Positions 1 to 64,000 of a stretch of DNA of 64,000 bases are shown here, in pieces (the stretch's first letter is position 1; each line of letters starts with the position of its first letter). The stretch comes from Butyricicoccus sp. OM04-18BH (lineage in GTDB: Bacteria > Bacillota > Clostridia > Oscillospirales > Butyricicoccaceae). The notes below the pieces were generated by a model. It was given only the letters and a program-made list of their open reading frames with translations, had not been told where the DNA came from and searched no databases. Position numbers and translations under genes: made by a program. The stretch covers positions 70,215 to 134,214 of the forward strand of contig NZ_QULN01000005.1 of assembly GCF_003481705.1 (NCBI RefSeq), in the 5' to 3' direction.

Positions 1-540
1 ACGCCGTGCCCACGGCGAGGGGCAAAAGGGGACAGGACACCGTATGGTTTCCTGTCCCCTCTTGACTCCCCTTACCTTCCTTTGCGCTGACACATCGGAG
101 ATGTGCAGCGAAACGTGGGTTACGGGGGCTCGGTTCCGTGCGTCGGGCAGATTTGGGGACGCTGTTATGCCCTGAATTTACTTTGCGTGGGTTGCCGCGC
201 ATAACAGTGCGCGGCCATCCGGTGCAGGGCGGCGGCGTTCCGCTACGAAAAGCTTCGCTTCGATCAAGCGTGTACCCTTGGAGTAACAAACGCCCCTGTG
301 GGCCCCTCGCTTTTAGACGCGCGACCGAAGGGAGTCGCGTCCGAAGGAGGGTTTGGGGGTGTCAAGAGGGGGCAAGGGAACCATACGGTGCCCTTGCCCC
401 CTTTTGTCTCCGCCGGGAGACCCCGGCAATGCCCGGCCTGCCCATCGGCAGCCATCTCCCGCCTGCGGCGGCAAGCCGCCGGAACAGCGGAGGCTTTATC
501 GTCGGCAGACGGTAAAAAGTACAAAGGCGCGGCGCGTTCG
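1..540. repeat. Family C GC-rich structured repeat (copy C1), non-coding
   Basis: This stretch holds no convincing gene. It contains two copies, in opposite orientation, of a unit built around a hairpin. At 29-60 the arms ggggacagga and tcctgtcccc enclose a loop with accgtatggt. At 371-403 the arms are ggggcaaggg and cccttgcccc with a similar loop read from the other strand. The hairpin of the first unit is followed by cttgactcccctta. Closely similar sequence recurs at 10318-10925 and 19910-20190. Many further small inverted repeats are visible, for example around 240-275 and 465-485. The left edge is cut by the window. Confidence 0.75.
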
Positions 541-599
541 CTGAATTTATAAACGCTTTGTGAACTTTATCAAATAATGTGCACAATTCCGCTTTTATG

Positions 600-608
600 T
601 GGTATGAT
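600..608 (+). promoter_or_regulatory. Possible extended -10 promoter of the hydrolase gene
   Basis: TGG-TATGAT at 600-608 has the form of an extended -10 box, about 75 nt before the start codon at 683. No good -35 hexamer is seen at the usual spacing, so this is tentative. Confidence 0.3.
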
Positions 609-682
609 ATTAACATAACCATGGACAGCGTCTGTCAGTCCCCGGCGGCCTGTCTCCTATTTCTGCGATCGGACGTGGGTTT

Positions 683-1657
683 ATGAATATAAAATGCACT
701 CAGAATATTTATAAAAGCGCGAACGGCGTTTCCAATGTCGCCTACTACATTCTCGTGCCCGAGGACTCCCATATCCGCGGCATCGTTCAGATCAGCCACG
801 GTATGTGCGAATATTTCTCGCGCTACACCGCCTTTGCCAAATATCTCTGCGGCCTCGGCTTCATCGTCTGCGGCAACGACCACATCGGCCACGGCGCTTC
901 GGTCTCCCGGCCGGCCGACCTCGGCTTTTTCGCCGCGCACGATGGCTGGAAATACCTCATTCAGGACGTACTCCATCTGCGCGAGCTGATGCACCGCCGC
1001 TATCCCGACCTGCCCTATTTCATGCTCGGCCATTCCATGGGCTCGCTCATCGTCCGCCTGTGCCTGTCCGAGTGCGGCACGGAGCTTGCAGGCGCGATCC
1101 TCATCGGCACCGCCGGCCCGAACGCCGCCGCCCTCAGCGCGGCTCATGTCGCAGACTCCATCGCACGCACGCGCGGCGTGACCTTCCGCAGCGGCCTGCT
1201 GAACAGCATCGCCTTCAAGGCCTACAACCGCAGGATCGACCACCCCAATTCGGTCTTTGACTGGCTCAGCCGCGACGAAGAGGTCGTTTCTCTCTATCAG
1301 TCGGACGAAAAGTGTAACTTTATCTTCACCGCCTCCGCCTTCCGCGATCTGTTCATCCTCTGCGCGCGCGCGAACAGCAACGCAACCTTCCGCCGCACCC
1401 CGAGCGACCTGCCGCTGTTCTTCCTCGCAGGCGACTGCGACCCGGTCGGCCGCTACGGCGACGGCGTGCGCCGCGTCATCAGTCTTTATCGTGCAGGCGG
1501 CTCCCGCAACGTCGACGCAGTTTTTTACAAAAACGCCCGTCACGAGCTGCTCAACGAGCTCGGCCGCATCGAGACCTTCGGCGATATTTCGCGCTGGCTC
1601 GAGGAACGCCTCGCCGAACAGACCGAGACGGCTCCTGCCGAAACACAGAAAGCATAA
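683..1657 (+). CDS. Alpha/beta hydrolase, monoacylglycerol lipase/lysophospholipase type
   Basis: A 324-residue soluble alpha/beta-hydrolase-fold protein of the serine aminopeptidase/monoglyceride lipase type. The oxyanion region SHGMCEY is at residues 38-44. The nucleophile elbow GHSMG is at 116-120, giving Ser118. The acid is probably the Asp in GDCDPVG and the catalytic His is in NARHELLNE near the C-terminus. The length is normal for the family, and there is no signal peptide, so it acts in the cytoplasm on acylglycerols, lysophospholipids or similar esters; the exact substrate cannot be read. The ribosome site before ATG 683 is weak. It is monocistronic, ending at a strong terminator shared with the convergent HAD gene. 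Confidence 0.85.
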   Translation: MNIKCTQNIYKSANGVSNVAYYILVPEDSHIRGIVQISHGMCEYFSRYTAFAKYLCGLGFIVCGNDHIGHGASVSRPADLGFFAAHDGWKYLIQDVLHLRELMHRRYPDLPYFMLGHSMGSLIVRLCLSECGTELAGAILIGTAGPNAAALSAAHVADSIARTRGVTFRSGLLNSIAFKAYNRRIDHPNSVFDWLSRDEEVVSLYQSDEKCNFIFTASAFRDLFILCARANSNATFRRTPSDLPLFFLAGDCDPVGRYGDGVRRVISLYRAGGSRNVDAVFYKNARHELLNELGRIETFGDISRWLEERLAEQTETAPAETQKA

Positions 1658-1667
1658 CAGTACAGTC

Positions 1668-1715
1668 AAAGGGCGGTATCCGATTTCTCGTCGGATACCG
1701 CCCTTTTCGTTTTTT
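1668..1715. terminator. Bidirectional intrinsic terminator between hydrolase and HAD gene
   Basis: Arms AAAGGGCGGTATCCGA (1668-1683) and TCGGATACCGCCCTTTT (1690-1706) pair perfectly over about 15 bp with a 6-nt loop. T-rich sequence follows on the plus strand and A-rich sequence precedes it, so it can serve both convergent genes. Confidence 0.9.
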
Positions 1716-2331
1716 ATATCAGTTTTAGTGCGTCAGCCGGAGCTGCAAGCTCGATGTCGGCCCTGATGCACGCGCCCTCGGGAATGCCCCAGAGCGCAAG
1801 GCACGACTTTACGCCTGCCGCGGCGGCGCACTCCATATCGCACGCGCTGTCGCCGATATAGACCGCCTCGGCCGCCGTGCCGCCCATGCGGCGCAGGCAT
1901 TCGAGCAGCGGGTCGGGCGCCGGTTTGTGGCGCGGCGCGTCCTCCATGCAGATGACCGCATCGAAATACCCGTCCAGACCGAGCGGCGAAAAACCGTAGT
2001 CGAACTGATAATGCGTGCGCGAGGTCACGATGCCGCAGCGGCAGCCGCGTGCGTGCAGCTCGCGCAGCAGCGCCTCGATGCCGTCGAAGGCGAGCACCTC
2101 AGAAGCGCGCTCCTTCGACAGGCCCTCCCAGCGGTCCATGATGCGCTCGGCGGTCTCTCCGGTAAAGCCGAGGTCGGCGAGCGTCTGCCGTCCGGGCTTG
2201 CCGAAGGACGGGCGCAGCTCCTCAAAGGTATAGTCGCGGCCGAACTCGTGCAGCGTCTGCTTCAGGCACTGCTGATCGACCTCCGCCGAATTGAGAAGCG
2301 TTCCGTCTACATCGAAAACGAAGTATTTCAT
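1714..2331 (-). CDS. HAD-superfamily phosphatase, phosphoglycolate phosphatase-like
   Basis: A 205-residue haloacid dehalogenase-type hydrolase. Motif I is FDVDGTLLN with nucleophile Asp7 and acid Asp9. Motif II is in GIVTSRTHY, motif III Lys is in HKPAPDP, and motif IV is IGDSACDME. An alpha-helical cap occupies roughly residues 15-80, as in PGP/beta-phosphoglucomutase-like members. It probably dephosphorylates a small phosphorylated metabolite; the substrate is not predictable. Its ATG overlaps the stop of the upstream ROK gene by four bases (ATGA), so the two are translationally coupled and may belong to one sugar-related pathway. Confidence 0.85.
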   Translation of the reverse strand: MKYFVFDVDGTLLNSAEVDQQCLKQTLHEFGRDYTFEELRPSFGKPGRQTLADLGFTGETAERIMDRWEGLSKERASEVLAFDGIEALLRELHARGCRCGIVTSRTHYQFDYGFSPLGLDGYFDAVICMEDAPRHKPAPDPLLECLRRMGGTAAEAVYIGDSACDMECAAAAGVKSCLALWGIPEGACIRADIELAAPADALKLI

Positions 2332-3305
2332 GCGTTTCCCTCCATCAGATCCCGTGCCATGGTGAAAAGGCCCCGGTCATAGTCCTCGGTGAACGTCCGC
2401 GAAAGCTCGATCTCGGGTACTGCGTGCGGCGGAAGCATGCGCGCGCATGCGGCGCGGATGTCCTCCACCCTGTTCCGGAACAGCGGATCGGTGTAGAGCA
2501 CGACCCGGTCCGGGTTGATGAGCGCACCGCACGCACAGATCACCTGCGCCATATACGCCGTCATATCTGCATCCGCAAAATGCGTCTGCGCGTATTCCAT
2601 ATTGTGCTCGATCGGGAGAAAGTGCAGCTCTCCGGCGAAACCGGCCGCGCCGCTCCAGACCTTGCCGTCCAGCACGATGCCTGCGCCTGCACCCATCCTG
2701 CCGATGTAGATGCACACCGCGGCGCGCGGCGCCGGGCTGCACTGCGCCGCATAACCGGCCGCGACGATCTGCATGTCGCGTGCCGCCGCGCTCGGCAGTC
2801 CGGATTTATCGTGAAGATGCGTACTAAGGCTCACGCCCCGCAGCTCCGGATAGCCGAAGCACTCCATTACAACGCCGTCATGCATCGCGCCGGCAAAGCC
2901 GAACGCGACCGACGCCAGCTGTGGGTAACGCGCCCTGACACGCATCAGAAGCGTGTCCAGCAGTTCGCGCACATCGCCCGGACAGGTCTCTTCTCCCTGC
3001 TCGAGCGGCACGCCGTCGAGGCCGCACACGAACCAGTGCAGCGTATCCTGCTCCAGCCGCAGACACAGGAACAGCCGGTAATGCATATCCAGCTCGTACC
3101 GCATCGCGCATCGGCCGCCGGTCGAAGCCGCCACGCCTGCCTCCCGTGCCTCGCCGCGCTCGACCATATCGTCGATGATGCGTCCGACCGTCGGAAAGCT
3201 CAATCCGGTCTGCCGCGCGAGCTCGTTCTTGCTGAAAACGCCGTCCTGCATGGCCCGGCGCAGCAGCGCCGTATTCTCCTGCCGGAGAAGCCCTGCATCT
3301 GCCAT
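2328..3305 (-). CDS. ROK-family transcriptional regulator
   Basis: A 325-residue protein with an N-terminal MarR-like winged helix (residues about 5-60, including NELARQTGLSFPTVGRIID). A ROK sugar-kinase-like domain follows, seen in GRMGAGAGIVLDGKVWSG and GFAGELHFLP. This is the architecture of NagC/XylR-type repressors. It is shorter than the usual 380-400 residues, and the cysteine-rich zinc motif that typically follows the ROK signature is not visible, so sugar binding or phosphorylation may be altered. Its promoter overlaps an inverted repeat likely to be its own operator. The HAD gene follows with an ATGA overlap. Confidence 0.85.
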   Translation of the reverse strand: MADAGLLRQENTALLRRAMQDGVFSKNELARQTGLSFPTVGRIIDDMVERGEAREAGVAASTGGRCAMRYELDMHYRLFLCLRLEQDTLHWFVCGLDGVPLEQGEETCPGDVRELLDTLLMRVRARYPQLASVAFGFAGAMHDGVVMECFGYPELRGVSLSTHLHDKSGLPSAAARDMQIVAAGYAAQCSPAPRAAVCIYIGRMGAGAGIVLDGKVWSGAAGFAGELHFLPIEHNMEYAQTHFADADMTAYMAQVICACGALINPDRVVLYTDPLFRNRVEDIRAACARMLPPHAVPEIELSRTFTEDYDRGLFTMARDLMEGNA

Positions 3306-3323
3306 GGTGCACCTCTTTTCTTC

Positions 3324-3387
3324 ATAGTTTTTAATAGTGTGTTAAAAAAACTATCTTCAGTATAACCCATTGCTCTCTGTTTGTCAA
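3324..3387 (-). promoter_or_regulatory. Promoter and probable operator of the ROK regulator gene
   Basis: Read on the minus strand, -35 TTGACA (3382-3387) and -10 TATACT (3359-3364) are separated by 17 nt. Just downstream lies an inverted repeat with arms ATAGTTTTT (3324-3332) and AAAAACTAT (3346-3354) separated by 13 nt. This is where an autorepressor would block transcription. Confidence 0.75.
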
Positions 3388-3396
3388 CAGGAACAG

Positions 3397-3434
3397 AAAA
3401 AAGCGCGCAGATTTGGTTATTCTGCACGCTTTTT
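3397..3434. terminator. Intrinsic terminator downstream of rpe
   Basis: Arms AAAAAAGCGCGCAGA (3397-3411) and TCTGCACGCTTTTT (3421-3434) pair with one mismatch and a 9-nt loop. The U-tract lies in the right place for the minus-strand rpe transcript. Confidence 0.85.
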
Positions 3435-3448
3435 CTGTTATTTTTCGT

Positions 3449-4132
3449 TCACTTCGTCCAGACCGCCTTGGCTGCGCCTTCCTCAAACACCTCGTGGAAC
3501 TTCTTGACGTTGTCCGCGATGTCGCCGCCGAATACCGCCGAGCCTGCGACGATGACGTCTGCACCGGCTGCAACGATGTCTGCGGTGTTGGTCAGCTTTG
3601 CGCCGCCGTCGATCTCAAGCTCGCACTGATAGCCGTGCTTCTGGATCTCCGCGCGGACGGCCTTGATCTTGTCCATGCACTCCGGAATGAAGCCCTGGCC
3701 GCCGAAGCCCGGCTCTACGGTCATGATGAGCACCATGTCGCAGTACGGCAGCAGCGGGAACAGCGCCTCTGCCGGAGTTTTCGGCTTGATGACGCAGGCC
3801 GCCTTGACGCCTGCCGCACGGATCTTCTTCAGCTGCTCGAGGGTGTCGCCGTTGGACTCATAATGCACGGTGATGATGTCCGAGCCTGCCTTGATGAAGT
3901 CGTCGAGGTACTGATCCGGGTCGGAGATCATCAGATGTACGTCGAGGACCTTGTCGGTCGCTTTGCGCAGGCTCTTGACGACCGGCGCGCCGATGGTGAT
4001 GTTCGGTACGAAATGACCGTCCATTACGTCAACGTGAACGTACTCCGCGCCCGCATCGGTCGCGATCTTGATGTCGCGTGCCAGATTGGCGAAGTCAGCG
4101 GACAGAATAGACGGTGAGAGCTTGATTTCCAT
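3449..4132 (-). CDS. rpe: Ribulose-phosphate 3-epimerase
   Basis: A 227-residue TIM-barrel enzyme that interconverts ribulose 5-phosphate and xylulose 5-phosphate in the pentose phosphate pathway. Family motifs appear in order: SPSILSADF near the start, HVDVMDGHFVPN (metal-binding His and catalytic Asp), VEPGFGGQGF (phosphate-side loop), EIDGGAKL (second catalytic Asp) and AGSAVFGG. I start at 4132 (MEIKLSPSI), not at an upstream in-frame ATG, because AGGAGG at 4141-4146 is well spaced and the family begins here. It stands alone between a hypothetical membrane protein gene and the ROK gene. Confidence 0.96.
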   Translation of the reverse strand: MEIKLSPSILSADFANLARDIKIATDAGAEYVHVDVMDGHFVPNITIGAPVVKSLRKATDKVLDVHLMISDPDQYLDDFIKAGSDIITVHYESNGDTLEQLKKIRAAGVKAACVIKPKTPAEALFPLLPYCDMVLIMTVEPGFGGQGFIPECMDKIKAVRAEIQKHGYQCELEIDGGAKLTNTADIVAAGADVIVAGSAVFGGDIADNVKKFHEVFEEGAAKAVWTK

Positions 4133-4249
4133 AACTTTTTCCTCCTGTGACCGCGGAGACAGTCCGCAGTGTGGTCGAGCGTGCCGGCAGGGCACGGCAG
4201 TTTTCTTTTTCCATTATAACATACTGCCTGTAAAAGTTTAAGTATAAAT

Positions 4250-4558
4250 TTACTGTTTCCCGGCGCGCAGGCAGGCCGCGATATTGAGCACAAGCGCGAG
4301 CGCGACCAGCACCGCCGCGCAGAACAGCACGGCATACGAGGTATCGAGCAGTGCGCTCCAGTCCTGCACGTTTACACGGTTATTGTACTCGAATATCTGT
4401 CCGAGCAGCGAAATCGCACACAATCCCATGCTCGCCGCCGCGAACGGCAGCGCGTTCTTTCGTCTTACGAGCGCGATGACCGGCAGCGCGAGCGCCGCCG
4501 CGCCGCAGAAGATACTCAGCAGTGAGAAAAATGTGGATAAAGCAACAGTGAAAGTCAT
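4250..4558 (-). CDS. Small three-TM membrane protein of unknown function
   Basis: A 102-residue hydrophobic protein with probable membrane segments near residues 8-30, 37-56 and 72-95, and a short basic loop RRKN after the first. I do not recognise a family. The gene is supported by a good ribosome site (CAGGAGGAC just upstream of ATG 4558). The start lies 18 nt downstream of repeat copy A1, so its promoter may lie in or beyond that repeat. Confidence 0.65.
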   Translation of the reverse strand: MTFTVALSTFFSLLSIFCGAAALALPVIALVRRKNALPFAAASMGLCAISLLGQIFEYNNRVNVQDWSALLDTSYAVLFCAAVLVALALVLNIAACLRAGKQ

Positions 4559-4575
4559 AAAAAGTCCTCCTGTCT

Positions 4576-4741
4576 TAGGCGATACCGCATAATTGGATAT
4601 GAGCGATTTGCGAGTAAATTTTGCGTACTGACGAGGCGCGGTTTTGCGGTAATACTTGACGTATTACCGTGAAATCGCAACAAAGTCAGGGCACGAAATT
4701 TCCGCAAAGCGCCGCAGCTTTCATTGTGCGGTGTTGCCTTA
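4576..4741 (-). repeat. Family A MITE-like repeat, copy A1
   Basis: About 166 bp with terminal inverted repeats (ggcgataccgcat at the left, gtgcggtgttgcctta at the right). A perfect internal hairpin has arms ggtaatac and gtattacc. The element is almost identical to copies at 6197-6360 and 32108-32273, all in the same orientation. TA dinucleotides lie at both ends. Its right edge contains the stop codon of the dehydrogenase gene (4739-4741). Oriented on the minus strand, toward the start codon at 4558. Confidence 0.85.
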
Positions 4742-5689
4742 ATAACCTCGGTTAATGTCTACAATATGCCGCAGGTTTTTGCCCTCGAGATACCGCGCGA
4801 GGTTGTCCATGACGATCTCCCAGATGAGGCGCTCGGTGCCGCGGTCGTGGCCGAAGCCGCGTCCCGAAACGTGGGGCGTGAGCAGCACATTCTCCATGCC
4901 CCAGAGCGGCGAAGAGGGCGGGAGCGGCTCGGTATCGCACACATCGAGCACCGCGCCGCTCAGATAGCCGTCCGCAAGGACGGCGGCGAGCTCAGCGGTC
5001 GAGAGCAGCGCACCCCGGCCGACGTTGACGAGCAGGGCGTCCTGCTTCATGCGGCGCAGGCGTGTCTCGGTGAGAAGGCCCGCGGTGCCCGGCGTATTCG
5101 GCAGGCAGCCGATAACGATGTCCGCCTGCGGCAGCAGCTCGTCGAGCTCCGCGATGCCGCGCACCTCGTCAAAATACGGCAGCGTCTCCCCTGCCGCGCG
5201 GCGCACGCCGATGTTCACCGTTCCGAAGCCGCGCAGGCGCTTTGCAACATTGCTGCCGAGGTCGCCCGTGCCGAGGATGAGCACGGTGCGGCCGTAGAGC
5301 GTGCGCTCCGCGCCGACCGTCCGCCATACCGCATGCTTCTGCTGCTCGCGGTAGGCCGGGAAGTTGCGGTACATCGTGAGGATGCCGCCGAGAACGTACT
5401 CCGAGATCGTGCGGCCGAACGCGCCCGAAGCGTTGGTCAGCGTGACGCGCTCCGGAAAGCCTGTCCGGCGCGTGTAAATATCCGTGCCTGCCCATGTCAT
5501 CTGCACCCACCGCAGCTTTTCCGCCTGCTGCACGAGGGCGAGCGGCGGCTCGCCGATGCAGATCTCCGCGTCACCGAGCGTGCTCGCGTGCTCGGCAAAC
5601 GTGATGTCGAATCTGTCGCCGAAGCGCGTCAGCAGCTCCGCCCGCGCCTGTTCGCTGTACTCCGTGCAGACGATCACCTTTGTTTTCAT
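4739..5689 (-). CDS. D-isomer-specific 2-hydroxyacid dehydrogenase
   Basis: A 316-residue NAD(P)-dependent dehydrogenase of the lactate/phosphoglycerate/glyoxylate reductase family. The Rossmann motif GTGDLGSNVAKRL is near residue 140. The substrate-binding Arg is in LVNVGRGALL, and the catalytic His is in TPHVSGRGFG. The Glu of the catalytic pair is expected in the segment between. It probably reduces a 2-keto acid to a D-2-hydroxy acid; the substrate is not evident. ATG 5689 overlaps the stop of the upstream acetyltransferase gene (ATGA). The stop codon sits exactly in the end of repeat A1, so insertion may have redefined the last codons. Confidence 0.88.
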   Translation of the reverse strand: MKTKVIVCTEYSEQARAELLTRFGDRFDITFAEHASTLGDAEICIGEPPLALVQQAEKLRWVQMTWAGTDIYTRRTGFPERVTLTNASGAFGRTISEYVLGGILTMYRNFPAYREQQKHAVWRTVGAERTLYGRTVLILGTGDLGSNVAKRLRGFGTVNIGVRRAAGETLPYFDEVRGIAELDELLPQADIVIGCLPNTPGTAGLLTETRLRRMKQDALLVNVGRGALLSTAELAAVLADGYLSGAVLDVCDTEPLPPSSPLWGMENVLLTPHVSGRGFGHDRGTERLIWEIVMDNLARYLEGKNLRHIVDINRGY

Positions 5690-6171
5690 GCTCTCACCTC
5701 ATAATCAAACGCGAGCCTCGCGCCGCCGCGCACCTGTACGATGCCGCACGGCTGAAAACCGTAGCGCAGGACAGCCGCCTGCATCGGCCTGTTGTTCTCG
5801 TGCGTGTCGATGCGCAGATAGTCGATCTGCTGCGCGCACCAGTCGAAAACAAAGCGCGCCATGCCCTTCGCCGTGCCGTCGGAGGCGATGCGGTGGATGG
5901 TGCCGTAGGGGCGCGCGGCGTGCCATGCACCGTCGATGACTGCGTAGCACGGATCTCCGCCGAGGATAAACGCGAATACCGCCGCGATCCTGCCCTCCCG
6001 CTCACAGACATGCAGCGTGCCGGCCGCGATGTCCGCGCGGATGACGTCCTCGCCGGGGTAGCCGCCGCTCCACTGCGTCGCGTTTCCGTTTTCCGCCATG
6101 AAGGCGCGCGCGTGCGCATATATCTCCGTAATGCGCGAAACGTCGCGCTCCTCTGCCCTTCTGATGTTCAC
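5686..6171 (-). CDS. GNAT-family N-acetyltransferase
   Basis: A 161-residue acetyltransferase. It begins VNIRRAEERD, the usual first strand of GNAT proteins. The acetyl-CoA loop region is represented by ASDGTAKGMARFVFDW, and the C-terminal half has DTHENNRPMQAAVLRYGF, a typical GNAT motif B. The acceptor is unknown. I choose GTG 6171 because upstream in-frame ATGs would translate repeat A2, whereas the domain starts here. The ribosome site (GAAGGGACGG) is only moderate. It is translationally coupled to the downstream dehydrogenase. Confidence 0.78.
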   Translation of the reverse strand: MNIRRAEERDVSRITEIYAHARAFMAENGNATQWSGGYPGEDVIRADIAAGTLHVCEREGRIAAVFAFILGGDPCYAVIDGAWHAARPYGTIHRIASDGTAKGMARFVFDWCAQQIDYLRIDTHENNRPMQAAVLRYGFQPCGIVQVRGGARLAFDYEVRA

Positions 6172-6196
6172 AGGCTGTCCGTCCCTTCGTTTTTTA

Positions 6197-6360
6197 TGGC
6201 AATACCGCATAATTGGACAAGAGCGATTTGCGAGTAAATTTTGCGTTCTGACGAGGCGCGGTTTTGCGGTAATACTTGACGTATTACCGTGAAATCGCAA
6301 CAAAGTCAGGGCGCGAAATTTCCGCAAAGCGCCGCAGCTTTAATTGTGCGGTGTTGCCTT
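6197..6360 (-). repeat. Family A MITE-like repeat, copy A2
   Basis: A second near-identical copy of the A1 element. It has the same terminal inverted repeats (ggcaataccgcataatt and aattgtgcggtgttgcc) and the same internal hairpin ggtaatac/gtattacc. TA lies at both ends (tatggc at the left, gcctta at the right). It lies 26 nt upstream of the GTG start of the GNAT gene, in the same orientation toward a minus-strand gene as the other copies. Confidence 0.85.
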
Positions 6361-6477
6361 ATTTCTATACAGAGCCAGTATATCATGTTTCTCTCTTTGG
6401 GACAAACGTATTTTTCCTTTTTCCTACGAGGTATAAATAAACAGTCGAATATCCTCAGTTTTTGTACCCCTTGGCGA

Positions 6478-6506
6478 TTGATTTATTTCGTAAAAACAGG
6501 TAGAAT
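6478..6506 (+). promoter_or_regulatory. Promoter of purL
   Basis: -35 TTGATT (6478-6483), 17-nt spacer and -10 TAGAAT (6501-6506), followed by a leader of about 30 nt with AAAGGAGAGG before ATG 6545. No purine riboswitch or PurR-box pattern was recognised. Confidence 0.7.
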
Positions 6507-6544
6507 AAAATTATCTTGCAACATAAAGGAGAGGACACGATAAA

Positions 6545-9500
6545 ATGAGCGTTAATCGTTGTTATTCCGAAAAGAAACCCGGCTTCGATGTCGAAGCGCG
6601 CAGCCTGTTTTCCAGTCTGCACGACCTCCTCGAGATCAAAAACCTCACGCATGTACGGTACCTGTGCCGTTACGATGCCGAGGGTCTGAGCGGGGAGACC
6701 TATGAAAAGGCCAAGGGCATCGTTTTCTCCGAGCCGATGGCTGATGTGTGCTACGACGAGGACTTCCCCCGTCCGGCAGGCGCGCATACCGTCCTCGCGG
6801 TAGAGCCGCTGCCCGGTCAGTTCGACCAGCGTGCGGATTCCTGCGCCCAGTGCATCCAGCTGCTCACCGGCGGCGAACGCCCGACCGTCGCAGCAGCGAA
6901 GATCTATGTCCTCGAAGGCGAGCTGACTGACGCGGACATGGACAAGATCCGCGGCTACCTCATCAACCCGGTCGACACCCGTGAGGCTTCCATGGACAAG
7001 CCCTCGACCCTCAAGGTAGAGTACGCCATCCCGACGAGCGTGGCAAGCGTTGTCGGCTTCACGCACATGGATGAGGCTGCCCTCTCCGACATGCTGCACC
7101 ACATGGGTCTGGCGATGGATCTCGACGACCTCAAGTTCCTCCAGACCTACTTCCGCGACACCGAAAAGCGCGACCCGACCATCACCGAGGTCCGCATGGT
7201 CGACACCTACTGGTCCGACCACTGCCGCCACACCACCTTCCTCACCCAGATCGACGACGTGAAGTTCGAGGACCAGATGGTTCAGGACGCCTTCGACCGC
7301 TACATGGCGGCACGTGTCGAGGTCTATGGCGAAGAAAAGGCCGCAAAGCGTCCGGTCACGCTGATGGACATGGGTACCATCGCCGCCAAGGTGCTCAAAA
7401 AGCGCGGCTATCTGAAGAATATTGATGAGTCCGAGGAGATCAACGCCTGCTCCATCAAGGTCAAGGCGCTCGTGAACGGCCACTACGAGGACTGGCTGCT
7501 CATGTTCAAGAACGAGACCCACAACCACCCGACCGAGATCGAGCCGTTCGGCGGCGCAGCCACCTGCCTCGGCGGCGCGATCCGCGATCCGCTGTCCGGC
7601 CGCTCCTACGTTTATCAGGCGATGCGCGTGACCGGCGCGGGCGACCCGACCGTTCCCCTCTCCGAAACGCTCGAGCACAAGCTGCCGCAGCGCAAGCTGT
7701 GCCAGACCGCTGCCGCAGGCTATTCCTCCTACGGCAACCAGATCGGCCTTGCCACCGGCCTTGTGCATGAAATCTACCACCCGGGCTACGTTGCAAAGCG
7801 CATGGAGATCGGCGCTGTCGTCGGCGCGGCTCCGATCGAAAACGTCATCCGCGAGGTCCCTGAGCCGGGCGACATCGTCATCCTGCTCGGCGGCAAGACC
7901 GGCCGCGACGGCTGCGGCGGCGCTACCGGCTCCTCCAAGAAGCACACCGAGGAGTCGCTCGAGACCTGCGGCGCTGAGGTGCAGAAGGGCAACCCGCCCG
8001 AGGAGCGCAAGATCCAGCGCCTGTTCCGCGACGGCAATGTTACCCGCATGATCCGCCGCTGCAACGACTTCGGCGCGGGCGGTGTATCGGTCGCCATCGG
8101 CGAGCTGGCCGACGGCCTTGACATCGACCTGAACGCCGTTCCGAAGAAGTACGACGGCCTCGACGGCACCGAGCTTGCGATTTCCGAGTCGCAGGAGCGC
8201 ATGGCTGTCGTTGTCCGCGCAAAGGACGCCGACGCCTTCATCGCAGCCGCTGCAAAGGAGAACATCGAGGCTGTCGTCGTTGCCACCGTCACCGACAAGA
8301 ACCGTCTGTGCATGACCTGGAACGGCAACACGATCGTTGACGTTTCCCGCGACTTCCTCAACACCAACGGCTGCTCCAAGCACGTTGACGCCGAGGTCGG
8401 CGCACTCCCGACCCCGTCCATCTCCTGCGCACCGGCGGGCGATTCCGAAAAGGAAAAGCTGCTGAACCTCGCCTCCACCCTCGGCATCTGCCTCGAGCGC
8501 GGTCTGGTCGAGCGCTTCGACGGCTCCATCGGCGCGTCCTCGGTATTCATGCCCTTCGGCGGCAAGTATCAGCTGACCCCGACTCAGGTCATGGCAGCTA
8601 CCATGCCGGCACTGAACGGTCAGTGCGAGACCGCGTCCGTCATGGCGTTCGGCTTCGACCCGTACTTCACCGAGCAGAATCCGTATCTCGGCGCTTCCGC
8701 CGCCGTGATCGAGTCGGTCTCCAAGCTCGTCGCAGCAGGCTGCGATTTCGAGACCGCATACCTGACCTTCCAGGAATACTTCGAGCGTCTGGGCAAGGAC
8801 CCGAAGCGCTTCGGCAAGCCGCTGTCCGCCCTGCTCGGCGCGTACACCGCACAGGAGAACCTGTGCCTCGCGGCCATCGGCGGCAAGGACTCCATGTCCG
8901 GCTCGTTCGATGACATGGACGTACCGCCCACGCTCGTTTCCTTCGCTATCGCGCCGCAGGACGCTTCCCGTCTGATCTCTCCCGAGTTCAAGGAAGCCGG
9001 CCATCCGGTCTACTTCTTCGACGCGCCGTACAATCAGGACGGCACGCCGGACTACGTCACCATGAAGCACGTCTGGAACGAGGTCGCAAATCTCATCGCC
9101 TCCGGCAAGGCGGTTTCCGCATGGTCTCTGACCACCGGCGGCATCGCGGAGGGCATCGCGAAGATGTCCCTCGGCAACAAGATCGGCTTCGCGGTCGACG
9201 AGGGCTTCCCGACCGATGCGCTCTACATGAAGAATTTCGGCGGCATCCTCGTCGAGGCTTCCTGCGAGCTGCCGGCACAGTGGTATGTCGGCCAGACCAC
9301 CGCAGACGAGACCATCACCATCGCGGGCGAGAAGATCGCCATCGACGAGCTGACCGCCGCCTTTGAGGGCAAGCTCGAGAGCGTATTCCCGACCAAGGCC
9401 GCCGCTTCCGACGAGCACCTGACCAAGGTCTCCTTCACCGAGCGCAATGCGTCCGCTCCGGCGGTCAAGAGCGCAAAGCCGCTCGCTGTCATCCCGGTAT

Positions 9501-10276
9501 TCCCGGGCACCAACTGCGAGTACGACACCGCGCGTGCGATCGAGAACGCAGGCGGCGCGGCTGAAATCGTCGTAGTCCGCAACTTCTCCGCAGACGCGCT
9601 CCGTGAGAGCGCAGAGCAGCTCGAGAGCGCCATCCGCCGCGCGCAGATGGTCATCCTGCCGGGCGGCTTCTCCGGCGGCGACGAGCCGGACGGCTCGGGC
9701 AAGTTCATCGCATCCTTCCTGCGCGACGCAGGCATCAAGGACAGCATCCACGAGCTGCTCCGCCAGCGCGACGGCCTGATGCTCGGCATCTGCAACGGCT
9801 TCCAGGCGCTCATCAAGCTGGGTCTGGTGCCCTACGGCGAGATCCGCGACGAGATGACCGGCGACGACCCGACCCTGACCTTCAACCTTATCGGCCGTCA
9901 CCAGAGCCGCTACGCGACCACCCGCGTCGCGTCCGTCAAGTCTCCGTGGCTGTCCTCCTGCAACGTCGGCGACCTGCACTCCATCGCGTTCTCGCACGGC
10001 GAGGGCCGCTTCGTAGCGCCGCAGCACGTCATTGATGAGCTTGTCAAGAACGGTCAGGTCGCGTTCCAGTACACCGACCTTCAGGGCGAGCCGTCCATGG
10101 ATATTGCGTGGAACCCGAACGGTTCGATGTGCGCGATCGAGGGTATCACCTCTCCGGACGGCCGTGTTCTCGGCAAGATGGGTCATACCGAGCGTTACAG
10201 CCCGTTTGTCGGCAAGAATATCTACGGCGAAAAGTATCAGCCGCTGTTCGCAAACGGCGTAAAGTATTTCAAGTAA
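6545..10276 (+). CDS. purL: Phosphoribosylformylglycinamidine synthase, single-chain clostridial type
   Basis: A 1243-residue cytoplasmic enzyme for the fourth step of de novo purine synthesis: FGAR + Gln + ATP to FGAM. It fuses a PurS-like N-terminal region (1-160), the tandem synthetase halves (residues about 190-930, with TYWSDHCRHTTF and KNETHNHPTEIEPFGGA) and a C-terminal glutamine amidotransferase (from about 970). In the last domain CEYDTARA, LPGGFSGGDEPD, the nucleophile Cys in LGICNGFQ and the His in FSHGEGRF are visible. The sequence resembles the Clostridia-type long PurL. It is monocistronic here; no other pur gene lies in the window. Confidence 0.97.
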   Translation: MSVNRCYSEKKPGFDVEARSLFSSLHDLLEIKNLTHVRYLCRYDAEGLSGETYEKAKGIVFSEPMADVCYDEDFPRPAGAHTVLAVEPLPGQFDQRADSCAQCIQLLTGGERPTVAAAKIYVLEGELTDADMDKIRGYLINPVDTREASMDKPSTLKVEYAIPTSVASVVGFTHMDEAALSDMLHHMGLAMDLDDLKFLQTYFRDTEKRDPTITEVRMVDTYWSDHCRHTTFLTQIDDVKFEDQMVQDAFDRYMAARVEVYGEEKAAKRPVTLMDMGTIAAKVLKKRGYLKNIDESEEINACSIKVKALVNGHYEDWLLMFKNETHNHPTEIEPFGGAATCLGGAIRDPLSGRSYVYQAMRVTGAGDPTVPLSETLEHKLPQRKLCQTAAAGYSSYGNQIGLATGLVHEIYHPGYVAKRMEIGAVVGAAPIENVIREVPEPGDIVILLGGKTGRDGCGGATGSSKKHTEESLETCGAEVQKGNPPEERKIQRLFRDGNVTRMIRRCNDFGAGGVSVAIGELADGLDIDLNAVPKKYDGLDGTELAISESQERMAVVVRAKDADAFIAAAAKENIEAVVVATVTDKNRLCMTWNGNTIVDVSRDFLNTNGCSKHVDAEVGALPTPSISCAPAGDSEKEKLLNLASTLGICLERGLVERFDGSIGASSVFMPFGGKYQLTPTQVMAATMPALNGQCETASVMAFGFDPYFTEQNPYLGASAAVIESVSKLVAAGCDFETAYLTFQEYFERLGKDPKRFGKPLSALLGAYTAQENLCLAAIGGKDSMSGSFDDMDVPPTLVSFAIAPQDASRLISPEFKEAGHPVYFFDAPYNQDGTPDYVTMKHVWNEVANLIASGKAVSAWSLTTGGIAEGIAKMSLGNKIGFAVDEGFPTDALYMKNFGGILVEASCELPAQWYVGQTTADETITIAGEKIAIDELTAAFEGKLESVFPTKAAASDEHLTKVSFTERNASAPAVKSAKPLAVIPVFPGTNCEYDTARAIENAGGAAEIVVVRNFSADALRESAEQLESAIRRAQMVILPGGFSGGDEPDGSGKFIASFLRDAGIKDSIHELLRQRDGLMLGICNGFQALIKLGLVPYGEIRDEMTGDDPTLTFNLIGRHQSRYATTRVASVKSPWLSSCNVGDLHSIAFSHGEGRFVAPQHVIDELVKNGQVAFQYTDLQGEPSMDIAWNPNGSMCAIEGITSPDGRVLGKMGHTERYSPFVGKNIYGEKYQPLFANGVKYFK

Positions 10277-10294
10277 ATCAGCGATTTACCTGTC

Positions 10295-10325
10295 GGGCGC
10301 TCTCGAAAGAGGGCGCCCCCTTTTG
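10295..10325 (+). terminator. Intrinsic terminator of purL
   Basis: Arms gggcgctctc and gagggcgccc around a short gaaa loop, followed by cccctttt, 19 nt after the purL stop. Confidence 0.85.
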
Positions 10326-10925
10326 CCGCCAGGCGGCGGCAGAGGCCCCTTCTTTCCTTACCCTCAGCAGAGGGTAAACCTTCCGCCGATACAGCGGCGC
10401 GCCGCTGGAGGCGAGATTGGCCGTCCCCACGGCCGAGGGATGTCGGTGCCCACCGACAGGGGCAAAAGGGGACAGGACACCAAGTATGGTTTCCTGTCCC
10501 CTCTTGACTCCCCTTACCTTCCTTCGGACGCGACGCCCTTCGGTTGCGCGTCTAAAAGCGAGGGGCCCACAGATGCGTTTGGTGCTCCAAGGCTTCATTC
10601 TTGATGGAAGCAGAGCCAGTGCAGGTGGCGCTCAGTAAATTCAGGGCGGCACAGCATCCCATGAGCGAAACGACGCACGGAACCGAGCCCCCGTAACCCC
10701 CGTTTAGCCGCGAATGCTTCGCTGAGCGGCTTAAAGGAAAGTTTGGGGAGTTAAGAGGGGAAAGAAAACCTTGGTTGTCTTTCCCCTCTTGCCCCCGTCG
10801 CCGGGCGGTGACACTCCCGGCCGCCGAAGGCGGCCAAAGTGCACGCTTACTTTAAGCGTCAAGTCGCCTCCAGCGGCGGAAACTTCACCGTCTGCTGACG
10901 GTAAAGCAAATAATTCGAAGAATTG
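10318..10925. repeat. Family C GC-rich structured repeat (copy C2), non-coding
   Basis: The 659-bp gap between purL and the thioesterase gene contains no believable gene. It holds one plus-oriented unit (hairpin ggggacagga/tcctgtcccc near 10467-10502, then cttgactcccctta) and one minus-oriented unit (arms aggggaaagaa and ttctttcccct-like near 10756-10790). The interval 10480-10590 is the reverse complement of part of C1 (about 290-365). Further hairpins are visible, such as ggccgcc/ggcggcc near 10821-10838 and tttaccctc-type arms at the left. The left border (ttaccctc..gagggtaaaccttccgcc) matches C3. Confidence 0.75.
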
Positions 10926-10935
10926 AGGTGTTTTC

Positions 10936-11355
10936 ATGAACCCCTGTGAACACAAGGTCCAGTACTACGAGACCGACGGCATGGGTATCGTCCACCACTC
11001 GAACTACATTCGCTGGTTCGAAGAGGCGCGCGTGGACCTGCTCGAGCAGCTCGGCTTCGGCTACGACCGCATCGAGGCCGAGGGTTACAGCGGCCCGGTG
11101 CTCGAGGTCGCGTGCCAGTACAAAACGATGAGCCGCTTCGGCGAAACCGTGCGCATCGAGGCAACCATCACCCAGTACAACGGCGTGCGCATGACGCTGC
11201 ACTACGACGTTTTCGACAAGGCGACCGGCGAGGTGCGCTGCACCGGCGACAGCCGCCACTGCTTCATCAATTCCGACGGCCATCCGGCGATCCTGCGCCG
11301 CTGCTGGCCGGAATTCGACGCCGCGCTCGCGTCCCACGTTACCGCTGAAAAATAA
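10936..11355 (+). CDS. Acyl-CoA thioesterase, YbgC/4HBT hotdog type
   Basis: A 139-residue single hotdog-fold thioesterase. The family signature YYETDGMGIVHHSNYIRWFEE is at residues about 9-29; the catalytic Asp is in ETDGMG. The length is typical for YbgC/FadM-like enzymes that hydrolyse short- to medium-chain acyl-CoA. GAGGTG upstream of ATG 10936 is a good ribosome site. The gene is isolated: a structured repeat lies upstream and a terminator directly downstream, so the context gives no substrate. Confidence 0.88.
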   Translation: MNPCEHKVQYYETDGMGIVHHSNYIRWFEEARVDLLEQLGFGYDRIEAEGYSGPVLEVACQYKTMSRFGETVRIEATITQYNGVRMTLHYDVFDKATGEVRCTGDSRHCFINSDGHPAILRRCWPEFDAALASHVTAEK

Positions 11356-11363
11356 AGACAAAC

Positions 11364-11414
11364 AAAAAAACCGGCTCCGCCAGAGGTGTTTTCCCTCGGC
11401 AGAGCCGGTTTTCT
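11364..11414. terminator. Bidirectional terminator between thioesterase and SLH protein genes
   Basis: AAAACCGGCTC..GCC pairs with GGC..GAGCCGGTTTT around a 17-nt loop, with A-tract and T-tract on the two sides. The convergent genes end on either side. Confidence 0.88.
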
Positions 11415-11424
11415 CTATCTCTGT

Positions 11425-12534
11425 TTACTTGACATAATACACCGCGACGACCTCGCCGTCCCTTACGGACGGATAGCAGACGCGGTATTCCGAGCCGGTG
11501 CTGACCGGTTCAGCGATCTGATGGTACGGCTCGCCGGCGTCGATCGCTACGCAGTCCGCAGCGGCCGGATAATCGCCTGTGATGCCGTCATTTTCCGTGT
11601 CGGTATCGAACGTAAACGTGTCGTTTTTATATTCGGCCGTGCGGTCGATGGCATGCGCGCCGTCGATGGACACATACATCGTGCTGCCGTCCTGATGCAG
11701 GCCGGAATACTGCACGAGACCCTCATAAGTCACGGACGGGTCATAGTTCTCGATGACAACGTCGCTGTAGCTCTGTGCGCCGATGCACAGATTGACCGTG
11801 TCCTTGCGCTCGTGGTAGACCGCGCCGCCCGAGCCGCCGTTTTCGGTCAGATGCAGCGCACGATACAGCATGACCGCCATTTCCGCGCGCGTAACGGGCG
11901 CGTTCGGGTTGAGTTTGCCGTTCGTGCCGCCGATGACCTTGGCGCTCGTCAGCGCGCCGACAGCCTCCTGCGCATAGCTTTTGACCTCGGCCGCGTCGGA
12001 AAAGCCGGTGATCGCGCCGTCCCGCAGCGTCAGCTCCGTGCGGTCGATGGTGCGCTTGAGGAACACCATCGCGTCCTGACGGCTCATGGTCTGCTGCGGC
12101 AGAAAGCGGTTGTCCGCCGTGCCGGTCGCCACGCCGAGCGCACGCGCCGCCGCAACGGATTTTGCGTAGTATTGGCCGGACGGGACGTCGCTGAAGTCCT
12201 GCTGCGCCGTCACAGCGCCGCTCTCGAGCGCGCTGCTCATGCCGTAGGCGCGGTCGAGCATAACGATGAAATCCGCGCGCGTGATCGCGTTCCTCGGATA
12301 AAACAGATGGTCGCCCCGGCCCTGAATGACGCCCGCGACCGCGAGCGTATCCACCTCGCGGAACGCCCACGAATAGCCGTCGTCTACGTCGTAAAAGTAA
12401 ACCGAATGGTCCGGCAGATAGGCGTATGTCTCGGTCGTGACCGCAGTTTCCGCTGCTGCGCAGGCGGTGACTGTGCCTACCGTAACGGCAGCCGTGAGCA
12501 GCGCTGCCGCTGCCAGCTTACACGTTCTCTTCAT
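11425..12534 (-). CDS. Exported S-layer-homology (SLH) domain protein
   Basis: A 369-residue secreted protein. The signal peptide is residues 1-28 (MKRTCKLAAAALLTAAVTV, cleaved near ACAAA). Three SLH repeats follow: about 60-105 (VIQGRGDHLFYPRNAITRAD), about 120-180 (FSDVPSGQYYAKSVAAARAL) and about 190-245 (SAKVIGGTNGKLNPNAPVTR). The C-terminal 120 residues are of unknown fold, with no catalytic motif recognised. SLH triplets bind pyruvylated secondary wall polymers and anchor proteins to the cell surface. The gene is transcribed alone. A ribosome site GGAGAAAG precedes ATG 12534. Confidence 0.85.
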   Translation of the reverse strand: MKRTCKLAAAALLTAAVTVGTVTACAAAETAVTTETYAYLPDHSVYFYDVDDGYSWAFREVDTLAVAGVIQGRGDHLFYPRNAITRADFIVMLDRAYGMSSALESGAVTAQQDFSDVPSGQYYAKSVAAARALGVATGTADNRFLPQQTMSRQDAMVFLKRTIDRTELTLRDGAITGFSDAAEVKSYAQEAVGALTSAKVIGGTNGKLNPNAPVTRAEMAVMLYRALHLTENGGSGGAVYHERKDTVNLCIGAQSYSDVVIENYDPSVTYEGLVQYSGLHQDGSTMYVSIDGAHAIDRTAEYKNDTFTFDTDTENDGITGDYPAAADCVAIDAGEPYHQIAEPVSTGSEYRVCYPSVRDGEVVAVYYVK

Positions 12535-12560
12535 AACTTTCTCCTTGCCTGGATGGGTTC

Positions 12561-12600
12561 AGGCAGCACCGCACGAGCAAAGCCGCGGCGGTATTGCCTT
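12561..12600. repeat. Short palindrome resembling the ends of family A
   Basis: A 40-bp near-palindrome with outer arms aggcagcaccgc and gcggtattgcctt. These match the terminal inverted repeats of the 165-bp family A elements while the interior is absent. It lies about 27 nt upstream of the SLH gene start. It looks like an internally deleted derivative. Confidence 0.5.
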
Positions 12601-12764
12601 CTTCGTTTTCCGCATAGCCCCGGACAGTGCCGGTTCCCCACCTATGCAAACTTTCTGCAATATTATATCATATTGTTCCCCACCTGGCAAGTTAAATTAT
12701 AGATAAACTTGTCGAGGGACGGTCTGCGCCGGTTTTTTCGTGCGACGCGCCGCCCCTCTTTTCG

Positions 12765-13415
12765 TCATTTTTCCTGCTCCTCGCGGTAGATTTTCCAGCT
12801 GAAAACGGTTGGAACGATTACCGCGAGCGCGAGCGGTACGAACAGCATCGCAAACTTCGCGCGGCTGTCCGGGAGAAACGCCCCCGCCGCGCCAAGCAGG
12901 CCGGAGGCGAAGAACATCCGCCCGGCGACGCGATGCGTGCGCGTCCAGACCGCCTCACTCGAAAGCGTCCACGGATTCTTGACGCCGCAGTACCAGTTCA
13001 TGCGGAACCGCGGCATGACGTTGCCGAGGTAGACCATCATGAGGCTCACGAGCAGGCATACCACTCCCGAAACATTGACCGTGCCCGGGCGCAGTGCTTC
13101 GGTGATGCAGATGCCGGTTATCGCCGCGAGGAACAGCAGCGTCACAAGCTGAATGCCAAGATAGGCGTCGCCGAACTTACCGTAATTTTTGTTTTTCGGG
13201 TCGATCTTCGGCAGGAAGCAGAACATCGCCTCGAGCACCGGCGCCATCGCCGCAATCACCCACAGCTGCGCCTTTGCGCCGTAATCGACCGCGCCGTCGA
13301 GATCCCAGTGCATCGGCACCTCGGCCGGCAGACGGCGGTACACCGCCGCGATCATCACCAGCGGCAGCAGCGACAGCAGCCATGCCGCAGCCTGCTTTTT
13401 ATTCGTTTTTTTCAT
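12765..13415 (-). CDS. SdpI-like membrane protein (DUF1648 plus SdpI domain)
   Basis: A 216-residue polytopic membrane protein. The N-terminal part (LPAEVPMHWDLDGAVDYG, residues about 28-48) is the DUF1648 signature. The C-terminal part (YLGNVMPRFRMNWYCGVKNPWTL) is the SdpI signature. About six membrane segments are expected. In Bacillus subtilis SdpI is both the immunity protein against the SdpC toxin and a sensor that sequesters the ArsR-type repressor SdpR. The gene overlaps the upstream ArsR-family gene by 17 bp, which reproduces the sdpRI arrangement. No toxin gene is seen nearby, so a general envelope-stress role is also possible. Confidence 0.82.
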   Translation of the reverse strand: MKKTNKKQAAAWLLSLLPLVMIAAVYRRLPAEVPMHWDLDGAVDYGAKAQLWVIAAMAPVLEAMFCFLPKIDPKNKNYGKFGDAYLGIQLVTLLFLAAITGICITEALRPGTVNVSGVVCLLVSLMMVYLGNVMPRFRMNWYCGVKNPWTLSSEAVWTRTHRVAGRMFFASGLLGAAGAFLPDSRAKFAMLFVPLALAVIVPTVFSWKIYREEQEK

Positions 13416-13683
13416 CTCTGTCCTCTCCTCTCAATGCGGAAACCCACTCCAGTATCTCATCCACGACCGACATATTCAGCTCGTAGTAAATGTACTTGCC
13501 CTGCCGGTCGTCGAGCACAAGCCCGGCGTCGCGCAGGATCGCGAGATGGTGCGAGACCGTTGCGCCCGACAGGTCGAAATGCGCCGCGATGTCGCCCGCC
13601 GCCATCGGTTCACGCCGCAGCAGCGACAGGATCTCGCGCCGCACCGGGTCTCCGAGCGCCTTGAAGCTCTTCTGAAAGCCCAT
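13399..13683 (-). CDS. ArsR-family repressor, SdpR-like
   Basis: A 94-residue winged-helix regulator: MGFQKSFKALGDPVRREIL, the recognition helix region LSGATVSHHLAILRDAGLV, and the wing DDRQGKYIYYEL. No metal-binding Cys pair is seen in the helices, which fits SdpR-type rather than metal-sensing ArsR. I start at ATG 13683, overlapping the TAA of the upstream small gene (TAATG), with GAGGGGAG as the ribosome site; the longer in-frame reading is an overlap with the upstream gene. It probably represses its own operon through the palindrome at 13934-13953. Confidence 0.85.
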   Translation of the reverse strand: MGFQKSFKALGDPVRREILSLLRREPMAAGDIAAHFDLSGATVSHHLAILRDAGLVLDDRQGKYIYYELNMSVVDEILEWVSALRGEDRDEKNE

Positions 13684-13916
13684 TATTCTCCCCTCTTTCG
13701 TGCGGTAAACCATGTTTTTCGTCCGCATGTCGGGCAGAACAGCCACCATTCGTTCCCGACATGCTGGCGGAGCAGCAGCCGGTTCCACGGCAGGCGCAGC
13801 TGCTTTCCGCAGAACTTGCACACCAGCTCGCGCCTTGCGAGCGCCCGCGCCTGCCACACGATGAGCACTGCCGCCAGCAGCAGTCCCGCTGCGCAGATCG
13901 CAATGGTCGTTTTCAT
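13683..13916 (-). CDS. Small membrane-anchored zinc-ribbon-like protein
   Basis: A 77-residue protein with one N-terminal membrane helix (residues about 4-24, AICAAGLLLAAVLIVW), then two CxxC pairs (CKFCGK and CPTCGR) about 28 residues apart that could bind zinc. I do not recognise a named family. It is the first gene of a three-gene operon with the SdpR/SdpI-like proteins, its stop overlapping the next start (TAATG), which suggests a role in the same envelope response. Confidence 0.65.
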   Translation of the reverse strand: MKTTIAICAAGLLLAAVLIVWQARALARRELVCKFCGKQLRLPWNRLLLRQHVGNEWWLFCPTCGRKTWFTARKRGE

Positions 13917-13933
13917 ATGCTCCGTCCCCTTTC

Positions 13934-13983
13934 ATTTAGACGTTTATCTAAATATAGAATAACACAGCATTTGCGAAAGTCAA
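13934..13983 (-). promoter_or_regulatory. Promoter and palindromic operator of the SdpRI-like operon
   Basis: On the minus strand -35 TTGACT (13978-13983) and -10 TATTCT (13956-13961) are 16 nt apart. Immediately downstream is a perfect inverted repeat ATTTAGA-N6-TCTAAAT (13934-13953). A further half-site TCTAAAT lies upstream at 14002-14008. This is the expected site for the ArsR-type repressor encoded in the operon. Confidence 0.75.
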
Positions 13984-14022
13984 GATATATTTTGATATTT
14001 GTCTAAATGTTTTCCAGGCATG

Positions 14023-14049
14023 AAAAAAGAGCCTGCATTGCAGACTCTT
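14023..14049 (-). terminator. Intrinsic terminator of rpsT
   Basis: AAGAGTCTGCA pairs with TGCAGGCTCTT, followed on the minus strand by TTTT, about 27 nt after the rpsT stop. Confidence 0.85.
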
Positions 14050-14075
14050 CTCGTTTCGCATTGTCGGAACAGGAC

Positions 14076-14339
14076 TTACGCCATGCCGTTCAGCTTGGTG
14101 GTCATCTTGCTCTTCTTGTTGGATGCGTTGTTCTTATGCAGGAGGTGCTTGGCAGCCGCCTGATCGACAGCCTTGACGGCAGTCGTATAAGCAACAGTCG
14201 CTTCCGCCTTATCGCCGGCAGCAATAGCTGCGTCGAACTTCTTCAGAGTGGTCTTGAGCTCGCTCTTAGCCATCTGGTTGTTCAGCGCCTTGACTGCGTT
14301 AACCTTGACACGCTTCTTAGCAGACTTGATGTTGGGCAT
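14076..14339 (-). CDS. rpsT: 30S ribosomal protein S20
   Basis: An 87-residue basic helical protein of the small ribosomal subunit that binds 16S rRNA. It begins MPNIKSAKKRVKVNA and ends with HLLHKNNASNKKSKMTTKLNGMA, both characteristic of S20. A very strong ribosome site (AAGGAGGTG) precedes the ATG. It is divergent from gpr, an arrangement common in spore-forming clostridia (rpsT next to gpr and spoIIP). Confidence 0.97.
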   Translation of the reverse strand: MPNIKSAKKRVKVNAVKALNNQMAKSELKTTLKKFDAAIAAGDKAEATVAYTTAVKAVDQAAAKHLLHKNNASNKKSKMTTKLNGMA

Positions 14340-14381
14340 TCCGAAAACACCTCCTTTGTTTTACTATTTGTCAGTGTTTCT

Positions 14382-14410
14382 ATTCTAACATCAAACCTCA
14401 AAAATTGCAA
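14382..14410 (-). promoter_or_regulatory. Promoter of rpsT
   Basis: On the minus strand -35 TTGCAA (14405-14410), 17-nt spacer and -10 TAGAAT (14382-14387). Confidence 0.7.
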
Positions 14411-14428
14411 GCATTTTTTCGAGAAAAA

Positions 14429-14457
14429 TACATATTTTTTTCAGCTCGCCGCATACT
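14429..14457 (+). promoter_or_regulatory. Possible forespore sigma-G/F promoter of gpr
   Basis: TACATA (14429-14434), 17 nt, CATACT (14452-14457). This resembles the sigma-G/sigma-F consensus (TGMATA and CATACTA) known for gpr in bacilli. The start point would fall just before the ribosome site, which is tight, so this is tentative. Confidence 0.35.
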
Positions 14458-14477
14458 CCCCGGAAAGGAGTGATTTT

Positions 14478-15362
14478 ATGGCATACCGGACCGATCTTGC
14501 GGTCGAGCTGCTGGAAAATCTGCGCGGCAGGGACGAGCTTTCCGGCGTCAGCGAGCGCGAATATGAGCGCGAGGGTCTGCACATCCACGAGGCCGAGGTC
14601 ACAACCGAACGGGCCGCGCGGCTGCTCGGAAAGCCCTGCGGACGCTATCTTACCCTGTCGCTCGAGGCGCTTTCGCGGCGCGAGGAGGAGGCGTTTCCGC
14701 GCAGCGTGCGCGTGCTCGCCGCACTCATCGAAACGCTGCTGCCGCCGCTGGACAGCGCCGCTCCCGTGCTCATCGCAGGACTCGGCAGCCGCTCGATCAC
14801 GCCGGACGCGGTCGGCCCGCGCTCGGCCGACCATGTGATCGCGACGCGGCACCTCATCTCCCGCTCGCCCGAATTTTTCGCATCCTGGCGTCCGGTGAGC
14901 GTACTCGCGCCGGGCGTGCTCGGGCAGACGGGCGTCGAGACCGGCGAGATCGTCAGGGGCGTGCTCGACCATGTGCGTCCCCGTGCGGTCATCGCCATCG
15001 ACGCGCTTGCGGCCGGCCGCCTCAGCCGCCTTGTGCGCACCGTGCAGCTTGCCGACACCGGCATCGTCCCCGGCTCGGGCGTAAACAACGCGCGCGCCGC
15101 GCTCGACAGGCAGACGCTCGGCGTTCCGGTGCTGTCCATCGGCGTGCCCACGGTCGCGGACGGCGGCTCGCTCGCCCATGAGATCGCGCAGCAGCTCGAC
15201 GGCGCACAGTGCGAGGCGCTCGACGACCTGTCCCAGCCGTTCATCATCACCACACGCGACATCGACCGCGAGGTCGCGGATACCGCCCGGCTCATCGGCT
15301 ACGCGGTCAACATGGCCCTCCAGCATATTTCCGTCGAGGAGATCGACCTGTATCTCAGCTGA
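14478..15362 (+). CDS. gpr: Spore germination protease GPR
   Basis: A 294-residue protease (family A25) that degrades small acid-soluble spore proteins when a spore germinates. Recognisable segments are MAYRTDLAVELLENLRG at the start, GLGSRSITPDAVGPRSADHV, VLAPGVLGQTGVETGE, AIDALAAGRLSRLVRTVQLADTG-type and PGSGVNNARAAL. It is shorter than the Bacillus enzyme (about 370), mainly at the C-terminus, as in many clostridia. ATG 14478 is preceded by AAAGGAG; the reading frame is open further upstream but has no family similarity there. spoIIP follows 59 bp downstream. Confidence 0.95.
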   Translation: MAYRTDLAVELLENLRGRDELSGVSEREYEREGLHIHEAEVTTERAARLLGKPCGRYLTLSLEALSRREEEAFPRSVRVLAALIETLLPPLDSAAPVLIAGLGSRSITPDAVGPRSADHVIATRHLISRSPEFFASWRPVSVLAPGVLGQTGVETGEIVRGVLDHVRPRAVIAIDALAAGRLSRLVRTVQLADTGIVPGSGVNNARAALDRQTLGVPVLSIGVPTVADGGSLAHEIAQQLDGAQCEALDDLSQPFIITTRDIDREVADTARLIGYAVNMALQHISVEEIDLYLS

Positions 15363-15421
15363 CATACCGCCGCTCCGCGCCGCATAGGATTGATCAAACG
15401 GATTTCGGGAGGGCGGACAGG

Positions 15422-16480
15422 ATGAATCGACGCAGACGGAACAGGAGCCGGGCAGGCGTGCGGCCTGCGGCATGGTGCGCGCTCGCGGCGGCAGGCGTGC
15501 TGCTTGCGGCGGCGCAGCTGGGCGGCGAGGCCGGAGCGCAGGAGACACTCGCGAAGCTCGCCCGCAGTCCCGGCTTTCTCTCCTGCGTCACCGCGCTCGA
15601 ATTCGGCGTGCGCGCGGACGCGGCCGAGGTCTATGTGCCGCGCGCGGCTGCTGCCGCACGGGACGAAGACGCCGCCGAGCCGCAGAGCGAGAGCGTTTAT
15701 GTGCCCTCCGCCCCCGAGAATACCGCGCCTGTGCTCTCCGCACCGGACAAGGCCGCGACCCTCACCATCAACAACGATACCGACTATGATGTAGACGTTG
15801 CCGCCTGTCTCGCCTCGGACACGCACATCCGCGCCGAGGGCGACGGGCCGCAGGTGCTCGTGTTCCACACCCACGCGAGCGAGAGCTATACCCCTGACGC
15901 GGCCTTCCCCTATACGCCGACCGAGACCGAGCGCACGACCGACACGCGGTACAATGTAGTGCGCGTGGGCGACGAGCTGTGCACCGCGCTCGAGAAGCAC
16001 GGCATCGAGACGCTGCACCTGCGCTCGCTGTTCGATACGCCGACCTACGCCGGTTCCTACGACCGCTCGCTCGCGGCGATCGAGCAGGCGCTCGAGGAAA
16101 ATCCGTCTGTCAAGGTGGTCATCGACCTGCACCGCGACTCCATCCTGACCGACGAGGGCGAGGCCTACAAGACCTCCTGCACGATAGACGGCGCGGAGAC
16201 CGCGCAGCTGATGTTCGTCGTCGGCACGGACGCCGGAGGGCTGTATCATCCGGACTGGCGCGACAATCTGAACTTCGTCTCCACCCTCCAGTACGCGCTC
16301 AACCGCGCGTATCCGTCACTCATGCGGCCGGTCAACCTGCGCACACAGCGCTTCGACCAGCACGCAAGCCCCGGCTCGCTGCTCGTCGAGGTCGGCTCGT
16401 CCGGCAACACGCTGCCCGAGGCACTCTCCGCCGTGCGCCTGTTCGCGGATGTGCTCGCGGATGAGATGATAGGGGCGTAG
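15422..16480 (+). CDS. spoIIP: Stage II sporulation protein P, amidase for engulfment
   Basis: A 352-residue membrane-anchored peptidoglycan hydrolase. An N-terminal transmembrane segment (residues about 15-35, WCALAAAGVLLAAAQLGG) is followed by a low-complexity linker to about 115. The SpoIIP amidase/endopeptidase domain follows, with HTHASESYTP (metal-ligand His and Glu), IDLHRDSI and LVEVGSSGNTLPEA. With SpoIID and SpoIIM it drives septal thinning and engulfment by the mother cell. The start at 15422 is chosen for the GGGAGGG site and the typical basic N-terminus. Confidence 0.93.
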   Translation: MNRRRRNRSRAGVRPAAWCALAAAGVLLAAAQLGGEAGAQETLAKLARSPGFLSCVTALEFGVRADAAEVYVPRAAAAARDEDAAEPQSESVYVPSAPENTAPVLSAPDKAATLTINNDTDYDVDVAACLASDTHIRAEGDGPQVLVFHTHASESYTPDAAFPYTPTETERTTDTRYNVVRVGDELCTALEKHGIETLHLRSLFDTPTYAGSYDRSLAAIEQALEENPSVKVVIDLHRDSILTDEGEAYKTSCTIDGAETAQLMFVVGTDAGGLYHPDWRDNLNFVSTLQYALNRAYPSLMRPVNLRTQRFDQHASPGSLLVEVGSSGNTLPEALSAVRLFADVLADEMIGA

Positions 16481-16621
16481 ACCGCGAATAATTTGCTGCC
16501 GCCCCGGAAAGACTTTTTCCGGGGCGATACCGTCGCGAAACCTACAGTTCCGCCGTGACTGTCGAAAACCAAAGTACACGCCCCTGCTGATACATATCCT
16601 ATCAACCTATGGGGTGACTTT

Positions 16622-18070
16622 ATGCAGAAAATCACATTTACAGAAAATCTCGCGCACAACATCGCGCTCATGCAGTCGGTATTCGAAGGCGACGACACAT
16701 TCATCGTGCGCGAGACGACGGGTCGGAACGGCCTGCACTGCGCAATGTTCTTCTTTGACGGCATGGTGGACTCGTTCACCATCAACGAAAGTCTGGTGCG
16801 GCCCGTCCTGCTGTCCGACAGGCGCCGCGCCTCGGCGGACGAGCTTGCCGGACGCATTTTGCAGGCGGATGACTGCCGCGTCGAGACCGACATGGACAAG
16901 GCGCTCGCCGCCTTTCTGTACGGTGACACGCTCGTGCTGACCGAAGGCGACGCGCGTGCTCTGGTCGTCAACACAAAGGGCTTCGCCCGGCGTTCGCCCG
17001 AGGAGCCGGAAAACGAGCGCGTGCTGTCCGGTCCGCGCGAGGGCTTTACCGAATGCTTCATGCCAAACCTTGCGCTCATCCGCCGCCGCGTGCGCGATAC
17101 GCGGCTCAAATTCAGCTTTCTGCGCGTCGGCGGCCGCACGAACACCGCAGTCTGCCTGTGCTATATCGACGGACTGTGTCCCGGCCCGCTCGTCGACGAG
17201 ATGCGGACAAGACTCAGCGTCCTCGAGCTCGACAGCGTGCTCGACGCGAACTATATCGCGGAATGCCTGTGCGACCACCGATTTTCGCCCTTCCCCACCC
17301 TCGGCACGACCGAGCGGCCGGATGTCGCGGCCTCGCGGCTGCTCGAGGGGCGGTGCGCACTCGTCGTGGACGGCAGTCCGGTCGTGCTGACCGCACCGCA
17401 CCTGCTTCAGGAATGCTTTCAGTCGAACGACGACTACTATATCAGCTTTCTCCGGACCAACGTATCGCGCGTGCTGCGCACACTCGGCTTTTTCTGCTCG
17501 GTGACGATACCGGCGGTGTACACCGCTCTGCTGCTCTATCACCGCGAGCTCGTCCCGGCGCGGCTGCTGTTCGCTATCACGGCGGCGCAGAGAGGGGTTC
17601 CCCTGCCGGTCGGGTGGGAGGTGCTGCTGCTGCTCTTCGTGCTCGAGGTGCTGCGTGAAGCCGGTGCACGCACGCCCGGCGCGATGGGGCAGACCATGAG
17701 CATCGTCGGCGGCCTTGTGCTCGGGCAGGCGGCGGTCTCGGCGCGGTTTTCCGCCGCCCCCACGGTCATCGTCGTAGCGGTGGCCGGTGTGACCGGACTG
17801 ATGGCTCCCCGCCTTCAGACAGCCGCGCTCTGGCTGCGGTTCGCCCTGCTCGGGGCGGCCGCCGCAGGCGGTCTGTACGGCGTGGGGCTGGTGCTCTCGC
17901 TCACGCTCGTCCTGCTGTGCCGCATGAGCTCGTGCGGCGTTCCCTACCTCATCAACCTCGTGCCGCGCGTCGAGACCGATTCCGAGGATGCCTGGCTGCG
18001 CGTGCCGTGGTACCGCATGAAATACGACCGTTTTTCCTTTTTCCGCACTGCGGGGAGGAAGAGACCATGA
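16622..18070 (+). CDS. Spore germination receptor subunit A (GerAA/SpoVAF-like)
   Basis: A 482-residue inner-spore-membrane protein. Residues 1-290 form the soluble N-terminal part (NYIAECLCDHRFSPFPTLGTTERPD is a strong GerA-family segment). The C-terminal membrane part has the hallmark PLPVGWEVLLLLFVLEVLRE and AGARTPGAMGQTMSIVGGL motifs. GerA-type A subunits work with B and C subunits to sense nutrient germinants. The two downstream genes are the partners, and the stop codon overlaps the next start (ATGA). The ribosome site GGGGTG is 7 nt from the ATG. Confidence 0.92.
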   Translation: MQKITFTENLAHNIALMQSVFEGDDTFIVRETTGRNGLHCAMFFFDGMVDSFTINESLVRPVLLSDRRRASADELAGRILQADDCRVETDMDKALAAFLYGDTLVLTEGDARALVVNTKGFARRSPEEPENERVLSGPREGFTECFMPNLALIRRRVRDTRLKFSFLRVGGRTNTAVCLCYIDGLCPGPLVDEMRTRLSVLELDSVLDANYIAECLCDHRFSPFPTLGTTERPDVAASRLLEGRCALVVDGSPVVLTAPHLLQECFQSNDDYYISFLRTNVSRVLRTLGFFCSVTIPAVYTALLLYHRELVPARLLFAITAAQRGVPLPVGWEVLLLLFVLEVLREAGARTPGAMGQTMSIVGGLVLGQAAVSARFSAAPTVIVVAVAGVTGLMAPRLQTAALWLRFALLGAAAAGGLYGVGLVLSLTLVLLCRMSSCGVPYLINLVPRVETDSEDAWLRVPWYRMKYDRFSFFRTAGRKRP

Positions 18071-18696
18071 AAAAGCTGCTGCTTCTTCTCCCTCTCGCTC
18101 TGCTGTGCGGCTGCGCACGCGAACCCTCTCCGGTCTCCGCACTCGCGCTCGACCGCGCCGGGAACGGCTGTCGCCTCACCGCAGAGCTCGTCCGGCAGGA
18201 CACGCCCGAAGACGCCGCCGTTCCCTCCTGTCTCGCCGCACAGGGCGACAGCTTCACCGACGCGCTGCACGCGCTCGAGGGACTGCTCCCGGGCGAGCTG
18301 TATCTGTCGCACGCGCAGGTGCTCCTGCTGAGCGAGCAGGCCGCCGAGGACGATATGACGCCGCTCGCGGAATATCTGTGCCGGGATAACGACATCCGGC
18401 TCAATCTCCGGTGCGCCGTCGTGCGCGGCGGCGCGGCGTCCGACCTGCTCGAAAACGACGAGGAGGTCTATGCGCTGAGCGACCTGCTCGACCGCGCCGC
18501 CGAGACCGGCACGCTGCCCGATATGCCGCTGTACCGCGTTACCGAGGCGCTCGAGACCGACGGCACGGCCATCCTGCCCTCGCTTTCGCTCGACCGCTTC
18601 GGACAGACCGCCCCGTCCGGGACAGCGGTGTTCACGAAAGGAAAACTGAGCTGCTTTCTCGACGGCGGCGTGATCGGAGGCGAGCGCTTTGCCTGA
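18067..18696 (+). CDS. GerC-like germination lipoprotein, short form
   Basis: A 209-residue lipoprotein. The lipobox LLCGC is at about residues 12-17 (Cys17 lipidated). The sequence around GELYLSHAQVLLLSEQAAEDDMTPLAEYLCRDNDIR matches the N-terminal domain of Ger(x)C proteins (where the usual text is hakvivigeela..gl...ld.l.rd.eir). Full-length GerC proteins have about 350-400 residues in three domains; this one ends after the first domain plus part of the second, with no frameshifted remainder recognised downstream. It overlaps gerA (ATGA) and the next gene by 8 bp. Confidence 0.75.
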   Translation: MKKLLLLLPLALLCGCAREPSPVSALALDRAGNGCRLTAELVRQDTPEDAAVPSCLAAQGDSFTDALHALEGLLPGELYLSHAQVLLLSEQAAEDDMTPLAEYLCRDNDIRLNLRCAVVRGGAASDLLENDEEVYALSDLLDRAAETGTLPDMPLYRVTEALETDGTAILPSLSLDRFGQTAPSGTAVFTKGKLSCFLDGGVIGGERFA

Positions 18697-19495
18697 CAGA
18701 CTGTTTCCCCGATGGTGCGGTGCGCTGTTCGCGCTCCTGCCGCTCAGTGAAATCCTGTACCTCCCGACGGACGCGCAGTCGCTCTACGCCGCAGCGGCGG
18801 CCTGTGCGGTGGCCGGACTGCTCGCCGCCGGAGCGGCACGCCTCTCGGGGGCTGTCGCGGCGCGGCCGGGCGTGCAGCTCCTGCTCGCGCTCGCAGCGCT
18901 CTTTCCGCTCGTGTGCTCGCTCTCGCGCATGAGCAGCTTTCTCCGCGCGACCGTGTTTACGCGCGTGCCGCTGTGGGTGCTCTGCCTCACGCTGACGCTC
19001 TGCGCCCTTGCGCACGCGCTGAGCGGACTGAATGTCTGCGCGATGTGGGCGCTGCCTGCGGTGTTTCTTACAGGGACGGTAGCGGTGCTGTCCGGTCTGC
19101 TGACCGCAGGTGAGCTGCGGCTCTCGCGTCTCGCCGCACCGACAGCGGCACTCCTGCCGCAGTTCTGGTCGCTGCTGCGCCTGCTGCTGCCGGGCACGCT
19201 CATCCTCGCGCTCTCGCTGCGCGACAGCAGTCTTGCCGGGGCGGCCTCGCGCGGCCTCACGGCAGGCGGCGCGCTGCTTGCGCTGCTGTCGCTTCGCACG
19301 GTGCTGCTGCTCGGGACGCATACCGCCGCCCTGCTGCCCTATCCGAACTTCTCCGCCGCCGGGCTTGCCGCGATCGGGGATTTCGCCCGCCACGGCGAGG
19401 TCTTTTTCGCGGTGCCGCTCATTCTGTGCGAGACCGGGCGCTGCGCCGCGCTCATGAGCGTGATCCTGCGCGTGCTGCCGAAGCGGCGCAGCTGA
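18689..19495 (+). CDS. GerB-like germination permease subunit, reduced
   Basis: A 268-residue, very hydrophobic protein with about eight membrane segments. It starts at TTG 18689 behind GGAGG. The C-terminal stretch LLPYPNFSAAGLAAIGDFARHGEVFF aligns with the conserved end of GerAB-type amino-acid-permease-like subunits (YPs..a...iGdfleR.E.lf). The usual family length is about 365 residues, so one or two helices appear lost. Gene order A-C-B with short overlaps supports it as the third receptor subunit. Identification rests mainly on context plus this motif. Confidence 0.62.
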   Translation: MPDRLFPRWCGALFALLPLSEILYLPTDAQSLYAAAAACAVAGLLAAGAARLSGAVAARPGVQLLLALAALFPLVCSLSRMSSFLRATVFTRVPLWVLCLTLTLCALAHALSGLNVCAMWALPAVFLTGTVAVLSGLLTAGELRLSRLAAPTAALLPQFWSLLRLLLPGTLILALSLRDSSLAGAASRGLTAGGALLALLSLRTVLLLGTHTAALLPYPNFSAAGLAAIGDFARHGEVFFAVPLILCETGRCAALMSVILRVLPKRRS

Positions 19496-19498
19496 GGC

Positions 19499-19527
19499 TT
19501 GTTTTCCCTTTCCCGTTCTGCTATACT
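19499..19527 (+). promoter_or_regulatory. Promoter of the ArsC/Spx-like gene
   Basis: -35 TTGTTT (19499-19504), 17-nt spacer and -10 TATACT (19522-19527), 28 nt before the ATG. It overlaps the end of the ger operon, giving independent vegetative transcription. Confidence 0.7.
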
Positions 19528-19555
19528 TGATTCAGCAGAGCAAAGGAGAACGAGC

Positions 19556-19891
19556 ATGAACATTCAGATTTTCGGCAAAAACAAGTGTTTCGACACCAAA
19601 AAGGCACAGCGCTGGTTCAAGGAGCGCGGCATCAAATTCCAGATGATCGACCTTGCGCAGAAGGGCATGAGCAAGGGTGAGCTTGACAGCGTACTGCGGG
19701 CGGTCGGCGGTCTTGACGCGCTCATCGACGAGAAGAGCCGCGGCTATGCGTCGCTCGCATACCTCGCCTACGACGAGGACAGGAAGGAAAAGCTGCTTGA
19801 GGACGGCACGCTGATGAAAACGCCGGTCGTGCGGAACGGCAGACAGGCGACGGTCGGGTACTGTCCGGAGGTCTGGGAGAAGTGGGAATGA
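19556..19891 (+). CDS. ArsC/Spx-family thioredoxin-fold protein
   Basis: A 111-residue protein of the arsenate reductase/Spx superfamily. It starts MNIQIFGKNKCFDTKKAQRW, with a single Cys followed by FDT (CxxT rather than the CxxC of Spx). It continues with a helical insertion and the conserved LMKTPVVRNGRQATVGY, the cis-proline/substrate segment. Such YusI/ArsC-like proteins are often of unknown role; reductase activity on arsenate or glutaredoxin-like function is possible. ATG 19556 is preceded by AAAGGAG. Confidence 0.85.
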   Translation: MNIQIFGKNKCFDTKKAQRWFKERGIKFQMIDLAQKGMSKGELDSVLRAVGGLDALIDEKSRGYASLAYLAYDEDRKEKLLEDGTLMKTPVVRNGRQATVGYCPEVWEKWE

Positions 19892-19909
19892 GTTCCCGCT
19901 TCTTTTTCT

Positions 19910-20190
19910 TCTTTACCCTCTGCTGAGGGTAAACCTTCCGCCGTCTGGCGGCGGAGACAAAAGGGGGATAAGACACCAATATGGTTTCTTATCCCCCTCT
20001 TGACTCCCCCTAATCTTCCTTTGCGCCGACACATCGGAGATGTGCGGCGAAACGGGGGACGGGGGCTCGGTTCCGGGCGTCATTTCGCTCATGGGTGGCT
20101 GTAATGCCCTGAGGTTACTTTGCGTAAACCGCCGCGCATGACAGTGCGCGGCCAGTCGGTGCAGAGTGCTTACTCCCGTCGCTGCGAGTC
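19910..20190. repeat. Family C GC-rich structured repeat (copy C3), non-coding
   Basis: The gap between the ArsC-like gene and dnaJ holds one unit of family C. The left part ttaccctctgctgagggtaa..ccttccgccg matches C2. The central hairpin has arms gggggataaga and tcttatccccc around accaatatggt, where C1 and C2 have gggacagga/tcctgtccc. The right flank cttgactccccctaatcttcctttgcgc and the following gacacatcggagatgtg hairpin match C1. No gene is visible. Confidence 0.75.
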
Positions 20191-20201
20191 ACTGTGAATA
20201 C

Positions 20202-20240
20202 AAAAAGAGAGTGCGGACTTTTTCGTCTGCACTCTCTTTT
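20202..20240. terminator. Intrinsic terminator after dnaJ
   Basis: AAAAAGAGAGTGC pairs with GCACTCTCTTTT around a 14-nt loop that itself contains gac/gtc. It is suited to stop the minus-strand heat-shock operon. Confidence 0.85.
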
Positions 20241-20250
20241 GCTTTGTTCT

Positions 20251-21402
20251 TTATTTGTCCTTCAGGGCGTCCTTGACCTTATCCCAGAAGCTCTTGCGCT
20301 TGATCTGGTTTTCGTCGGTCGAGGTCTCCTCGAACTCGCGCAGCAGCTTTTTCTGCTTGTCGGTGAGGTTCTTCGGAACTTCGATATTGACGCGGACATA
20401 CTGATCGCCTCGGCCTCGGCCGTTGACGTTCTGGATGCCCTTGCCGCGCATGCGGAACATCGTGCCGGTCTGGGTTCCCTCCGGTACCTTGTACTCGACA
20501 CGGCCGTCGATGGTCGGCACCTGAAGCGTATCACCGAGCGCCGCCTGCGCGAACGAGATCGGGATTTCAACATAGACATCCGAGCCGTCACGGGTGAAGA
20601 TCGGATGCGGACGGATCGTGACCGTTACATACAGATCACCTGCCGGGCCGCCGTTTGCGCCGGCGTTGCCCTGACCGCGCTGCTGGATGGACTGGCCGTC
20701 GTCGATGCCGGCCGGGATGTTGACCTTGAACTTGCGCGTCTTGCGCACGCGGCCCTGACCGCCGCACTTCGGACACGGCTTCTTGATGATCTTGCCGGTG
20801 CCGCGGCAGTTCGGGCAGGCGCCCTGCGTCTGGAACATGCCGAGCGGCGTGCGCTGGGTCTGGGTCACGACGCCGGTGCCGCGGCAGTTCGGGCAGGTCT
20901 CCGCCGTCGTGCCCTTGGCCGCGCCTGTGCCGCCGCAGTCGCCACAGGTCTCGATGCGCTCGACCGTGATCTCCTTTTCGCAGCCGAAGGCCGCCTCCTC
21001 GAAGGACAGGACAACGGTCTGGCGAATGGATTCGCCGCGCTGCGGTGCGTTGCGGCGCTGCGAACGGCCGCCGCCGAAGCCGCCGCCGAAGAACGAACCG
21101 AACAGGTCGCCGAGGTCGCCCATGTCGAAGCCGCCGCCGAAACCGCCTGCGCCTGCACCGCCGCCGTAGCTCGGGTCGACGCCTGCAAAGCCGAACTGGT
21201 CGTACTTTGCGCGCTTGTCCTTGTCGGACAGCACCTCATACGCCTCGTTGACCTCCTTGAACTTGTCGGCCGCCTCGGGATTATCCTTGTTGAGGTCGGG
21301 GTGGTACTTGCGAGCCAGCTTGCGGTACGCCTTTTTCAGCTCGTCCTCGCCCGCGCCCTTCTGCACGCCGAGCACCTCGTAATAGTCTCTTTTGTCTGCC
21401 AT
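20251..21402 (-). CDS. dnaJ: Chaperone protein DnaJ (Hsp40)
   Basis: A 383-residue type I Hsp40, the co-chaperone that delivers unfolded clients to DnaK and stimulates its ATPase. The J domain (residues 1-70) includes the HPD motif in [10 protein letters not shown]. The Gly/Phe-rich region spans about 72-110 ([12 protein letters not shown]). Four zinc-finger repeats follow ([32 protein letters not shown]), then the C-terminal substrate domains. The start at 21402 ([12 protein letters not shown]) is the family start; upstream in-frame sequence is not conserved. It is the last gene of the hrcA operon. Confidence 0.97.
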
Positions 21403-21508
21403 AAAAATATCACCTGTACACGCGGACAGGCGCACCGAAGCGCGCCTCTCCCATCGGCTTTCAGCAGCGGGGAGCATTCCCCGTGCTGCTGATGCCTCAT
21501 TCTATGAA

Positions 21509-23377
<1,869 letters not shown>

Positions 23378-23404
23378 TTAGGATTTAGTTTGCTTTGTTA
23401 ACAA

Positions 23405-23941
23405 TTAGTTGGCTACTTTCACCATCGCGTGGCGGATGACCTTGTCGCCGATCTGGAAGCCCTGCTGGAAGGTTTCCGCGATGACGTTTTCGCCGAGCGA
23501 CTCGTCCTCCACGTGCATCACTGCGTTATGGAAATTCGGGTCGAAGGCGGTTCCGGCCGCCGCGTCGATGACGGCGACATTGATGCCCTTGAGGCTCTCA
23601 ACGAGCTGCGTCATGGTCATCTCGACGCCCTTTTTATACTCAGTGTCCGCGGTCTCTGCCTTAAGCGCGCGCTCGAGGTTGTCATACGTCGGCAGAAGCG
23701 CGGTGACGGCGCGGCTTACCGCGTCGGTGTACGCCTGCTCGCGCTCACGCTGGCTGCGCTTGCGGAAGTTGTCATATTCTGCCGCCATGCGGAGATAGCG
23801 GTCGTTGAGGTCGTTGTACTTCGCCTCCCAGTCGGCCGCAGGCGTCTTTGCCTCCGCCGGCTGTTCGGTCTTTTCCTCCGAAGCCTGCTTTGCCTCGGTC
23901 TGTTCGGTCTCAGCCTGTTCCGGCTGCTTCTTCTTACTCAT
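23405..23941 (-). CDS. grpE: Nucleotide exchange factor GrpE
   Basis: A 178-residue DnaK nucleotide exchange factor. Residues 1-40 are a charged, Glu/Lys/Ala-rich tail, residues about 40-90 the long coiled coil (DLNDRYLRMAAEYDNFRKR), and the C-terminal beta domain has NFHNAVMHVEDESLGENVI and GFQIGDKVIRHAMVKVAN. All are standard GrpE features. GGAGG precedes the ATG. It lies between hrcA and dnaK. Confidence 0.96.
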   Translation of the reverse strand: MSKKKQPEQAETEQTEAKQASEEKTEQPAEAKTPAADWEAKYNDLNDRYLRMAAEYDNFRKRSQREREQAYTDAVSRAVTALLPTYDNLERALKAETADTEYKKGVEMTMTQLVESLKGINVAVIDAAAGTAFDPNFHNAVMHVEDESLGENVIAETFQQGFQIGDKVIRHAMVKVAN

Positions 23942-23956
23942 TTCTGGATGCCTCCG

Positions 23957-25006
23957 TCAGTGTTTTGGATCTTTATCGTCTAAAAACGTTTCGGCGATCA
24001 GCCGGTTCAGTCCCTTTGCGAAGCGGCTGAGCTGGGCGGACAGCTTTGCATAGTCCATGCGCGTCGGACCTACGATGCCGATCGCACCCTGTCCGATCTT
24101 GCCGATGTCATATTTTGCGTAGATCGCTGAAGTCTCACTCAGCGGATTTTCACCGTTTTCCGGACCGATGAAAAACTGGATGCCGTCGATCTTTCTGGTC
24201 GCCGGCAGCAGATGCCTGCTGTCGTCCTCCATATAATCGAGCAGCGTCTGCGCCTTTTTCGTATCGCGGTATTCCGGAAAGCGCAGCAGCTTGCTTGTGC
24301 CGTCAAGGTAGACCTTCTGGTCGCTCAGCTCCGCGATCAGCTCGGCGATGTATTCGGCCACCGGCGCGAGCAACGCGGTCAGGCCTGCGGCCCGGCGCAC
24401 GATGTCGAAGCGTTCGGCCGTGATGTTCGAGAGCGGCAGACCGGTGAGGGTCTGGTTGAGCACATAGGTCAGAAGCTCCGCCTCGTCCTTGGTGACCTCC
24501 GAGACCGTCCGGACCATTTTGTTCTTGACGGTGCCCGAGTCGGTCACAACGACGATGACAAAATTCATTTTGTCCACCGCGATGATCTCGAACTGGCGGA
24601 TCGAGATCTGCGCGAGCGCGGGGGTGATCGCGACCGATGCGTAATTGGTCAGCGAGGTGAGCAGCCTGCCTGCCTCCTGCACCAGATGGTCGAGCTCACG
24701 CACCTTTGCGAGTACGGTCTGCTGAAGAGCCGCACCGTCGTCGTCTGCTGTCTCGCCCGGCTTTTCCATCAGCTCGTCGACGTACAGGCGGTAGCCCTGC
24801 GGCGAGGGGATGCGTCCGGCCGAGGTGTGCGGCTTTTCGAGATACCCCATCTCCTCGAGCTCACTCATCTCGTTGCGGATGGTAGCGGACGAAAACGGCA
24901 GCTCGTGCCCTTCGGTGAGCGCCTTGGAGCCGACCGGTTCTGCCGTTCGGATGTAGTCTCCGATGATGGCCTTTAGTATCTGCTTTTTTCTTGCTGACAG
25001 CTCCAC
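23957..25006 (-). CDS. hrcA: Heat-inducible transcription repressor HrcA
   Basis: A 349-residue repressor of class I heat-shock genes. The N-terminal winged helix (residues about 1-75) contains KKQILKAIIGDYIRTAEPVGS and SSATIRNEMSELEEMGYL. A GAF-like core and the C-terminal GIVGPTRMDYAKLSAQL motif follow. It uses a GTG start (25006) with AAGGAG 8 nt upstream. HrcA binds CIRCE, and a perfect CIRCE lies just in front of this gene, so the operon is autoregulated. Confidence 0.97.
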   Translation of the reverse strand: MELSARKKQILKAIIGDYIRTAEPVGSKALTEGHELPFSSATIRNEMSELEEMGYLEKPHTSAGRIPSPQGYRLYVDELMEKPGETADDDGAALQQTVLAKVRELDHLVQEAGRLLTSLTNYASVAITPALAQISIRQFEIIAVDKMNFVIVVVTDSGTVKNKMVRTVSEVTKDEAELLTYVLNQTLTGLPLSNITAERFDIVRRAAGLTALLAPVAEYIAELIAELSDQKVYLDGTSKLLRFPEYRDTKKAQTLLDYMEDDSRHLLPATRKIDGIQFFIGPENGENPLSETSAIYAKYDIGKIGQGAIGIVGPTRMDYAKLSAQLSRFAKGLNRLIAETFLDDKDPKH

Positions 25007-25039
25007 CGATGCGGACTCCTTTCGTATCTGTTTTTTCTT

Positions 25040-25099
25040 TTAGCACTCCATCTCTCTGAGTGCTAAACATAATTTATCACCACTGCGCCCTAATGTCAA
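25040..25099 (-). promoter_or_regulatory. CIRCE operator and promoter of the hrcA-grpE-dnaK-dnaJ operon
   Basis: A perfect CIRCE inverted repeat TTAGCACTC-N9-GAGTGCTAA occupies 25040-25066. The minus-strand promoter has -35 TTGACA (25094-25099) and -10 TAAATT (25071-25076), 17 nt apart, so CIRCE begins right at the transcription start. Confidence 0.96.
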
Positions 25100-25149
25100 G
25101 TGTCGTTTGTGAATAAAATGTAAAAGCTTCATCCTGAACGATAACTTTT

Positions 25150-25432
25150 TTGAAAAATGCAGAAAAAGGGCGGTGCCCTTTCTGGCGCACCGCCCTTCCC
25201 ATTGCTAATCTCCTGCCGCATTTTGCCTTCGGCAAAACAGGCAGGACAGGCGCTCCGCAGAGCGCCGCATAAAAATCCCCGTAAAAGTCCGGCTCTGCCG
25301 GACTTTTACTCCACTGCCTCGGGACACGTGTCCCGAGCCGCCCCTGCCGTGCAGGGGCGAGGGGGGTATCCCCTCCGGTTTCTGCGGAACCGGAGGGGTA
25401 TCCAGGGGGGACAGCGTCCCCCCTGGAGTCTA
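25150..25432. repeat. Tandem array of about eight perfect hairpins, non-coding
   Basis: The gap between the CIRCE promoter and the oxidoreductase gene is filled with consecutive short inverted repeats. In order they are: aagggcggtgc..gcaccgccctt, ttttgcc/ggcaaaa, ggcgctc/gagcgcc, aaaagtccgg/ccggactttt, ctcgggacac/gtgtcccgag, cgcccctgc/gcaggggcg, cccctccggtt/aaccggagggg and ccagggggga/tccccccctgg. The last ends 6 bp from the stop codon of the oxidoreductase gene, so part may serve as a terminator. No open reading frame is credible. Confidence 0.8.
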
Positions 25433-25437
25433 GTGCG

Positions 25438-26457
25438 TTAGTACTTGACAGTCACCGGCTTGCCCGTATGGAACGAGTCGGTGATCGCATAGGTAACGAG
25501 CGTAGCCTTGGTGCCGTCGTAAACGGTCAGCTCCGGCTTGCGGCCCTTCTGGATGCAGTCGATGAAATCGACCATCTCGAGCAGATATGCCTCTGCAAAG
25601 CGCTGCGGGAAGTTCTCGATGATCTCCTGGCGTGCGCCGTACTGGTCGTATACCATGACGCGGTCCTTCCAGGGCACACCGGCAACACGAATGTGCGCTT
25701 CGGTGCCGACGATCTCGGTCTCGGTGTGGTAGCCGTGCGGCGCAGTACGGCCGACGTGCAGGAATGCAACCGTGCCGTTGTCGAACTTCAGCATCGCCAT
25801 GCCGGTCTCGGTGTCGCCGTTTTCGGCGAACTCCGGATGCTTGAAGGTGGTGCCTGCAGCATAAACCTCAGTGACCTCGCCGCCGAGGAACCAGCGCATC
25901 AGGTCGATGTCGTGGGACGCAGCGTCGATGAAGATGCCGCCCGAGGTCTTGGAGAACTTGATGCAGCTCTCGACCAGAGCCTCCGGGTCCAGACCGGTCG
26001 CCTTGACGAGATACGGCTTGCCGATGTGGCCTGCGTCGATCTGTGCCTTCGCATCTGCGTAGGACGGGTCGTAGCGGCGCATGAAGCCGAGGAAGAACAG
26101 CTTGTCCGGGTGACGCTCAACAGCGGCCTCGGCGCGCTTGCACTCCTCGAGAGAGCAGCCCAGCGGCTTGTCGGTGAACACATGCTTGCCGGCGTCGAGC
26201 GCGTACTCGATCATCCAGCAGTGCTCAGGCGACGAGGAAACGATAACGACAGCCTCGATGTCTGCCTCATCGACCATCTTCTTGTAATCGGTGGTGGTGT
26301 ACTCTACCTTGAGGTAGTCCTTCGCCCAGTCCAGCTCCTTCTGCTCGAGCGAGCAGGCAGCGACCAGCTTGCAGCCCGGGATCTTGAACGCGAGGTTCTG
26401 TGCGTGTACCGAGCCCAGACGGCCCAGACCTACAATACCGACTTTGATATCCTTCAT
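25438..26457 (-). CDS. Gfo/Idh/MocA oxidoreductase, inositol 2-dehydrogenase-like
   Basis: A 339-residue NAD-dependent dehydrogenase. The Rossmann motif GIVGLGRLGSVHAQNL is at residues 8-23. The catalytic Lys is in the EKP-equivalent TDKPLGCS (residue about 97), and the active-site segment GGIFIDAASHDIDLMRW carries the conserved Asp and His. It is closest by pattern to inositol/scyllo-inositol 2-dehydrogenases (IolG/IolX). No other inositol genes are adjacent, so the substrate is uncertain. AAAAGGAG precedes the ATG. It is monocistronic. Confidence 0.85.
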   Translation of the reverse strand: MKDIKVGIVGLGRLGSVHAQNLAFKIPGCKLVAACSLEQKELDWAKDYLKVEYTTTDYKKMVDEADIEAVVIVSSSPEHCWMIEYALDAGKHVFTDKPLGCSLEECKRAEAAVERHPDKLFFLGFMRRYDPSYADAKAQIDAGHIGKPYLVKATGLDPEALVESCIKFSKTSGGIFIDAASHDIDLMRWFLGGEVTEVYAAGTTFKHPEFAENGDTETGMAMLKFDNGTVAFLHVGRTAPHGYHTETEIVGTEAHIRVAGVPWKDRVMVYDQYGARQEIIENFPQRFAEAYLLEMVDFIDCIQKGRKPELTVYDGTKATLVTYAITDSFHTGKPVTVKY

Positions 26458-26532
26458 TGCAGTTTTCTCCTTTTCAGCACGGGTTTCTCTCTCATCAGGA
26501 GGTTTTCTCTTGCTTTTTTTGTTTCTGCAATC

Positions 26533-26562
26533 ATTTTACCACTCCCCACCGCCGTTTGGCAA
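26533..26562 (-). promoter_or_regulatory. Promoter of the Gfo/Idh/MocA gene
   Basis: On the minus strand -35 TTGCCA (26557-26562), 18-nt spacer and -10 TAAAAT (26533-26538). Confidence 0.6.
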
Positions 26563-26679
26563 GCAGACCCGTATCCGCGCGAAAATTTTCCGCGCATTAG
26601 CCGAATTGCGCATGGTTTTTATAGGCAAACCGCCCAAGGCCTTCGGGCGCGCCGCACGTTGCTGATTGTTCACTGTGCG

Positions 26680-27240
26680 TCACATATCTCCCGTCTTTTC
26701 GCTCGCGGGCGGTGCGGTCCGGATGCGCAGCGCCGGGCGCTCCGCCCCATCGTCCCCGTGCCCGTTTCCGGGCTTCTCGAGCATCTCGCACAGGCCCTCT
26801 GCCCTGCCGCTGTCGTGCGAGGCGACCGTGATGCTGACGTTTTCCTGTCCGTTCGCGTACTCCCGCTCGACCGCCTGCCGGACGGCGTCCCGCGCGTGCG
26901 TGAAGGGCGGCACGTACTCGCCCTTCGGCGGCTTTTCCCCGGAAACGCGCGTGCCGATCACCCAATCAAAGCGGTTGAGCGTGTATTCCACGCTCTCCTC
27001 CCCGTCCACGGTCACGCTCGAATACGGCTCGCACACCGCGTAAACGCTCGTCGTCGCCATCGCGCACAGCACCGCGGCGCACGCGGTCCACATGAGCGGA
27101 CGGCGGACACGGCGCCTGCCCGCGCTGAGCGTGATCTCCTGCCCTTTTCGAAAATTCTGCGCCGGAATCAGCCGGATCTGCCCGTCCTCGCACAGCACCG
27201 CCGCGCTTGTTTCTCTGATCTCGGTCACGACTGCGCGCAT
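26680..27240 (-). CDS. RsgI-like anti-sigma factor
   Basis: A 186-residue single-pass membrane protein. The cytoplasmic N-terminus (residues 1-40, VVTEIRETSAAVLCEDGQ and LIPAQNFRKGQEI) is the RsgI N-terminal sigma-binding domain. One membrane helix (about 50-68, MWTACAAVLCAMATTSVYAV) and an external domain of about 115 residues follow. External segment YSSVTVDGEESVEYTLNRFDWVIG-type text is conserved in RsgI proteins. Unlike cellulosome RsgIs of Clostridium thermocellum, no carbohydrate-binding module is attached. It overlaps sigI by 16 bp and should hold SigI inactive. Confidence 0.85.
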   Translation of the reverse strand: MRAVVTEIRETSAAVLCEDGQIRLIPAQNFRKGQEITLSAGRRRVRRPLMWTACAAVLCAMATTSVYAVCEPYSSVTVDGEESVEYTLNRFDWVIGTRVSGEKPPKGEYVPPFTHARDAVRQAVEREYANGQENVSITVASHDSGRAEGLCEMLEKPGNGHGDDGAERPALRIRTAPPASEKTGDM

Positions 27241-27977
27241 ACCGCCGCCTCCCTTCTGTTCTGCCCTTTCAGATACCTTCTGATGCTGCCGAGATAGCTG
27301 CTGAGCACCGGATAGTCTCCGTCCAGCAGCAGCGCCGCGGCAACGATATAGTTTCTGTGACGCTCGATGAGGCGTGCGGATACGCCGCTCTCCTTCGCGA
27401 GCGCGCGGATCGGCAGCTCGTGCGTGCGCCGGAGCGAGGCAACGAGTACGCTGCTGCGGCTGAGAGCCGCCGCCGCCATGCCGCAGCCGCGGCGCGTTTT
27501 ATCTGATTTCGGTGAGCAGGACGCCAGATCATAAAACGAAAAGCCGTACTTTGCGAACTGCTCGTCCGCGCTCTCGATCTCCTCGGCGGCGCAGACCGTG
27601 CGCATCTCTCCGAGCTTCTCTACGACCGCGAGCTGCACGCCCGCGTCCGCCGCGTCCTCCTCTACCGTTCCGTCGAAGGTCTGCGGCGCAAGGCTGACCT
27701 CGGCATCGAACCGGTGCGATGCGCGGTAGTAGTCCGCCAGCCTGCGGCCGATGACGAGCGACGCATATGCGCCGAACGGGCCGCCTGCCGGGTCGTAGCC
27801 CTTGACGGCCTCGTAGAACGCCAGGAGCGCTACCGAGTATTCATCATCGCTCCTTGTCACCGTGTGACCGGCGTGCCGGGACGCCGTGCGCAGGATGAAG
27901 CCCTCGTGCGCTTCGATAAAGCGCTCGAGGAACGGTCCATCCTCCTTCGCACGGACTGCCTGACTGCTCGACTGCAT
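27225..27977 (-). CDS. sigI: RNA polymerase sigma factor SigI
   Basis: A 250-residue alternative sigma-70-type factor of the SigI group. Region 2 is around EGFILRTASRHAGHTVTRSDDEYSVALLAFYEAV-like sequence with GYDPAGGPFGAYASLVIGRRLADYYR. The C-terminal DNA-binding part has ALAKESGVSARLIERHRNYIVA. SigI controls heat or polysaccharide-responsive surface genes in bacilli and clostridia. I start at ATG 27977 because AAAGGAGG is directly upstream. It forms an operon with the RsgI-like gene and lies 97 bp downstream of the beta-helix/SLH gene on the same strand. Confidence 0.88.
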   Translation of the reverse strand: MQSSSQAVRAKEDGPFLERFIEAHEGFILRTASRHAGHTVTRSDDEYSVALLAFYEAVKGYDPAGGPFGAYASLVIGRRLADYYRASHRFDAEVSLAPQTFDGTVEEDAADAGVQLAVVEKLGEMRTVCAAEEIESADEQFAKYGFSFYDLASCSPKSDKTRRGCGMAAAALSRSSVLVASLRRTHELPIRALAKESGVSARLIERHRNYIVAAALLLDGDYPVLSSYLGSIRRYLKGQNRREAAVCAQS

Positions 27978-28033
27978 AAAAGCCGCCTCCTTTTGTTTTC
28001 TGCTTGTTTTCTGCAATCAGTCTACCGTCCGCC

Positions 28034-28060
28034 TGTGTTGAATCTGTGTTGAATGTGTTG
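28034..28060 (-). promoter_or_regulatory. Triple CAACACA direct repeat upstream of sigI
   Basis: Three copies of TGTGTTG on the plus strand (28034-28040, 28045-28051, 28054-28060), i.e. CAACACA reading toward sigI, with 11- and 9-nt periods. They lie 57-83 nt before the sigI ATG, where promoter or activator sites belong. SigI-type promoters are known to have C-rich/ACAC-like -35 elements, so autoregulation is conceivable. Confidence 0.35.
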
Positions 28061-28073
28061 CGTTTTTTGGAAT

Positions 28074-30401
28074 TTACAGCGCGGCAAACCGCTGGAGCAT
28101 GGCGGCACACTCCGCGCGCGTTGCGGTGTCCTGCGGCGCAAGGCGCGTCGCGCTCTTTCCGCTCAGAATGCCCTTCGCCACGCACCACTCGACCGCCTTT
28201 TCCGCGTAGGGCGAAATCGAAACCGCGTCCGTGTACGCGGACAGGTCGGCGCTCACGCTCGGCTCGCCGGCGTAACGGTAGAGCATCGCGGCGAGCTGCT
28301 CACGGGTGATGCTCGCGTTCGGCGCAGAACCATCGGATACGCCCTTGTTCTTTGCCCAGTTCATGCCCTTTTCATACCAAACCGTGCCGCCATCTGTCGA
28401 TTCACCTGCATAACGCGCCAATACGGTCATCAGCATTCCGCAGCTCATGTTCCCGTTCGGGGAGAACGCCGTGGTGCTCGTGCCGTTCATCAGCTTGTTT
28501 TCGCTCACGTACTTGACCGCGTCCGCGAACCAGCTGGTCTGCGGAACGTCACCGAAGCCGGAAACGCCGCCCGGCTGTGCGCCGCCGTTCTGATTCTGAC
28601 CGGGCGCAAAGCTGCCGCCGTCAGAGCTTGAAGTGCCGAGCTTTGCGGTCGCGGTTCCGACCGAGGCGCCGTCCACGAGCACGGTATAGGTTTCGCCCTC
28701 CTTGATGTCAGCCGAGGAAAAGATCACGCTGCTCATCGAGCCAAGTGCCGTCGCAGTGTAGAGCGTCTTGCCCGAAGCGTCCTGCACGGTGATGACGCTC
28801 CCCTCCTTGATGCCGAGGGCGCTCTCGCGGTTCGCCGACTGACCCTTGCCGCCAGTCCAGCCGTTTTTATCGCCGGACGGCTTCTCCGGGCGCGTGCCGC
28901 TCTGCTGACCGTCCGGCGGCGTCATGGTGCTGCCGTCAGTCTTGTCCGGGCGCGTCATGCCCTGACCGCCGCCCATACCGCCGTGACCGCCCGAGGGCGA
29001 GGTTTCACCGACCGCGACATACGCCTGCGTGCCTGCGCCCGGCTCCATGCCCGCGCCGAACAGCGTGCCGCCCGAGAGGGTGAACGTGCCGTCATAGTCG
29101 ATTGCCGCGTCCATCATCGCGTCCGCGCCGTAAACCTCGACCTTGCCGCCCGTCATAGTGATGTCGTTGTTCGAGTCCAGGCCGTCCGAGCCGGCGTCAA
29201 TATAAAGGTCGCCGCCTGCGATATTGATGGCGTATTTGTCGCTGCGCTCGCCGAGATCGCTATTGGCGGCGTTCACGCCGTCGTCCGACGCCGCAACGTC
29301 GATGTCGCCGCTGTAAACGCTGACGGTCGTGCCCTCAAGGCCCTCGTAACTGGCGGTGATGTCGATCTTCGGGTTCGAGGTCGAGGACGAGCCCTGCACG
29401 CCGACCACGAGGTCATTGTCCGCGTGCACCGCGTCGTCGCCTGAGGCGAGCGTCAGCGTACCGCCCGAAACGGTCACATCGTTCGCGTGCAGCGCATCGT
29501 CTGCGCTGTCTACGTTCACCGTGCCGCCCGAAACGGTCAGCGTCTTTCCGGCCTTGAGGCCCTTGCAGGAGGCGGAATCGTCGATCAGGGCAGTCGTGTG
29601 TCCGCCGTTCGCGGTCACGGCAAACGTGCCGCCCGAGATCGTCAGGTCGCCGTCCGCCTGCACGCCGTCATTCGCCGCCGTCAGGGTCATCGTGCCGCCC
29701 GAAACCGTGACGTTGCCGAGCGAGGTGGTATCCGGATTTTCGGCATCGTCTGTGTCCGGGGAAGCCTTGACGGCGTCGCCGCCTGCTGTGATGTTCACCC
29801 GGCCGCCCTTGATGGTCAGCTCGTCATCGCAGGACAGGCCGTCGTCCGCCGCCTCGATATTCAGCGTCAGCTCATCGACCGTAATGACCGCGTCGGACGC
29901 GCCCTTGATGCCGTTTTTCGTGTTGCCGCAGGCGGTCAGCGTGCCGGTGCCGCTGAGCAAGAGCGACGCGCCGCTCTTGACCTTGACCGCCGCGTTCTCG
30001 TCGTTCGCGCCCGCGGTATCGGCTACCGTGTTCTCGCTGCCTGCCGCCGCAATGAGCGCCGCCTCGGCGGTCTTGTTCAGCGTGATCGCCGCGCTGTCCG
30101 CATTCGTCAGCGTCAGCCCGTTCAGCACGAGCGTAACGCCCGTGACGCCCTTTTTGACCGTGATCGAGCCGTCGTCGCAGTCGCCGGAGAACACATAGGT
30201 GCCCGCCGCCGTGATGGAGACGTCCGTACCCTCGATCTCATAGCCGCTGTATGCGCCGTCCGCCGTCACAGCGGAGTCGGTGAAGCTGATGAGGGTCGCG
30301 TTCGAGGAGGTATAGGCGGATGATACCGCACACGCCGAGGTCGGCAGCATGCCCGCCGCGAGCGCCGAGGCCAGCAGCGCCGCGAGTAATTTCTTTTTCA
30401 T
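28074..30401 (-). CDS. Secreted beta-helix carbohydrate-binding-like protein with three SLH domains
   Basis: A 775-residue exported protein. The signal peptide (residues 1-24) starts MKKKLLAALLASALAAGM. Residues about 30-450 carry many short repeats of the type VTVSGGTMTL / LTISGGTFAV / VNVDSADDALHANDVTVSGG, as in the Cthe_2159-type (PF14262, polygalacturonate/cellulose-binding) parallel beta-helix family. A Gly/Met/Pro-rich linker (GGHGGMGGGQG) and a small domain lead to three C-terminal SLH repeats (about 580-775; YVSENKLMNGTSTTAFSPN, WAKNKGVSDGSAPNASITRE, CVAKGILSGKSATRLAPQ). The protein should sit on the cell wall. The ribosome site is weak. Genes of this family often accompany VTC and DUF4956 genes, as here. 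Confidence 0.85.
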   Translation of the reverse strand: MKKKLLAALLASALAAGMLPTSACAVSSAYTSSNATLISFTDSAVTADGAYSGYEIEGTDVSITAAGTYVFSGDCDDGSITVKKGVTGVTLVLNGLTLTNADSAAITLNKTAEAALIAAAGSENTVADTAGANDENAAVKVKSGASLLLSGTGTLTACGNTKNGIKGASDAVITVDELTLNIEAADDGLSCDDELTIKGGRVNITAGGDAVKASPDTDDAENPDTTSLGNVTVSGGTMTLTAANDGVQADGDLTISGGTFAVTANGGHTTALIDDSASCKGLKAGKTLTVSGGTVNVDSADDALHANDVTVSGGTLTLASGDDAVHADNDLVVGVQGSSSTSNPKIDITASYEGLEGTTVSVYSGDIDVAASDDGVNAANSDLGERSDKYAINIAGGDLYIDAGSDGLDSNNDITMTGGKVEVYGADAMMDAAIDYDGTFTLSGGTLFGAGMEPGAGTQAYVAVGETSPSGGHGGMGGGQGMTRPDKTDGSTMTPPDGQQSGTRPEKPSGDKNGWTGGKGQSANRESALGIKEGSVITVQDASGKTLYTATALGSMSSVIFSSADIKEGETYTVLVDGASVGTATAKLGTSSSDGGSFAPGQNQNGGAQPGGVSGFGDVPQTSWFADAVKYVSENKLMNGTSTTAFSPNGNMSCGMLMTVLARYAGESTDGGTVWYEKGMNWAKNKGVSDGSAPNASITREQLAAMLYRYAGEPSVSADLSAYTDAVSISPYAEKAVEWCVAKGILSGKSATRLAPQDTATRAECAAMLQRFAAL

Positions 30402-30482
30402 ATCAGTCAGAATCTTTCTTAAATTCAAAATAGCATAAATGTGAAACAATTTGTCGATGAAGTCGCTCATCAAGCGCATTCA

Positions 30483-30667
30483 GCACTCGCGCGTCAGCGC
30501 GCATTTAACAGGCTTTGCTTCGCAAAGCCATCCAAACCGGGGGCGTGTACCTCGGTTTGGATACTTCTGGAGGGAGAAAGTTTCCGCATGGGAACTTTCG
30601 GACGACTCGTGTTCTGCGTTCGTCAGAACACAGCTTGTCGGGGAAAACGAAGTTTTTCCGACAGGCT
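30483..30667 (-). repeat. Family B multi-hairpin cassette, copy B1
   Basis: About 185 bp of consecutive stem-loops, read on the minus strand starting directly at the stop codon of the DUF4956 gene. Stem I is gtcggaaaaac/gttttccccgac, II tgtgttctg/cagaacaca-like, III gaaagttcc/ggaaactttc, IV atccaaaccg/cggtttggat around aggtacacgccccc, V ggctttgc/gcaaagcc, VI gcgcgc/gcgcgc-like. It is homologous to segments at 33340-33525, 43841-44022 and 57575-57725. Confidence 0.85.
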
Positions 30668-31344
30668 CAGAGCGCTTCCTTCGCCTGCGGCACCTTGCCG
30701 CAAACGATGTCCAGGTTGCCGTTGCGGCAGCGGATGGCGTCAATGAGCTGCTTTTCGATGTCGGCGGAAACGAGGGTGATGTGGTAGTGGAGGTTATACA
30801 GACTGCCCATGCCGGTGGTGCGGACCGAAATCAGCTCAGCCGAACGGGTATACTCCGCGAACAGGTCCTCAAACAGACCGGTGTAGTCCAGATTTTCCGG
30901 GATGGTGATCTTGGGCTCCTTCTCCTCCTCCGGCCTGCGGCCGAAGGACAGCGCCGCGTAGACGAGCAGCAGCAGGCACATCGCAGCGCCGGTCACGACC
31001 GCGATGCCGATGTAGCCCATGCCGGTCGCGAGACCAAGCGTCATGGCGAGGAAGATGCAGGTGATGTCGCGCGCCGAGCCGGGTGCGGAGCGGAAGCGGA
31101 CGAGGCCGAACGCGCCGGACACCGCAACGCCTGCGCCGAGGTTGCCGTTGACGAGCAGGATGATGACCTGCACCATCGCGGGCAGCAGCGCGAGCGTCAC
31201 CGCCATGGACTGCGTGCAGGTGTTTTTATACATATATACCGCCGCCACGAGCACGCCGAGCGCCAGCGCCGCGATCAGGCAGACGGTGAACGAGGCGGCC
31301 GTGATGCCGGCGGTCAGAACCGAACCAAATAAAGTCTCAAGCAC
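30667..31344 (-). CDS. DUF4956 membrane protein
   Basis: A 225-residue membrane protein with about four helices in the first 130 residues (VLTAGITAASFTVCLIAALALG, SMAVTLALLPAMVQVIILLV, GLATGMGYIGIAVVTGAA). The family hallmark GLVRFRSAPGSARDITCIFLAM lies between, and a cytoplasmic C-terminal domain of about 95 residues follows. I choose GTG 31344 because AAAGGAG precedes it and upstream in-frame codons lie inside the VTC gene. It overlaps that gene by 8 bp. DUF4956 proteins habitually pair with VTC-domain polymerases; function is unknown. Confidence 0.87.
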   Translation of the reverse strand: MLETLFGSVLTAGITAASFTVCLIAALALGVLVAAVYMYKNTCTQSMAVTLALLPAMVQVIILLVNGNLGAGVAVSGAFGLVRFRSAPGSARDITCIFLAMTLGLATGMGYIGIAVVTGAAMCLLLLVYAALSFGRRPEEEKEPKITIPENLDYTGLFEDLFAEYTRSAELISVRTTGMGSLYNLHYHITLVSADIEKQLIDAIRCRNGNLDIVCGKVPQAKEAL

Positions 31345-32071
31345 AGTAGATTTCTCCTTTTTCGTTAAATCGGATGGTTTTTTCTTCGCGCTGCATGGTC
31401 TGATAGGCCGCGCCGTATTTGGAAAAGTGGCTCGGGAACACACCTGCGTCCGAGAGCGCACGGGCGAGCCAGACCGGCACCGCGCCGGGGATCTTGATCT
31501 CCATGAGGCGCACGCTCGGGTCGAGCAGCAGTCTGCCGCGCGTGCCGTGCGCAAGGTCTAAATCGTCCGTTCGCCAGCGGATGCCCGAGTCGAACGTGAC
31601 GCGCAGGTCGGGCTGTTCGCGGTCGAACACCGCAAGCCGGTCGTAAAAGATGCACATCGCCGGGCGAATTCCCTCGTAAAACCGGCAGAACCAGTCGATT
31701 TCGTCCGAGATCTGCGTCTTTTCTGGCGCCGGTGCGCCGTCCAGATAATCCACAGCCTGTTGATAATTCATGCCGATGCGGCGCTTGTAGACCACATGGT
31801 CGTACTTCTTCTTGATCTCGACGAAGGCCTCCGTGTCCGCGTGCGGCGTGCGGTAGGTGCGCAGCCGCAGCTTTTCCTTGTATGCCGGGCGGTCGAGCGA
31901 ACGGCGGATGAGCCGGAAATCCGGCGTATCATAATAGATGTTGCTGATGGTGGACTCGGAAAAGCGGTCGCGCTCCATGCGCGGAGCGAACACCTTCGCG
32001 AGCCGGTCGTACTGCTCCTGCGTTACGAGGTATTTCTTCTCGTAGCGGCGAAACACGGTCTGGTATCCCAT
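31337..32071 (-). CDS. VTC-domain protein, polyphosphate polymerase-like
   Basis: A 244-residue protein with the tunnel-fold VTC domain. It begins FRRYEKKYLVTQEQYDRL (the basic EKKY entry motif) and continues with SNIYYDTPDFRLIRRSLD, YKEKLRLRTY, EAFVEIKKKYDHVVYKRR and a C-terminal LLLDPSVRLMEIKIPGAVP. These conserved Arg/Lys/Glu residues line the polyphosphate-synthesis or triphosphate tunnel in the family. No membrane segment is present; the DUF4956 partner may provide it. ATG 32071 has AAAGGAG upstream. The start lies 37 nt downstream of repeat A3. Confidence 0.87.
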   Translation of the reverse strand: MGYQTVFRRYEKKYLVTQEQYDRLAKVFAPRMERDRFSESTISNIYYDTPDFRLIRRSLDRPAYKEKLRLRTYRTPHADTEAFVEIKKKYDHVVYKRRIGMNYQQAVDYLDGAPAPEKTQISDEIDWFCRFYEGIRPAMCIFYDRLAVFDREQPDLRVTFDSGIRWRTDDLDLAHGTRGRLLLDPSVRLMEIKIPGAVPVWLARALSDAGVFPSHFSKYGAAYQTMQREEKTIRFNEKGEIYCA

Positions 32072-32107
32072 AAGGCAAAACTCCTTTGCTGTTTTCTTTT
32101 GCTTCTG

Positions 32108-32273
32108 TAAGGCAATACCGCATAATTGGACAAGAGCGATTTGCGAGTAAATTTTGGGCTCTGATAAGGCGCGGTTTTGCAGCAATACTTTCGTATTGCA
32201 AGAAATCGCAACGCAATCAGGGTGAAAAATTTCCGCAAAGCGCCGCAGCTTTAATTATGCGGTGTTGCCTTAA
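32108..32273 (-). repeat. Family A MITE-like repeat, copy A3
   Basis: 166 bp, TAAGGCAATACC..GGTGTTGCCTTA, so the ends are perfect to within one base and finish in TA. It is the most diverged of the three copies. Its internal hairpin is gcaatac/gtattgc where A1 and A2 have ggtaatac/gtattacc, a compensatory change. It lies 37 nt before the VTC start codon in the same orientation relative to the minus-strand gene as A1 and A2. Confidence 0.85.
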
Positions 32274-32410
32274 GCTAATGCGGAGAGCAGACCCGTTTTT
32301 TCGGTGGTATCACACAAGGCTCACGCTTTTTACACGGATTTTACATAAACCGGCACCGCCCCCGGTGTTCAGCGGACAAAAAAATATGCGGAATGCACGA
32401 AAGAAGGGTT

Positions 32411-32509
32411 TGCATTCCGCCGGTTTTATGATATAATGTATATGTGCATGAGATTTGTTGAGCGAGCACATACCGGGGACTCAGTATCGGTATGTGCTTT
32501 TTTATTTTT
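32411..32509 (+). promoter_or_regulatory. Promoter and terminator-containing leader of the GDPD gene (putative GlpP-type attenuator)
   Basis: -35 TTGCAT (32411-32416), 16 nt, -10 TATAAT (32433-32438). The leader has GAGATTTG (32451-32458) and then a strong terminator, AGCACATACCG (32466-32476) pairing with CGGTATGTGCT (32489-32499) before a U-rich tract, all ahead of the ribosome site at 32514. A terminator between promoter and gene implies antitermination. In B. subtilis the glpTQ phosphodiesterase operon is controlled this way by GlpP. An inverted repeat gcggaatgca/tgcattccgc also spans the -35. Confidence 0.7.
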
Positions 32510-32528
32510 ATGAAAGAGGCGAACGAAT

Positions 32529-33278
32529 ATGAAAAAGGTCATGCTGCTCGCGCACCGCGGTTTCTCGGGCAAATACCCGGAGAACAGCCCGCTCGCATTC
32601 CACAAGGCGGTCGAGGAGACCGGTGCAGACGGCTTTGAGAGCGACGTTCATATCACGAAGGACGGCAAGCTCATTATTTTCCATGATGCTTCGGTCGAGC
32701 GCACCTCGAACGGCACCGGCTTCATCAAGGACCATACCTACGAGGAGATGCTCGAGCTGGACATCGGCTCCTGGAAGTCCCCCGAATTCGCAGGACAGCA
32801 CATCTGGACGTTTGACCAGCTGCTCGATTTCTGCGACGAGACCAATATGCTGCTCAATATGGAGCTGAAGAACTACGAGGTATTCTACGAGGGTCTGGAG
32901 CAGCGCGTCATCGACGCCATCTCCGCGCACAAGATGCAGGACCGCGTATTCGTCTCCTCCTTCAACCATATTTCCATGCAGAAGTTCAAGGAGCTCTGCC
33001 CGGACATCAAGACCGGCCTGCTCTACGACAAGCCGTACCTCGACATCGACAAGTACATCGAGCGCTCCAACGCGGACAATATGCACCCGCGCTATATGCT
33101 GCTCCAGTATCAGCCGGAGCTGGTTGACCTGTACCACAGCCGCGGCATGAAGGTCAACACCTGGACGGTAAACGACGAGGAAAATATGCGCGATATGATC
33201 CACCGCGGCGTTGACGCCATCATTTCCAACCACGCAGATGTACTCTGCCGCGTCGCAGCCGAGGAAGGCGTTCACTAA
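32529..33278 (+). CDS. Glycerophosphodiester phosphodiesterase
   Basis: A 249-residue TIM-barrel enzyme that hydrolyses deacylated phospholipids (glycerophosphodiesters) to glycerol 3-phosphate and an alcohol. It begins LLAHRGFSGKYPENSP (catalytic HRG and the PEN motif) and continues GFESDVHITKDGKLIIFHD (metal ligands Glu/Asp and second catalytic His). There is no signal peptide, so it acts on imported substrate. It is monocistronic, with a leader terminator suggesting G3P-dependent antitermination, and it ends at an intrinsic terminator. Confidence 0.95.
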   Translation: MKKVMLLAHRGFSGKYPENSPLAFHKAVEETGADGFESDVHITKDGKLIIFHDASVERTSNGTGFIKDHTYEEMLELDIGSWKSPEFAGQHIWTFDQLLDFCDETNMLLNMELKNYEVFYEGLEQRVIDAISAHKMQDRVFVSSFNHISMQKFKELCPDIKTGLLYDKPYLDIDKYIERSNADNMHPRYMLLQYQPELVDLYHSRGMKVNTWTVNDEENMRDMIHRGVDAIISNHADVLCRVAAEEGVH

Positions 33279-33306
33279 GACAACCTCTCTCATTCTCTTT
33301 TTCTCG

Positions 33307-33339
33307 AACGGTCTGCTCTTATATGGGCAGGCCGTTTGA
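33307..33339 (+). terminator. Intrinsic terminator of the GDPD gene
   Basis: AACGGTCTGCTC pairs with GGGCAGGCCGTT around TTATAT, followed by a short T-containing stretch. It lies directly beside repeat copy B2. Confidence 0.75.
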
Positions 33340-33525
33340 TATTGCCGAAAAACAAAGTTTTTCCGGCAGTATGTGTTCTGACTTCGCAGAACACGGACGT
33401 CCGAAAGTTCCCATGCGGAAACTTTCTCCCTCTCAGTGTAAAAAAACCGAGGTACACGCCCCCGGTTTTTTTGGCTTTGCTTCGCAAAGCCTGTTTTATG
33501 CGCGCTGCCGCGCGAGTGATGTTTT
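33340..33525 (+). repeat. Family B multi-hairpin cassette, copy B2
   Basis: Six consecutive stem-loops in the same order as B1. I is gccgaaaaac/gtttttccggc, II gtgttctg/cagaacac, III gaaagttcc/ggaaactttc, IV aaaaaaaccg/cggttttttt around aggtacacgccccc, V ggctttgc/gcaaagcc, VI gcgcgc/gcgcga. Stem IV differs from B1 on both arms, keeping pairing. Confidence 0.85.
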
Positions 33526-33567
33526 CGCAGCAGCAGCGTTATTGGCAAATTACATCATAATACAGAT

Positions 33568-33599
33568 GAAAAGAGCGCAGACTTTTGTCCGCGCTCTTT
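33568..33599. terminator. Intrinsic terminator after the first MgtC gene
   Basis: AAAGAGCGC(A)GA pairs with TCCGCGCTCTTT around acttttg, serving the minus-strand mgtC genes, whose last stop is at 33620. Confidence 0.8.
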
Positions 33600-33619
33600 G
33601 GCTTTTCTCCTAGTTCCTG

Positions 33620-34312
33620 TTAAATTTCCTCTACCGACACTACGCCTTCAATGCGCTGAATTTTCTGAATGAGCTCCTCCGTGCGGCAGCCCTTTTTCAG
33701 GTGCAGCGCGAAGATGGCGCAGGCGTTGTGCTCCTCGCTGCCTGCCGAGCGCGTGATCTCCATGTTCGAGATGCTCAGGCGGTTCTGGCGCAGGAGCTGA
33801 AGCACGTTCTCCAGGCAGTCCTTGTCCGAATACTCCATGTACAGGTTGATCTCAGGCACATTATCCAGAATGCGGTACTCGAGGCGCGAGAACACCAGCT
33901 CGGCCAGGAGCACGAGCACGCTTACCGCGATGCCGCCCTCATAGAAGCCGCCGCCGATCGCCAGACCGACGATCGCGCTCGTCCAGAGACCGGCCGCCGT
34001 GGTCAGTCCCTTGACGCGCTGACGGCGCGTCACAATGATCGTACCGGCGCCGATGAAACCGATACCGGCAACGACCTGCGCGCCGAGACGGGCCATATCG
34101 GTGAAATAGTGCATATTCAGATACAGATACTGACTGGTCATCGTGGTGAGCGATGCGCCGAGGCAGATGAGGATATGCGTGCGGAAACCGGCGGGACGGC
34201 GCTTGAACGCGCGCTCCAGACCGATCATGCCGCCGCACAGCACGGCGAGACAAAGACGCACCGTGACCGATAGCATGGTAATATCGCGGACTCCGTTAAA
34301 AATCGAAAGCAT
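33620..34312 (-). CDS. MgtC/SapB-family membrane protein (distal copy)
   Basis: A 230-residue protein. Five membrane helices occupy residues about 10-150 and include the family signature GGMIGLERAFKRRPAGFRTHILICLGASL and GIGFIGAGTIIV..VKGLTTAAGLW. A C-terminal ACT-like cytoplasmic domain of about 80 residues follows. MgtC proteins are linked to magnesium homeostasis and, in pathogens, to survival at low Mg2+. It lies 14 bp downstream of a paralogue sharing the same segments, so the two form a tandem pair. Confidence 0.92.
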   Translation of the reverse strand: MLSIFNGVRDITMLSVTVRLCLAVLCGGMIGLERAFKRRPAGFRTHILICLGASLTTMTSQYLYLNMHYFTDMARLGAQVVAGIGFIGAGTIIVTRRQRVKGLTTAAGLWTSAIVGLAIGGGFYEGGIAVSVLVLLAELVFSRLEYRILDNVPEINLYMEYSDKDCLENVLQLLRQNRLSISNMEITRSAGSEEHNACAIFALHLKKGCRTEELIQKIQRIEGVVSVEEI

Positions 34313-34326
34313 TTCGTCCCCCCCTT

Positions 34327-35052
34327 TCAGACTTCGTCGATCGTGTATACGCTGTCCAGCGCGGCGATCGCCGTGAGGACCTGCGTATGCGGCTGCTTCT
34401 GCTGCAGCCGGATGGCAAATACCGCGTTCGGATTGATCGAGCGCTCGGTGCGGCCGCGGTTGATGTCCACGTCGCAGATGCGCGCGCCCTGTGATTTGAT
34501 GCGGCTGATGATCGAGCCGAGGTCATCCAGAGAGCGGAATTCTACATAAATGTTGATAAAGCGCGCTTTCTCGACCAGATAATTCTCAAATGCCGGGAGA
34601 AAACGCATACACAGGAAGATGAGCACCGTGCACAGCACGACGCATTCATAAAAGCCTGCGCCGATGGCGAGACCCATGCAGGCCGACGCCCACAGGCCCG
34701 CCGCCGTAGTCAGGCCCTTGACCTCCTGCCGTCCGGTGACGAGGATGGTGCCCGCGCCGAGAAAGCCGATGCCGTTGATGACCTGCGCGCCGAAGCGCGA
34801 AACGTCGGTCTTCATGCCAAGCTCTACCGCAATGTCCTTCCACGGTCCCATGACCATCGCAAACTCATACTGGCTGAGCAGCATGGTCAGCGCCGCGCCC
34901 AGACACACGAGCATATATGTTCGGAAACCGGCAGGCCGGCGTTTTCGCCCTCGCTCCAGACCGATCATGCCGCCGCACACCATGGCGAGTATAAGTCGGA
35001 ACATCACCGACACAAAATTCATTTCACGCAGATATGGAATTACTCCGTTCAC
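34327..35052 (-). CDS. MgtC/SapB-family membrane protein (proximal copy)
   Basis: A 241-residue paralogue of the following gene, with CGGMIGLERGRKRRPAGFRTY, GIGFLGAGTILVTGRQEVKGL and the same C-terminal ACT-like domain. It has an extra stretch in the periplasmic loop (MVMGPWKDIAVELGMKTD). I choose GTG 35052 because GTGAGGCGG precedes it and the N-terminus then matches the paralogue in length; ATG 35022 (MNFVSV) or the far upstream ATG at 35148 are alternatives. The leader holds an attenuator-like hairpin. Confidence 0.88.
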   Translation of the reverse strand: MNGVIPYLREMNFVSVMFRLILAMVCGGMIGLERGRKRRPAGFRTYMLVCLGAALTMLLSQYEFAMVMGPWKDIAVELGMKTDVSRFGAQVINGIGFLGAGTILVTGRQEVKGLTTAAGLWASACMGLAIGAGFYECVVLCTVLIFLCMRFLPAFENYLVEKARFINIYVEFRSLDDLGSIISRIKSQGARICDVDINRGRTERSINPNAVFAIRLQQKQPHTQVLTAIAALDSVYTIDEV

Positions 35053-35069
35053 TGACGTCCGCCTCACTT

Positions 35070-35195
35070 TCTGAAAAAATGAAAATAAACACCGGCGCAT
35101 GGTTCGTTCGGGCATTGCTGCCCGGCAAAACATGCGCCCTGTGCTCATCCGTCATTGAGTATATTTATATTAACATATTCTTAACAAGAATGCAA
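35070..35195 (-). promoter_or_regulatory. Promoter and hairpin leader of the mgtC pair
   Basis: On the minus strand -35 TTGCAT (35190-35195) and -10 TAATAT (35167-35172) with a 17-nt spacer. The leader then forms a long stem, GGGCGCATG (35131-35139) with CATGCGCC (35094-35101), with an inner GGGCA/TGCCC stem. T-rich sequence follows to 35070, which is terminator-like. No known magnesium (M-box) riboswitch pattern was recognised, so the class is open. Confidence 0.5.
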
Positions 35196-35248
35196 ACGTT
35201 TGCGCAAACTTTTTTGCGAATTTTTTTACAGACCTGAAAAGTGCCGTT

Positions 35249-35593
35249 TTATAACGACTTGGTCGCGACGATATTGACGTCCGTACCGAGAATGTTCTCC
35301 GCGAGGACCGCGCCGACCCTGACCGGACTTTTCGCGGTGATGCCGTCGAGCAGGTGCATACATTCGAACATCTTCTCCTTCGGGAGCGGCTTGTCGGTCT
35401 TGACCGGCAGGCGCGGCACCGCAGCGCCCTCGATCCTGACGGTCGAGGTGATGACGCGGACCGGGTGCTGAAGCTCGTTCCTGCCGTAGATCTCGCCGCG
35501 CGGACAGCCGTTGCCCGTTACCTTATAGCCGTTTTCCTCATCTACCGAAAGGCGGCAGCCCTTGGGGCAGGTAATGCAGATAATGTTGGTCAT
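35249..35593 (-). CDS. DUF1667 cysteine-rich protein, partner of G3P dehydrogenase flavoproteins
   Basis: A 114-residue protein beginning IICITCPKGCRLSVDEENGY. Cys6, Cys9, Cys13 and Cys29 (NGCPRGEIYG) probably bind an iron-sulfur cluster or zinc. DUF1667 proteins are encoded beside the two flavoproteins of the clostridial glycerol-3-phosphate dehydrogenase-like set and may act as a small electron-transfer subunit (GlpC-like role). Its start overlaps the upstream flavoprotein stop (ATGA). Confidence 0.88.
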   Translation of the reverse strand: MTNIICITCPKGCRLSVDEENGYKVTGNGCPRGEIYGRNELQHPVRVITSTVRIEGAAVPRLPVKTDKPLPKEKMFECMHLLDGITAKSPVRVGAVLAENILGTDVNIVATKSL

Positions 35594-36852
35594 GCCTGTT
35601 CCTCCTCAACCGATACCGTGACTGCGCCCTGTGCCTTTTCGAGCAGGACGCGCGGCAGCTTGATGTTTTCCATCTCGCCCGGCGCCATATGCTCGCGGCG
35701 GAAGGACGCGATCTGTGCGCCCGTTTCGTCCCTGACCGTGATGCGGCTCGCGCCGCAGATTGCGCGGACGCGGAAGAATACATCTGCGCCCGTGAAGTCT
35801 GTGTCCATACGGACGTGCTGCGGCACGGTGTAGCCGACGAGATTGCCGTTCCTGATGTCGAGCGTTCTGCCCTCGGCGGTCTGCTTGCCTGCGCAGTACG
35901 CAGCGGCAGCCCTGCCTGCGCGGGCCGCTTCGGCGGTTACGAAGTCGACCAGATCATGTACGTGCAGCACGTTGCCGCAGGCGAACACGCCCGGAATCGA
36001 GGTCTCCATGTTTTCGTAGACGACCGGGCCGTTGGTGCGCGGGTCCATCTGAATATCCGCGCCGCGGCTCAGCTCGTTCTCCGGGATAAGGCCGACCGAC
36101 AGCAGAACGGTGTCGCAGTCGAAGGTCATCTCGGTGCCCGGGATCGGGCGGCGGTCCGGGCCGACCTCGGAAACAACGACGCGCTCGACGCGGTCCCTGC
36201 CCTGAATGTCCGAAACGGTGTGGGAGAGATAAAGCGGAATGTCAAAGTCATTGAGGCACTGCACGATGTTTCGCGTCAGACCGCCGGAATACGGCATGAC
36301 CTCGATGCAGGCGAGCACCTTCGCGCCCTCGAGCGTCATGCGGCGCGCCATGATGAGACCGATGTCGCCCGAGCCGAGAATGACGACGCGCCTGCCAACC
36401 ATGTAGCCCTCGATATTAAGGTAGCGCTGCGCCGCACCGGCGGTGAAAACGCCTGCCGGACGGGTGCCCGGGATGGCGATCGCGCCGCGGGTGCGCTCGC
36501 GGCAGCCCATCGCGAGGATGACGGCCTTTGCCTCAAGGTCCTCATAGCCGCCCTCGGAGGAGACGATGTGAACGTGCTTGTCCGGGGTGATATCCAGCAC
36601 CATGGCGTCCAGACGGACGTCAACGCCGGTCTGACCTACCATGTCGATGAAGCGCCCGGCATACTCCGGGCCGGTCAGCTCTTCCTTGAAATAGTGCAGA
36701 CCGAAGCCGTTGTGGATGCACTGGTTGAGGATGCCGCCCAGCTCGCGGTCGCGCTCGACGATGCAGATCGAGCGGCAGCCTGCTTCCCATGCGGCATTTG
36801 CAGCGGACAGGCCTGCCGGGCCGCCGCCGATAATCACGAGTTCGTATTTCAT
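35590..36852 (-). CDS. FAD/NAD(P)-dependent oxidoreductase (GlpB-position flavoprotein)
   Basis: A 420-residue two-dinucleotide-domain flavoprotein. The FAD motif is IIGGGPAGLSAANAAWEAG (residues 7-25), the NAD motif is VVILGSGDIGLIMARRM (about 155), and the C-terminal FAD-closing motif is GVFACGNVLHVHDLVDFVTAEA. It should pass electrons between the dehydrogenase subunit and NAD(H) or another carrier. Start 36852 overlaps the upstream stop (ATGA) with GGGAGG upstream; the next gene overlaps by ATGA as well, so the three proteins are made in coupled fashion. Confidence 0.88.
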   Translation of the reverse strand: MKYELVIIGGGPAGLSAANAAWEAGCRSICIVERDRELGGILNQCIHNGFGLHYFKEELTGPEYAGRFIDMVGQTGVDVRLDAMVLDITPDKHVHIVSSEGGYEDLEAKAVILAMGCRERTRGAIAIPGTRPAGVFTAGAAQRYLNIEGYMVGRRVVILGSGDIGLIMARRMTLEGAKVLACIEVMPYSGGLTRNIVQCLNDFDIPLYLSHTVSDIQGRDRVERVVVSEVGPDRRPIPGTEMTFDCDTVLLSVGLIPENELSRGADIQMDPRTNGPVVYENMETSIPGVFACGNVLHVHDLVDFVTAEAARAGRAAAAYCAGKQTAEGRTLDIRNGNLVGYTVPQHVRMDTDFTGADVFFRVRAICGASRITVRDETGAQIASFRREHMAPGEMENIKLPRVLLEKAQGAVTVSVEEEQA

Positions 36853-38291
36853 GCCAGTGTGCCTCCCTTGGTGGTGCCGATCAGAATAAAGGTGCCGTCG
36901 CCGTCCTGCTGAATATCGAGCGGACTGCATCCAAGCTCACGCGCGAGAATATCCAGCACGCGCGGGCCGCAGAAGCCGCCCTGACAGCGGCCCATGCCCG
37001 AGCCTGCGCGGCGCTTGATGCCGTCGAGCGAGCAGGGCGGAATGGGAGAGTGGATAGCGGCGACGATCTCGCCCTCGGTGATGGTCTCACAGCGGCAGAT
37101 GACGCGGCCGTAGCGCGGGTCCTTCGCGATGAGAGCCGCCTTCTCCTCGTCGGAGAGCTGCTTGAAGCGGATCTGCTCGCGTCTGCCGTTCCACTCGTCC
37201 TTCTTTTCGAGGACGATGCCCATGCTTTCGAGCAGCTCGGCGGCATACTCCGCGATCGCGGGCGCTGCGGACAGACCGGGAGACTTGATGCCGGCAATAT
37301 GCAGCAGGCGCGGCATATTCTTCGCCGGGCGGATGATGAAGTCGCTTTCGCTCGTGTTCGCGCGGACGCCTGCGAAATTGCGGATGGACTGGCGGAAATC
37401 GATCGACGGAACGCTCCTGCGGCTGGTCTCCGCGACGAAATCCATGCCGGAGAGGGTGTTTTCCCTGCTGTCCGGCGCGTCGACATCGACTGCGTTCGGG
37501 CCGACGATCAGATTTCCGTGCACGGTGGGCGAAACGAGGACGCCCTTGCCGAGCCTGTTCGGGCACTGGAAGATAACGTGGCTGACCAGATTGCCGCTCG
37601 ACTTATCGAGCAGGTAATACTCGCCGCGCGACGGCTGCGCTTCCCACTCGGTCTCGCCGGTCATCGCGCAGATATCGCCGCCCCAGCCGCCGGCGCAGTT
37701 GACGATAACGCGGGTCTTGTAGTCGCCGGAGGCGGTATGTACGAGCACGTAGTCCCCCTTGTCCTCGATGCCGGTCACTTCGCTGCGGAGTTTCAGCTCG
37801 ACTCCGTTGCGCACGGCGGTCTCCGCCTCCGCGATGCACAGGCCCCACGGGTCGATGACGGCGGCGGACGGCGCGTACAGCGCTGCGACAACGTTTTCCG
37901 CGAGGTTCGGCTCCATCTCGTGCGCCTCCTTCGCGTCAAGGATGCGCAGACCCGGCACGCCGTTGCGGACGCCGTTTTCGAGCAGGTGCTCGAGGTGCTG
38001 CTTCTGCTCCTCATCGAACGCCAGAACGAACGAGCCGATGCGCTTGTAGCCAACCGACAGGTCGCTGCACAGCTGCTCCATGACCTCCGAGCCGCGAACA
38101 TTCAGCTTTGCCATGAGCGTGCCGTTCTCCGGGTCGTAGCCCGCGTGAACGATGGCGCTGTTGGCCTTTGTCGTACCCATGGCAACGTCGTTCTCGCGCT
38201 CGAGCACGAGCACGCGCAGCCTGTACTGCGAGAGCGTATAGGCAAGCGATGCGCCGACCACGCCGCAGCCCACGATGGTTACATCATACAT
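36849..38291 (-). CDS. GlpA-like FAD-dependent glycerol-3-phosphate dehydrogenase with [2Fe-2S] domain
   Basis: A 480-residue DAO-fold dehydrogenase. FAD motif VTIVGCGVVGASLAYTLSQY is at residues 4-23, followed by substrate-side motifs NSAIVHAGYD and HIAGIKSPGLSAAPAIAEYAA. A BFD-like domain at the end has CRCETITEGEI and GMGRCQGGFC, four Cys for a [2Fe-2S] cluster. This is the anaerobic GlpA layout, oxidising G3P to dihydroxyacetone phosphate; a 2-hydroxyacid substrate is an alternative. ATG 38291 follows CGGAGGG. The operon leader has a terminator with a putative GlpP site. Confidence 0.85.
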   Translation of the reverse strand: MYDVTIVGCGVVGASLAYTLSQYRLRVLVLERENDVAMGTTKANSAIVHAGYDPENGTLMAKLNVRGSEVMEQLCSDLSVGYKRIGSFVLAFDEEQKQHLEHLLENGVRNGVPGLRILDAKEAHEMEPNLAENVVAALYAPSAAVIDPWGLCIAEAETAVRNGVELKLRSEVTGIEDKGDYVLVHTASGDYKTRVIVNCAGGWGGDICAMTGETEWEAQPSRGEYYLLDKSSGNLVSHVIFQCPNRLGKGVLVSPTVHGNLIVGPNAVDVDAPDSRENTLSGMDFVAETSRRSVPSIDFRQSIRNFAGVRANTSESDFIIRPAKNMPRLLHIAGIKSPGLSAAPAIAEYAAELLESMGIVLEKKDEWNGRREQIRFKQLSDEEKAALIAKDPRYGRVICRCETITEGEIVAAIHSPIPPCSLDGIKRRAGSGMGRCQGGFCGPRVLDILARELGCSPLDIQQDGDGTFILIGTTKGGTLA

Positions 38292-38313
38292 ACTTTTCCC
38301 TCCGTTTTCCCAA

Positions 38314-38448
38314 CAAAAAAAGCCAAAGCAACCACCCCGCAGTGCATTCGCTCTGCGGCAACGGCTTACTTTGACTCTAATCTCACAAGCAAACATACAT
38401 ATTCACTTTCGCTATTTTCAATATAGCACAGCTTCTGTCAGATTGCAA
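38314..38448 (-). promoter_or_regulatory. Promoter and antiterminator-type leader of the G3P dehydrogenase operon
   Basis: On the minus strand: -35 TTGCAA (38443-38448), 17 nt, -10 TATATT (38420-38425). Then comes the motif GAGATTAGAGTCA (38372-38384). Its AGTCA starts the 5' arm AGTCAAAGTAAGCC of a terminator whose 3' arm is GGTTGCTTTGGCT followed by seven T (to 38314). The ABC operon leader at 39428-39506 has the same motif in the same place. The arrangement is what GlpP-controlled antitermination requires. Confidence 0.75.
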
Positions 38449-38520
38449 GCGATTTCTTTTGAGCAGAATCGCTAAAAGGGCGGCAAAAATTTTTATCTGC
38501 CGTTTCAGTGTGCCGATATT

Positions 38521-39090
38521 TTAGATCTCCCACAGCTCGGGCTTTGTCGTCGAGACCGCCTGCGCGCCGGCGGAGAGCGCCGCGACGACGTCCTGCTTGT
38601 CCGAGAGCAGGCCGCTCGCGATGATCGGCTGGCGGATCTGCGGCTTCAGCCGCTCGAGCACGCGCGGCATGGTGCCCGGGAGCAGATCGACCGCGTCCGC
38701 GTTCGAGCTTTGGCGCAGCACAGTATCAAACGAGAGCGAGTCGAACAGGAAAAAGCGCTGAATGGTCAGCATGCCGAGCGCCTTGGCGCGGCGGATGATG
38801 TTCGGGCGGGTCGAAATGATGCCGTCCGCCTGCGTGTTCTGCGCTATGAAATCCGCGGTGATGTCCCGCGCGGTCAGACCCTCGATCAGGTCGGCGTGGA
38901 CGAAAACGATCTTGCCCGCCTGCTTGACCCGCTCGACGTGCGAGGCGATGTTCAAAATCGTACCGTACAGAAAAAATACGGTCGTGCAGTCGCTCGCGAT
39001 AGCCTTTTCGAGTCCCTCGTCGCTTTTGAGCGCCGCGATCACCGGACAGTCCTGAAGAGCGTCCAGAAACCTCTCTCTCTTGTGTTCCAT
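38521..39090 (-). CDS. glpP: Glycerol-3-phosphate-responsive antiterminator GlpP
   Basis: A 189-residue TIM-barrel-like RNA-binding regulator. Characteristic segments are LQDCPVIAALKSDEGLEKA near the N-terminus, FLYGTILNIASHVERVKQAGK, VHADLIEGLTARD, DGIISTRPNIIRRAKALGM and DLLPGTMPRVLERLK. In B. subtilis GlpP with bound G3P prevents termination in the leaders of glpFK, glpD and glpTQ. ATG 39090 has GGAGG upstream. It has its own promoter, and its neighbours on both sides are the likely targets. Confidence 0.93.
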   Translation of the reverse strand: MEHKRERFLDALQDCPVIAALKSDEGLEKAIASDCTTVFFLYGTILNIASHVERVKQAGKIVFVHADLIEGLTARDITADFIAQNTQADGIISTRPNIIRRAKALGMLTIQRFFLFDSLSFDTVLRQSSNADAVDLLPGTMPRVLERLKPQIRQPIIASGLLSDKQDVVAALSAGAQAVSTTKPELWEI

Positions 39091-39150
39091 TCTTGTATCC
39101 TCCATCGGCGCGGCTGCCGCCGCACCTCGTTTTTTCAAATCGGTATCCTC

Positions 39151-39180
39151 ATTATAGCATATCTCGCGGCAAAACCGCAA
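39151..39180 (-). promoter_or_regulatory. Promoter of glpP
   Basis: On the minus strand -35 TTGCGG (39175-39180), 18 nt, consensus -10 TATAAT (39151-39156) with an upstream TGC giving an extended -10. Confidence 0.65.
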
Positions 39181-39369
39181 CCGCCCCGGTGATGCTGCAC
39201 AGACGGCGCTCCATCCGGCAGGCGCAGCTCAGTAAATCTGCACAAATATCATCCCGCTGATTTTACGCGCGGAAGGGTTGGTACTGCTTTTTCTTCGTCA
39301 TCTTGCATAAAGTATATGTTCGTTTTATGTTAGATTTGTGTAAAAAGTCAACTTCTTGCCATTTTTCAC

Positions 39370-39506
39370 TTGCACACCCCCGAAGGGCGTGCTATACTGA
39401 GGTCAAGGTTAAGGAATGTTGCTTTCAGAGATTTGAGTCAGGGTAACATGGGCGTGCTTTTCCGAGCGGGAAAGAACTGTCATATGTTATATCTGGCTGT
39501 TTTTTT
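39370..39506 (+). promoter_or_regulatory. Promoter and antiterminator-type leader of the ABC importer operon
   Basis: -35 TTGCAC (39370-39375), 17 nt, -10 TATACT (39393-39398). The leader carries TTGCTTTCAGAGATTTGAG and the motif GAGATTTGAGTCA (39428-39440). AGTCAG (39436-39441) and TAACAT pair with ATGTTA and CTGGCT (39493-39498) to form a terminator ending in seven T. The motif and its overlap with the terminator arm match the dehydrogenase operon leader. The gene starts 110 nt further on. Confidence 0.75.
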
Positions 39507-39616
39507 GTCCTTTTCGGGGGAAACAGCGCGTTCCGAAATGAGTTGTGCCGGCTCCGGTCGATGAAGAGAGAGCATCCTTCCGGACGGGCGAAAGAAAAAA
39601 GGGGTGTAAGAATTCA

Positions 39617-40462
39617 ATGTTCAAAATGCTCAATCCGAAACGCTTCTACCATGCGGTAGGCAGACGCAAGTTCCTTGAATTTGTCCTGCTCGCGGCGTTT
39701 ATCCTGTTCTTCTACGGACCGATGATCAATATGCTGATGCTCGCCTTCGCAAACGAGTATCAGGCTCCGGCCATCCTTCCGCAGCAGTGGGGTTTCAAAT
39801 GGTGGAGCTACGTATTCAGCCAGAAGAGCCTCGTTTCCTCGATCACGCAGTCCTTCATCGTGGCGATCATCACCACCGGTGTTTCCATGGTGCTTTGTAT
39901 CCCGGCGGCGTACTCCATCGCACGCTTCAAGTATCCCGGCCGTAAGATGTTCATGCTGTCCTTCCTGCTGACCAACGCATTCCCGAAGCTCGGCATCTAC
40001 ACCTCCATCGCGGTCCTGTTCTACAAGTATAACCTGATGGGCACCTACACCGGCGTTGTCATCATCCACATGATCAACTCCATGATGTTCATGGTATGGC
40101 TCCCGTCGAGCGCGTTCCGCGCGGTGCACCGCCAGCAGGAAGAAGCGGCGCGTGATGTCGGCGCAGGCCCCATCCGCACCTTCTTCAAGGTAACGCTCCC
40201 GATGGCGATGCCCGGCATCTCGGTCGCAACGCTCTACACCTTCCTCGGTTCGATGGAAGAGGCACAGGGCACCATGCTCGTCGGTATGGCAAGGGTTCAG
40301 ACCATGCCGGTCGCAATGTACGGCATCGTGCTCGACTCCTCGGCGGTCCAGATCGGCGCGGTATTCGCTATCCTGCTGATCATCCCGTCCGCACTCATGA
40401 TCTTCGCAATGCGCAAGTACATCGGTCCGGAAGCAATCTCCGGCGGCTTCAAGATGAAATAA
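39617..40462 (+). CDS. ABC transporter permease (PotC/MalG-type)
   Basis: A 281-residue inner-membrane permease with six helices and the cytoplasmic EAA motif EEAARDVGAGPIRTFFKVTLPMAMPG (residues about 175-200) that docks the ATPase. I start at ATG 39617 (MFKMLNPKRFYH) behind GGGGTG; upstream codons are non-family. First gene of a permease-ATPase-binding protein-permease operon. The promoter/leader and the flanking phosphodiesterase genes suggest a glycerophosphodiester or G3P importer, but the sequence alone also fits polyamine- or sugar-type importers. Confidence 0.88.
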   Translation: MFKMLNPKRFYHAVGRRKFLEFVLLAAFILFFYGPMINMLMLAFANEYQAPAILPQQWGFKWWSYVFSQKSLVSSITQSFIVAIITTGVSMVLCIPAAYSIARFKYPGRKMFMLSFLLTNAFPKLGIYTSIAVLFYKYNLMGTYTGVVIIHMINSMMFMVWLPSSAFRAVHRQQEEAARDVGAGPIRTFFKVTLPMAMPGISVATLYTFLGSMEEAQGTMLVGMARVQTMPVAMYGIVLDSSAVQIGAVFAILLIIPSALMIFAMRKYIGPEAISGGFKMK

Positions 40463-40502
40463 GGCAGCATCTGCCATCGAAATACAGGAGGATATATAAC
40501 CC

Positions 40503-41474
40503 ATGAGCGAACGTAAGATCAAGCTCCAGATCAAGGATATGACCAAAAAGTACGACAACGGCGACGGTGTCGAACACATCAACCTCGATATTTACGAAGG
40601 TGAGATCGTCACCTTCCTCGGCCCCTCCGGCTGCGGCAAGACCACCATCCTGCGCACCATCGGCGGCTTCCTCGACGTCACGAGCGGCGATATCACCATC
40701 GACGGCCAGTCCATCATCGGCCTGCCCCCCGAGAAGCGCCCGACCGCAATGGTGTTCCAGAGCTACAACCTGTGGCCGCACATGACCATTTACGAAAACC
40801 TCGCCTTCGGCCTCAAGCTCCGCAAGGTGCCCAAGGCTGAGATCGACGCAGACATCAAGAAGATGCTCGCTCTCGTATCCATGAGCGGCTGCGAGAAGAA
40901 GTATCCGAACCAGATGTCCGGCGGCCAGCAGCAGCGCATCGCCATCGCGCGCAGCCTGCTTCTCAAGCCCTCCCTGCTGCTGCTCGACGAGCCGTTCTCC
41001 GCGCTCGACGCGAAGATCCGTCAGCAGATGCGCGAGGAGCTGAAAAAAATCCAGAGCGACCTCGGCATCACGGTCGTATTCGTAACCCACGATCAGGAGG
41101 AGGCCATGTCCCTCTCCCACCGCATCGTCGTTATGAACAAGGGCAAGTTCGAGCAGATCGGCACCCCGACCGAGATTTACGACAAGCCGGCGACCCGCCA
41201 CGTTGCTTCCTTCATCGGCGAGATGAACTTCATCGACAAGGACAACAAGACCATCGCCGTCCGTCCGGAGGACGTTACCGTTTCCATCGACGGCACGGGC
41301 GACTTCACCGGCACCGTCCGCACCATCATGGTGCTCGGCCACTACGTTGTCGTAAACGTACAGCGCGGCGACAACGTTATCAAGTGCTTCGTTGACCGCG
41401 ACATCAGCGAGAAGCTGTCCGTCGGTCAGACGGTCGGCATGCACATCGGCAAGCATACCGTTTTCGACAAGTAA
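40503..41474 (+). CDS. ABC transporter ATP-binding protein (PotA/UgpC-type)
   Basis: A 323-residue ATPase. Walker A is GPSGCGKTTIL (residues about 40-50), Q-loop MVFQSYNLWPHM, signature MSGGQQQRIAIARSL, Walker B LLLLDEPFSALD and H-loop VTHDQEEAM. A C-terminal TOBE-type domain (residues about 240-323) gives the CUT/MOI-type architecture of UgpC, MalK and PotA. It energises the importer with the two permeases of the operon. AGGAGG precedes the ATG. Confidence 0.94.
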   Translation: MSERKIKLQIKDMTKKYDNGDGVEHINLDIYEGEIVTFLGPSGCGKTTILRTIGGFLDVTSGDITIDGQSIIGLPPEKRPTAMVFQSYNLWPHMTIYENLAFGLKLRKVPKAEIDADIKKMLALVSMSGCEKKYPNQMSGGQQQRIAIARSLLLKPSLLLLDEPFSALDAKIRQQMREELKKIQSDLGITVVFVTHDQEEAMSLSHRIVVMNKGKFEQIGTPTEIYDKPATRHVASFIGEMNFIDKDNKTIAVRPEDVTVSIDGTGDFTGTVRTIMVLGHYVVVNVQRGDNVIKCFVDRDISEKLSVGQTVGMHIGKHTVFDK

Positions 41475-41603
41475 TTTTTGACCACAACATCCTTTATCGG
41501 GAACACAGCGCCATGAGCGCCTGAAAAACGCAGACATTCGGGTGAGCTTCACACCCGTGTCGATCCCCTTAGAGTATGTATAAGAGAAAAAGGAGAATGA
41601 AAA

Positions 41604-42785
41604 ATGAAACTGAAGAGATTAGGTTCGATCTTCCTTGCAGCAGCAATGATGACGGCAGCCCTCACCGGCTGCGGCGGCGGTTCTTCGAAGGACAGCAACG
41701 GCGGCGACTCCGCTTCCGGCGGCAAGTCCACTGTTACTCTGTGGGCAACCGGTTCGGACAACGTCCGCTCCATCTTCGAGAAGCTGACCGAGGATTTCAA
41801 CACCAACTCCGAATACAAGGACCAGTATCAGGTTGAGCTGCAGTTCATGCTCTCCGGTACCGGCGCGCAGGGCCTCGCAGACATGGTAGCAGCTGCCGGC
41901 AAGGCAGGCCAGACCAACACCGATTACGACATCGTTGACTGGAGCGGCGACGACCTGGCAAAGATCATGTCCAAGATCGGCGAGGAGTCCTTCGTAAAGC
42001 TCGACAAGTCCAAGATCCCGAACGCTGCATCTGTTGAGGCGAAGAGCGCGGTCGCGCAGGATTACGCTCAGCCGTACCGCGGCACCACCGTTATCCTTGC
42101 CTACGACTCCGAGAAGGTTCCGAACCCGCCCAAGACCATGGACGAGCTGGTTGAGTGGATGAAGGCGAATCCGGGCCGCTTCGCTTACAACGCTCCCGGC
42201 ACCGGCGGCGCAGGCGACTCCTTCGCTCGCACCTCGGTCTACAACTTCCTGCCGGAAGAGGCTATCACCTCCGGCGACGAGAAGTGGGTCGGCGAATGGG
42301 ACAAGGGCTTCGAGTTCCTCAAGTCCATCCATCCGTACATGTACAAGTCCGGCGGCTCCATCGTTTACCCGAACAAGAACCAGGGTACTCTGGACCTTCT
42401 GAACCAGGGTGAGATCGACATGTGCCCGAACTGGGCTGACATGGTCCTGAGCCAGCGTGCACAGGGCGCCATCAAGGACACCATCAAGATCACCCAGATC
42501 GACCCGTCTCTGACCGGCTCTTTACAGACTCTGACCATCCCGACCTTCGGCTCCAACGAGGAAGGCGCTTACGCATTCATGAACTACATGCTCTCCGAGC
42601 AGGCACAGCAGATCATGGTCAACGACATGGCCGCTATCCCGCTGATCGACACCAGCAAAATGGATATGACCGGTTATGAGGATCTCCAGGGTCTGGACGT
42701 TTCCAACTTCCGCATCCTGTCCATCGGCGACCTCGGCACCCAGTTCAACGAGCGCTGGGACAACGAGATCGGCTCCATCGGCTAA
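41604..42785 (+). CDS. ABC transporter substrate-binding lipoprotein
   Basis: A 393-residue lipoprotein. The signal peptide ends in the lipobox LTGCGGG (Cys about 23), followed by a Ser/Gly/Asp linker and a periplasmic-binding fold starting TVTLWATGSDNVRSIFEKL. The segment YNAPGTGGAGDSFARTSVYNFLPE resembles YnjB-like and polyamine/iron-type binding proteins. The ligand is not identified; context favours glycerophosphodiesters or G3P. AAAAAGGAG precedes the ATG. A strong hairpin follows the stop, which would favour higher levels of this subunit. Confidence 0.88.
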   Translation: MKLKRLGSIFLAAAMMTAALTGCGGGSSKDSNGGDSASGGKSTVTLWATGSDNVRSIFEKLTEDFNTNSEYKDQYQVELQFMLSGTGAQGLADMVAAAGKAGQTNTDYDIVDWSGDDLAKIMSKIGEESFVKLDKSKIPNAASVEAKSAVAQDYAQPYRGTTVILAYDSEKVPNPPKTMDELVEWMKANPGRFAYNAPGTGGAGDSFARTSVYNFLPEEAITSGDEKWVGEWDKGFEFLKSIHPYMYKSGGSIVYPNKNQGTLDLLNQGEIDMCPNWADMVLSQRAQGAIKDTIKITQIDPSLTGSLQTLTIPTFGSNEEGAYAFMNYMLSEQAQQIMVNDMAAIPLIDTSKMDMTGYEDLQGLDVSNFRILSIGDLGTQFNERWDNEIGSIG

Positions 42786-42845
42786 AAAGCACATTGTGAT
42801 CGCGGCGGTCCTCCGGGGCCGCCCCGACCTGAAGCCCGTGCTTTT
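42785..42845 (+). other. Intercistronic stem-loop after the binding-protein gene
   Basis: Outer arms AAAAGCAC (42785-42792) and GTGCTTTT (42838-42845) enclose a GGCGG/CCGCC stem. It sits between the binding-protein and second permease genes and lacks a long U-tract. It is a likely mRNA-stabilising or partial-termination element that raises the binding protein to permease ratio. Confidence 0.6.
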
Positions 42846-42883
42846 GAAGCCACGCATGAACTTAGATACGAGGGGATAATAAA

Positions 42884-43729
42884 ATGAGTAAAACCCTGAA
42901 GCAAAAGCTGGTCGCTTATGCACTGGTTCTGCCGGCGTTTCTCGTCGTTATGCTGACCGTTGCCTATCCGATCGTTTCCGCTGTCATCCAGAGCTTTCAG
43001 GATGAAAAGACCGGCGCTTTCACGCTCGCAAACTACGCATACTTCTTCACCGAGCCTGCACAGCGCATGAACATCCTGTACACGCTGTTCGTCGTTATCG
43101 CGACCGTCGTCATCGCGCTGGTCGTGGCCTACCTGCTTGCGCTCTATCTGCGCTTCGTCCATTCGGGCATCGCAAAGAGCATCGGCACGCTGTACCTCCT
43201 GCCGCGTTTCGTACCGGCAATGTGCGCGGTTTACGCCATGATCACGATCATCCGCGACTCCGGTCTCATCAACCGCATCGGTCTGCACTTCGGCATGAAC
43301 CTCAAGCTCGGCCTGATGTACCACGCAAGCGGCATGATCATCATGAACCTCTGGTTCAACATTCCGTTTGCGGCAATGATGATTACCGCCGGCCTGGGCG
43401 CGATCCCGGACAGCATCATCGAGGCTGCTCGTGATGTTGGCGCAGGCAAGTTCAAGGTGTTCACCTCCATGATCCTGCCGCTGTCCCTCAAGGACGTCAT
43501 CATCGCAGGCACGTTCGTATTCATGACCAACGTCGGTTCGTTCACTACCCCGTACCTGATGGGCGGCAACTCCCCGAAGATGCTGGGTATCGCGCTGTTC
43601 GACCAGTTCAACAAGTATCTGGCCTACAACCGTTCGGCCGCGCTGTCGGTCATCATGTTCCTGCTCTGCTCGGTTTCCGCAGGCGTGTATATTTACACCA
43701 ACCTCAAGGAGAAGGACTGGGAGCAATAA
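42884..43729 (+). CDS. ABC transporter permease (PotB/MalF-type)
   Basis: A 281-residue permease with six membrane helices, starting MSKTLKQKLVAYALVLPAFL, and the EAA motif IEAARDVGAGKFKVFTSMILPLSLKD (residues about 183-208). It pairs with the permease at 39617 to form the membrane channel. GAGGGGA precedes ATG 42884. It is the last gene of the operon and is followed by two hairpins, the first a strong terminator. Confidence 0.9.
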   Translation: MSKTLKQKLVAYALVLPAFLVVMLTVAYPIVSAVIQSFQDEKTGAFTLANYAYFFTEPAQRMNILYTLFVVIATVVIALVVAYLLALYLRFVHSGIAKSIGTLYLLPRFVPAMCAVYAMITIIRDSGLINRIGLHFGMNLKLGLMYHASGMIIMNLWFNIPFAAMMITAGLGAIPDSIIEAARDVGAGKFKVFTSMILPLSLKDVIIAGTFVFMTNVGSFTTPYLMGGNSPKMLGIALFDQFNKYLAYNRSAALSVIMFLLCSVSAGVYIYTNLKEKDWEQ

Positions 43730-43746
43730 AAAAACTTGCGTTTTTT

Positions 43747-43779
43747 ATAGGGGGCTTCAAAAGCCCCCTATATTTTTTT
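43747..43779 (+). terminator. Intrinsic terminator of the ABC importer operon
   Basis: ATAGGGGGC and GCCCCCTAT pair around ttcaaaa, followed by ATTTTTTT. A second hairpin (ggcggttcc/ggaaaccgcc, 43780-43802) follows immediately. Confidence 0.93.
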
Positions 43780-43840
43780 GGCGGTTCCCAAGGAAACCGC
43801 CAAAAAATACCCGAACGACGCCGCCCACGGCGGCTGGGCC

Positions 43841-44022
43841 AAGCTGTCGCAAAGCTGACGCTTTGCCGACAAGCTGTGTTTTGACTTCGCAAAACACGGA
43901 CGGAGAAAAGTTCCTGTGCAGAAACTTTTCTCTCTCTGGAAGTATAAAAACCGTGATACATGCTCCCGGTTTTTATGAATTTGCTGCGCAAATTCTATTT
44001 AATACGCGCTTTCGCGCGAATA
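43841..44022 (+). repeat. Family B multi-hairpin cassette, copy B3
   Basis: The most diverged copy, same order of stems. I is gtcgcaaagc/gctttgccgac, II tgttttg/caaaaca, III agaaaagttcc-type/gaaacttttct, IV aaaaaccg/cggttttta around tgatacatgctcc, V gaatttgc/gcaaattc, VI acgcgc/gcgcga. Almost every stem differs in sequence from B1/B2 yet still pairs. It lies between the ABC terminator and the promoter of the second GDPD gene. Confidence 0.85.
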
Positions 44023-44101
44023 CCTGCGCTGTTTTATCGTCCGAGAACCGCGAAAAGGTATGTGCCCCTCTTAAATCCGCGTAAAAATTGTTTGGCAAGG
44101 G

Positions 44102-44199
44102 TTGTTCGGCGGGGCGGTTTTGATTATAATTAGGCGTGGGAGCGTTTTGGGGCTTCCGTGTATTTTAGATTTCCGTATATTTTGGATTTCCGTGGGAGG
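44102..44199 (+). promoter_or_regulatory. Promoter and tandem-repeat leader of the second GDPD gene
   Basis: -35 TTGTTC (44102-44107), 17 nt, -10 TATAAT (44125-44130). The leader ends in a 17-nt direct repeat, TTCCGTGTATTTTAGAT (44154-44170) and TTCCGTATATTTTGGAT (44171-44187), with a third partial unit TTCCGTGGGAGG that merges into the ribosome site. No leader terminator is seen, unlike the other G3P-related operons. Confidence 0.6.
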
Positions 44200-44208
44200 T
44201 TGATTCTC

Positions 44209-44883
44209 ATGTCAGATAAAACTCTAATCACTGCGCATTCCGGCTCGGACGGTACACCGGACAACTCGCTTGCCTGTGTTCGGTACGCCCTTTCGACCGA
44301 CGCAGACGCGTTCGAGGTCGATGTGCGCCGCCTTGCGGACGGAACGCTCGCGCTCGGCCACGATGCCGCCGACCATACCGCGCCGACACTGCGCGAGGTG
44401 CTTGCCCTCGCCGCCGCAAAGCCCGGCGTGCGCATCAACTGCGACCTCAAGGAACGCGGCCTTGAACCGGCTGTCGCGGCGCTCGCCGCCGAATGCGGCA
44501 TGGCCGGCCGCCTCATCTTCTCCGGCTCGGTCGATGTTAACATCTTCGCCGCGCACCCCGAGCTGCACGACTGCGCCGAGGTCTACCTCAACATCGAGGA
44601 GTACGTCCCCGACCTCTACCTGAACTACCGCAACATTCCGGATTTCGAGCTGACCGCCGCCGAGATCATCACGAAAGTCTGCCGCGAACACGGCATCGCG
44701 ACGGTCAACATGAATCAGGTGCTCATCACGCGCCGCTTCATCGAAACGCTGAAGGACAGCGGCATCGCCCTTTCCGCCTGGACGGTCAACGAGGAGATTT
44801 TCCTCGACTGGTTCCTCACGCAAGGCGTCCGCAACATCACGACGCGCAGACCTGCACGCGCACTCCGTCTGCGCGACAGGTAG
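44209..44883 (+). CDS. Glycerophosphodiester phosphodiesterase-family protein, variant active site
   Basis: A 224-residue GDPD-fold protein. The first motif is TAHSGSDGTPDNSLACV where canonical enzymes have AHRG..PENT, so the Arg is replaced by Ser. The Glu/Asp metal ligands (FEVDVRRLADGT) and the second His (LGHDA) are kept. The middle region DLKERGLEPAVAAL and the end SAWTVNEEIFLDWFLTQGVRNITT are typical. Activity or specificity may differ from the paralogue at 32529. GGGAGG precedes ATG 44209. Confidence 0.85.
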   Translation: MSDKTLITAHSGSDGTPDNSLACVRYALSTDADAFEVDVRRLADGTLALGHDAADHTAPTLREVLALAAAKPGVRINCDLKERGLEPAVAALAAECGMAGRLIFSGSVDVNIFAAHPELHDCAEVYLNIEEYVPDLYLNYRNIPDFELTAAEIITKVCREHGIATVNMNQVLITRRFIETLKDSGIALSAWTVNEEIFLDWFLTQGVRNITTRRPARALRLRDR

Positions 44884-44885
44884 AC

Positions 44886-44929
44886 AAAACGCCATCGCAG
44901 AGAGAACATTCTCGAGCGATGGCGTTTTC
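44886..44929. terminator. Bidirectional terminator between second GDPD gene and holin genes
   Basis: AAAACGCCATCGC pairs perfectly with GCGATGGCGTTTT (ends 44929) around a 17-nt loop with its own short gag/ctc stem. Confidence 0.92.
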
Positions 44930-44930
44930 T

Positions 44931-45188
44931 TTAGAAATCGGCCGGCTTTTTGTAGGTCAGCGCACGGGCGCTGTCGCCCAGACCGGCGGTCGTGGGGTCG
45001 ATGAATACGCTCAGCACGGTAAGGCAAAGCGTTGCAAGCTGCACCGGGTTTTCGATAATGCCGGCAAGGCAGCTCCACACCGCTCCCCAGCTCGTCAGTG
45101 CGTTCACGTCCAGACGCAGCGCGCTCACGACCGCGCTCACGATGCCCACCCAGAACCACGGATTTCTCATTCTTACCTTCCAGTTCAT
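44931..45188 (-). CDS. Phage-type holin (phi-LC3 family-like)
   Basis: An 85-residue protein with two hydrophobic segments (FWVGIVSAVVSALRL and VQLATLCLTVLSVFID). MNWKVRMRNPWFW at the start and FIDPTTAGLGDSARALTY at the end are hallmarks of phi-LC3-type phage holins. The TTAGLGDS motif is especially diagnostic. ATG 45188 follows GGAGGAGG and overlaps the upstream gene (ATGA). No endolysin or other phage gene is nearby. Confidence 0.82.
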   Translation of the reverse strand: MNWKVRMRNPWFWVGIVSAVVSALRLDVNALTSWGAVWSCLAGIIENPVQLATLCLTVLSVFIDPTTAGLGDSARALTYKKPADF

Positions 45189-45427
45189 GCCTGTTCCTCC
45201 TCCAGTCCGTCGATCCGCCGGTCCGCCGCGCGCACCCGTTCCTCGAGCACGGCGCATTCCTGTTCGAGCTTGAACGTGCGCTCGATGAGGTTGTTATGGC
45301 GGTTCACCTTTTCCTCGAGCTGACGCAGACGGTACTGCGTCAGGCTGCCCGAAACGTAAATCCCGCCGAATGAACCGGCGAGCGTCCCGAGCAGGCTCAT
45401 GCCTGCGATGATCACCTCGGTCGTCAT
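45185..45427 (-). CDS. Small membrane coiled-coil protein paired with the holin
   Basis: An 80-residue protein with one N-terminal membrane helix (IIAGMSLLGTLAGSFGGIYV) and a C-terminal coiled coil (YRLRQLEEKVNRHNNLIERT through ALEERVRAADRR-type heptads). It resembles small holin-associated (hemolysin XhlA-like or DUF-type) phage proteins. It is translationally coupled to the holin gene. GGGAGGTG precedes ATG 45427. It is probably a remnant or domesticated lysis module. Confidence 0.7.
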   Translation of the reverse strand: MTTEVIIAGMSLLGTLAGSFGGIYVSGSLTQYRLRQLEEKVNRHNNLIERTFKLEQECAVLEERVRAADRRIDGLEEEQA

Positions 45428-45484
45428 GTGCTTTCACCTCCCGTCGCCGAAGGTCCCTCTACCCATAGCGCGGAAACCGCGAAA

Positions 45485-45504
45485 ATTGACCTCATTCGGT
45501 CAAT
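45485..45504. promoter_or_regulatory. Inverted repeat ahead of the holin genes
   Basis: A perfect ATTGACC-N6-GGTCAAT palindrome 58 nt upstream of the holin-pair start and 95 nt before the divergent small gene. It could be a regulator site for either. No clear hexamer pair was found around it. Confidence 0.4.
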
Positions 45505-45598
45505 CTCTCATGAATTTTTTCGAAAATTTTTCTGTTCGACAGCGTTCGCGCCCCTTCGCGCTCTGCATGGCGTATGATGGAGAAAAGGAGGGGTTTTC

Positions 45599-45835
45599 AT
45601 GCAGATATGCCGTTATCTTCCGGTAAAGGAAAGCTGTTTTTCCGCTCTGCTCGGGCATTATACGACCTTCGGACTGCGTGCGGAGACCGAGACCGAACGC
45701 GGATGGCTGCCGCTTCTGACGCTTTCGGATGTTTCGTGCGACGAGGAATTTATCCGCGCGTTCGCGCAGCGCTGCACGGAGTGCGGTCTGTCGCCCGTTC
45801 ATCTGACCGACGCGGTGCTCGATGCGCTCCCGTGA
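45599..45835 (+). CDS. DUF6514-like small protein
   Basis: A 78-residue protein that looks like the clostridial DUF6514 family: an N-terminal YLPVKESCFSALLGHYTTFG stretch, then LTLSDVSCDEEFIRAFAQRC and the closing LSPVHLTDAVLDAL. The function of the family is unknown. The strong ribosome site AAGGAGGGG is 7 nt before the ATG, and a terminator follows directly. Assignment to the family is from pattern memory only. Confidence 0.7.
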   Translation: MQICRYLPVKESCFSALLGHYTTFGLRAETETERGWLPLLTLSDVSCDEEFIRAFAQRCTECGLSPVHLTDAVLDALP

Positions 45836-45838
45836 GAC

Positions 45839-45885
45839 AAAAATCCCCTGCACCGACGCTCACAGCGTTTCGATGCAGGGGATTT
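45839..45885. terminator. Bidirectional terminator between the DUF6514-like and FliB-like genes
   Basis: AAAATCCCCTGCA pairs with TGCAGGGGATTT around a loop containing a second acgct/agcgt stem. It is placed between convergent genes. Confidence 0.9.
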
Positions 45886-45892
45886 CATTTGT

Positions 45893-46963
45893 TTAATCCA
45901 TCGTCAGAAACCGCGAAACAGCCTCTACGTTGTCCTCATTGTATTCGATCTCGCGCGAGCAGGCCTTGCACAGGCAGATCTGCTCCCAATGGGTCAGCCT
46001 GCCGTCGGTCAGCCAGCGGTAAATACCGAGCAGCTGGATGAAGCACGTGCAGATGAGCGCGAACTGCACCTTTTCGATCAGCACATCGTCGCCCAGCGCC
46101 TTCATAAAGTGGCGGTAGACGAAATACTCGAGCAGCTCGTCATATTCATACAGCCGGTCTGCATAGGCGGCAAGGAAATCCGCGCGGCGCGCGAGCAGCT
46201 CGGGGATACGCGCGTGTACGTCTGCAAGCAGTCCGCGCCAGTCGTCCTTGTTGATCTCCAGAGACATAAGACGCTCGGTCAGCGCCTTCAGGCACGCTTC
46301 GGACCAGAACATGGCCGACCAGCGGAACGGCTCGTCCTCCTCGTCTGCGTATTCGGCGTCCCCCTCCACAGGGAACAGCAGGTCGTCATACTCGTTCTGC
46401 ATTTCACAGCAGGCAAGGTGCAGCCGGTCCAGCTTTTCATCGAAGGAAGCCGGCGTTTCCGGTTTGATGATGGCGAACAGCCGATCGCGCATCGCGAACA
46501 GCGCCTGCTCGAATTCGTCCGGCTCCTCGTCCGCCTCGCCGGTCACGTCCCACTGCGGATAGCCGCGCTTTTGCAGGATAAGCTCCGCCGCCGCCTCGCA
46601 GCACAGCCCCACGCCGTCCTCGCGGCCGCCGGCAAACCACTCGTAGTAGCGCGGGTGGTCGGTGCAGATCTGCGCCATATGCTCCTCGCCGAGGTTCAGG
46701 TACACCTCGCACAGGTTGCGCTCGTTCAGGAACGGGCACCGCTCCCGCTCGTCGAGAATAAAGTGCGCATTCTCCCCTGCCTGCTCGTCTGCCGGCGCGA
46801 TCGCGGCGCACAGGCGCCTTGAAAAGTCGCTGCCGATTCTTTTATAGTACGCAAGCGTCTGCTCGTCTACATCAATCTCCCAGCCGATACAGCAGTTTTC
46901 CGTGCAGTCCGACGCGATGCAGCGGAAGTCTTTATAATAGGAAGGACGGCGAATGTAGCCCAT
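45893..46963 (-). CDS. FliB-like lysine N-methylase / YkgJ-type cysteine cluster protein
   Basis: A 356-residue protein of the flagellin lysine-N-methylase FliB family. It begins YIRRPSYYKDFRCIASDCTENCC, a Cys cluster (CxxxxxCxxxCC) that likely binds an Fe-S centre, and continues with CPFLNERNLCEVYLNLGEEHMAQICTDHPRY (typed here in part). No flagellin or chemotaxis gene lies in the window, so the target may be another surface protein. I prefer ATG 46963 (MGYIRRPSYY), with AGAGGTG upstream, to the GTG at 46972. Confidence 0.8.
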   Translation of the reverse strand: MGYIRRPSYYKDFRCIASDCTENCCIGWEIDVDEQTLAYYKRIGSDFSRRLCAAIAPADEQAGENAHFILDERERCPFLNERNLCEVYLNLGEEHMAQICTDHPRYYEWFAGGREDGVGLCCEAAAELILQKRGYPQWDVTGEADEEPDEFEQALFAMRDRLFAIIKPETPASFDEKLDRLHLACCEMQNEYDDLLFPVEGDAEYADEEDEPFRWSAMFWSEACLKALTERLMSLEINKDDWRGLLADVHARIPELLARRADFLAAYADRLYEYDELLEYFVYRHFMKALGDDVLIEKVQFALICTCFIQLLGIYRWLTDGRLTHWEQICLCKACSREIEYNEDNVEAVSRFLTMD

Positions 46964-47021
46964 CCTGATCACCTCTCAGGTCTTTTCGGTTTGTCACAAC
47001 ACAAACCGCCCCGGTGTTGTC

Positions 47022-47158
47022 TTGACAAAGCCGGAACGTTTGAAGTATAATACCGGTATAGGCGATTGCCCTGTGTTGGAGGGCGGTCGTTCCTCTTGTC
47101 GATTTTAAGTCGAAGAAAAAGCCGCTCTCTTTTAGCTACGGGGGGCGGTTATTTCTTT
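47022..47158 (+). ncRNA. Antisense RNA of a type I toxin-antitoxin pair, with promoter
   Basis: Promoter -35 TTGACA (47022-47027), 18 nt, -10 TATAAT (47046-47051); start near 47058. The RNA would contain a 5' hairpin GCCCT/AGGGC (47075-47091) and end at a terminator, AGCCGCTCTC (47120-47129) pairing with GGGGGCGGTT (47141-47150) through G-U pairs, then a U-rich tail near 47158. The length is about 100 nt, overlapping the 3' end of the toxin message on the other strand. The same stem on the toxin strand has A-C mismatches, so it works best for this RNA. Confidence 0.7.
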
Positions 47159-47229
47159 ATGTATTCCAAAATACCAAAGACAATCACGCAGATCAGGTTC
47201 AAAAGCGCAAGCACTTCGAGCGTTGACAC
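47149..47229 (-). CDS. Holin-like type I toxin (TxpA/BsrG-like), 26 residues
   Basis: A 26-residue peptide starting MSTLEVLAL and ending LEYIKK, with one hydrophobic helix and a basic end, as in the putative holin-like toxin family. GTG 47229 lies behind GGAGGTG. That ribosome site is the 3' arm of a CCTCC/GGAGG hairpin (47236-47250) that would hide it, a usual feature of type I toxin mRNAs. Such peptides insert in the membrane and are silenced by an antisense RNA; one is predicted on the opposite strand. The gene is too short for routine ORF calling. Confidence 0.78.
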   Translation of the reverse strand: MSTLEVLALLNLICVIVFGILEYIKK

Positions 47230-47283
47230 TGGCAATCACCTCCGTTCCGGAGGAACAACCGCATCGCCTGTACCGGCAAGAGC

Positions 47284-47313
47284 ATTATATCATGCAGCGA
47301 CTTTCCCTGTCAA
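47284..47313 (-). promoter_or_regulatory. Promoter of the type I toxin mRNA
   Basis: On the minus strand consensus -35 TTGACA (47308-47313), 18 nt, consensus -10 TATAAT (47284-47289); start near 47277, 48 nt before the GTG. A short ccgccc/gggcgg hairpin lies just upstream (47319-47334). Confidence 0.85.
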
Positions 47314-47360
47314 TTTGCCGCCCTTCCGGGCGGTTTTTCTGTTTTTATCGCCGGATGCAA

Positions 47361-47389
47361 AAAGAGCTGCAATCTTTCGATTACAGCTC
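47361..47389 (-). terminator. Terminator of the tRNA-Ser gene
   Basis: GAGCTGTAATCG and the matching CGATTGCAGCTC-type arm around AAAG, followed on the minus strand by TTTTTG, 6 nt after the tRNA. Confidence 0.85.
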
Positions 47390-47394
47390 ACTTC

Positions 47395-47485
47395 TGGCGG
47401 AGAGTTAGGGATTTGAACCCTAGAGACGCTCATCACGCCTACACGATTTCCAATCGTGCGCCTTCGACCACTCAGCCAACTCTCC
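47395..47485 (-). tRNA. tRNA-Ser (anticodon GGA)
   Basis: Read on the minus strand it starts GGAGAGTTGGCTGAGTGG. The anticodon stem-loop is CGATTGGAAATCG with anticodon GGA. A long variable arm typical of tRNA-Ser follows, then the T loop GGGTTCAAATCCC, acceptor strand ACTCTCC, discriminator G and an encoded CCA. All stems pair. Confidence 0.96.
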
Positions 47486-47629
47486 ATCTTGTTAAGTTGT
47501 TGTTCGTCGGTGTCAACCGCAGCGAACAATATGTATTATACAGACCTTTTGCCGTTTCGTCAATAGTTTTTTTGAAATTTTTCAAAAAATTTTTAAAGGG
47601 CGGAAAATGGTCTCTCCGCCCCGCTGCTT

Positions 47630-48514
47630 TCACTCGTCTGCGAGCTTCGCGACACGCACAAATTCATCCATCTCGCGCGTGCGCCATTTCTCCTTGTGGC
47701 AGAAGATCTGACGGTAGAGCGAGATATAGCAGTCCTCGACCGACAGCCGGATCAGCCTGCCCTGCTGTACGCCGCTCTCGACCGCGTACCACGGCAGAAA
47801 GGACACGCCCCGGTCAACCTCGAGCATACGGATGAGCAGCGAGGTATCGCCGCACTCGAGCGACGGGGTAAGTATCGTGCTCCGCGCGGCAAGACGGCGG
47901 TTGAGTACGCGGCGGTAATTATCCTGCTCGGTGAGGAAGAACGGCTGCTCGAGCAGCTCCTCGATCGTCAGCTCGCGGCCGCTCAGCTCCCCGCTCAGCG
48001 ACGCAGAGGCCACGAACACGATCTCCTCGCGCTGCTCCATCAGCTTGTGCCAGTTGTTGCTGTACAGCGGCTCGTCGAGCACATAGATCATATCCAGTTC
48101 GCCGCGCTCCATCTGTTCGATCAGCTCCTCCGGTTCGCCGACCGTGATGCGGATGGTGACCTTCGGATTGTATTTCCGGTAAAGATGCAGTACGGTCGGC
48201 AGCTTCAGGCACGCGAGCGACTCGATCGTGCCGATATGCAGCGTGCCGTGCAGCTCCGCCGTGGAGGTGACCGACAGGCGCGCCTGATTGACCTGGCTCA
48301 TGATCTCGCAGGCATGATTAAAAAAACGCTCGCCCGTGTCGGTCAGCGCGATGCGCTTGCCCATGCGGTCGAACAGGCGCGTGTCCAGTTCCTCCTCGAG
48401 CTGGCGGATCTGTACGGTTACAGCCGACTGCGAATAGCCGAGGCTCTCCGCTGCGCGCGAAAAGCTGTTGAACTGCGCCACGCGGATGAACGTTGCAAGC
48501 TGACGGATCTCCAT
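47630..48514 (-). CDS. LysR-family transcriptional regulator
   Basis: A 294-residue LysR regulator. The N-terminal winged helix is MEIRQLATFIRVAQFNSFSRAAE and LGYSQSAVTVQIRQLEEEL. The effector domain (residues about 90-294) includes GTLHIGTIESLACLKLP. It is divergent from the serine transporter/dehydratase operon, and a palindrome lies in the shared region, so it probably controls serine catabolism, perhaps with serine or pyruvate as effector (inference). AAGGGG precedes the ATG. Confidence 0.9.
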   Translation of the reverse strand: MEIRQLATFIRVAQFNSFSRAAESLGYSQSAVTVQIRQLEEELDTRLFDRMGKRIALTDTGERFFNHACEIMSQVNQARLSVTSTAELHGTLHIGTIESLACLKLPTVLHLYRKYNPKVTIRITVGEPEELIEQMERGELDMIYVLDEPLYSNNWHKLMEQREEIVFVASASLSGELSGRELTIEELLEQPFFLTEQDNYRRVLNRRLAARSTILTPSLECGDTSLLIRMLEVDRGVSFLPWYAVESGVQQGRLIRLSVEDCYISLYRQIFCHKEKWRTREMDEFVRVAKLADE

Positions 48515-48566
48515 GTGTTTTCCCCTTCGTCTGTTATAAAGAATTTTAATCCAAATGATAGAATAT

Positions 48567-48609
48567 ATGAATTTGACTTAATTGCATAAACAGAATATAC
48601 TAAATTCAT
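48567..48609 (+). promoter_or_regulatory. Promoter of the serine operon with flanking inverted repeat
   Basis: -35 TTGACT (48573-48578), 17 nt, -10 TATACT (48596-48601). An 8-bp inverted repeat ATGAATTT (48567-48574) / AAATTCAT (48602-48609) exactly brackets the promoter. This is a plausible binding site for the divergent LysR regulator. Confidence 0.75.
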
Positions 48610-48677
48610 AAACGGGTCAAGAAGGAATTTGGAAGTTTGCCACAGAATTTCTCTTTTGCACTTTGTTCACAAATCAA

Positions 48678-48721
48678 GCCATCTATTTTACAGCACTTTG
48701 CCGAAAATATGTGGTTTTTTT
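48678..48721 (+). terminator. Terminator-like hairpin in the leader of the serine operon
   Basis: CCATCTATTTT (48679-48689) pairs with AAAATATGTGG (48704-48714), with one internal mismatch and a G-U pair, followed by seven T. It sits about 70 nt after the promoter and 100 nt before the first gene, so it may be an attenuator. The leader matched no riboswitch class I know. Confidence 0.5.
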
Positions 48722-48821
48722 GTGCCCAAAATGCGGCAGAGACCGCGGCGGACTTTCACGGCAGCAGACAGGGAAGTATAACGAGGGGGTCTGCGCCGCA
48801 AAATCAAGGAGGAGAAAAGAA

Positions 48822-50042
48822 ATGGAAGAAAAGAAAAAGTTCAAGCTCGGGCTTCTGCCCAAACTCATCATCGCCATCATCGTCGGCATCCTGTTCGGCC
48901 AGTTCCTGCCGGAGGGCTTCTGCCGCTTTGTGGTAACGCTCTCGTCGTTCTTCAGCCAGTTCCTGTCGTTCATCATCCCGCTGATGATCCTCGCGTATGT
49001 TACCATGGGCATTGCGAACCTCAAGAGCGGCGCGGGCAAGCTGCTGCTCATCACGGTTGTCATCGCCTACTGTTCGACCCTGATCGCAGGCTCGGCTTCG
49101 TTCTTTGTAGCCGACACCCTGTTCCCGCACTTCATGAGTGCAGATGCGCTCGACAAGATCGCCGCAACCGCAGGCAACTCGCTGGAGCCGTATTTCAGCC
49201 TGGAAATTCCGGCGCTGATGAACACGCTGTCCGCTGTCGTTACGGCGTTTGTGCTCGGTCTGTGTATGTCCAGCCTGCGCGGCAAGACCATCGGCGACAC
49301 CCTGTACAACGGCGTGTCCGACTTCTCCGGCATCATTGACTGCGTGCTGCACAAGGTCATCATTCCGCTGCTGCCGCTCTACATCTGCGGCACCTTCACC
49401 GACATGACCAAGTCCGGCAAGACGTTTGCCATCCTCGGCATTCTGTGGAAGGTATTCATCGTCGTTATCATCATGCACCTCATCTGCATCTGCATCCAGT
49501 TCGTCATCGCGGGCCTTATCAGCCACAAGAACCCGCTGACCCTCATCCGCAACCAGATTCCGGGCTACGCAACCGCACTGGGCACCCAGTCCTCGGCCGC
49601 TACCATCCCGGTAAACCTCCAGTGCGCTGAAGCAGACGGCGTTTCCTCGGAAATCCGCAACTTTACGGTTCCGCTGTGCGCGAATATCCACATGGCAGGC
49701 TCGATGATCACCATCACCGCCTGCGCGACCGCAGTCTGCCTGATGAACCAGCTGCCGATCTCCATCGGCACGGTCATTCCGTTCATCATGACGCTCGGCA
49801 TTGCCATGGTAGCATCTCCCGGCGCTCCGGGCGGCTCCATCATGACCGCGCTCCCCTTCCTGTACATGATCTTCGGCACCGAGGCCGGCGACCCGAGCGG
49901 CCCGATCTGCGCCATCATGGTTGCGCTGTACATCACGCAGGACTCGTTCGGCACCGCCTGCAACGTCTCCGGCGACAACGCGATCGGCGTGATCGTGGAG
50001 ACCATCTACCGCAAGTTTATCTGCAAATCTGCCGCTCGGTAA
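48822..50042 (+). CDS. Dicarboxylate/amino acid:cation symporter, SstT-like serine transporter
   Basis: A 406-residue DAACS-family carrier with eight helices and two re-entrant hairpins. It begins FKLGLLPKLIIAIIVGILFGQ; the substrate region has LGTQSSAATIPVNLQ (Ser-rich HP1), GSMITITACATAVCLMNQ and ASPGAPGGSIMTALPF (HP2). It is adjacent to and co-directional with L-serine dehydratase genes, so it probably imports serine (or threonine) with Na+ or H+. ATG 48822 follows AAGGAGG; upstream in-frame codons belong to the leader. Confidence 0.9.
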   Translation: MEEKKKFKLGLLPKLIIAIIVGILFGQFLPEGFCRFVVTLSSFFSQFLSFIIPLMILAYVTMGIANLKSGAGKLLLITVVIAYCSTLIAGSASFFVADTLFPHFMSADALDKIAATAGNSLEPYFSLEIPALMNTLSAVVTAFVLGLCMSSLRGKTIGDTLYNGVSDFSGIIDCVLHKVIIPLLPLYICGTFTDMTKSGKTFAILGILWKVFIVVIIMHLICICIQFVIAGLISHKNPLTLIRNQIPGYATALGTQSSAATIPVNLQCAEADGVSSEIRNFTVPLCANIHMAGSMITITACATAVCLMNQLPISIGTVIPFIMTLGIAMVASPGAPGGSIMTALPFLYMIFGTEAGDPSGPICAIMVALYITQDSFGTACNVSGDNAIGVIVETIYRKFICKSAAR

Positions 50043-50054
50043 GGAGAATCCCCT

Positions 50055-50723
50055 ATGTCCTTTATCAGTGTTTTTGATGTGCTGGGACCGAACATGATCG
50101 GTCCCTCCAGCTCACATACCGCCGGCGCGGCGGTCATCGCGTATCTCGCGCACAAAATGATCGCGCCGCCGCTCAAAAAGGCGGATTTCACCCTGTACGG
50201 CTCGTTCGCCAAGACCTACCACGGCCACGGCACCGACCGCGCCCTGCTCGGCGGCATCATGGGCTTCTCGACCGATGACACCCGTATCCGCGACTCGTTT
50301 TCCATCGCGACCGAGCGCGGCCTTGCCTATTCGTTCACGCCGTGCGAGACCGAAACCGATGTCCATCCGAACACGGTTGACATCCGCATGGAGAACGCCG
50401 CCGGTCAGGTCATGACCATCCGCGGCGAGTCGCTCGGCGGCGGCAAATGCCGCATCGCGCGCATCAACGGCGTCGAGGTCGACTTTACCGGTGAATACAG
50501 CACGGTCATCGTCGTGCAGCAGGACAAGCCGGGCGTTGTGGCGCACATCACCAAGGTGCTCAGCGACAAGGGCGTAAACATTGCGTTCATGCGCCTGTTC
50601 CGCGAGGCGAAGGGACATACCGCCTACACCATCGTCGAGTCGGACGGCCGCTTCCCCGAGGGCATCGAGGAGCCGCTCCGCGACAACCCGAACGTCCGCG
50701 ACGTCATGATCATCGAGCCGTAA
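50055..50723 (+). CDS. sdaAB: L-serine dehydratase, iron-sulfur-dependent, beta subunit
   Basis: A 222-residue subunit of the two-chain anaerobic L-serine dehydratase. It begins FISVFDVLGPNMIGPSSSHTAGA (the family-defining SSHTAG) and ends with an ACT domain (VVQQDKPGVVAHITKVLSD). With the alpha subunit it deaminates L-serine to pyruvate and ammonia. TAAGGAG precedes the ATG, 12 bp after the transporter stop. Confidence 0.96.
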   Translation: MSFISVFDVLGPNMIGPSSSHTAGAAVIAYLAHKMIAPPLKKADFTLYGSFAKTYHGHGTDRALLGGIMGFSTDDTRIRDSFSIATERGLAYSFTPCETETDVHPNTVDIRMENAAGQVMTIRGESLGGGKCRIARINGVEVDFTGEYSTVIVVQQDKPGVVAHITKVLSDKGVNIAFMRLFREAKGHTAYTIVESDGRFPEGIEEPLRDNPNVRDVMIIEP

Positions 50724-50739
50724 AGGAGGAGAGCAGATT

Positions 50740-51609
50740 ATGGATTTCAAAAACGCATCCGAGCTGCTCGCGCTCTGCGCACAGCAGCAGCTCCCTGTCT
50801 CCGAGATCATGCGCCGCCGCGAATGCGAACTGGGCGAGAGCACGCGCGACGAGGTCACGCACCGCATGACGCACGCGCTCGAGATCATGCGCGCCTCCGC
50901 CATGACGCCGCTCAAAACGCCCGTCAAGTCCATGGGCGGGCTGATCGGCGGCGAGGCGAAAAAGCTCGCGCAGCACGATGCAAAGGGCCGCTCGATCTGC
51001 GGCGATGTGCTGCACAGGGCCGCGCAGTACGCGATGGCGGTGCTCGAGGTCAACGCCTCGATGGGCCTCATCGTGGCCGCGCCGACCGCAGGCAGCGCCG
51101 GCGTGCTGCCGGGCATGCTGTTCGCACTTCAGGACTGCTACAAAATCTCGGACGAGCGTCTGATCGACGCGCTGTTCAACGCCGGCGCCATCGGCTACCT
51201 CGCCATGCGCAACGCGACTGTTGCCGGTGCGGTCGGCGGCTGTCAGGCCGAGATCGGCGTCGCCTCCGCCATGGCGGCGAGCGCCGCGGTCGAGCTGATG
51301 GGCGGCTCTCCCGAGCAGTGTCTCGACGCGGCGTCCACCGTGCTGATGAATATGCTCGGTCTGGTCTGCGACCCGGTCGGCGGTCTGGTCGAGTACCCGT
51401 GCCAGAACCGCAACGCGGCAGGCGTGGCGAACGCCCTCGTTGCCGCAGAACTGTCGCTCGCCGGCATTCACCAGTTTATCCCGTTCGACGAGATGCTCGA
51501 CACCATGTACGCTGTCGGCCGCCGCATTCCGCTCGAGCTGCGCGAGACCGCCCTCGGCGGCTGTGCCGCCACCCCGTCCGCCTGCGAAAAATGCGGGCTG
51601 TGCTCATAA
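50740..51609 (+). CDS. sdaAA: L-serine dehydratase, iron-sulfur-dependent, alpha subunit
   Basis: A 289-residue catalytic subunit. Typical segments are KSMGGLIGGEAKKL, IVAAPTAGSAGVLPGML, AGAVGGCQAEIGVASAMAA and LVCDPVGGLVEYPCQNRNA. The Cys in GGCQAE, VCDPVGG and EYPCQNR are the usual ligands of the [4Fe-4S] cluster that binds serine. The C-terminus has an extra CEKCGLCS. The gene lies 16 bp after sdaAB with its own AAAGGAGG site, and the operon ends at a terminator. Confidence 0.96.
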   Translation: MDFKNASELLALCAQQQLPVSEIMRRRECELGESTRDEVTHRMTHALEIMRASAMTPLKTPVKSMGGLIGGEAKKLAQHDAKGRSICGDVLHRAAQYAMAVLEVNASMGLIVAAPTAGSAGVLPGMLFALQDCYKISDERLIDALFNAGAIGYLAMRNATVAGAVGGCQAEIGVASAMAASAAVELMGGSPEQCLDAASTVLMNMLGLVCDPVGGLVEYPCQNRNAAGVANALVAAELSLAGIHQFIPFDEMLDTMYAVGRRIPLELRETALGGCAATPSACEKCGLCS

Positions 51610-51654
51610 GCAAGACCACATCCGATACACTTTATATACAGCAGAAGGCCGTCC

Positions 51655-51684
51655 CCTCACATACTCCTCGGGAACGGCCTTTTG
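51655..51684 (+). terminator. Terminator of the serine operon
   Basis: AAGGCCGTCCC pairs with GGGAACGGCCTT (one bulged A) around a 7-9 nt loop, then TTTT. Confidence 0.88.
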
Positions 51685-51712
51685 CAATTATGTACGTTTT
51701 CGCGACAGACTG

Positions 51713-51739
51713 AGGGCGCTCCCTGTTCGGGAGCGCCCT
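51713..51739 (-). terminator. Terminator after the liv operon/cytidylate kinase-like gene
   Basis: AGGGCGCTCCC and GGGAGCGCCCT pair perfectly around tgttc, 10 nt beyond the stop codon of the minus-strand gene. Confidence 0.85.
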
Positions 51740-51748
51740 TTCGCTTAT

Positions 51749-52375
51749 TTACTTGCAGAACTCGCTGCGGACTTCCATGTACTTTACGATCTCCTCGACC
51801 GCGCCCTCAAAGCCGAGCACGCCGCTGTTGATGGAGATGTCGTAGTTTCTCGCGTCGTACCAGTCGCGGCCCGTGTGGTGCTTGTAGTAGCGCGCACGGT
51901 ACTCGTCGATTTCGGCGATTTTCTTTCTGACCTCGTTTTCGGGGAGAGAATCGACCTTCATCGCCTGCTCGAAGCAGAACTCCGGGTCGGCGTGCACGAA
52001 AACGCGCACAACGTCCGGGCGATTCTTCAGAATGTAGTCCGCGCAGCGGCCGATGAGCACGCACGGGCCCTGATCGGCGAGCCGCTCGATGATTTTCACC
52101 TGATACGAGAACAGCGCCTCGTCCCTGAGGTAGGACTTCGAGGAGTCGTTCGGCACCGGCATATCGCCGCGGTAACGGGCGCGCAGACGCGCGATGAAAT
52201 CGCTCTTGAGGCGCTCGTCGGAGAACAGCATCGCGTTTACGCCGCTGTCCTCGGAGGCCATGGTGATGATCTCACGATTATAAAACGGGATGCCGAGCCT
52301 GTCCGCCAGCATCTTACCGACCGTCTTGCCGCCCGAGCCGTACTGCCGGGCGATTGTAATGATATAAGGCTTCAT
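51749..52375 (-). CDS. Cytidylate kinase-like family protein
   Basis: A 208-residue P-loop protein. The nucleotide motif IARQYGSGGKTVGKMLADRLG is at residues about 6-26; NREIITMASEDSG and CVLIGRCADYILKNRPDVVRVFVHA follow, then an Arg-rich lid (KKIAEIDEYRARYYKHHTGRDW). This is the cytidylate kinase-like group (PF13189), distinct from canonical Cmk, of unclear substrate. It directly follows livF (22 bp) and may be co-transcribed with the branched-chain amino acid transporter. Start 52375 has AGAGGG upstream. Confidence 0.85.
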   Translation of the reverse strand: MKPYIITIARQYGSGGKTVGKMLADRLGIPFYNREIITMASEDSGVNAMLFSDERLKSDFIARLRARYRGDMPVPNDSSKSYLRDEALFSYQVKIIERLADQGPCVLIGRCADYILKNRPDVVRVFVHADPEFCFEQAMKVDSLPENEVRKKIAEIDEYRARYYKHHTGRDWYDARNYDISINSGVLGFEGAVEEIVKYMEVRSEFCK

Positions 52376-52397
52376 AAAACCAACCCTCTTTTCCAAA

Positions 52398-53105
52398 TTA
52401 CTCGCCGAGATAAGCCTTCTTGATCGAGTCGTCGTTCAGCAGATCGGAGGCTCTGCCGGTCTTGACGACCCTGCCGGTCTCGAGAACGTAGCCGCGGTCC
52501 GCGATGGACAGCGCCTTCTTCGCGTTCTGCTCGACCAGAAGCACGGTCGTGCCTGCCTTGGAGACGTCCTCGATGATCTTGAAGATCTCGCCGACGAACA
52601 GCGGGGACAGACCCATCGACGGCTCATCGAGCAGCAGGATTCGCGGCTTGCTCATCAGCGCGCGGCCCATCGCGAGCATCTGCTGCTCGCCGCCGGACAG
52701 CGTGCCGGCCGCCTGATTCTTGCGCTCCTCCAGACGGGGGAAGCGCTCATAGACCATTTTCAGCGACTCCGGAATTTCGCCTGCCGGGCGGGTGTACGCG
52801 CCCATGCGCAGGTTTTCCGCAACCGTCAGACCGGCGAACACACGGCGTCCCTCGGGAACGTGGCTCATGCCGAGGCGCACGATAGCGTGGCCCGGCTTGC
52901 GGGTGATGTCCCTGCCCTCGAAGGTGACCGTGCCGCCCTTCGACGGCAGCAGGCCGGTGATAGTATGCAGCGTGGTGGTCTTGCCGGCGCCGTTCGCACC
53001 GATGAGCGCGACGACCTCGCCCTCGTTTACCTCGAAGGAAACGTCACGCAGCGCATGAATCAGGCCGTAGTAAACGTTGATGTCCTTGACTTCGAGCATT
53101 GCCAT
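52398..53105 (-). CDS. livF: Branched-chain amino acid ABC transporter ATPase LivF
   Basis: A 235-residue ATPase: Walker A GANGAGKTT, signature LSGGEQQMLAMGRAL, Walker B ILLLDEPSMGLSP (Pro at the end of the D-loop as usual for LivF), and the N-terminal VYYGLIHALRDVSFEV. It partners with LivG on the LivHM permease. GGAGG lies 10 nt before ATG 53105; the second Met two codons later is an alternative start. Confidence 0.95.
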   Translation of the reverse strand: MAMLEVKDINVYYGLIHALRDVSFEVNEGEVVALIGANGAGKTTTLHTITGLLPSKGGTVTFEGRDITRKPGHAIVRLGMSHVPEGRRVFAGLTVAENLRMGAYTRPAGEIPESLKMVYERFPRLEERKNQAAGTLSGGEQQMLAMGRALMSKPRILLLDEPSMGLSPLFVGEIFKIIEDVSKAGTTVLLVEQNAKKALSIADRGYVLETGRVVKTGRASDLLNDDSIKKAYLGE

Positions 53106-53124
53106 AAGCTTGTTTCCTCCTCTC

Positions 53125-53883
53125 TTATTCGCCCAGATAAGCCTTGACGACTTCCGGATTGCTCAGAACTTTCTTCGGCGTGCCCTCCGCGAGCAGACGG
53201 CCGAAGTTGAGTACATACAGATATTCGCAGATACCCGAGACCAGCTTCATGTCGTGCTCAATGAGCAGGATAGTGACGCCGAAACGCTTGCGGACGACCT
53301 CGATGGTCTCCATCAGCTCCTCGGTCTCGTTCGGGTTCATACCGGCTGCCGGCTCGTCGAGCAGCAGCAGCTTGGGCTCGGTCGCAAGCGCACGCGCGAT
53401 CTCGAGCTTGCGCTGCTTGCCGTACGGCAGGTTGGCCGCGCGGTAGTCCGCGACGCCCTCCAGACCGAACACGCTTAAAAGCTCCATCGCCTTCTCGTCC
53501 ATCTGCTTCTCCTTTTTGCGGTAGGAGCCGAGGTGGAACATGCTTTCCGCGAACGAGTAGGTGATCTGGTTGTGCAGGCCGGTCTTTACGTTGTCCAGAA
53601 CGCTCAGTTCGGAGAACAGGCGGATGTTCTGGAAGGTGCGGGCAACGCCCATTTTACAGATCTCGTGCGGCTTCTTGCCGATGAGGTTCTGTCCGTCCAG
53701 ACGGATACCGCCGTCGGTCGGGCGGTATACGCCGGTCAGCATATTGAAGGCGGTGGTCTTGCCGGCGCCGTTCGGGCCGATGAGGCCGACCAGACCGCCC
53801 TTTTCGATTTTCATGCTCAGCTCGTCAACGGCGCGCAGGCCGCCGAACGAAATGCCGAGCGAGGTTACTTCGAGCATAGCCAT
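53125..53883 (-). CDS. livG: Branched-chain amino acid ABC transporter ATPase LivG
   Basis: A 252-residue ATPase: ISFGGLRAVDELSMKIEKG, Walker A GPNGAGKTTAFN, the LivG-specific GVARTFQNIRLF, signature LPYGKQRKLEIARAL and Walker B LLLLDEPAAGMNPNE. It ends VVKAYLGE like its partner. It lies between livM (3 bp gap) and livF. Confidence 0.95.
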   Translation of the reverse strand: MAMLEVTSLGISFGGLRAVDELSMKIEKGGLVGLIGPNGAGKTTAFNMLTGVYRPTDGGIRLDGQNLIGKKPHEICKMGVARTFQNIRLFSELSVLDNVKTGLHNQITYSFAESMFHLGSYRKKEKQMDEKAMELLSVFGLEGVADYRAANLPYGKQRKLEIARALATEPKLLLLDEPAAGMNPNETEELMETIEVVRKRFGVTILLIEHDMKLVSGICEYLYVLNFGRLLAEGTPKKVLSNPEVVKAYLGE

Positions 53884-53886
53884 GGT

Positions 53887-54972
53887 TTACGCGCCCTCCT
53901 TTCCGGACTTTGCCGCTTTTTCGAGTTTCTCCATCTGCTTCATGCCGCGCTTTTCGAGCATACGCTTTTTGAGCGAGGAGTTGTTGAACAGCATCATCGC
54001 GATCAGCAGGACCGCGTAGATGAGCATACGGTAGTTGGAAAGGCCGCGCAGCAGCTCAGGCAGCAGCGTGAGCAGCGCCGCCGCGATGATCGAGCCCCAG
54101 ATGTTGCCGAGGCCGCCCAGAACGACGAATACCAGCACGAGGATAGAGGTGTTGAAGTCGAACTTCGCCGCGGTAACGGTCGAGAAGTTCATCGCGTACA
54201 GCGTACCGGCCGCACCGGCGAACGCCGCGGAAACGACGAAGGCGAGCAGCTTGTAGTGCGTGACCGAAATGCCGATGGAATCGGCCGCGATCTTGTTGTC
54301 GCGGACCGCCATGACGGCGCGGCCCGTGCGGCTGTTAATGAAATTCAGCACGAAGAACAGCGTCACGAGGATGAGCACGACGCCCGAGGTGAAGGTCGAA
54401 ATTTTGGTAACGCCCGATACACCGATCGGTCCGTTGATGATCATCTTACCGCCGTCGCCGAGCTGGAAATTCTGCTCAACCAGGCTGAAATGCAGGCCGC
54501 TCTCGTCGAAGCCGAGGTACATGACGTTGACGACGTTCTTGATGATCTCACCAAAGGCGAGGGTTACGATAGCGAGGTAGTCGCCCTTGAGGCGGAGTAC
54601 CGGCACGCCGACGATGACGCCGGCGAGCGCCGCAAAGACCGCGCCGACGATCATGGCAACAGCCAGACGCAGCGGAGCGAGCGGGATGGCGTCCGCGAGG
54701 CAGGTCGTGGTGACGATGCCGGCGAACGCGCCGACCGACATGAAGCCGGCATGGCCGAGCGACAGCTCGCCGAGGATGCCGACGGTCAGGTTGAGCGAGA
54801 TCGCCATGACGACATACGCGCAGATCGGCACGAGCAAACCCTTGATCTGGCTCGAGATCATGCCGCCCGCGATGAGCGCCTGTACGATGATGAATGCGGC
54901 GATGACGATACCGAACGAAAGCAGGGTATCGCGTCCGCGTCTGGACGCCGCATAGGATTTTAACTTGTTCAT
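53887..54972 (-). CDS. livM: Branched-chain amino acid ABC transporter permease LivM
   Basis: A 361-residue permease with about ten helices. LTVGILGELSLGHAGFMSVG is the family signature; RLKGDYLAIVTLAFGEIIK and GLGNIWGSIIAAALLTLLPE are further typical segments. A charged C-terminal tail (about 30 residues, KKRMLEKRGMKQMEKLEKA) is longer than usual. GGGGGAGG precedes the ATG. It forms the membrane channel with LivH. Confidence 0.94.
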   Translation of the reverse strand: MNKLKSYAASRRGRDTLLSFGIVIAAFIIVQALIAGGMISSQIKGLLVPICAYVVMAISLNLTVGILGELSLGHAGFMSVGAFAGIVTTTCLADAIPLAPLRLAVAMIVGAVFAALAGVIVGVPVLRLKGDYLAIVTLAFGEIIKNVVNVMYLGFDESGLHFSLVEQNFQLGDGGKMIINGPIGVSGVTKISTFTSGVVLILVTLFFVLNFINSRTGRAVMAVRDNKIAADSIGISVTHYKLLAFVVSAAFAGAAGTLYAMNFSTVTAAKFDFNTSILVLVFVVLGGLGNIWGSIIAAALLTLLPELLRGLSNYRMLIYAVLLIAMMLFNNSSLKKRMLEKRGMKQMEKLEKAAKSGKEGA

Positions 54973-54988
54973 ATCCGATGCCTCCCCC

Positions 54989-55870
54989 TTAAACCTTTTC
55001 GCTCACGTGCTTGCCGAGCAGGCCGTCCGGCTTGACGATCAGCACCACGATCAGCACGCCGAACACGATCGCGTCGGACAGCTGGGTGGAAATGTACGCC
55101 TTGGCGAAGATCTCGATGATGCCGAGCAGCACGCCGCCGACGAACGCGCCCGGGATCGAGCCGATGCCGCCGAATACGGCTGCGGTGAAGGCCTTAATGC
55201 CGGGCAGAGAGCCGGTCGTCGGCATCAGGGTCGGGTAGGCGGAGCAGAGCAGCACGCCTGCGATCGCCGCGAGGCCCGAGCCGATGGCGAAGGTGATGGA
55301 AATGGTCGTGTTGACGTTAATGCCCATCAGCTGCGCCGCGCCCTTGTCCTCGGATACCGCGCGCATCGCGGTGCCGACCTTGCTCTTGCCGGTGAACAGC
55401 ATGAGCGCGACCATGATGATGACGCAGGCCGCGATGGTCACGATGGTGACGCGGGAGATCTGGAGCTGACCGCCGAACAGGCTGATCGCGCTGCCGCCGA
55501 CGACCGAGCTGAAACTCTTCGGGTTGGAGGTCCAGACCAGCAGCGCCGCATTCTGGAGGAAGTAGGAAACGCCGATGGCGGTGATCAGAACGGCGAGCGA
55601 CGGGGCCGCACGCAGCGGCTTGTAGGCCAGTCTTTCGATCGCCATGCCGAGCACCGTGCAGACAATGACCGCGAGCACGACACCCATCCATGCCGGCCAG
55701 CCGAGATAGGTCGTCGCGCAGAAGCACATATAGCCGCCTACCATGATGACATCGCCGTGGGCAAAGTTCAGCATTTTCGCAATGCCGTAAACCATCGTAT
55801 AGCCCAGTGCGATGATCGCGTAGATGCTGCCCAGACTGATGCCGCTGATCAAATGGTTCAAAAAGCTCAT
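54989..55870 (-). CDS. livH: Branched-chain amino acid ABC transporter permease LivH
   Basis: A 293-residue permease: ISLGSIYAIIALGYTMVYGIAKMLNFAHGD is the LivH N-terminal signature (here cited in part as GYTMVYGIAKMLNFAHGD), with RMxAxRP-type region RAVSEDKGAAQLMGINVN and C-terminal GGIGSIPGAFVGGVLLGIIE. GAGGTG precedes ATG 55870. It is the first permease gene after the binding-protein gene livK. Confidence 0.94.
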   Translation of the reverse strand: MSFLNHLISGISLGSIYAIIALGYTMVYGIAKMLNFAHGDVIMVGGYMCFCATTYLGWPAWMGVVLAVIVCTVLGMAIERLAYKPLRAAPSLAVLITAIGVSYFLQNAALLVWTSNPKSFSSVVGGSAISLFGGQLQISRVTIVTIAACVIIMVALMLFTGKSKVGTAMRAVSEDKGAAQLMGINVNTTISITFAIGSGLAAIAGVLLCSAYPTLMPTTGSLPGIKAFTAAVFGGIGSIPGAFVGGVLLGIIEIFAKAYISTQLSDAIVFGVLIVVLIVKPDGLLGKHVSEKV

Positions 55871-55916
55871 GTTTGGAACACCTCAAATCATATTTCTCTC
55901 AAAAATTGCTTATGAA

Positions 55917-56023
55917 ATGGGGCGGTGGCTCGGCGAGCCGCGTCAAGCCGTCGCCCCACCCCATAAAAAACAGATGGAATGCAGAAGAATAGGCGGAAAG
56001 GAGGGCTTACAAAACAGCCCTCC
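55917..56023 (-). other. Two hairpins between livK and livH
   Basis: GGAGGGCT (56000-56007)/AGCCCTCC (56016-56023) and a larger structure ATGGGG (55917-55922)/CCCCAT with inner GGCTCGG..CGAGCC. Located in the 198-bp gap after the binding-protein gene, they probably lower read-through to the permease genes relative to livK, or protect its message. Confidence 0.6.
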
Positions 56024-56068
56024 TTCACTCGCCTTTGAGCAATCCGCTATGAAATATATTTCAGTGGA

Positions 56069-57253
56069 TTATACGTTTACGTACTTGCCGTCCTTGATTA
56101 CAGCAACGGTCGGGTCCTTGGTGACAGCGCCCTCGGTGCTCCAGGTTGCGCCGGTACCGGTCAGGCCGTCGAAGGTCATAGAGGTAAACTGCTCGATCAT
56201 CTTGTCGCACAGGTCCTCAGCGGACATATCCGGGGTAGCGCCCGCGTTCTCGAGAGCCTGCTTGTAAGCGTATACGCAGTCGTAAGCGTCAGCTGCGAAC
56301 TGGTTCGGGGTTTCGCCGAACTGCTCCTGATACTTCTTAACGAAGGAAGCGGTCTTTTCATCGGTGGAGTTTGCGTTGAACGGGGTCATCAGCATCAGGC
56401 CCTCAGCCAGAGAGGTATCAAAGCCTTCAAGGGTCAGGATGCCGTCCATGCCGTCTACGCCGAAGAAGGTGGTCTGGAAGCCCATGTTATGCGCCTGCGT
56501 CAGGATGAGGGAAGCCGGCTGGTAGTAGATCGGCAGGAACACGAGCTCCGCGCCCTTGCTCTTGGCGTCGTTCAGCTGTACGGAGAAATCGTTCGCAGAG
56601 GAATCGGTAAAGGTCATGTCGGAAACGACCTCGAGACCCTTGGTCTTTGCCTCTTCTACGAACTTGTCGTGGATACCGGTGGAGTAAACGTCATCGTTCT
56701 TCCAGATGATAGCGATCTTGGTGCCGAGCTTCTTCTCTGCGATCTTGTCAGCAGCCAGAGTACCCTGCGCCGGGTCGATGAAGCACATCTGGAACATATT
56801 GTCCTTGCCCTCGGTGGTACCGGTGGAGGAAGCGGACGGGGTCAGAGCGAAAATGCGGTCGCTGTAAGTCTCTGCTGCGGTAGCCTCGCACGGCTTGGAG
56901 GTTACGGAGCCGAGGGACAGCTGCATGCCCCAGTCCTTCAGGGTGTTGTAGGCGTTAACGGCCTTCTCGGCGTCGCCCTCGTCGTCCTGATAGTTCAGCT
57001 CGAACTGAATATCGCCGCCTTCGGCGTTGATCTCGTCAACCGCGATCTGTGCGCCGTTCTTGCAGGCGTTGCCGTAAATTGCGGCTGCGCCGGTCAGCGG
57101 GCCGGTGCCGCCGAGCTTGAAGGCTGCGCCGGAAGCGGAGCTGTCGGTCGAGTTGTCTGCACTGTCGGAGCCGGTGGAAGCGGAAGAACCGCAGCCGGTC
57201 AGCGCCGCAGCCAGCATTGCGCCGGCCAGAAGCATACTGAGTGTCTTTTTCAT
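56069..57253 (-). CDS. livK: Branched-chain amino acid ABC transporter substrate-binding lipoprotein
   Basis: A 394-residue lipoprotein with signal peptide and lipobox LTGCGSS (Cys about 22), a Ser/Asp linker, and a type I periplasmic-binding fold: FKLGGTGPLTGAAAIYGNACKNGAQIAVDEIN, LSLGSVTSKPCEAT, the second domain starting IAIIWKNDDVYSTGIHDKFV, and FAADAYDCVYAYKQAL (segments quoted briefly). It binds Leu/Ile/Val or related amino acids outside the membrane and delivers them to LivHMGF. AAAAGGAG precedes the ATG. Confidence 0.93.
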   Translation of the reverse strand: MKKTLSMLLAGAMLAAALTGCGSSASTGSDSADNSTDSSASGAAFKLGGTGPLTGAAAIYGNACKNGAQIAVDEINAEGGDIQFELNYQDDEGDAEKAVNAYNTLKDWGMQLSLGSVTSKPCEATAAETYSDRIFALTPSASSTGTTEGKDNMFQMCFIDPAQGTLAADKIAEKKLGTKIAIIWKNDDVYSTGIHDKFVEEAKTKGLEVVSDMTFTDSSANDFSVQLNDAKSKGAELVFLPIYYQPASLILTQAHNMGFQTTFFGVDGMDGILTLEGFDTSLAEGLMLMTPFNANSTDEKTASFVKKYQEQFGETPNQFAADAYDCVYAYKQALENAGATPDMSAEDLCDKMIEQFTSMTFDGLTGTGATWSTEGAVTKDPTVAVIKDGKYVNV

Positions 57254-57319
57254 GGTGATTTCTCCTTTTCATCTCTGGAATGGAGGTTTTCCTATCCATC
57301 CCGTCTGATTATTGTGTTT

Positions 57320-57325
57320 ATTATA
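57320..57325 (-). promoter_or_regulatory. Probable -10 box of the livK promoter
   Basis: Consensus TATAAT on the minus strand, 67 nt before the livK ATG. The hexamer at -35 spacing (GTGCCG) is poor, so an activator may be required. Confidence 0.45.
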
Positions 57326-57574
57326 CTACTCTCTCGGCTCATCGGCACGTTTTTTTTTGAGTTTTCAACAATTTCAGATAATCTACCGATTATTAAAAAA
57401 TCAATTCGTTCATTTTTGTGTTTTCTGCATAAAGACATTTGTCCGTATCGCAAGGAAGGATGCAGTTTTTTCTCCCCGTGCAGTCCGTTCTGCGATGTGT
57501 CCCGCAGGCGTGTTTTCCTGTCCGTTTCCGGAGCTTTTCCTCTACAAAAAAACCGGGGAGCCTGTCCCCGGTTT

Positions 57575-57725
57575 GAACCTGTCGAAAAAACTATCGTTTT
57601 CCGACAATCTGTATTCTGACTGCGCAGAACACGAGTCGTCCGAACGTTCCCATGCGGAAGCCTTCTCCCTCCGGACGCATCAAAGCCGAGATACACGCCC
57701 TCGGTTTGGATGCGCCTGCGCGGCT
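57575..57725 (+). repeat. Family B multi-hairpin cassette, copy B4
   Basis: Stem I is gtcgaaaaaac/gttttccgac, II tgtattctg/cagaacac, III gaacgttcc/ggaagccttc, IV atcaaagccg/cggtttggat around agatacacgccct. Stems V and VI are reduced to gcgcctgcgc. It is homologous to B1-B3 and in particular to B1. It ends at the stop codon of jetC, where a jetD gene would normally begin. The preceding 57254-57574 holds the livK promoter and a ccggggagc..gtccccgg-type hairpin, but no gene. Confidence 0.8.
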
Positions 57726-57726
57726 C

Positions 57727-60700
57727 TTACTCCTGCGCGAGCTCCCTGCCGAACGGCAGGATGTGCATACGGTATTTCTGCTTGTCGACCAGCAGCGTGC
57801 GGTCCGCGATCGGCATGAGGTCTGCGACCTTGTCCGGCGGCGTGCAGATGACCGCCTGAAGCCCCATCCCCCGCAGCAGGCGCACGCTTTCCACAATGCG
57901 CTCGCTGTCCATCTTGTTGAACGCCTCGTCGAACACCACGAGCCGCACGGTGTTGCCCAGACTCGAGGTATCGCTGACGCGGTAGAGCTGCGCGAAGGAG
58001 GCGAGAACCGAAATATAGAACGGCGTCTGCGTCTCGCCGCCCGATTTCGTGCCCATGGTCTGCGAAAGCAGCTGCTTCGAGCCGTTCTGGTCTGTGGTCT
58101 CGAGGTCAAATTTCAGATAGGTGCGGAAATCCGTGTAGCGCTCGATGTTTTCCTGCAGCTCGCTCTGCCTGCGGGCGCTCGGCTGCGTATCGTCCGCCAT
58201 CGTGATCTGGCTGAACAGCCTGTCGATCAGCGGGCCGTATTTCTCCTGGAACTGCGCGGAGAACAGCGTAATATCGCCCTCCATCAGCTCGGGCGCCATG
58301 ATCATGTCGTAGTAATCCGCGTAATCCGGGCTGCGGTCGACGCGGAACTGATAGCTGTCCGTGCCGAACTGTGCCTGCCGCAGCGCCCGGTTCAGATTTC
58401 TCACCTGTGCCTGCACCTGCTCGATGCTGCTCTTGAGCCGGGAGAGGAAGTCGTTCTGAAACTGCTCCATTGCGCTCTCGCGCGCCGCCCTGATCTTGCG
58501 GCGGTAGCGCGGCAGCTCGCTCTCCTCGAGCGCACGGCGCTCCGCGTCGAATTCGTCGTTGTCGAGCGCCTCCGTGCGGAACGGGCACGGCGCAAAGCGC
58601 TCGGCATATGCGCGGCGCGCCGCGAACAGACGGCTGCGTGCGGACTCCGTGTCCTTCTCAGCCTGCTCACGGCTCTCGGAAAACGCATGGAGCACGTTTT
58701 CCGGCTTTTTCAGCCGCGCAAGCTCCATGCGGTAGCGCGGCACGCCGGTTTCGTCGCGGTACGCCTCGGTGTACTCCCGCTCGAGCAAGGTCTGCATCTC
58801 GCCGCGCTCGCGGTACTGCCCGGGCAGGATCTCATCCGTCAGCTGACGGATGCGCTCATCGAGCTGACCGCGGAGCGAGATCTGCTCCTCCTTCTGCCGG
58901 CTCAGCGCATGGATCTCCCCGCTCAGGCGCTCGATCAGCGCTTCCTGCTCCTCGATCCACATCAGATTGATATGCCCGCGCTGCTCCGCGAGCGCCGCAT
59001 TTTCCTCGCGTATCTCCTCGACGCGCAGGTAATCACCCTGCCGTTCGGGCACGACCTTCTGCACGAAATACGGCAGCAGGAGCGGCTGCTTCTGCCGGGA
59101 CAGCACGGAAAAGACCGGCTCCCTGCGTGCAAGCTCGCCCTCGAGCTGCGCTGTTTCCTCCTCGAGACGGCGGATGCGCAGCGTGACCGCATAGCGGCCG
59201 ATAAAGGCGTCCTCCATCCTCTCGCGGCTGAGCGCACGGGCGACATAACCCTGATACAGCATACCCTCCGCCGTGATCGCGGTCTTGTACTGCCGCAGCT
59301 CGTCGACCGACGCGCAGCACTTCACGCGCCCGAGCAGATAGTCCACATAGATGCGCGCGAGCGGGTTTTCGGTCTCGACCTTTCCGGCAAGACTGCCGTC
59401 CATGGGACGGAGCTTTTCCTTTTCGCGCAGGCTGCCAATGTCGACAAGGCCGAAGGCGCGGAATTTCGGGTCGCGCCTGATGCTGTCGTAAAGGCGCAGC
59501 GCCTGCGGATAATACGCCGGTTCGACAAGGAAATACAGCTTCTGACTGCCGAGATAGCCCTCGACCGCGCCGCGCCATGCTTCGTCCGCGATCTCAAGCA
59601 CGTCCGCGAGGATGTCGACGGCGACCGGCGCTCCGACCTGCTGCGCAAGCTCGCTCTCGAGCCGCGCCCGGCACGCCAGCAGGCCGCGCGGATAGTCCTT
59701 GACGTTATCGCGCAGACCGGCGAGCACCTTTTTCCTCTTCCCGAGCTGCTCCCGCGCCTCCGTGAGACGGTCTCCGAGCCGGTGAGAGGCCTCCTGCATG
59801 GCGTTCATCAGCGCGTCCGTCGCCTGCTGCGCCGTCTCAAATATGCTCTGCGGCTGCGCGAAAATGCTCATTTCGCCGCTCCTCAGCGGCTCATATGCGC
59901 CGCGCACCTGCTGCGCCGCCGCGCAGACGGCGTCGAGGGAGCCTTCCTCGTCCCAGCTCAGGACCGTCTCTCCGAGATGCTCGAGACGCAGCGCCTCGCG
60001 CTTGATCTCGAGCGCCTCGTTCTCCAGCCTGCGCGTCAGCTTTTCCTGCTCGTCGAGCAGACGGCGGCCTGCCCTGTCCAGCTCCTCAAGCTCCCGGCAG
60101 GCATTGCTGCTGTCCTTTTTGCGGATGTATTCCTGCCGCTGCGCCTCCTTCTGCTGCACCTCGGCCGCCAGACGGTCGATCTTCTGCTGCGCCGCCGCGC
60201 GTTTCTCGCTGCACGCGCGCTTTTCCTGCTCGCGGCCGTCGATCTGCGCCTGAAGCGTCTCGCTGCGCGACCATTGCACAAGGAACGACTCGAGCTTCCG
60301 GCGCCCGGCCGTGTCCCGCATCTCTCCGTACAGCTTCGCGATCTCGTTCAGCGCGGCGAGCTTTTCCTCCTGCCGCTGCGCCATCTGCTCATGACGCTTG
60401 TAGTCGCGGATATTCTGCTGCATCGCCTCGATGTCCGGCTTGTCCGGAACATCGCAGATATTCTCGATGATAAACTGCTGGATATCGACGATCGGGCGGA
60501 AGGAGACCGCCTTTTTCAGCATGCGGAACACCTGCTCGGTATGTACATTCCAGCGCGAGAGCAGATTGCGGCGGTATTCCCACTGGGTCTCGCAGACCTC
60601 CGCCCGGCGGCAGTTCTCCTTGAGAAAGCGGCGCAGGCTCGGCAGGTCGATGGCCTCCCCGTTCTCGATGAAGCAGTTTTCCGGCAGCGTGCCGGTGTAG

Positions 60701-61077
60701 ATAAAGAAATGGTCGCGGCGGCTGCCGTCGCGGCGGCAGTCGAACATGACGCCGCACACAAAGCTGCTGCGCTCCGCATCATCATAAAACTCGCAGGCGA
60801 TATAGCTCGAAAAATCCTTTCCGCGGCGCGAGCGCGGATTGTTCTCGTCCATGTCGGCGCGCAGATAACCGTCCAGCGTGCGCTGCGAGCGCTCGTTCGC
60901 GGCGAGATTGAAGTTCCGCGCGTTGGTCTCGCCGAGGAGCACGATCTGGAGCGCGTCGATGACGGTGGACTTTCCGGCGCCGTTCCTGCCGGTCAGGAAG
61001 TTCACGTCCCCTACCTCGATCAGCTCCCTGTCGAAATACAGCCAGTTAATCAGCAGTATTTTCTTCAGCTTCTTCAT
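57727..61077 (-). CDS. jetC: JetC, SMC/MukB-like ATPase of a Wadjet-type system
   Basis: A 1116-residue SMC-like ATPase. Walker A GRNGAGKST is at residues 30-38, long coiled coils span about 220-420 and 640-800 around a hinge-like region, the ABC signature is KSGGETQTPF, and Walker B is VRLVVFDEAFNKMD with the closing CTPPDKVADLMPIADRTLLV. Such ATPases extrude DNA loops and, in Wadjet systems, detect and help destroy small circular plasmids together with the JetD nuclease. It overlaps jetB by 32 bp. No JetD gene follows; the next sequence is repeat B4 and livK. Confidence 0.9.
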   Translation of the reverse strand: MKKLKKILLINWLYFDRELIEVGDVNFLTGRNGAGKSTVIDALQIVLLGETNARNFNLAANERSQRTLDGYLRADMDENNPRSRRGKDFSSYIACEFYDDAERSSFVCGVMFDCRRDGSRRDHFFIYTGTLPENCFIENGEAIDLPSLRRFLKENCRRAEVCETQWEYRRNLLSRWNVHTEQVFRMLKKAVSFRPIVDIQQFIIENICDVPDKPDIEAMQQNIRDYKRHEQMAQRQEEKLAALNEIAKLYGEMRDTAGRRKLESFLVQWSRSETLQAQIDGREQEKRACSEKRAAAQQKIDRLAAEVQQKEAQRQEYIRKKDSSNACRELEELDRAGRRLLDEQEKLTRRLENEALEIKREALRLEHLGETVLSWDEEGSLDAVCAAAQQVRGAYEPLRSGEMSIFAQPQSIFETAQQATDALMNAMQEASHRLGDRLTEAREQLGKRKKVLAGLRDNVKDYPRGLLACRARLESELAQQVGAPVAVDILADVLEIADEAWRGAVEGYLGSQKLYFLVEPAYYPQALRLYDSIRRDPKFRAFGLVDIGSLREKEKLRPMDGSLAGKVETENPLARIYVDYLLGRVKCCASVDELRQYKTAITAEGMLYQGYVARALSRERMEDAFIGRYAVTLRIRRLEEETAQLEGELARREPVFSVLSRQKQPLLLPYFVQKVVPERQGDYLRVEEIREENAALAEQRGHINLMWIEEQEALIERLSGEIHALSRQKEEQISLRGQLDERIRQLTDEILPGQYRERGEMQTLLEREYTEAYRDETGVPRYRMELARLKKPENVLHAFSESREQAEKDTESARSRLFAARRAYAERFAPCPFRTEALDNDEFDAERRALEESELPRYRRKIRAARESAMEQFQNDFLSRLKSSIEQVQAQVRNLNRALRQAQFGTDSYQFRVDRSPDYADYYDMIMAPELMEGDITLFSAQFQEKYGPLIDRLFSQITMADDTQPSARRQSELQENIERYTDFRTYLKFDLETTDQNGSKQLLSQTMGTKSGGETQTPFYISVLASFAQLYRVSDTSSLGNTVRLVVFDEAFNKMDSERIVESVRLLRGMGLQAVICTPPDKVADLMPIADRTLLVDKQKYRMHILPFGRELAQE

Positions 61078-61678
61078 CGGCGTTCTCCTCCTTTCTCAGC
61101 ACAGCCGCCGCCTCGTGCAGTCTCTCCGCGGAAACGGCGGTCAGAATGGTCGGCAGAATGGCAAAGCGGCAGTCCGCCTGATTGTATCTGCCCTCGATGC
61201 GCTGGATAACGACATGGTTCTCGAACACGAGCATCGCGCGTCTGAATTCATCCATGTTCGGCTTTGCCGGGAGGATGGCGTAGTCGGTCACGACCTTTTC
61301 GAGCACCTCGCGCACGGTGCACAGCGCGTCCTGTTCCAGTCCTAGACGCTCCTGACTTTCGTCGTACAGCATACGCAGCGCGAGCAGGATGGCGGTCTCT
61401 CTCTTGGAGAGGATGAGGCGGTTGGCCTCGTCCGTGTTGATGACGTAAAAGCAGCCGTTCGCCTCGTCGTGCCGCAGATCCCAGTCGAGCAGACTGAGAT
61501 AATCGCGCACGGCCTCAAAATGGATGGACAGAAAGATATAGTCCGGGTTGTTCAGGCGTTCCCTGCCCGGGCGGTACAGCGTGCGCACGACAAAGGTGCG
61601 GCTGAGCAGCTGATTGCAGACCGACTTGAACTGCTGAAGCTCCTTCGCGGTCGCGCTGCTTATAAAATCCAGATTCAT
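61046..61678 (-). CDS. jetB: JetB, MukE-like subunit (DUF4194)
   Basis: A 210-residue winged-helix protein with the DUF4194 features: a CNQLLSRTFVVRTLYRPGRE N-terminus, YIFLSIHFEAVRDYLSLLDWDL, and the helix-turn-helix region NRLILSKRETAILLALRMLYDE. The C-terminus is acidic. MukE-type subunits bind the kleisin and the ATPase. Starts inside the jetA stop (ATGA overlap) and ends within jetC, indicating tight coupling. Confidence 0.87.
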   Translation of the reverse strand: MNLDFISSATAKELQQFKSVCNQLLSRTFVVRTLYRPGRERLNNPDYIFLSIHFEAVRDYLSLLDWDLRHDEANGCFYVINTDEANRLILSKRETAILLALRMLYDESQERLGLEQDALCTVREVLEKVVTDYAILPAKPNMDEFRRAMLVFENHVVIQRIEGRYNQADCRFAILPTILTAVSAERLHEAAAVLRKEENADEEAEENTAD

Positions 61679-63072
61679 TTCTCGTTCTCCTTCCGGCTGA
61701 ACTGCACCTTTGGAATGGAATATCCGTTTTCACAGACCGAGCCGCCGAGTTCCTCGACCTGATACGCCGCCCGCCTCGAGCCGCCGGACAGCACGGCGAG
61801 CAGGCTCATCACATAGTCCCGGTCATTCTCGAGCGGAATGTCCGCCGACAGGCAGGTATCCCGGTCTCCCAGCCAGCCCTGCACGCAGGCGGCGACGGCG
61901 GCGCGACCGTATTCCGAATGCAGCAGCGCGGCCGCCTGTGCGGCAGAGGCGGCGTCGGTTTCGTTCTCCTCGATCAGCACCGCAGCGGCTCTCGACCGCT
62001 TTCCCGGGCGTTTCCGGTGCCACAGGCTCTTTTCCGACAGATACGACTGCTCATACAGCTGAAATACCGGCCGCAGCCTGTCGGTCAGGCCGTCCGCCCT
62101 GCGGCTGTGCGAGAGCGCGGTCAGCACGGCGTCGAGGTCGCCGCGAACGTTCTGCTCCCGGCTCGTGAGGTTTTCGATCTTCTGCGTCGCGGCACGGGTA
62201 TAGCGGCGCACCTGTGCGTCGATCTCATCGAGATAGTCGTGCTCCAGATCGTCATAGCACTCCTGCACCCAGAATATCCGGCGCAGGATGTCCGCGCGGC
62301 AGTCCTCCATCGTGCCGCCGCGCCGCTCCTGCTGCGCCGCCCTCGCCATGGCGGCGAGCTGCTCGTCGTCCTCCGCCCAGCGCATGAGCACCGTGCGGAT
62401 GGGCACGCGGTATTTCGGCACGGAGTCCTTGATCTTGAGCGGACGGATGTACGCCTCGATGACCTTCTGACCGAAATCATCGAAATAGGACGAAAGCACC
62501 TCGCCGACGTCGTGCAGCTCGAGCTGCATCTGAAAATAGTGCTTTACGTTGTGATAGACCAGCCGGAGCAGGCGGATGAGCGCCTGCGTATTGTCGAAGG
62601 CCGTATAGACCGCCGCCATCTTCTCATAGGCAGAGCCGGTCTCGTCCGCGACCCGGAGCGCGGAATAGGTGCCGAACACATAGGAAAAGCCGCGCGCCGG
62701 CCTGTCATCGCGCAGCTCATGGAACAGCTCGAGCAGACGGCTCGCGTAGCCCGGCACGGTGATATACTCCCGGAAATCCGGGCCGCGCTCCTTCTCGAAC
62801 CAGCCCTTCGCGCACAGCTTGCGGATGAGAAAGCGCGCGCGGCCGGAAATATCGCGCAGCTCGTTTTCGTCGATGTCCTCGCCCTCGAAGGTCGCGTCCG
62901 CGAGCTGCTGCTCCAGACGGCTGCGCAGCATGGAGTACAGCTCGTCCTCGGGCAGCTTGAGCTTTTGCCGGTAGGCCATGCAGAGCACATCGAGCGCGTC
63001 CGCATATAGCGCCCGGTTCGGGGACGCGAGCGGCGAGAACAGCTCGTCCGGCACGGCTTCAAAAAATTTCAT
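61675..63072 (-). CDS. jetA: JetA, MukF-like kleisin subunit (DUF5716-type)
   Basis: A 465-residue helical protein, start ATG 63072 (MKFFEAVPDELFSPLASPNR) behind AGGAGG. The N-terminal region includes a winged helix (NELRDISGRARFLIRKLCAKGWF), the middle contains a long helical bundle (YDDLEHDYLDEIDAQVRRYT), and the C-terminus is a separate domain (SRRAAYQVEELGGSVCENGYSI). The pattern is that of type II Wadjet JetA proteins, which bridge the ATPase heads. It is the first gene of the jetABC operon. Type assignment is from memory of the family and deserves a profile check. Confidence 0.83.
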   Translation of the reverse strand: MKFFEAVPDELFSPLASPNRALYADALDVLCMAYRQKLKLPEDELYSMLRSRLEQQLADATFEGEDIDENELRDISGRARFLIRKLCAKGWFEKERGPDFREYITVPGYASRLLELFHELRDDRPARGFSYVFGTYSALRVADETGSAYEKMAAVYTAFDNTQALIRLLRLVYHNVKHYFQMQLELHDVGEVLSSYFDDFGQKVIEAYIRPLKIKDSVPKYRVPIRTVLMRWAEDDEQLAAMARAAQQERRGGTMEDCRADILRRIFWVQECYDDLEHDYLDEIDAQVRRYTRAATQKIENLTSREQNVRGDLDAVLTALSHSRRADGLTDRLRPVFQLYEQSYLSEKSLWHRKRPGKRSRAAAVLIEENETDAASAAQAAALLHSEYGRAAVAACVQGWLGDRDTCLSADIPLENDRDYVMSLLAVLSGGSRRAAYQVEELGGSVCENGYSIPKVQFSRKENEK

Positions 63073-63276
63073 AAACGGTATCCTCCTGCGGAAGGAGCCC
63101 TTCCGCTCGTTTTTCGTCTGATACAATTATACGGTTTCCGCGCAGATTTTACAATGCACAGCTTGTCGGAAAAGTCCCTTTTCACGCAAAAGCGGTCCGG
63201 TCTCCCCTGCCGCATTCCGCGCGCTCTCCTGCTGAGCTGCCGCAGAGCGCCCTCGGCGGGCGCGTCAGAAAAACGA

Positions 63277-63322
63277 AAGCGGCCCGCCGTCCGCGTTTTG
63301 CAGACAGCAGGCCGTTCCCGGA
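63277..63322 (-). terminator. Terminator of the acetyltransferase gene
   Basis: On the minus strand ACGGCCTGCTGTC pairs with GACGGCGGGCCG (partly mismatched) around a 14-nt loop, then CTTTCGTTTTTC. It separates the gene from the jet operon. Confidence 0.7.
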
Positions 63323-63334
63323 GGAGCATCCGCG

Positions 63335-64000
63335 TCAAAGTCCGGCCCCGGAGGCCGCGAGCGCGTCCATCTCCTCCTGAAGATAGCGGAAGAACAGCGC
63401 AGCGTGATAGCCGTCCGCAACGGCGTGCGCGATCGACAGCGCGACCGGCATTCTGACCGCGCCGCCGCTCTCCTCATACCTTCCCATCACGATAATGGGA
63501 AAGAAGGCCGGCTCGCTGCTGCCCGTCACGCGGCTGCCGCAGCCGGTGAACGAGACCCACGGCGTGCAGGAAACGCAGTAGAAGTTCGACGGCTGACCCG
63601 GCTTCGCCTTGATGCCGTGATTGCCGCCGAAGGTCTGCATATCCGCCGTGACCGCGCGGTAGAACGTGCCGAAATCGTCGGAGAAATCCGTCCAGCAGTC
63701 GGAAAACGTGCAGTCGTCCGCGTGAAAGATCGTGTAGTTGGGAACGACCCGGTCCCAGACGCACAGCTCGCCGTCCGCGTTCCGGAACATACGGAAATTC
63801 TCGATGCGACCGAGCGTCCGGGTGACGCAGTAGATCGCCGCAGGGTAAAAGCGGTATCCGTTCGCGCGGCAGAAACCGAGCAGATTTTTCACGTTTACGG
63901 GTGCGGTCATGTTGAATTCGACCTTGAGTGTCTGCGTGTAATAGCGGTAGTGCTCACGGCGCGGCCAGGTTGCCATGTCGATTTTTGTGTAGTGCTCCAT
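63335..64000 (-). CDS. Chloramphenicol acetyltransferase-family protein
   Basis: A 221-residue CAT-fold O-acetyltransferase. The catalytic HxxxDG is in ALSIAHAVADGYHAALFFRY (the His before it in classical CATs is Ala here). Other family segments are the N-terminal MATWPRREHYRYYTQ, FRMFRNADGELCVWDRVVPNYTIFH (in part) and CTPWVSFTGC. The length is as in CAT trimers. Its ATG occupies the last three bases of the window, and its promoter lies beyond. Whether it inactivates chloramphenicol or another acceptor is not decidable; many clostridial members are xenobiotic-type. Confidence 0.85.
   Translation of the reverse strand: MEHYTKIDMATWPRREHYRYYTQTLKVEFNMTAPVNVKNLLGFCRANGYRFYPAAIYCVTRTLGRIENFRMFRNADGELCVWDRVVPNYTIFHADDCTFSDCWTDFSDDFGTFYRAVTADMQTFGGNHGIKAKPGQPSNFYCVSCTPWVSFTGCGSRVTGSSEPAFFPIIVMGRYEESGGAVRMPVALSIAHAVADGYHAALFFRYLQEEMDALAASGAGL

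Follow-up and report, generated by a model that had tools for sequence, protein, structure and literature searches.

A twin-GAG hairpin overlapping intrinsic terminators as a probable RNA site of the antiterminator GlpP in Clostridia and Bacillales

Publications on antitermination by GlpP in Bacillus subtilis go back to the 1990s, and at glpD this antitermination is reportedly the subject of work by Glatz et al. from 1996 and 1998. In the BglG/SacY/LicT family, the protein holds its RNA site (RAT), a short hairpin overlapping the 5′ arm of a terminator; ANTAR targets comprise two adjacent small hairpins, and TRAP reads repeated triplets in a leader. The accessible parts of PMC9604022 describe B. 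subtilis GlpP as an antiterminator of glpD, glpFK, and glpT that works through terminators in their 5′ UTRs, and both these and the excerpts of PMC7430163 treat its action at glpD as established. The latter excerpts also describe LicT with its antiterminator and the recognition of NAG repeats by HutP, and the portions of PMC3369936 and PMC3369931 available present EutV, of the ANTAR class, as a case of protein-dependent antitermination in which a hairpin excludes the terminator.

GlpP antitermination itself is known, and what we add to it is a consensus RNA and a proposed clostridial regulon that joins an importer, glycerophosphodiester phosphodiesterases (GDPDs), and a dehydrogenase. In the parts of the open-access literature covered, we found neither a consensus GlpP RNA site nor a clostridial GlpP regulon, and a term search of the main text of PMC2965389 returned no mention of glp or glycerol. 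Part of the definition of the RNA site may already be in print, since PMC9604022, in the sections available, refers readers to a supplementary figure for a GlpP binding site and also cites a paper of 2021 about the residues with which GlpP binds RNA.

The window, a stretch of 64,000 nucleotides (64 kb) from Butyricicoccus sp. OM04-18BH, carries glpP upstream of a dehydrogenase operon on the same strand, with an ABC importer operon divergent from it (Table 1); relatives of the GlpP protein in the PDB are 3kts and 1vkf. The locus resembles the B. subtilis system in its PF04309 protein, its 5′ UTR terminators, and its putative glycerol-3-phosphate (G3P) dehydrogenase and uptake targets, and the twin-GAG hairpin described below occurs in many orthologous Bacillaceae leaders, the match being to relatives of strain 168. 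It differs in its candidate targets, namely an operon for a FAD/[2Fe-2S] dehydrogenase, an ABC importer, and a GDPD gene. As with RAT, a short hairpin overlaps the 5′ arm of the terminator, but the adjacent regulator belongs to another family (GlpP) and the conserved letters are those of a loop that carries two GAG triplets at the top of a hairpin. The mechanism proposed here shares with the ANTAR system (EutV) a protein-dependent antitermination by a hairpin that would exclude the terminator, but each truncated leader folds into one hairpin and not into a tandem pair of the ANTAR type. Repeated triplets in the leader are reminiscent of TRAP and HutP, but there are only two of them here, within a covarying hairpin.

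Table 1. Coordinates of the features discussed, as positions within the 64-kb window
Feature	Position	Strand	Basis
Motif copy GAGATTAGAGTCA	38384-38372	-	
Motif copy GAGATTTGAGTCA	39428-39440	+	
Predicted antiterminator hairpin, dehydrogenase operon; stem GUUUGCUU/AAGUAAGC	38364..38394	-	Truncated-leader fold; arm-swap test on related sites
Twin GAG in dehydrogenase antiterminator loop	38384-38382 and 38377-38375	-	
Intrinsic terminator, dehydrogenase operon	38315..38377	-	Fold -35.5 kcal/mol, z -3.6; compensatory changes in A3 helix
Predicted antiterminator hairpin, ABC operon; stem AUGUUGCU/GGUAACAU	39416..39449	+	Truncated-leader fold
Twin GAG in ABC antiterminator loop, partly paired in predicted fold	39428-39430 and 39435-39437	+	
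Intrinsic terminator, ABC operon	39436..39506	+	Fold -33.0 kcal/mol, z -3.2
Promoter-like site, ABC operon, TGCACA-16-TATACT	39371-39398	+	Consensus scan only
Promoter-like site, dehydrogenase operon, TTGCAA-17-TATATT	38448-38420	-	One of three candidates; consensus scan only
glpP, glycerol-3-phosphate responsive antiterminator	38521..39093	-	PF04309, 206 bits (longer frame 38521-39180)
FAD-dependent dehydrogenase with BFD [2Fe-2S] domain, G3P-dehydrogenase/oxidase-like	36849..38291	-	DAO and Fer2_BFD
Pyridine nucleotide-disulphide oxidoreductase, dehydrogenase operon gene 2 (start inferred)	35590..36852	-	Pyr_redox_2, longer frame to 36930
DUF1667 protein, dehydrogenase operon gene 3	35249..35593	-	PF07892
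ABC permease 1 (start inferred)	39617..40462	+	PF00528 on longer frame 39545-40462
ABC ATPase	40503..41474	+	PF00005
Solute-binding protein	41604..42785	+	SBP_bac_8
ABC permease 2	42884..43729	+	PF00528
Second, weaker GDPD-type gene 3′ of ABC genes	44158..44883	+	PF03009, 41.5 bits
GDPD, third candidate regulon gene	32529..33278	+	PF03009, 168 bits
Third candidate antiterminator, GDPD leader; stem UAUGUGC/GCACAUA	32441..32472	+	Twin-GAG scan and truncated-leader fold
Twin GAG, GDPD leader	32450-32452 and 32460-32462	+	
Intrinsic terminator before GDPD gene	32464..32503	+	Fold -23.6 kcal/mol, z -2.2

A first-pass annotation of this DNA had claimed a motif shared by the terminator arms of the two operons, and the string GAGATTNGAGTCA indeed occurs exactly twice in the 64 kb; both copies lie beside glpP, each within the 5′ arm of a terminator with a U tail. 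Chance alone would give about 0.008 exact matches (2 × 64,000/4^12), and at up to two mismatches the window holds no third match; the two found compare with 4.4 expected, which is no enrichment, so that it is the exactness and the position of the motif that carry weight. The same annotation had put a promoter upstream of each leader, where the consensus scan finds promoter-like sites, and had read TTGCTT, the motif, and GTAA in the same order ahead of overlapping terminators, an order that is real in both leaders, with terminator folds at the z values of Table 1. Read through the folds, the first of these three short words is the 5′ arm of a stem, the second its loop, and the third both the 3′ arm of that stem and terminator arm. 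When either leader is truncated before the terminator 3′ arm, TTGCTT pairs with GTAA, the two forming the arms of an alternative, putatively antiterminating hairpin whose loop holds two GAG triplets. In both truncated leaders the predicted fold pairs part of the loop as well, through UGA-UCA pairing in the dehydrogenase case. These hairpins are no stabler than those of shuffled sequences (z -0.9 and -0.6), and their support therefore comes from comparison and not from energy. The dehydrogenase terminator has a 5′ arm that starts at the second GAG (GAGUCAAAGUAA), and the 3′ arm of the ABC terminator ends in UCUGGCU, followed by a G and seven U. Neither terminator was listed by a simple scan with a loop limit of 3-8, a blindness that fits this limit. 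Rfam models gave tRNA as the sole match above gathering score over the window, no family at 38250-39640 (best E 4.4), and no match over 11 loci. Further on, the truncated dehydrogenase leader forms an additional 4-bp stem-loop.

A GlpP search of genome contigs gave five loci, the closest being an Agathobaculum metagenome-assembled genome at 78% identity, whose ABC leader reads GUUGCUU-CA-GAGAUUGUGAGCCA-AGGUAAC, with the layout kept and the letters changed. The exact string, tried as the definition of the element, was rejected, being absent from these first five glpP relatives; leaders of glpP relatives have GAGCCA or GAGTCT in its place, and the only copy among 229 loci, apart from those of the window, is at a single site (L012 = L037). 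GlpP scores over the cut-off in 20 of the 87 genomes of the family, and the layout lies beside glpP in many of these 20. We built a covariance model, R1, from 17 sites with terminator pairs only. Over the 87 genomes it gives 21 matches in 13 genomes at E ≤ 0.1, which include 11 of the 20 glpP-positive and 2 of the 67 glpP-negative genomes; at E ≤ 0.01 the counts are 11/20 versus 1/67 (p = 6e-8). Matches that had no part in training and lie on contigs lacking glpP still precede dehydrogenase genes (L043, L045, and L051) or an ABC permease gene (L050). R1 is blank in nine of the 20 glpP-positive family genomes, of which three carry a diverged twin-GAG leader (L021, L023, and L027) and six have none within 1.5 kb of glpP. 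The order-level search R2, in which 10 candidates per genome were scored in 394 genomes, found matches at E ≤ 0.05 in 9 of 76 glpP-positive and none of 318 glpP-negative genomes (p = 2e-7), and at this depth of 10 candidates it was blank in the remaining 67 glpP-positive genomes. It added one good site, before a dehydrogenase gene (L086), and one chance match in a glpP-positive genome (L087, E 0.028). With L087 left out, the 26 R1/R2 sites precede 14 dehydrogenase genes, nine ABC permease genes, one PIG-L gene (L014), and two contig ends; the PIG-L site probably belongs to an ABC operon too, because in G028 the same strand encodes an ABC ATPase about 1.2 kb past the PIG-L gene (in a match that runs through one TAA). 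Most R1-type sites have UCA right after the second GAG, which is a further difference from the B. subtilis-type system.

The conserved element is wider than the exact string, namely a twin-GAG hairpin that overlaps a terminator, and in Bacillales and Clostridia it is also found before glpF, glpD, glpK, and glpP, as well as before glpT-like and lipase-like genes. Among Bacillaceae (29 genomes), many leaders of glpF and glpD have GGAGA-N3-(G/U)GAGA inside a hairpin, and the terminator arm is again opened by the second GAG; these targets agree with those given for B. subtilis GlpP in the accessible parts of PMC9604022. A scan for a twin GAG plus a terminator, with no stem required, returned 36 sites spread over 23 of 30 Bacillaceae glpK loci (reversed control, 2), many of the scanned Bacillaceae loci being close kin. 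For glpP loci the numbers were 23 sites in 16 of 37 from Oscillospirales (1), 18 in 17 of 30 from Bacillales (2), and 16 in 14 of 30 from Bacillota (1). A harsher yardstick than the reversed controls is the rate of about three chance-like sites per 64 kb in the window, equivalent to about 5-8 per set, and some of the scan sites, such as L102 and L075, are chance. A downstream frame was present at 114 sites. The 61 proteins scanned against Pfam, from the R1/R2, Oscillospirales, and Bacillota sets, comprise 28 DAO, nine ABC permease, eight GlpP, four MIP, and three FGGY proteins, the others including abhydrolases and DUF6905 proteins; those of the Bacillaceae and Bacillales sets, read by eye, are mostly glpF and glpD products.

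A further model (R3) was built from A5, a MAFFT alignment of 28 diverse leaders chosen by their GAG pattern and not fitted to structure. It was run on 20 glpP-positive and 10 glpP-negative Bacillales genomes outside the training set, some of them close kin of training genomes (e.g. G494) and one (G530) counted as negative with a GlpP match under the cut-off. At E ≤ 0.1, R3 matches 12/20 versus 0/10 of these genomes (p = 0.0016), and at E ≤ 1, 17/20 versus 3/10. The 16 matches at E ≤ 0.1 precede seven glpF, five glpD, one glpP, one GlpT-like (L222), and one alpha/beta hydrolase gene (L209), with one at a locus end (L205); nine of these calls come from Pfam, and the rest, including GlpT in L222, from translations read by eye. 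Twin-GAG sites lie near glpK in 11 of 15 glpP-positive and 1 of 10 glpP-negative genomes, the latter with a 2-bp stem. In the clade of the window, R3 barely sees its targets (the window's own dehydrogenase leader at E 2.9 and one other weak match), and the clostridial and Bacillus-type models are thus not interchangeable. The first-pass annotation had expected its motif to be kept in orthologous leaders, to follow glpP, and to stand mainly before glp-type genes. The layout, as distinct from the exact string, is kept; the R1 and R3 counts bear out the association with glpP; and the genes behind it are those for the dehydrogenase and the ABC importer in the clade and glpF and glpD in Bacillales. 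Its definition of the RNA site survives as a leader element, but the string it gave is too narrow; conservation lies in the twin-GAG hairpin loop, whose stem is formed by TTGCTT and GTAA.

A third leader of the same kind, before the GDPD gene at 32529, had been missed in that annotation. The twin-GAG scan of the window returns five sites: the dehydrogenase leader, the GDPD leader (32450, +), and three without a convincing stem; with three of five sites chance-like and the ABC leader missed, its specificity is weak. By family (PF03009), the product of the GDPD reaction is G3P. Orthologues sought in the 87 family genomes with leaders disregarded (E ≤ 1e-50) are present in 18, and nine of the ten at 72-90% identity are preceded by a terminator leader that has the twin GAG and an altered stem, the one without such a leader being L235; it precedes none of the four at 57-59% and none of the four at 37-40%. 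The window's GDPD leader is matched by neither R2 nor R3, and the GDPD gene in L003, where a leader was sought, follows directly after another gene. We take this third target to count for the reading proposed here, with the weak specificity of the scan and one genome that has the GDPD leader and no glpP found (G046) counting against it. In G030, G031, and G032, the GDPD gene lies directly 3′ of glpP on the same strand.

Across 80 dereplicated sites, chosen by twin GAG plus terminator and not by stem, each site's own arms form 5.16 bp versus 3.45 bp for swapped arms (0 of 20,000 swaps, z 13), and 40 sites at a 50% threshold give z 9.0. For R1-type sites alone, chosen by a consensus model, the effect is smaller (1 of 20,000 at n = 18; 28 of 20,000 at n = 12); an earlier run on these sites gave 0 and 8 of 5,000, with some terminator arms misparsed. 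In A5, the antiterminator helix has a covariation of 0.468 versus 0.194 ± 0.037 (0 of 500 shuffles) and beats all slid versions, and six of six pairs show double changes. The near-invariant GAG of A5 is no evidence in itself, because the leaders were chosen by that pattern, and RNAalifold predicted no structure on this alignment, perhaps because two exclusive structures compete. The terminator helix of 25 sites (A3, an alignment fitted to the terminator structure) has 85% of its cells paired and a covariation of 0.320 versus 0.208 (0 of 500 shuffles). In A1, a MAFFT alignment restricted to the core, the 5′ arm came out misaligned, and this alignment was set aside.

The loop was approached separately by asking which of the 64 triplets forms a doublet ending at a terminator arm. 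GAG comes first, with 80 terminators in 64 of 137 loci versus a median of 1, and AGA, GGA, and TGA (67, 31, and 26 terminators) all overlap GAG; this test and the arm swap use simple scoring of our own. Such dominance of GAG would also suit an alternative in which GlpP reads the twin GAG single-stranded, in the manner of TRAP and HutP, and covers the 5′ arm of the terminator, with the hairpin merely presenting the loop. The stem is accordant with this in being short, often just 4-5 bp, and often broken (62.5% of A5 cells paired). We consider this alternative unlikely, though it deserves weight, given the strong covariation over 80 sites and the double changes in every A5 pair: stem sequences differ among sites yet stay complementary, and this covariation indicates that the paired state is selected.

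The reading that we favor, on comparative sequence grounds, is that GlpP very probably uses the twin-GAG hairpin as its RNA site when it switches genes on. We hold with considerable confidence that the leaders are two-state switches in which GlpP bound to G3P would hold the twin-GAG hairpin and transcription would continue into the operons. The nascent leader RNA would form a short hairpin with two GAG triplets in its loop (of the GGAGA-N3-GAG type), whose 3′ strand, from about the second GAG, also serves as the 5′ arm of the terminator. Without help, the far stabler terminator would form and transcription would end before the operon; recognition and holding of the hairpin by G3P-bound GlpP would allow readthrough into the operons of the dehydrogenase and the ABC importer and into the GDPD gene, which together could lead from glycerophosphodiesters through G3P to dihydroxyacetone phosphate. 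The presence of two GAG triplets suggests two contacts, perhaps with two GlpP subunits. With less assurance, we lean toward the broader proposal that GlpP reads an uncatalogued class of antiterminator, a twin-GAG loop hairpin in which each GAG may contact one subunit, common to lineages from Bacillales through Clostridia, so that G3P regulons could be read from sequence across Bacillota. New members would include a glycerophosphodiester ABC importer with GDPDs, a membrane-anchored alpha/beta hydrolase, DUF6905 proteins, and, in some lineages, glpP itself. Recovered by model searches over whole genomes, the element, with its covarying stem and fixed loop, offers a candidate GlpP binding site that is open to testing.

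Genomes that carry the element without glpP bear on whether the leader could itself act as a small riboswitch, sensing G3P or a metabolite related to it, with GlpP unneeded. The R1 exceptions are G059, where the match lies at a contig end and the ABC system is present at 83% identity, and G015, which has an intact-looking leader and neither glpP nor the ABC system; an intact-looking leader without detected glpP in G015 and in G046 is what a riboswitch would predict. The ABC system that G015 lacks neighbors glpP in relatives, as would be expected of a missing contig, and in the glpP-negative G516 (L217) an R3 match before glpD (E 0.82) has a best stem of 1 bp; this leader is perhaps a relic, in which a lost stem would be expected. 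The riboswitch is very improbable, given that the element is one hairpin, about 30 nt long, which tracks glpP in independent data sets and stands before genes named as B. subtilis GlpP targets in the available parts of PMC9604022. Slighter still is the chance that these are constitutive attenuators of the ordinary kind, or the outcome of a recent duplication with no regulatory meaning. A duplication could account for two near-identical copies in one window, but six other genomes (L011, L013, L014, L018, L015, and L017) carry the layout at both flanking operons with diverged stems, and in other orders the element stands ahead of other glp genes.

Control by GlpP would join the ABC importer, two GDPD-type genes, and the dehydrogenase of these gut Clostridia into one proposed pathway, and, in other lineages, would connect a lipase-like enzyme with the use of glycerol phosphate. 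The tie between the importer and G3P, put forward in the first-pass annotation, stands as regulon membership; as for G3P being its substrate, glycerophosphodiesters are at least as likely, because GDPD genes belong to the same regulon. The solute-binding protein has weak PDB relatives of the maltose-binding type and no match over cut-off in NCBIfam. The best NCBIfam model for the dehydrogenase is that of type 2 G3P oxidase (NF033460), at 329 bits under a cut-off of 460. The weaker GDPD-type gene at 44158..44883 would be co-transcribed with the ABC genes. A similar gene lies 3′ of permease 2 in the loci L001 and L004, as judged by ORF lists alone.

The divergent ABC importer operon points to glycerophosphodiester uptake, because the gene for permease 2 is followed by a GDPD-like (glycerophosphodiester phosphodiesterase-like) gene in all three loci compared (the window, L001 and L004). 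In genome G028 a PIG-L family deacetylase gene separates the leader from the ABC genes, and may be a clue to what the importer carries.

Genes and small proteins associated with the twin-GAG element or the ABC importer (L-numbers, loci from other genomes)
Feature	Position	Strand	Context
GDPD-like	window 44158-44883	+	3' of ABC permease 2 gene
GDPD-like	L001:4744-5553	-	3' of ABC permease 2 gene; ORF list
GDPD-like	L004:4587-5246	-	3' of ABC permease 2 gene; ORF list
PIG-L family deacetylase (G028)	L014:338-1147	-	between leader and ABC genes
Alpha/beta hydrolase, esterase/lipase-like, membrane-anchored-looking	L209:1676-3082	+	behind R3 (covariance model)-matched leader, Bacillales genome
Alpha/beta hydrolase, esterase/lipase-like, membrane-anchored-looking	L107:3-1040	-	behind twin-GAG scan site, Oscillospirales
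Alpha/beta hydrolase, esterase/lipase-like, membrane-anchored-looking	L096:3-1043	-	behind twin-GAG scan site, Oscillospirales
Alpha/beta hydrolase, esterase/lipase-like, membrane-anchored-looking	L104:719-1099	-	behind twin-GAG scan site, Oscillospirales
Further alpha/beta hydrolase	L134:2333-3517	+	equivalent position behind element
DUF6905 small protein	L149:925-1320	-	immediately downstream of element
DUF6905 small protein	L158:950-1378	-	immediately downstream of element

The alpha/beta hydrolase is likely a new GlpP target, and would perhaps release glycerol from lipids; the L209 and L107 proteins share 53% identity. DUF6905 proteins adjoin the element in two genomes, a candidate link of this function-unknown family to the G3P regulon.

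The glpP product (PF04309) accounts for 8 of the 61 Pfam-scanned proteins downstream of element sites. Since the element stands before glpP itself at L093, L094, L096, L100, L104, L108, L111 and L158, and also L202, the arrangement suggests glpP autoregulation in these genomes; upstream of the window's own glpP (39094-39420, minus strand), the scan found no GAG doublet.

Leaders also occur in genomes lacking a detected glpP. A search of G046 did not find GlpP, despite a good twin-GAG leader before a GDPD gene (L236, ~1418, minus strand); either the assembly is incomplete or the leader has outlasted glpP. Genome G516, also glpP-negative, retains the twin-GAG stretch before glpD (L217, ~1501, minus strand) and has lost the stem (best 1 bp), so that this leader is possibly a relic, or possibly glpP is absent from the assembly only.

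In many Bacillaceae glpF and glpD leaders (e.g. L063, L065, L083), the 9-mer AAGTTAATA lies immediately upstream of the hairpin, and it was found in 16 of 30 Bacillaceae loci.
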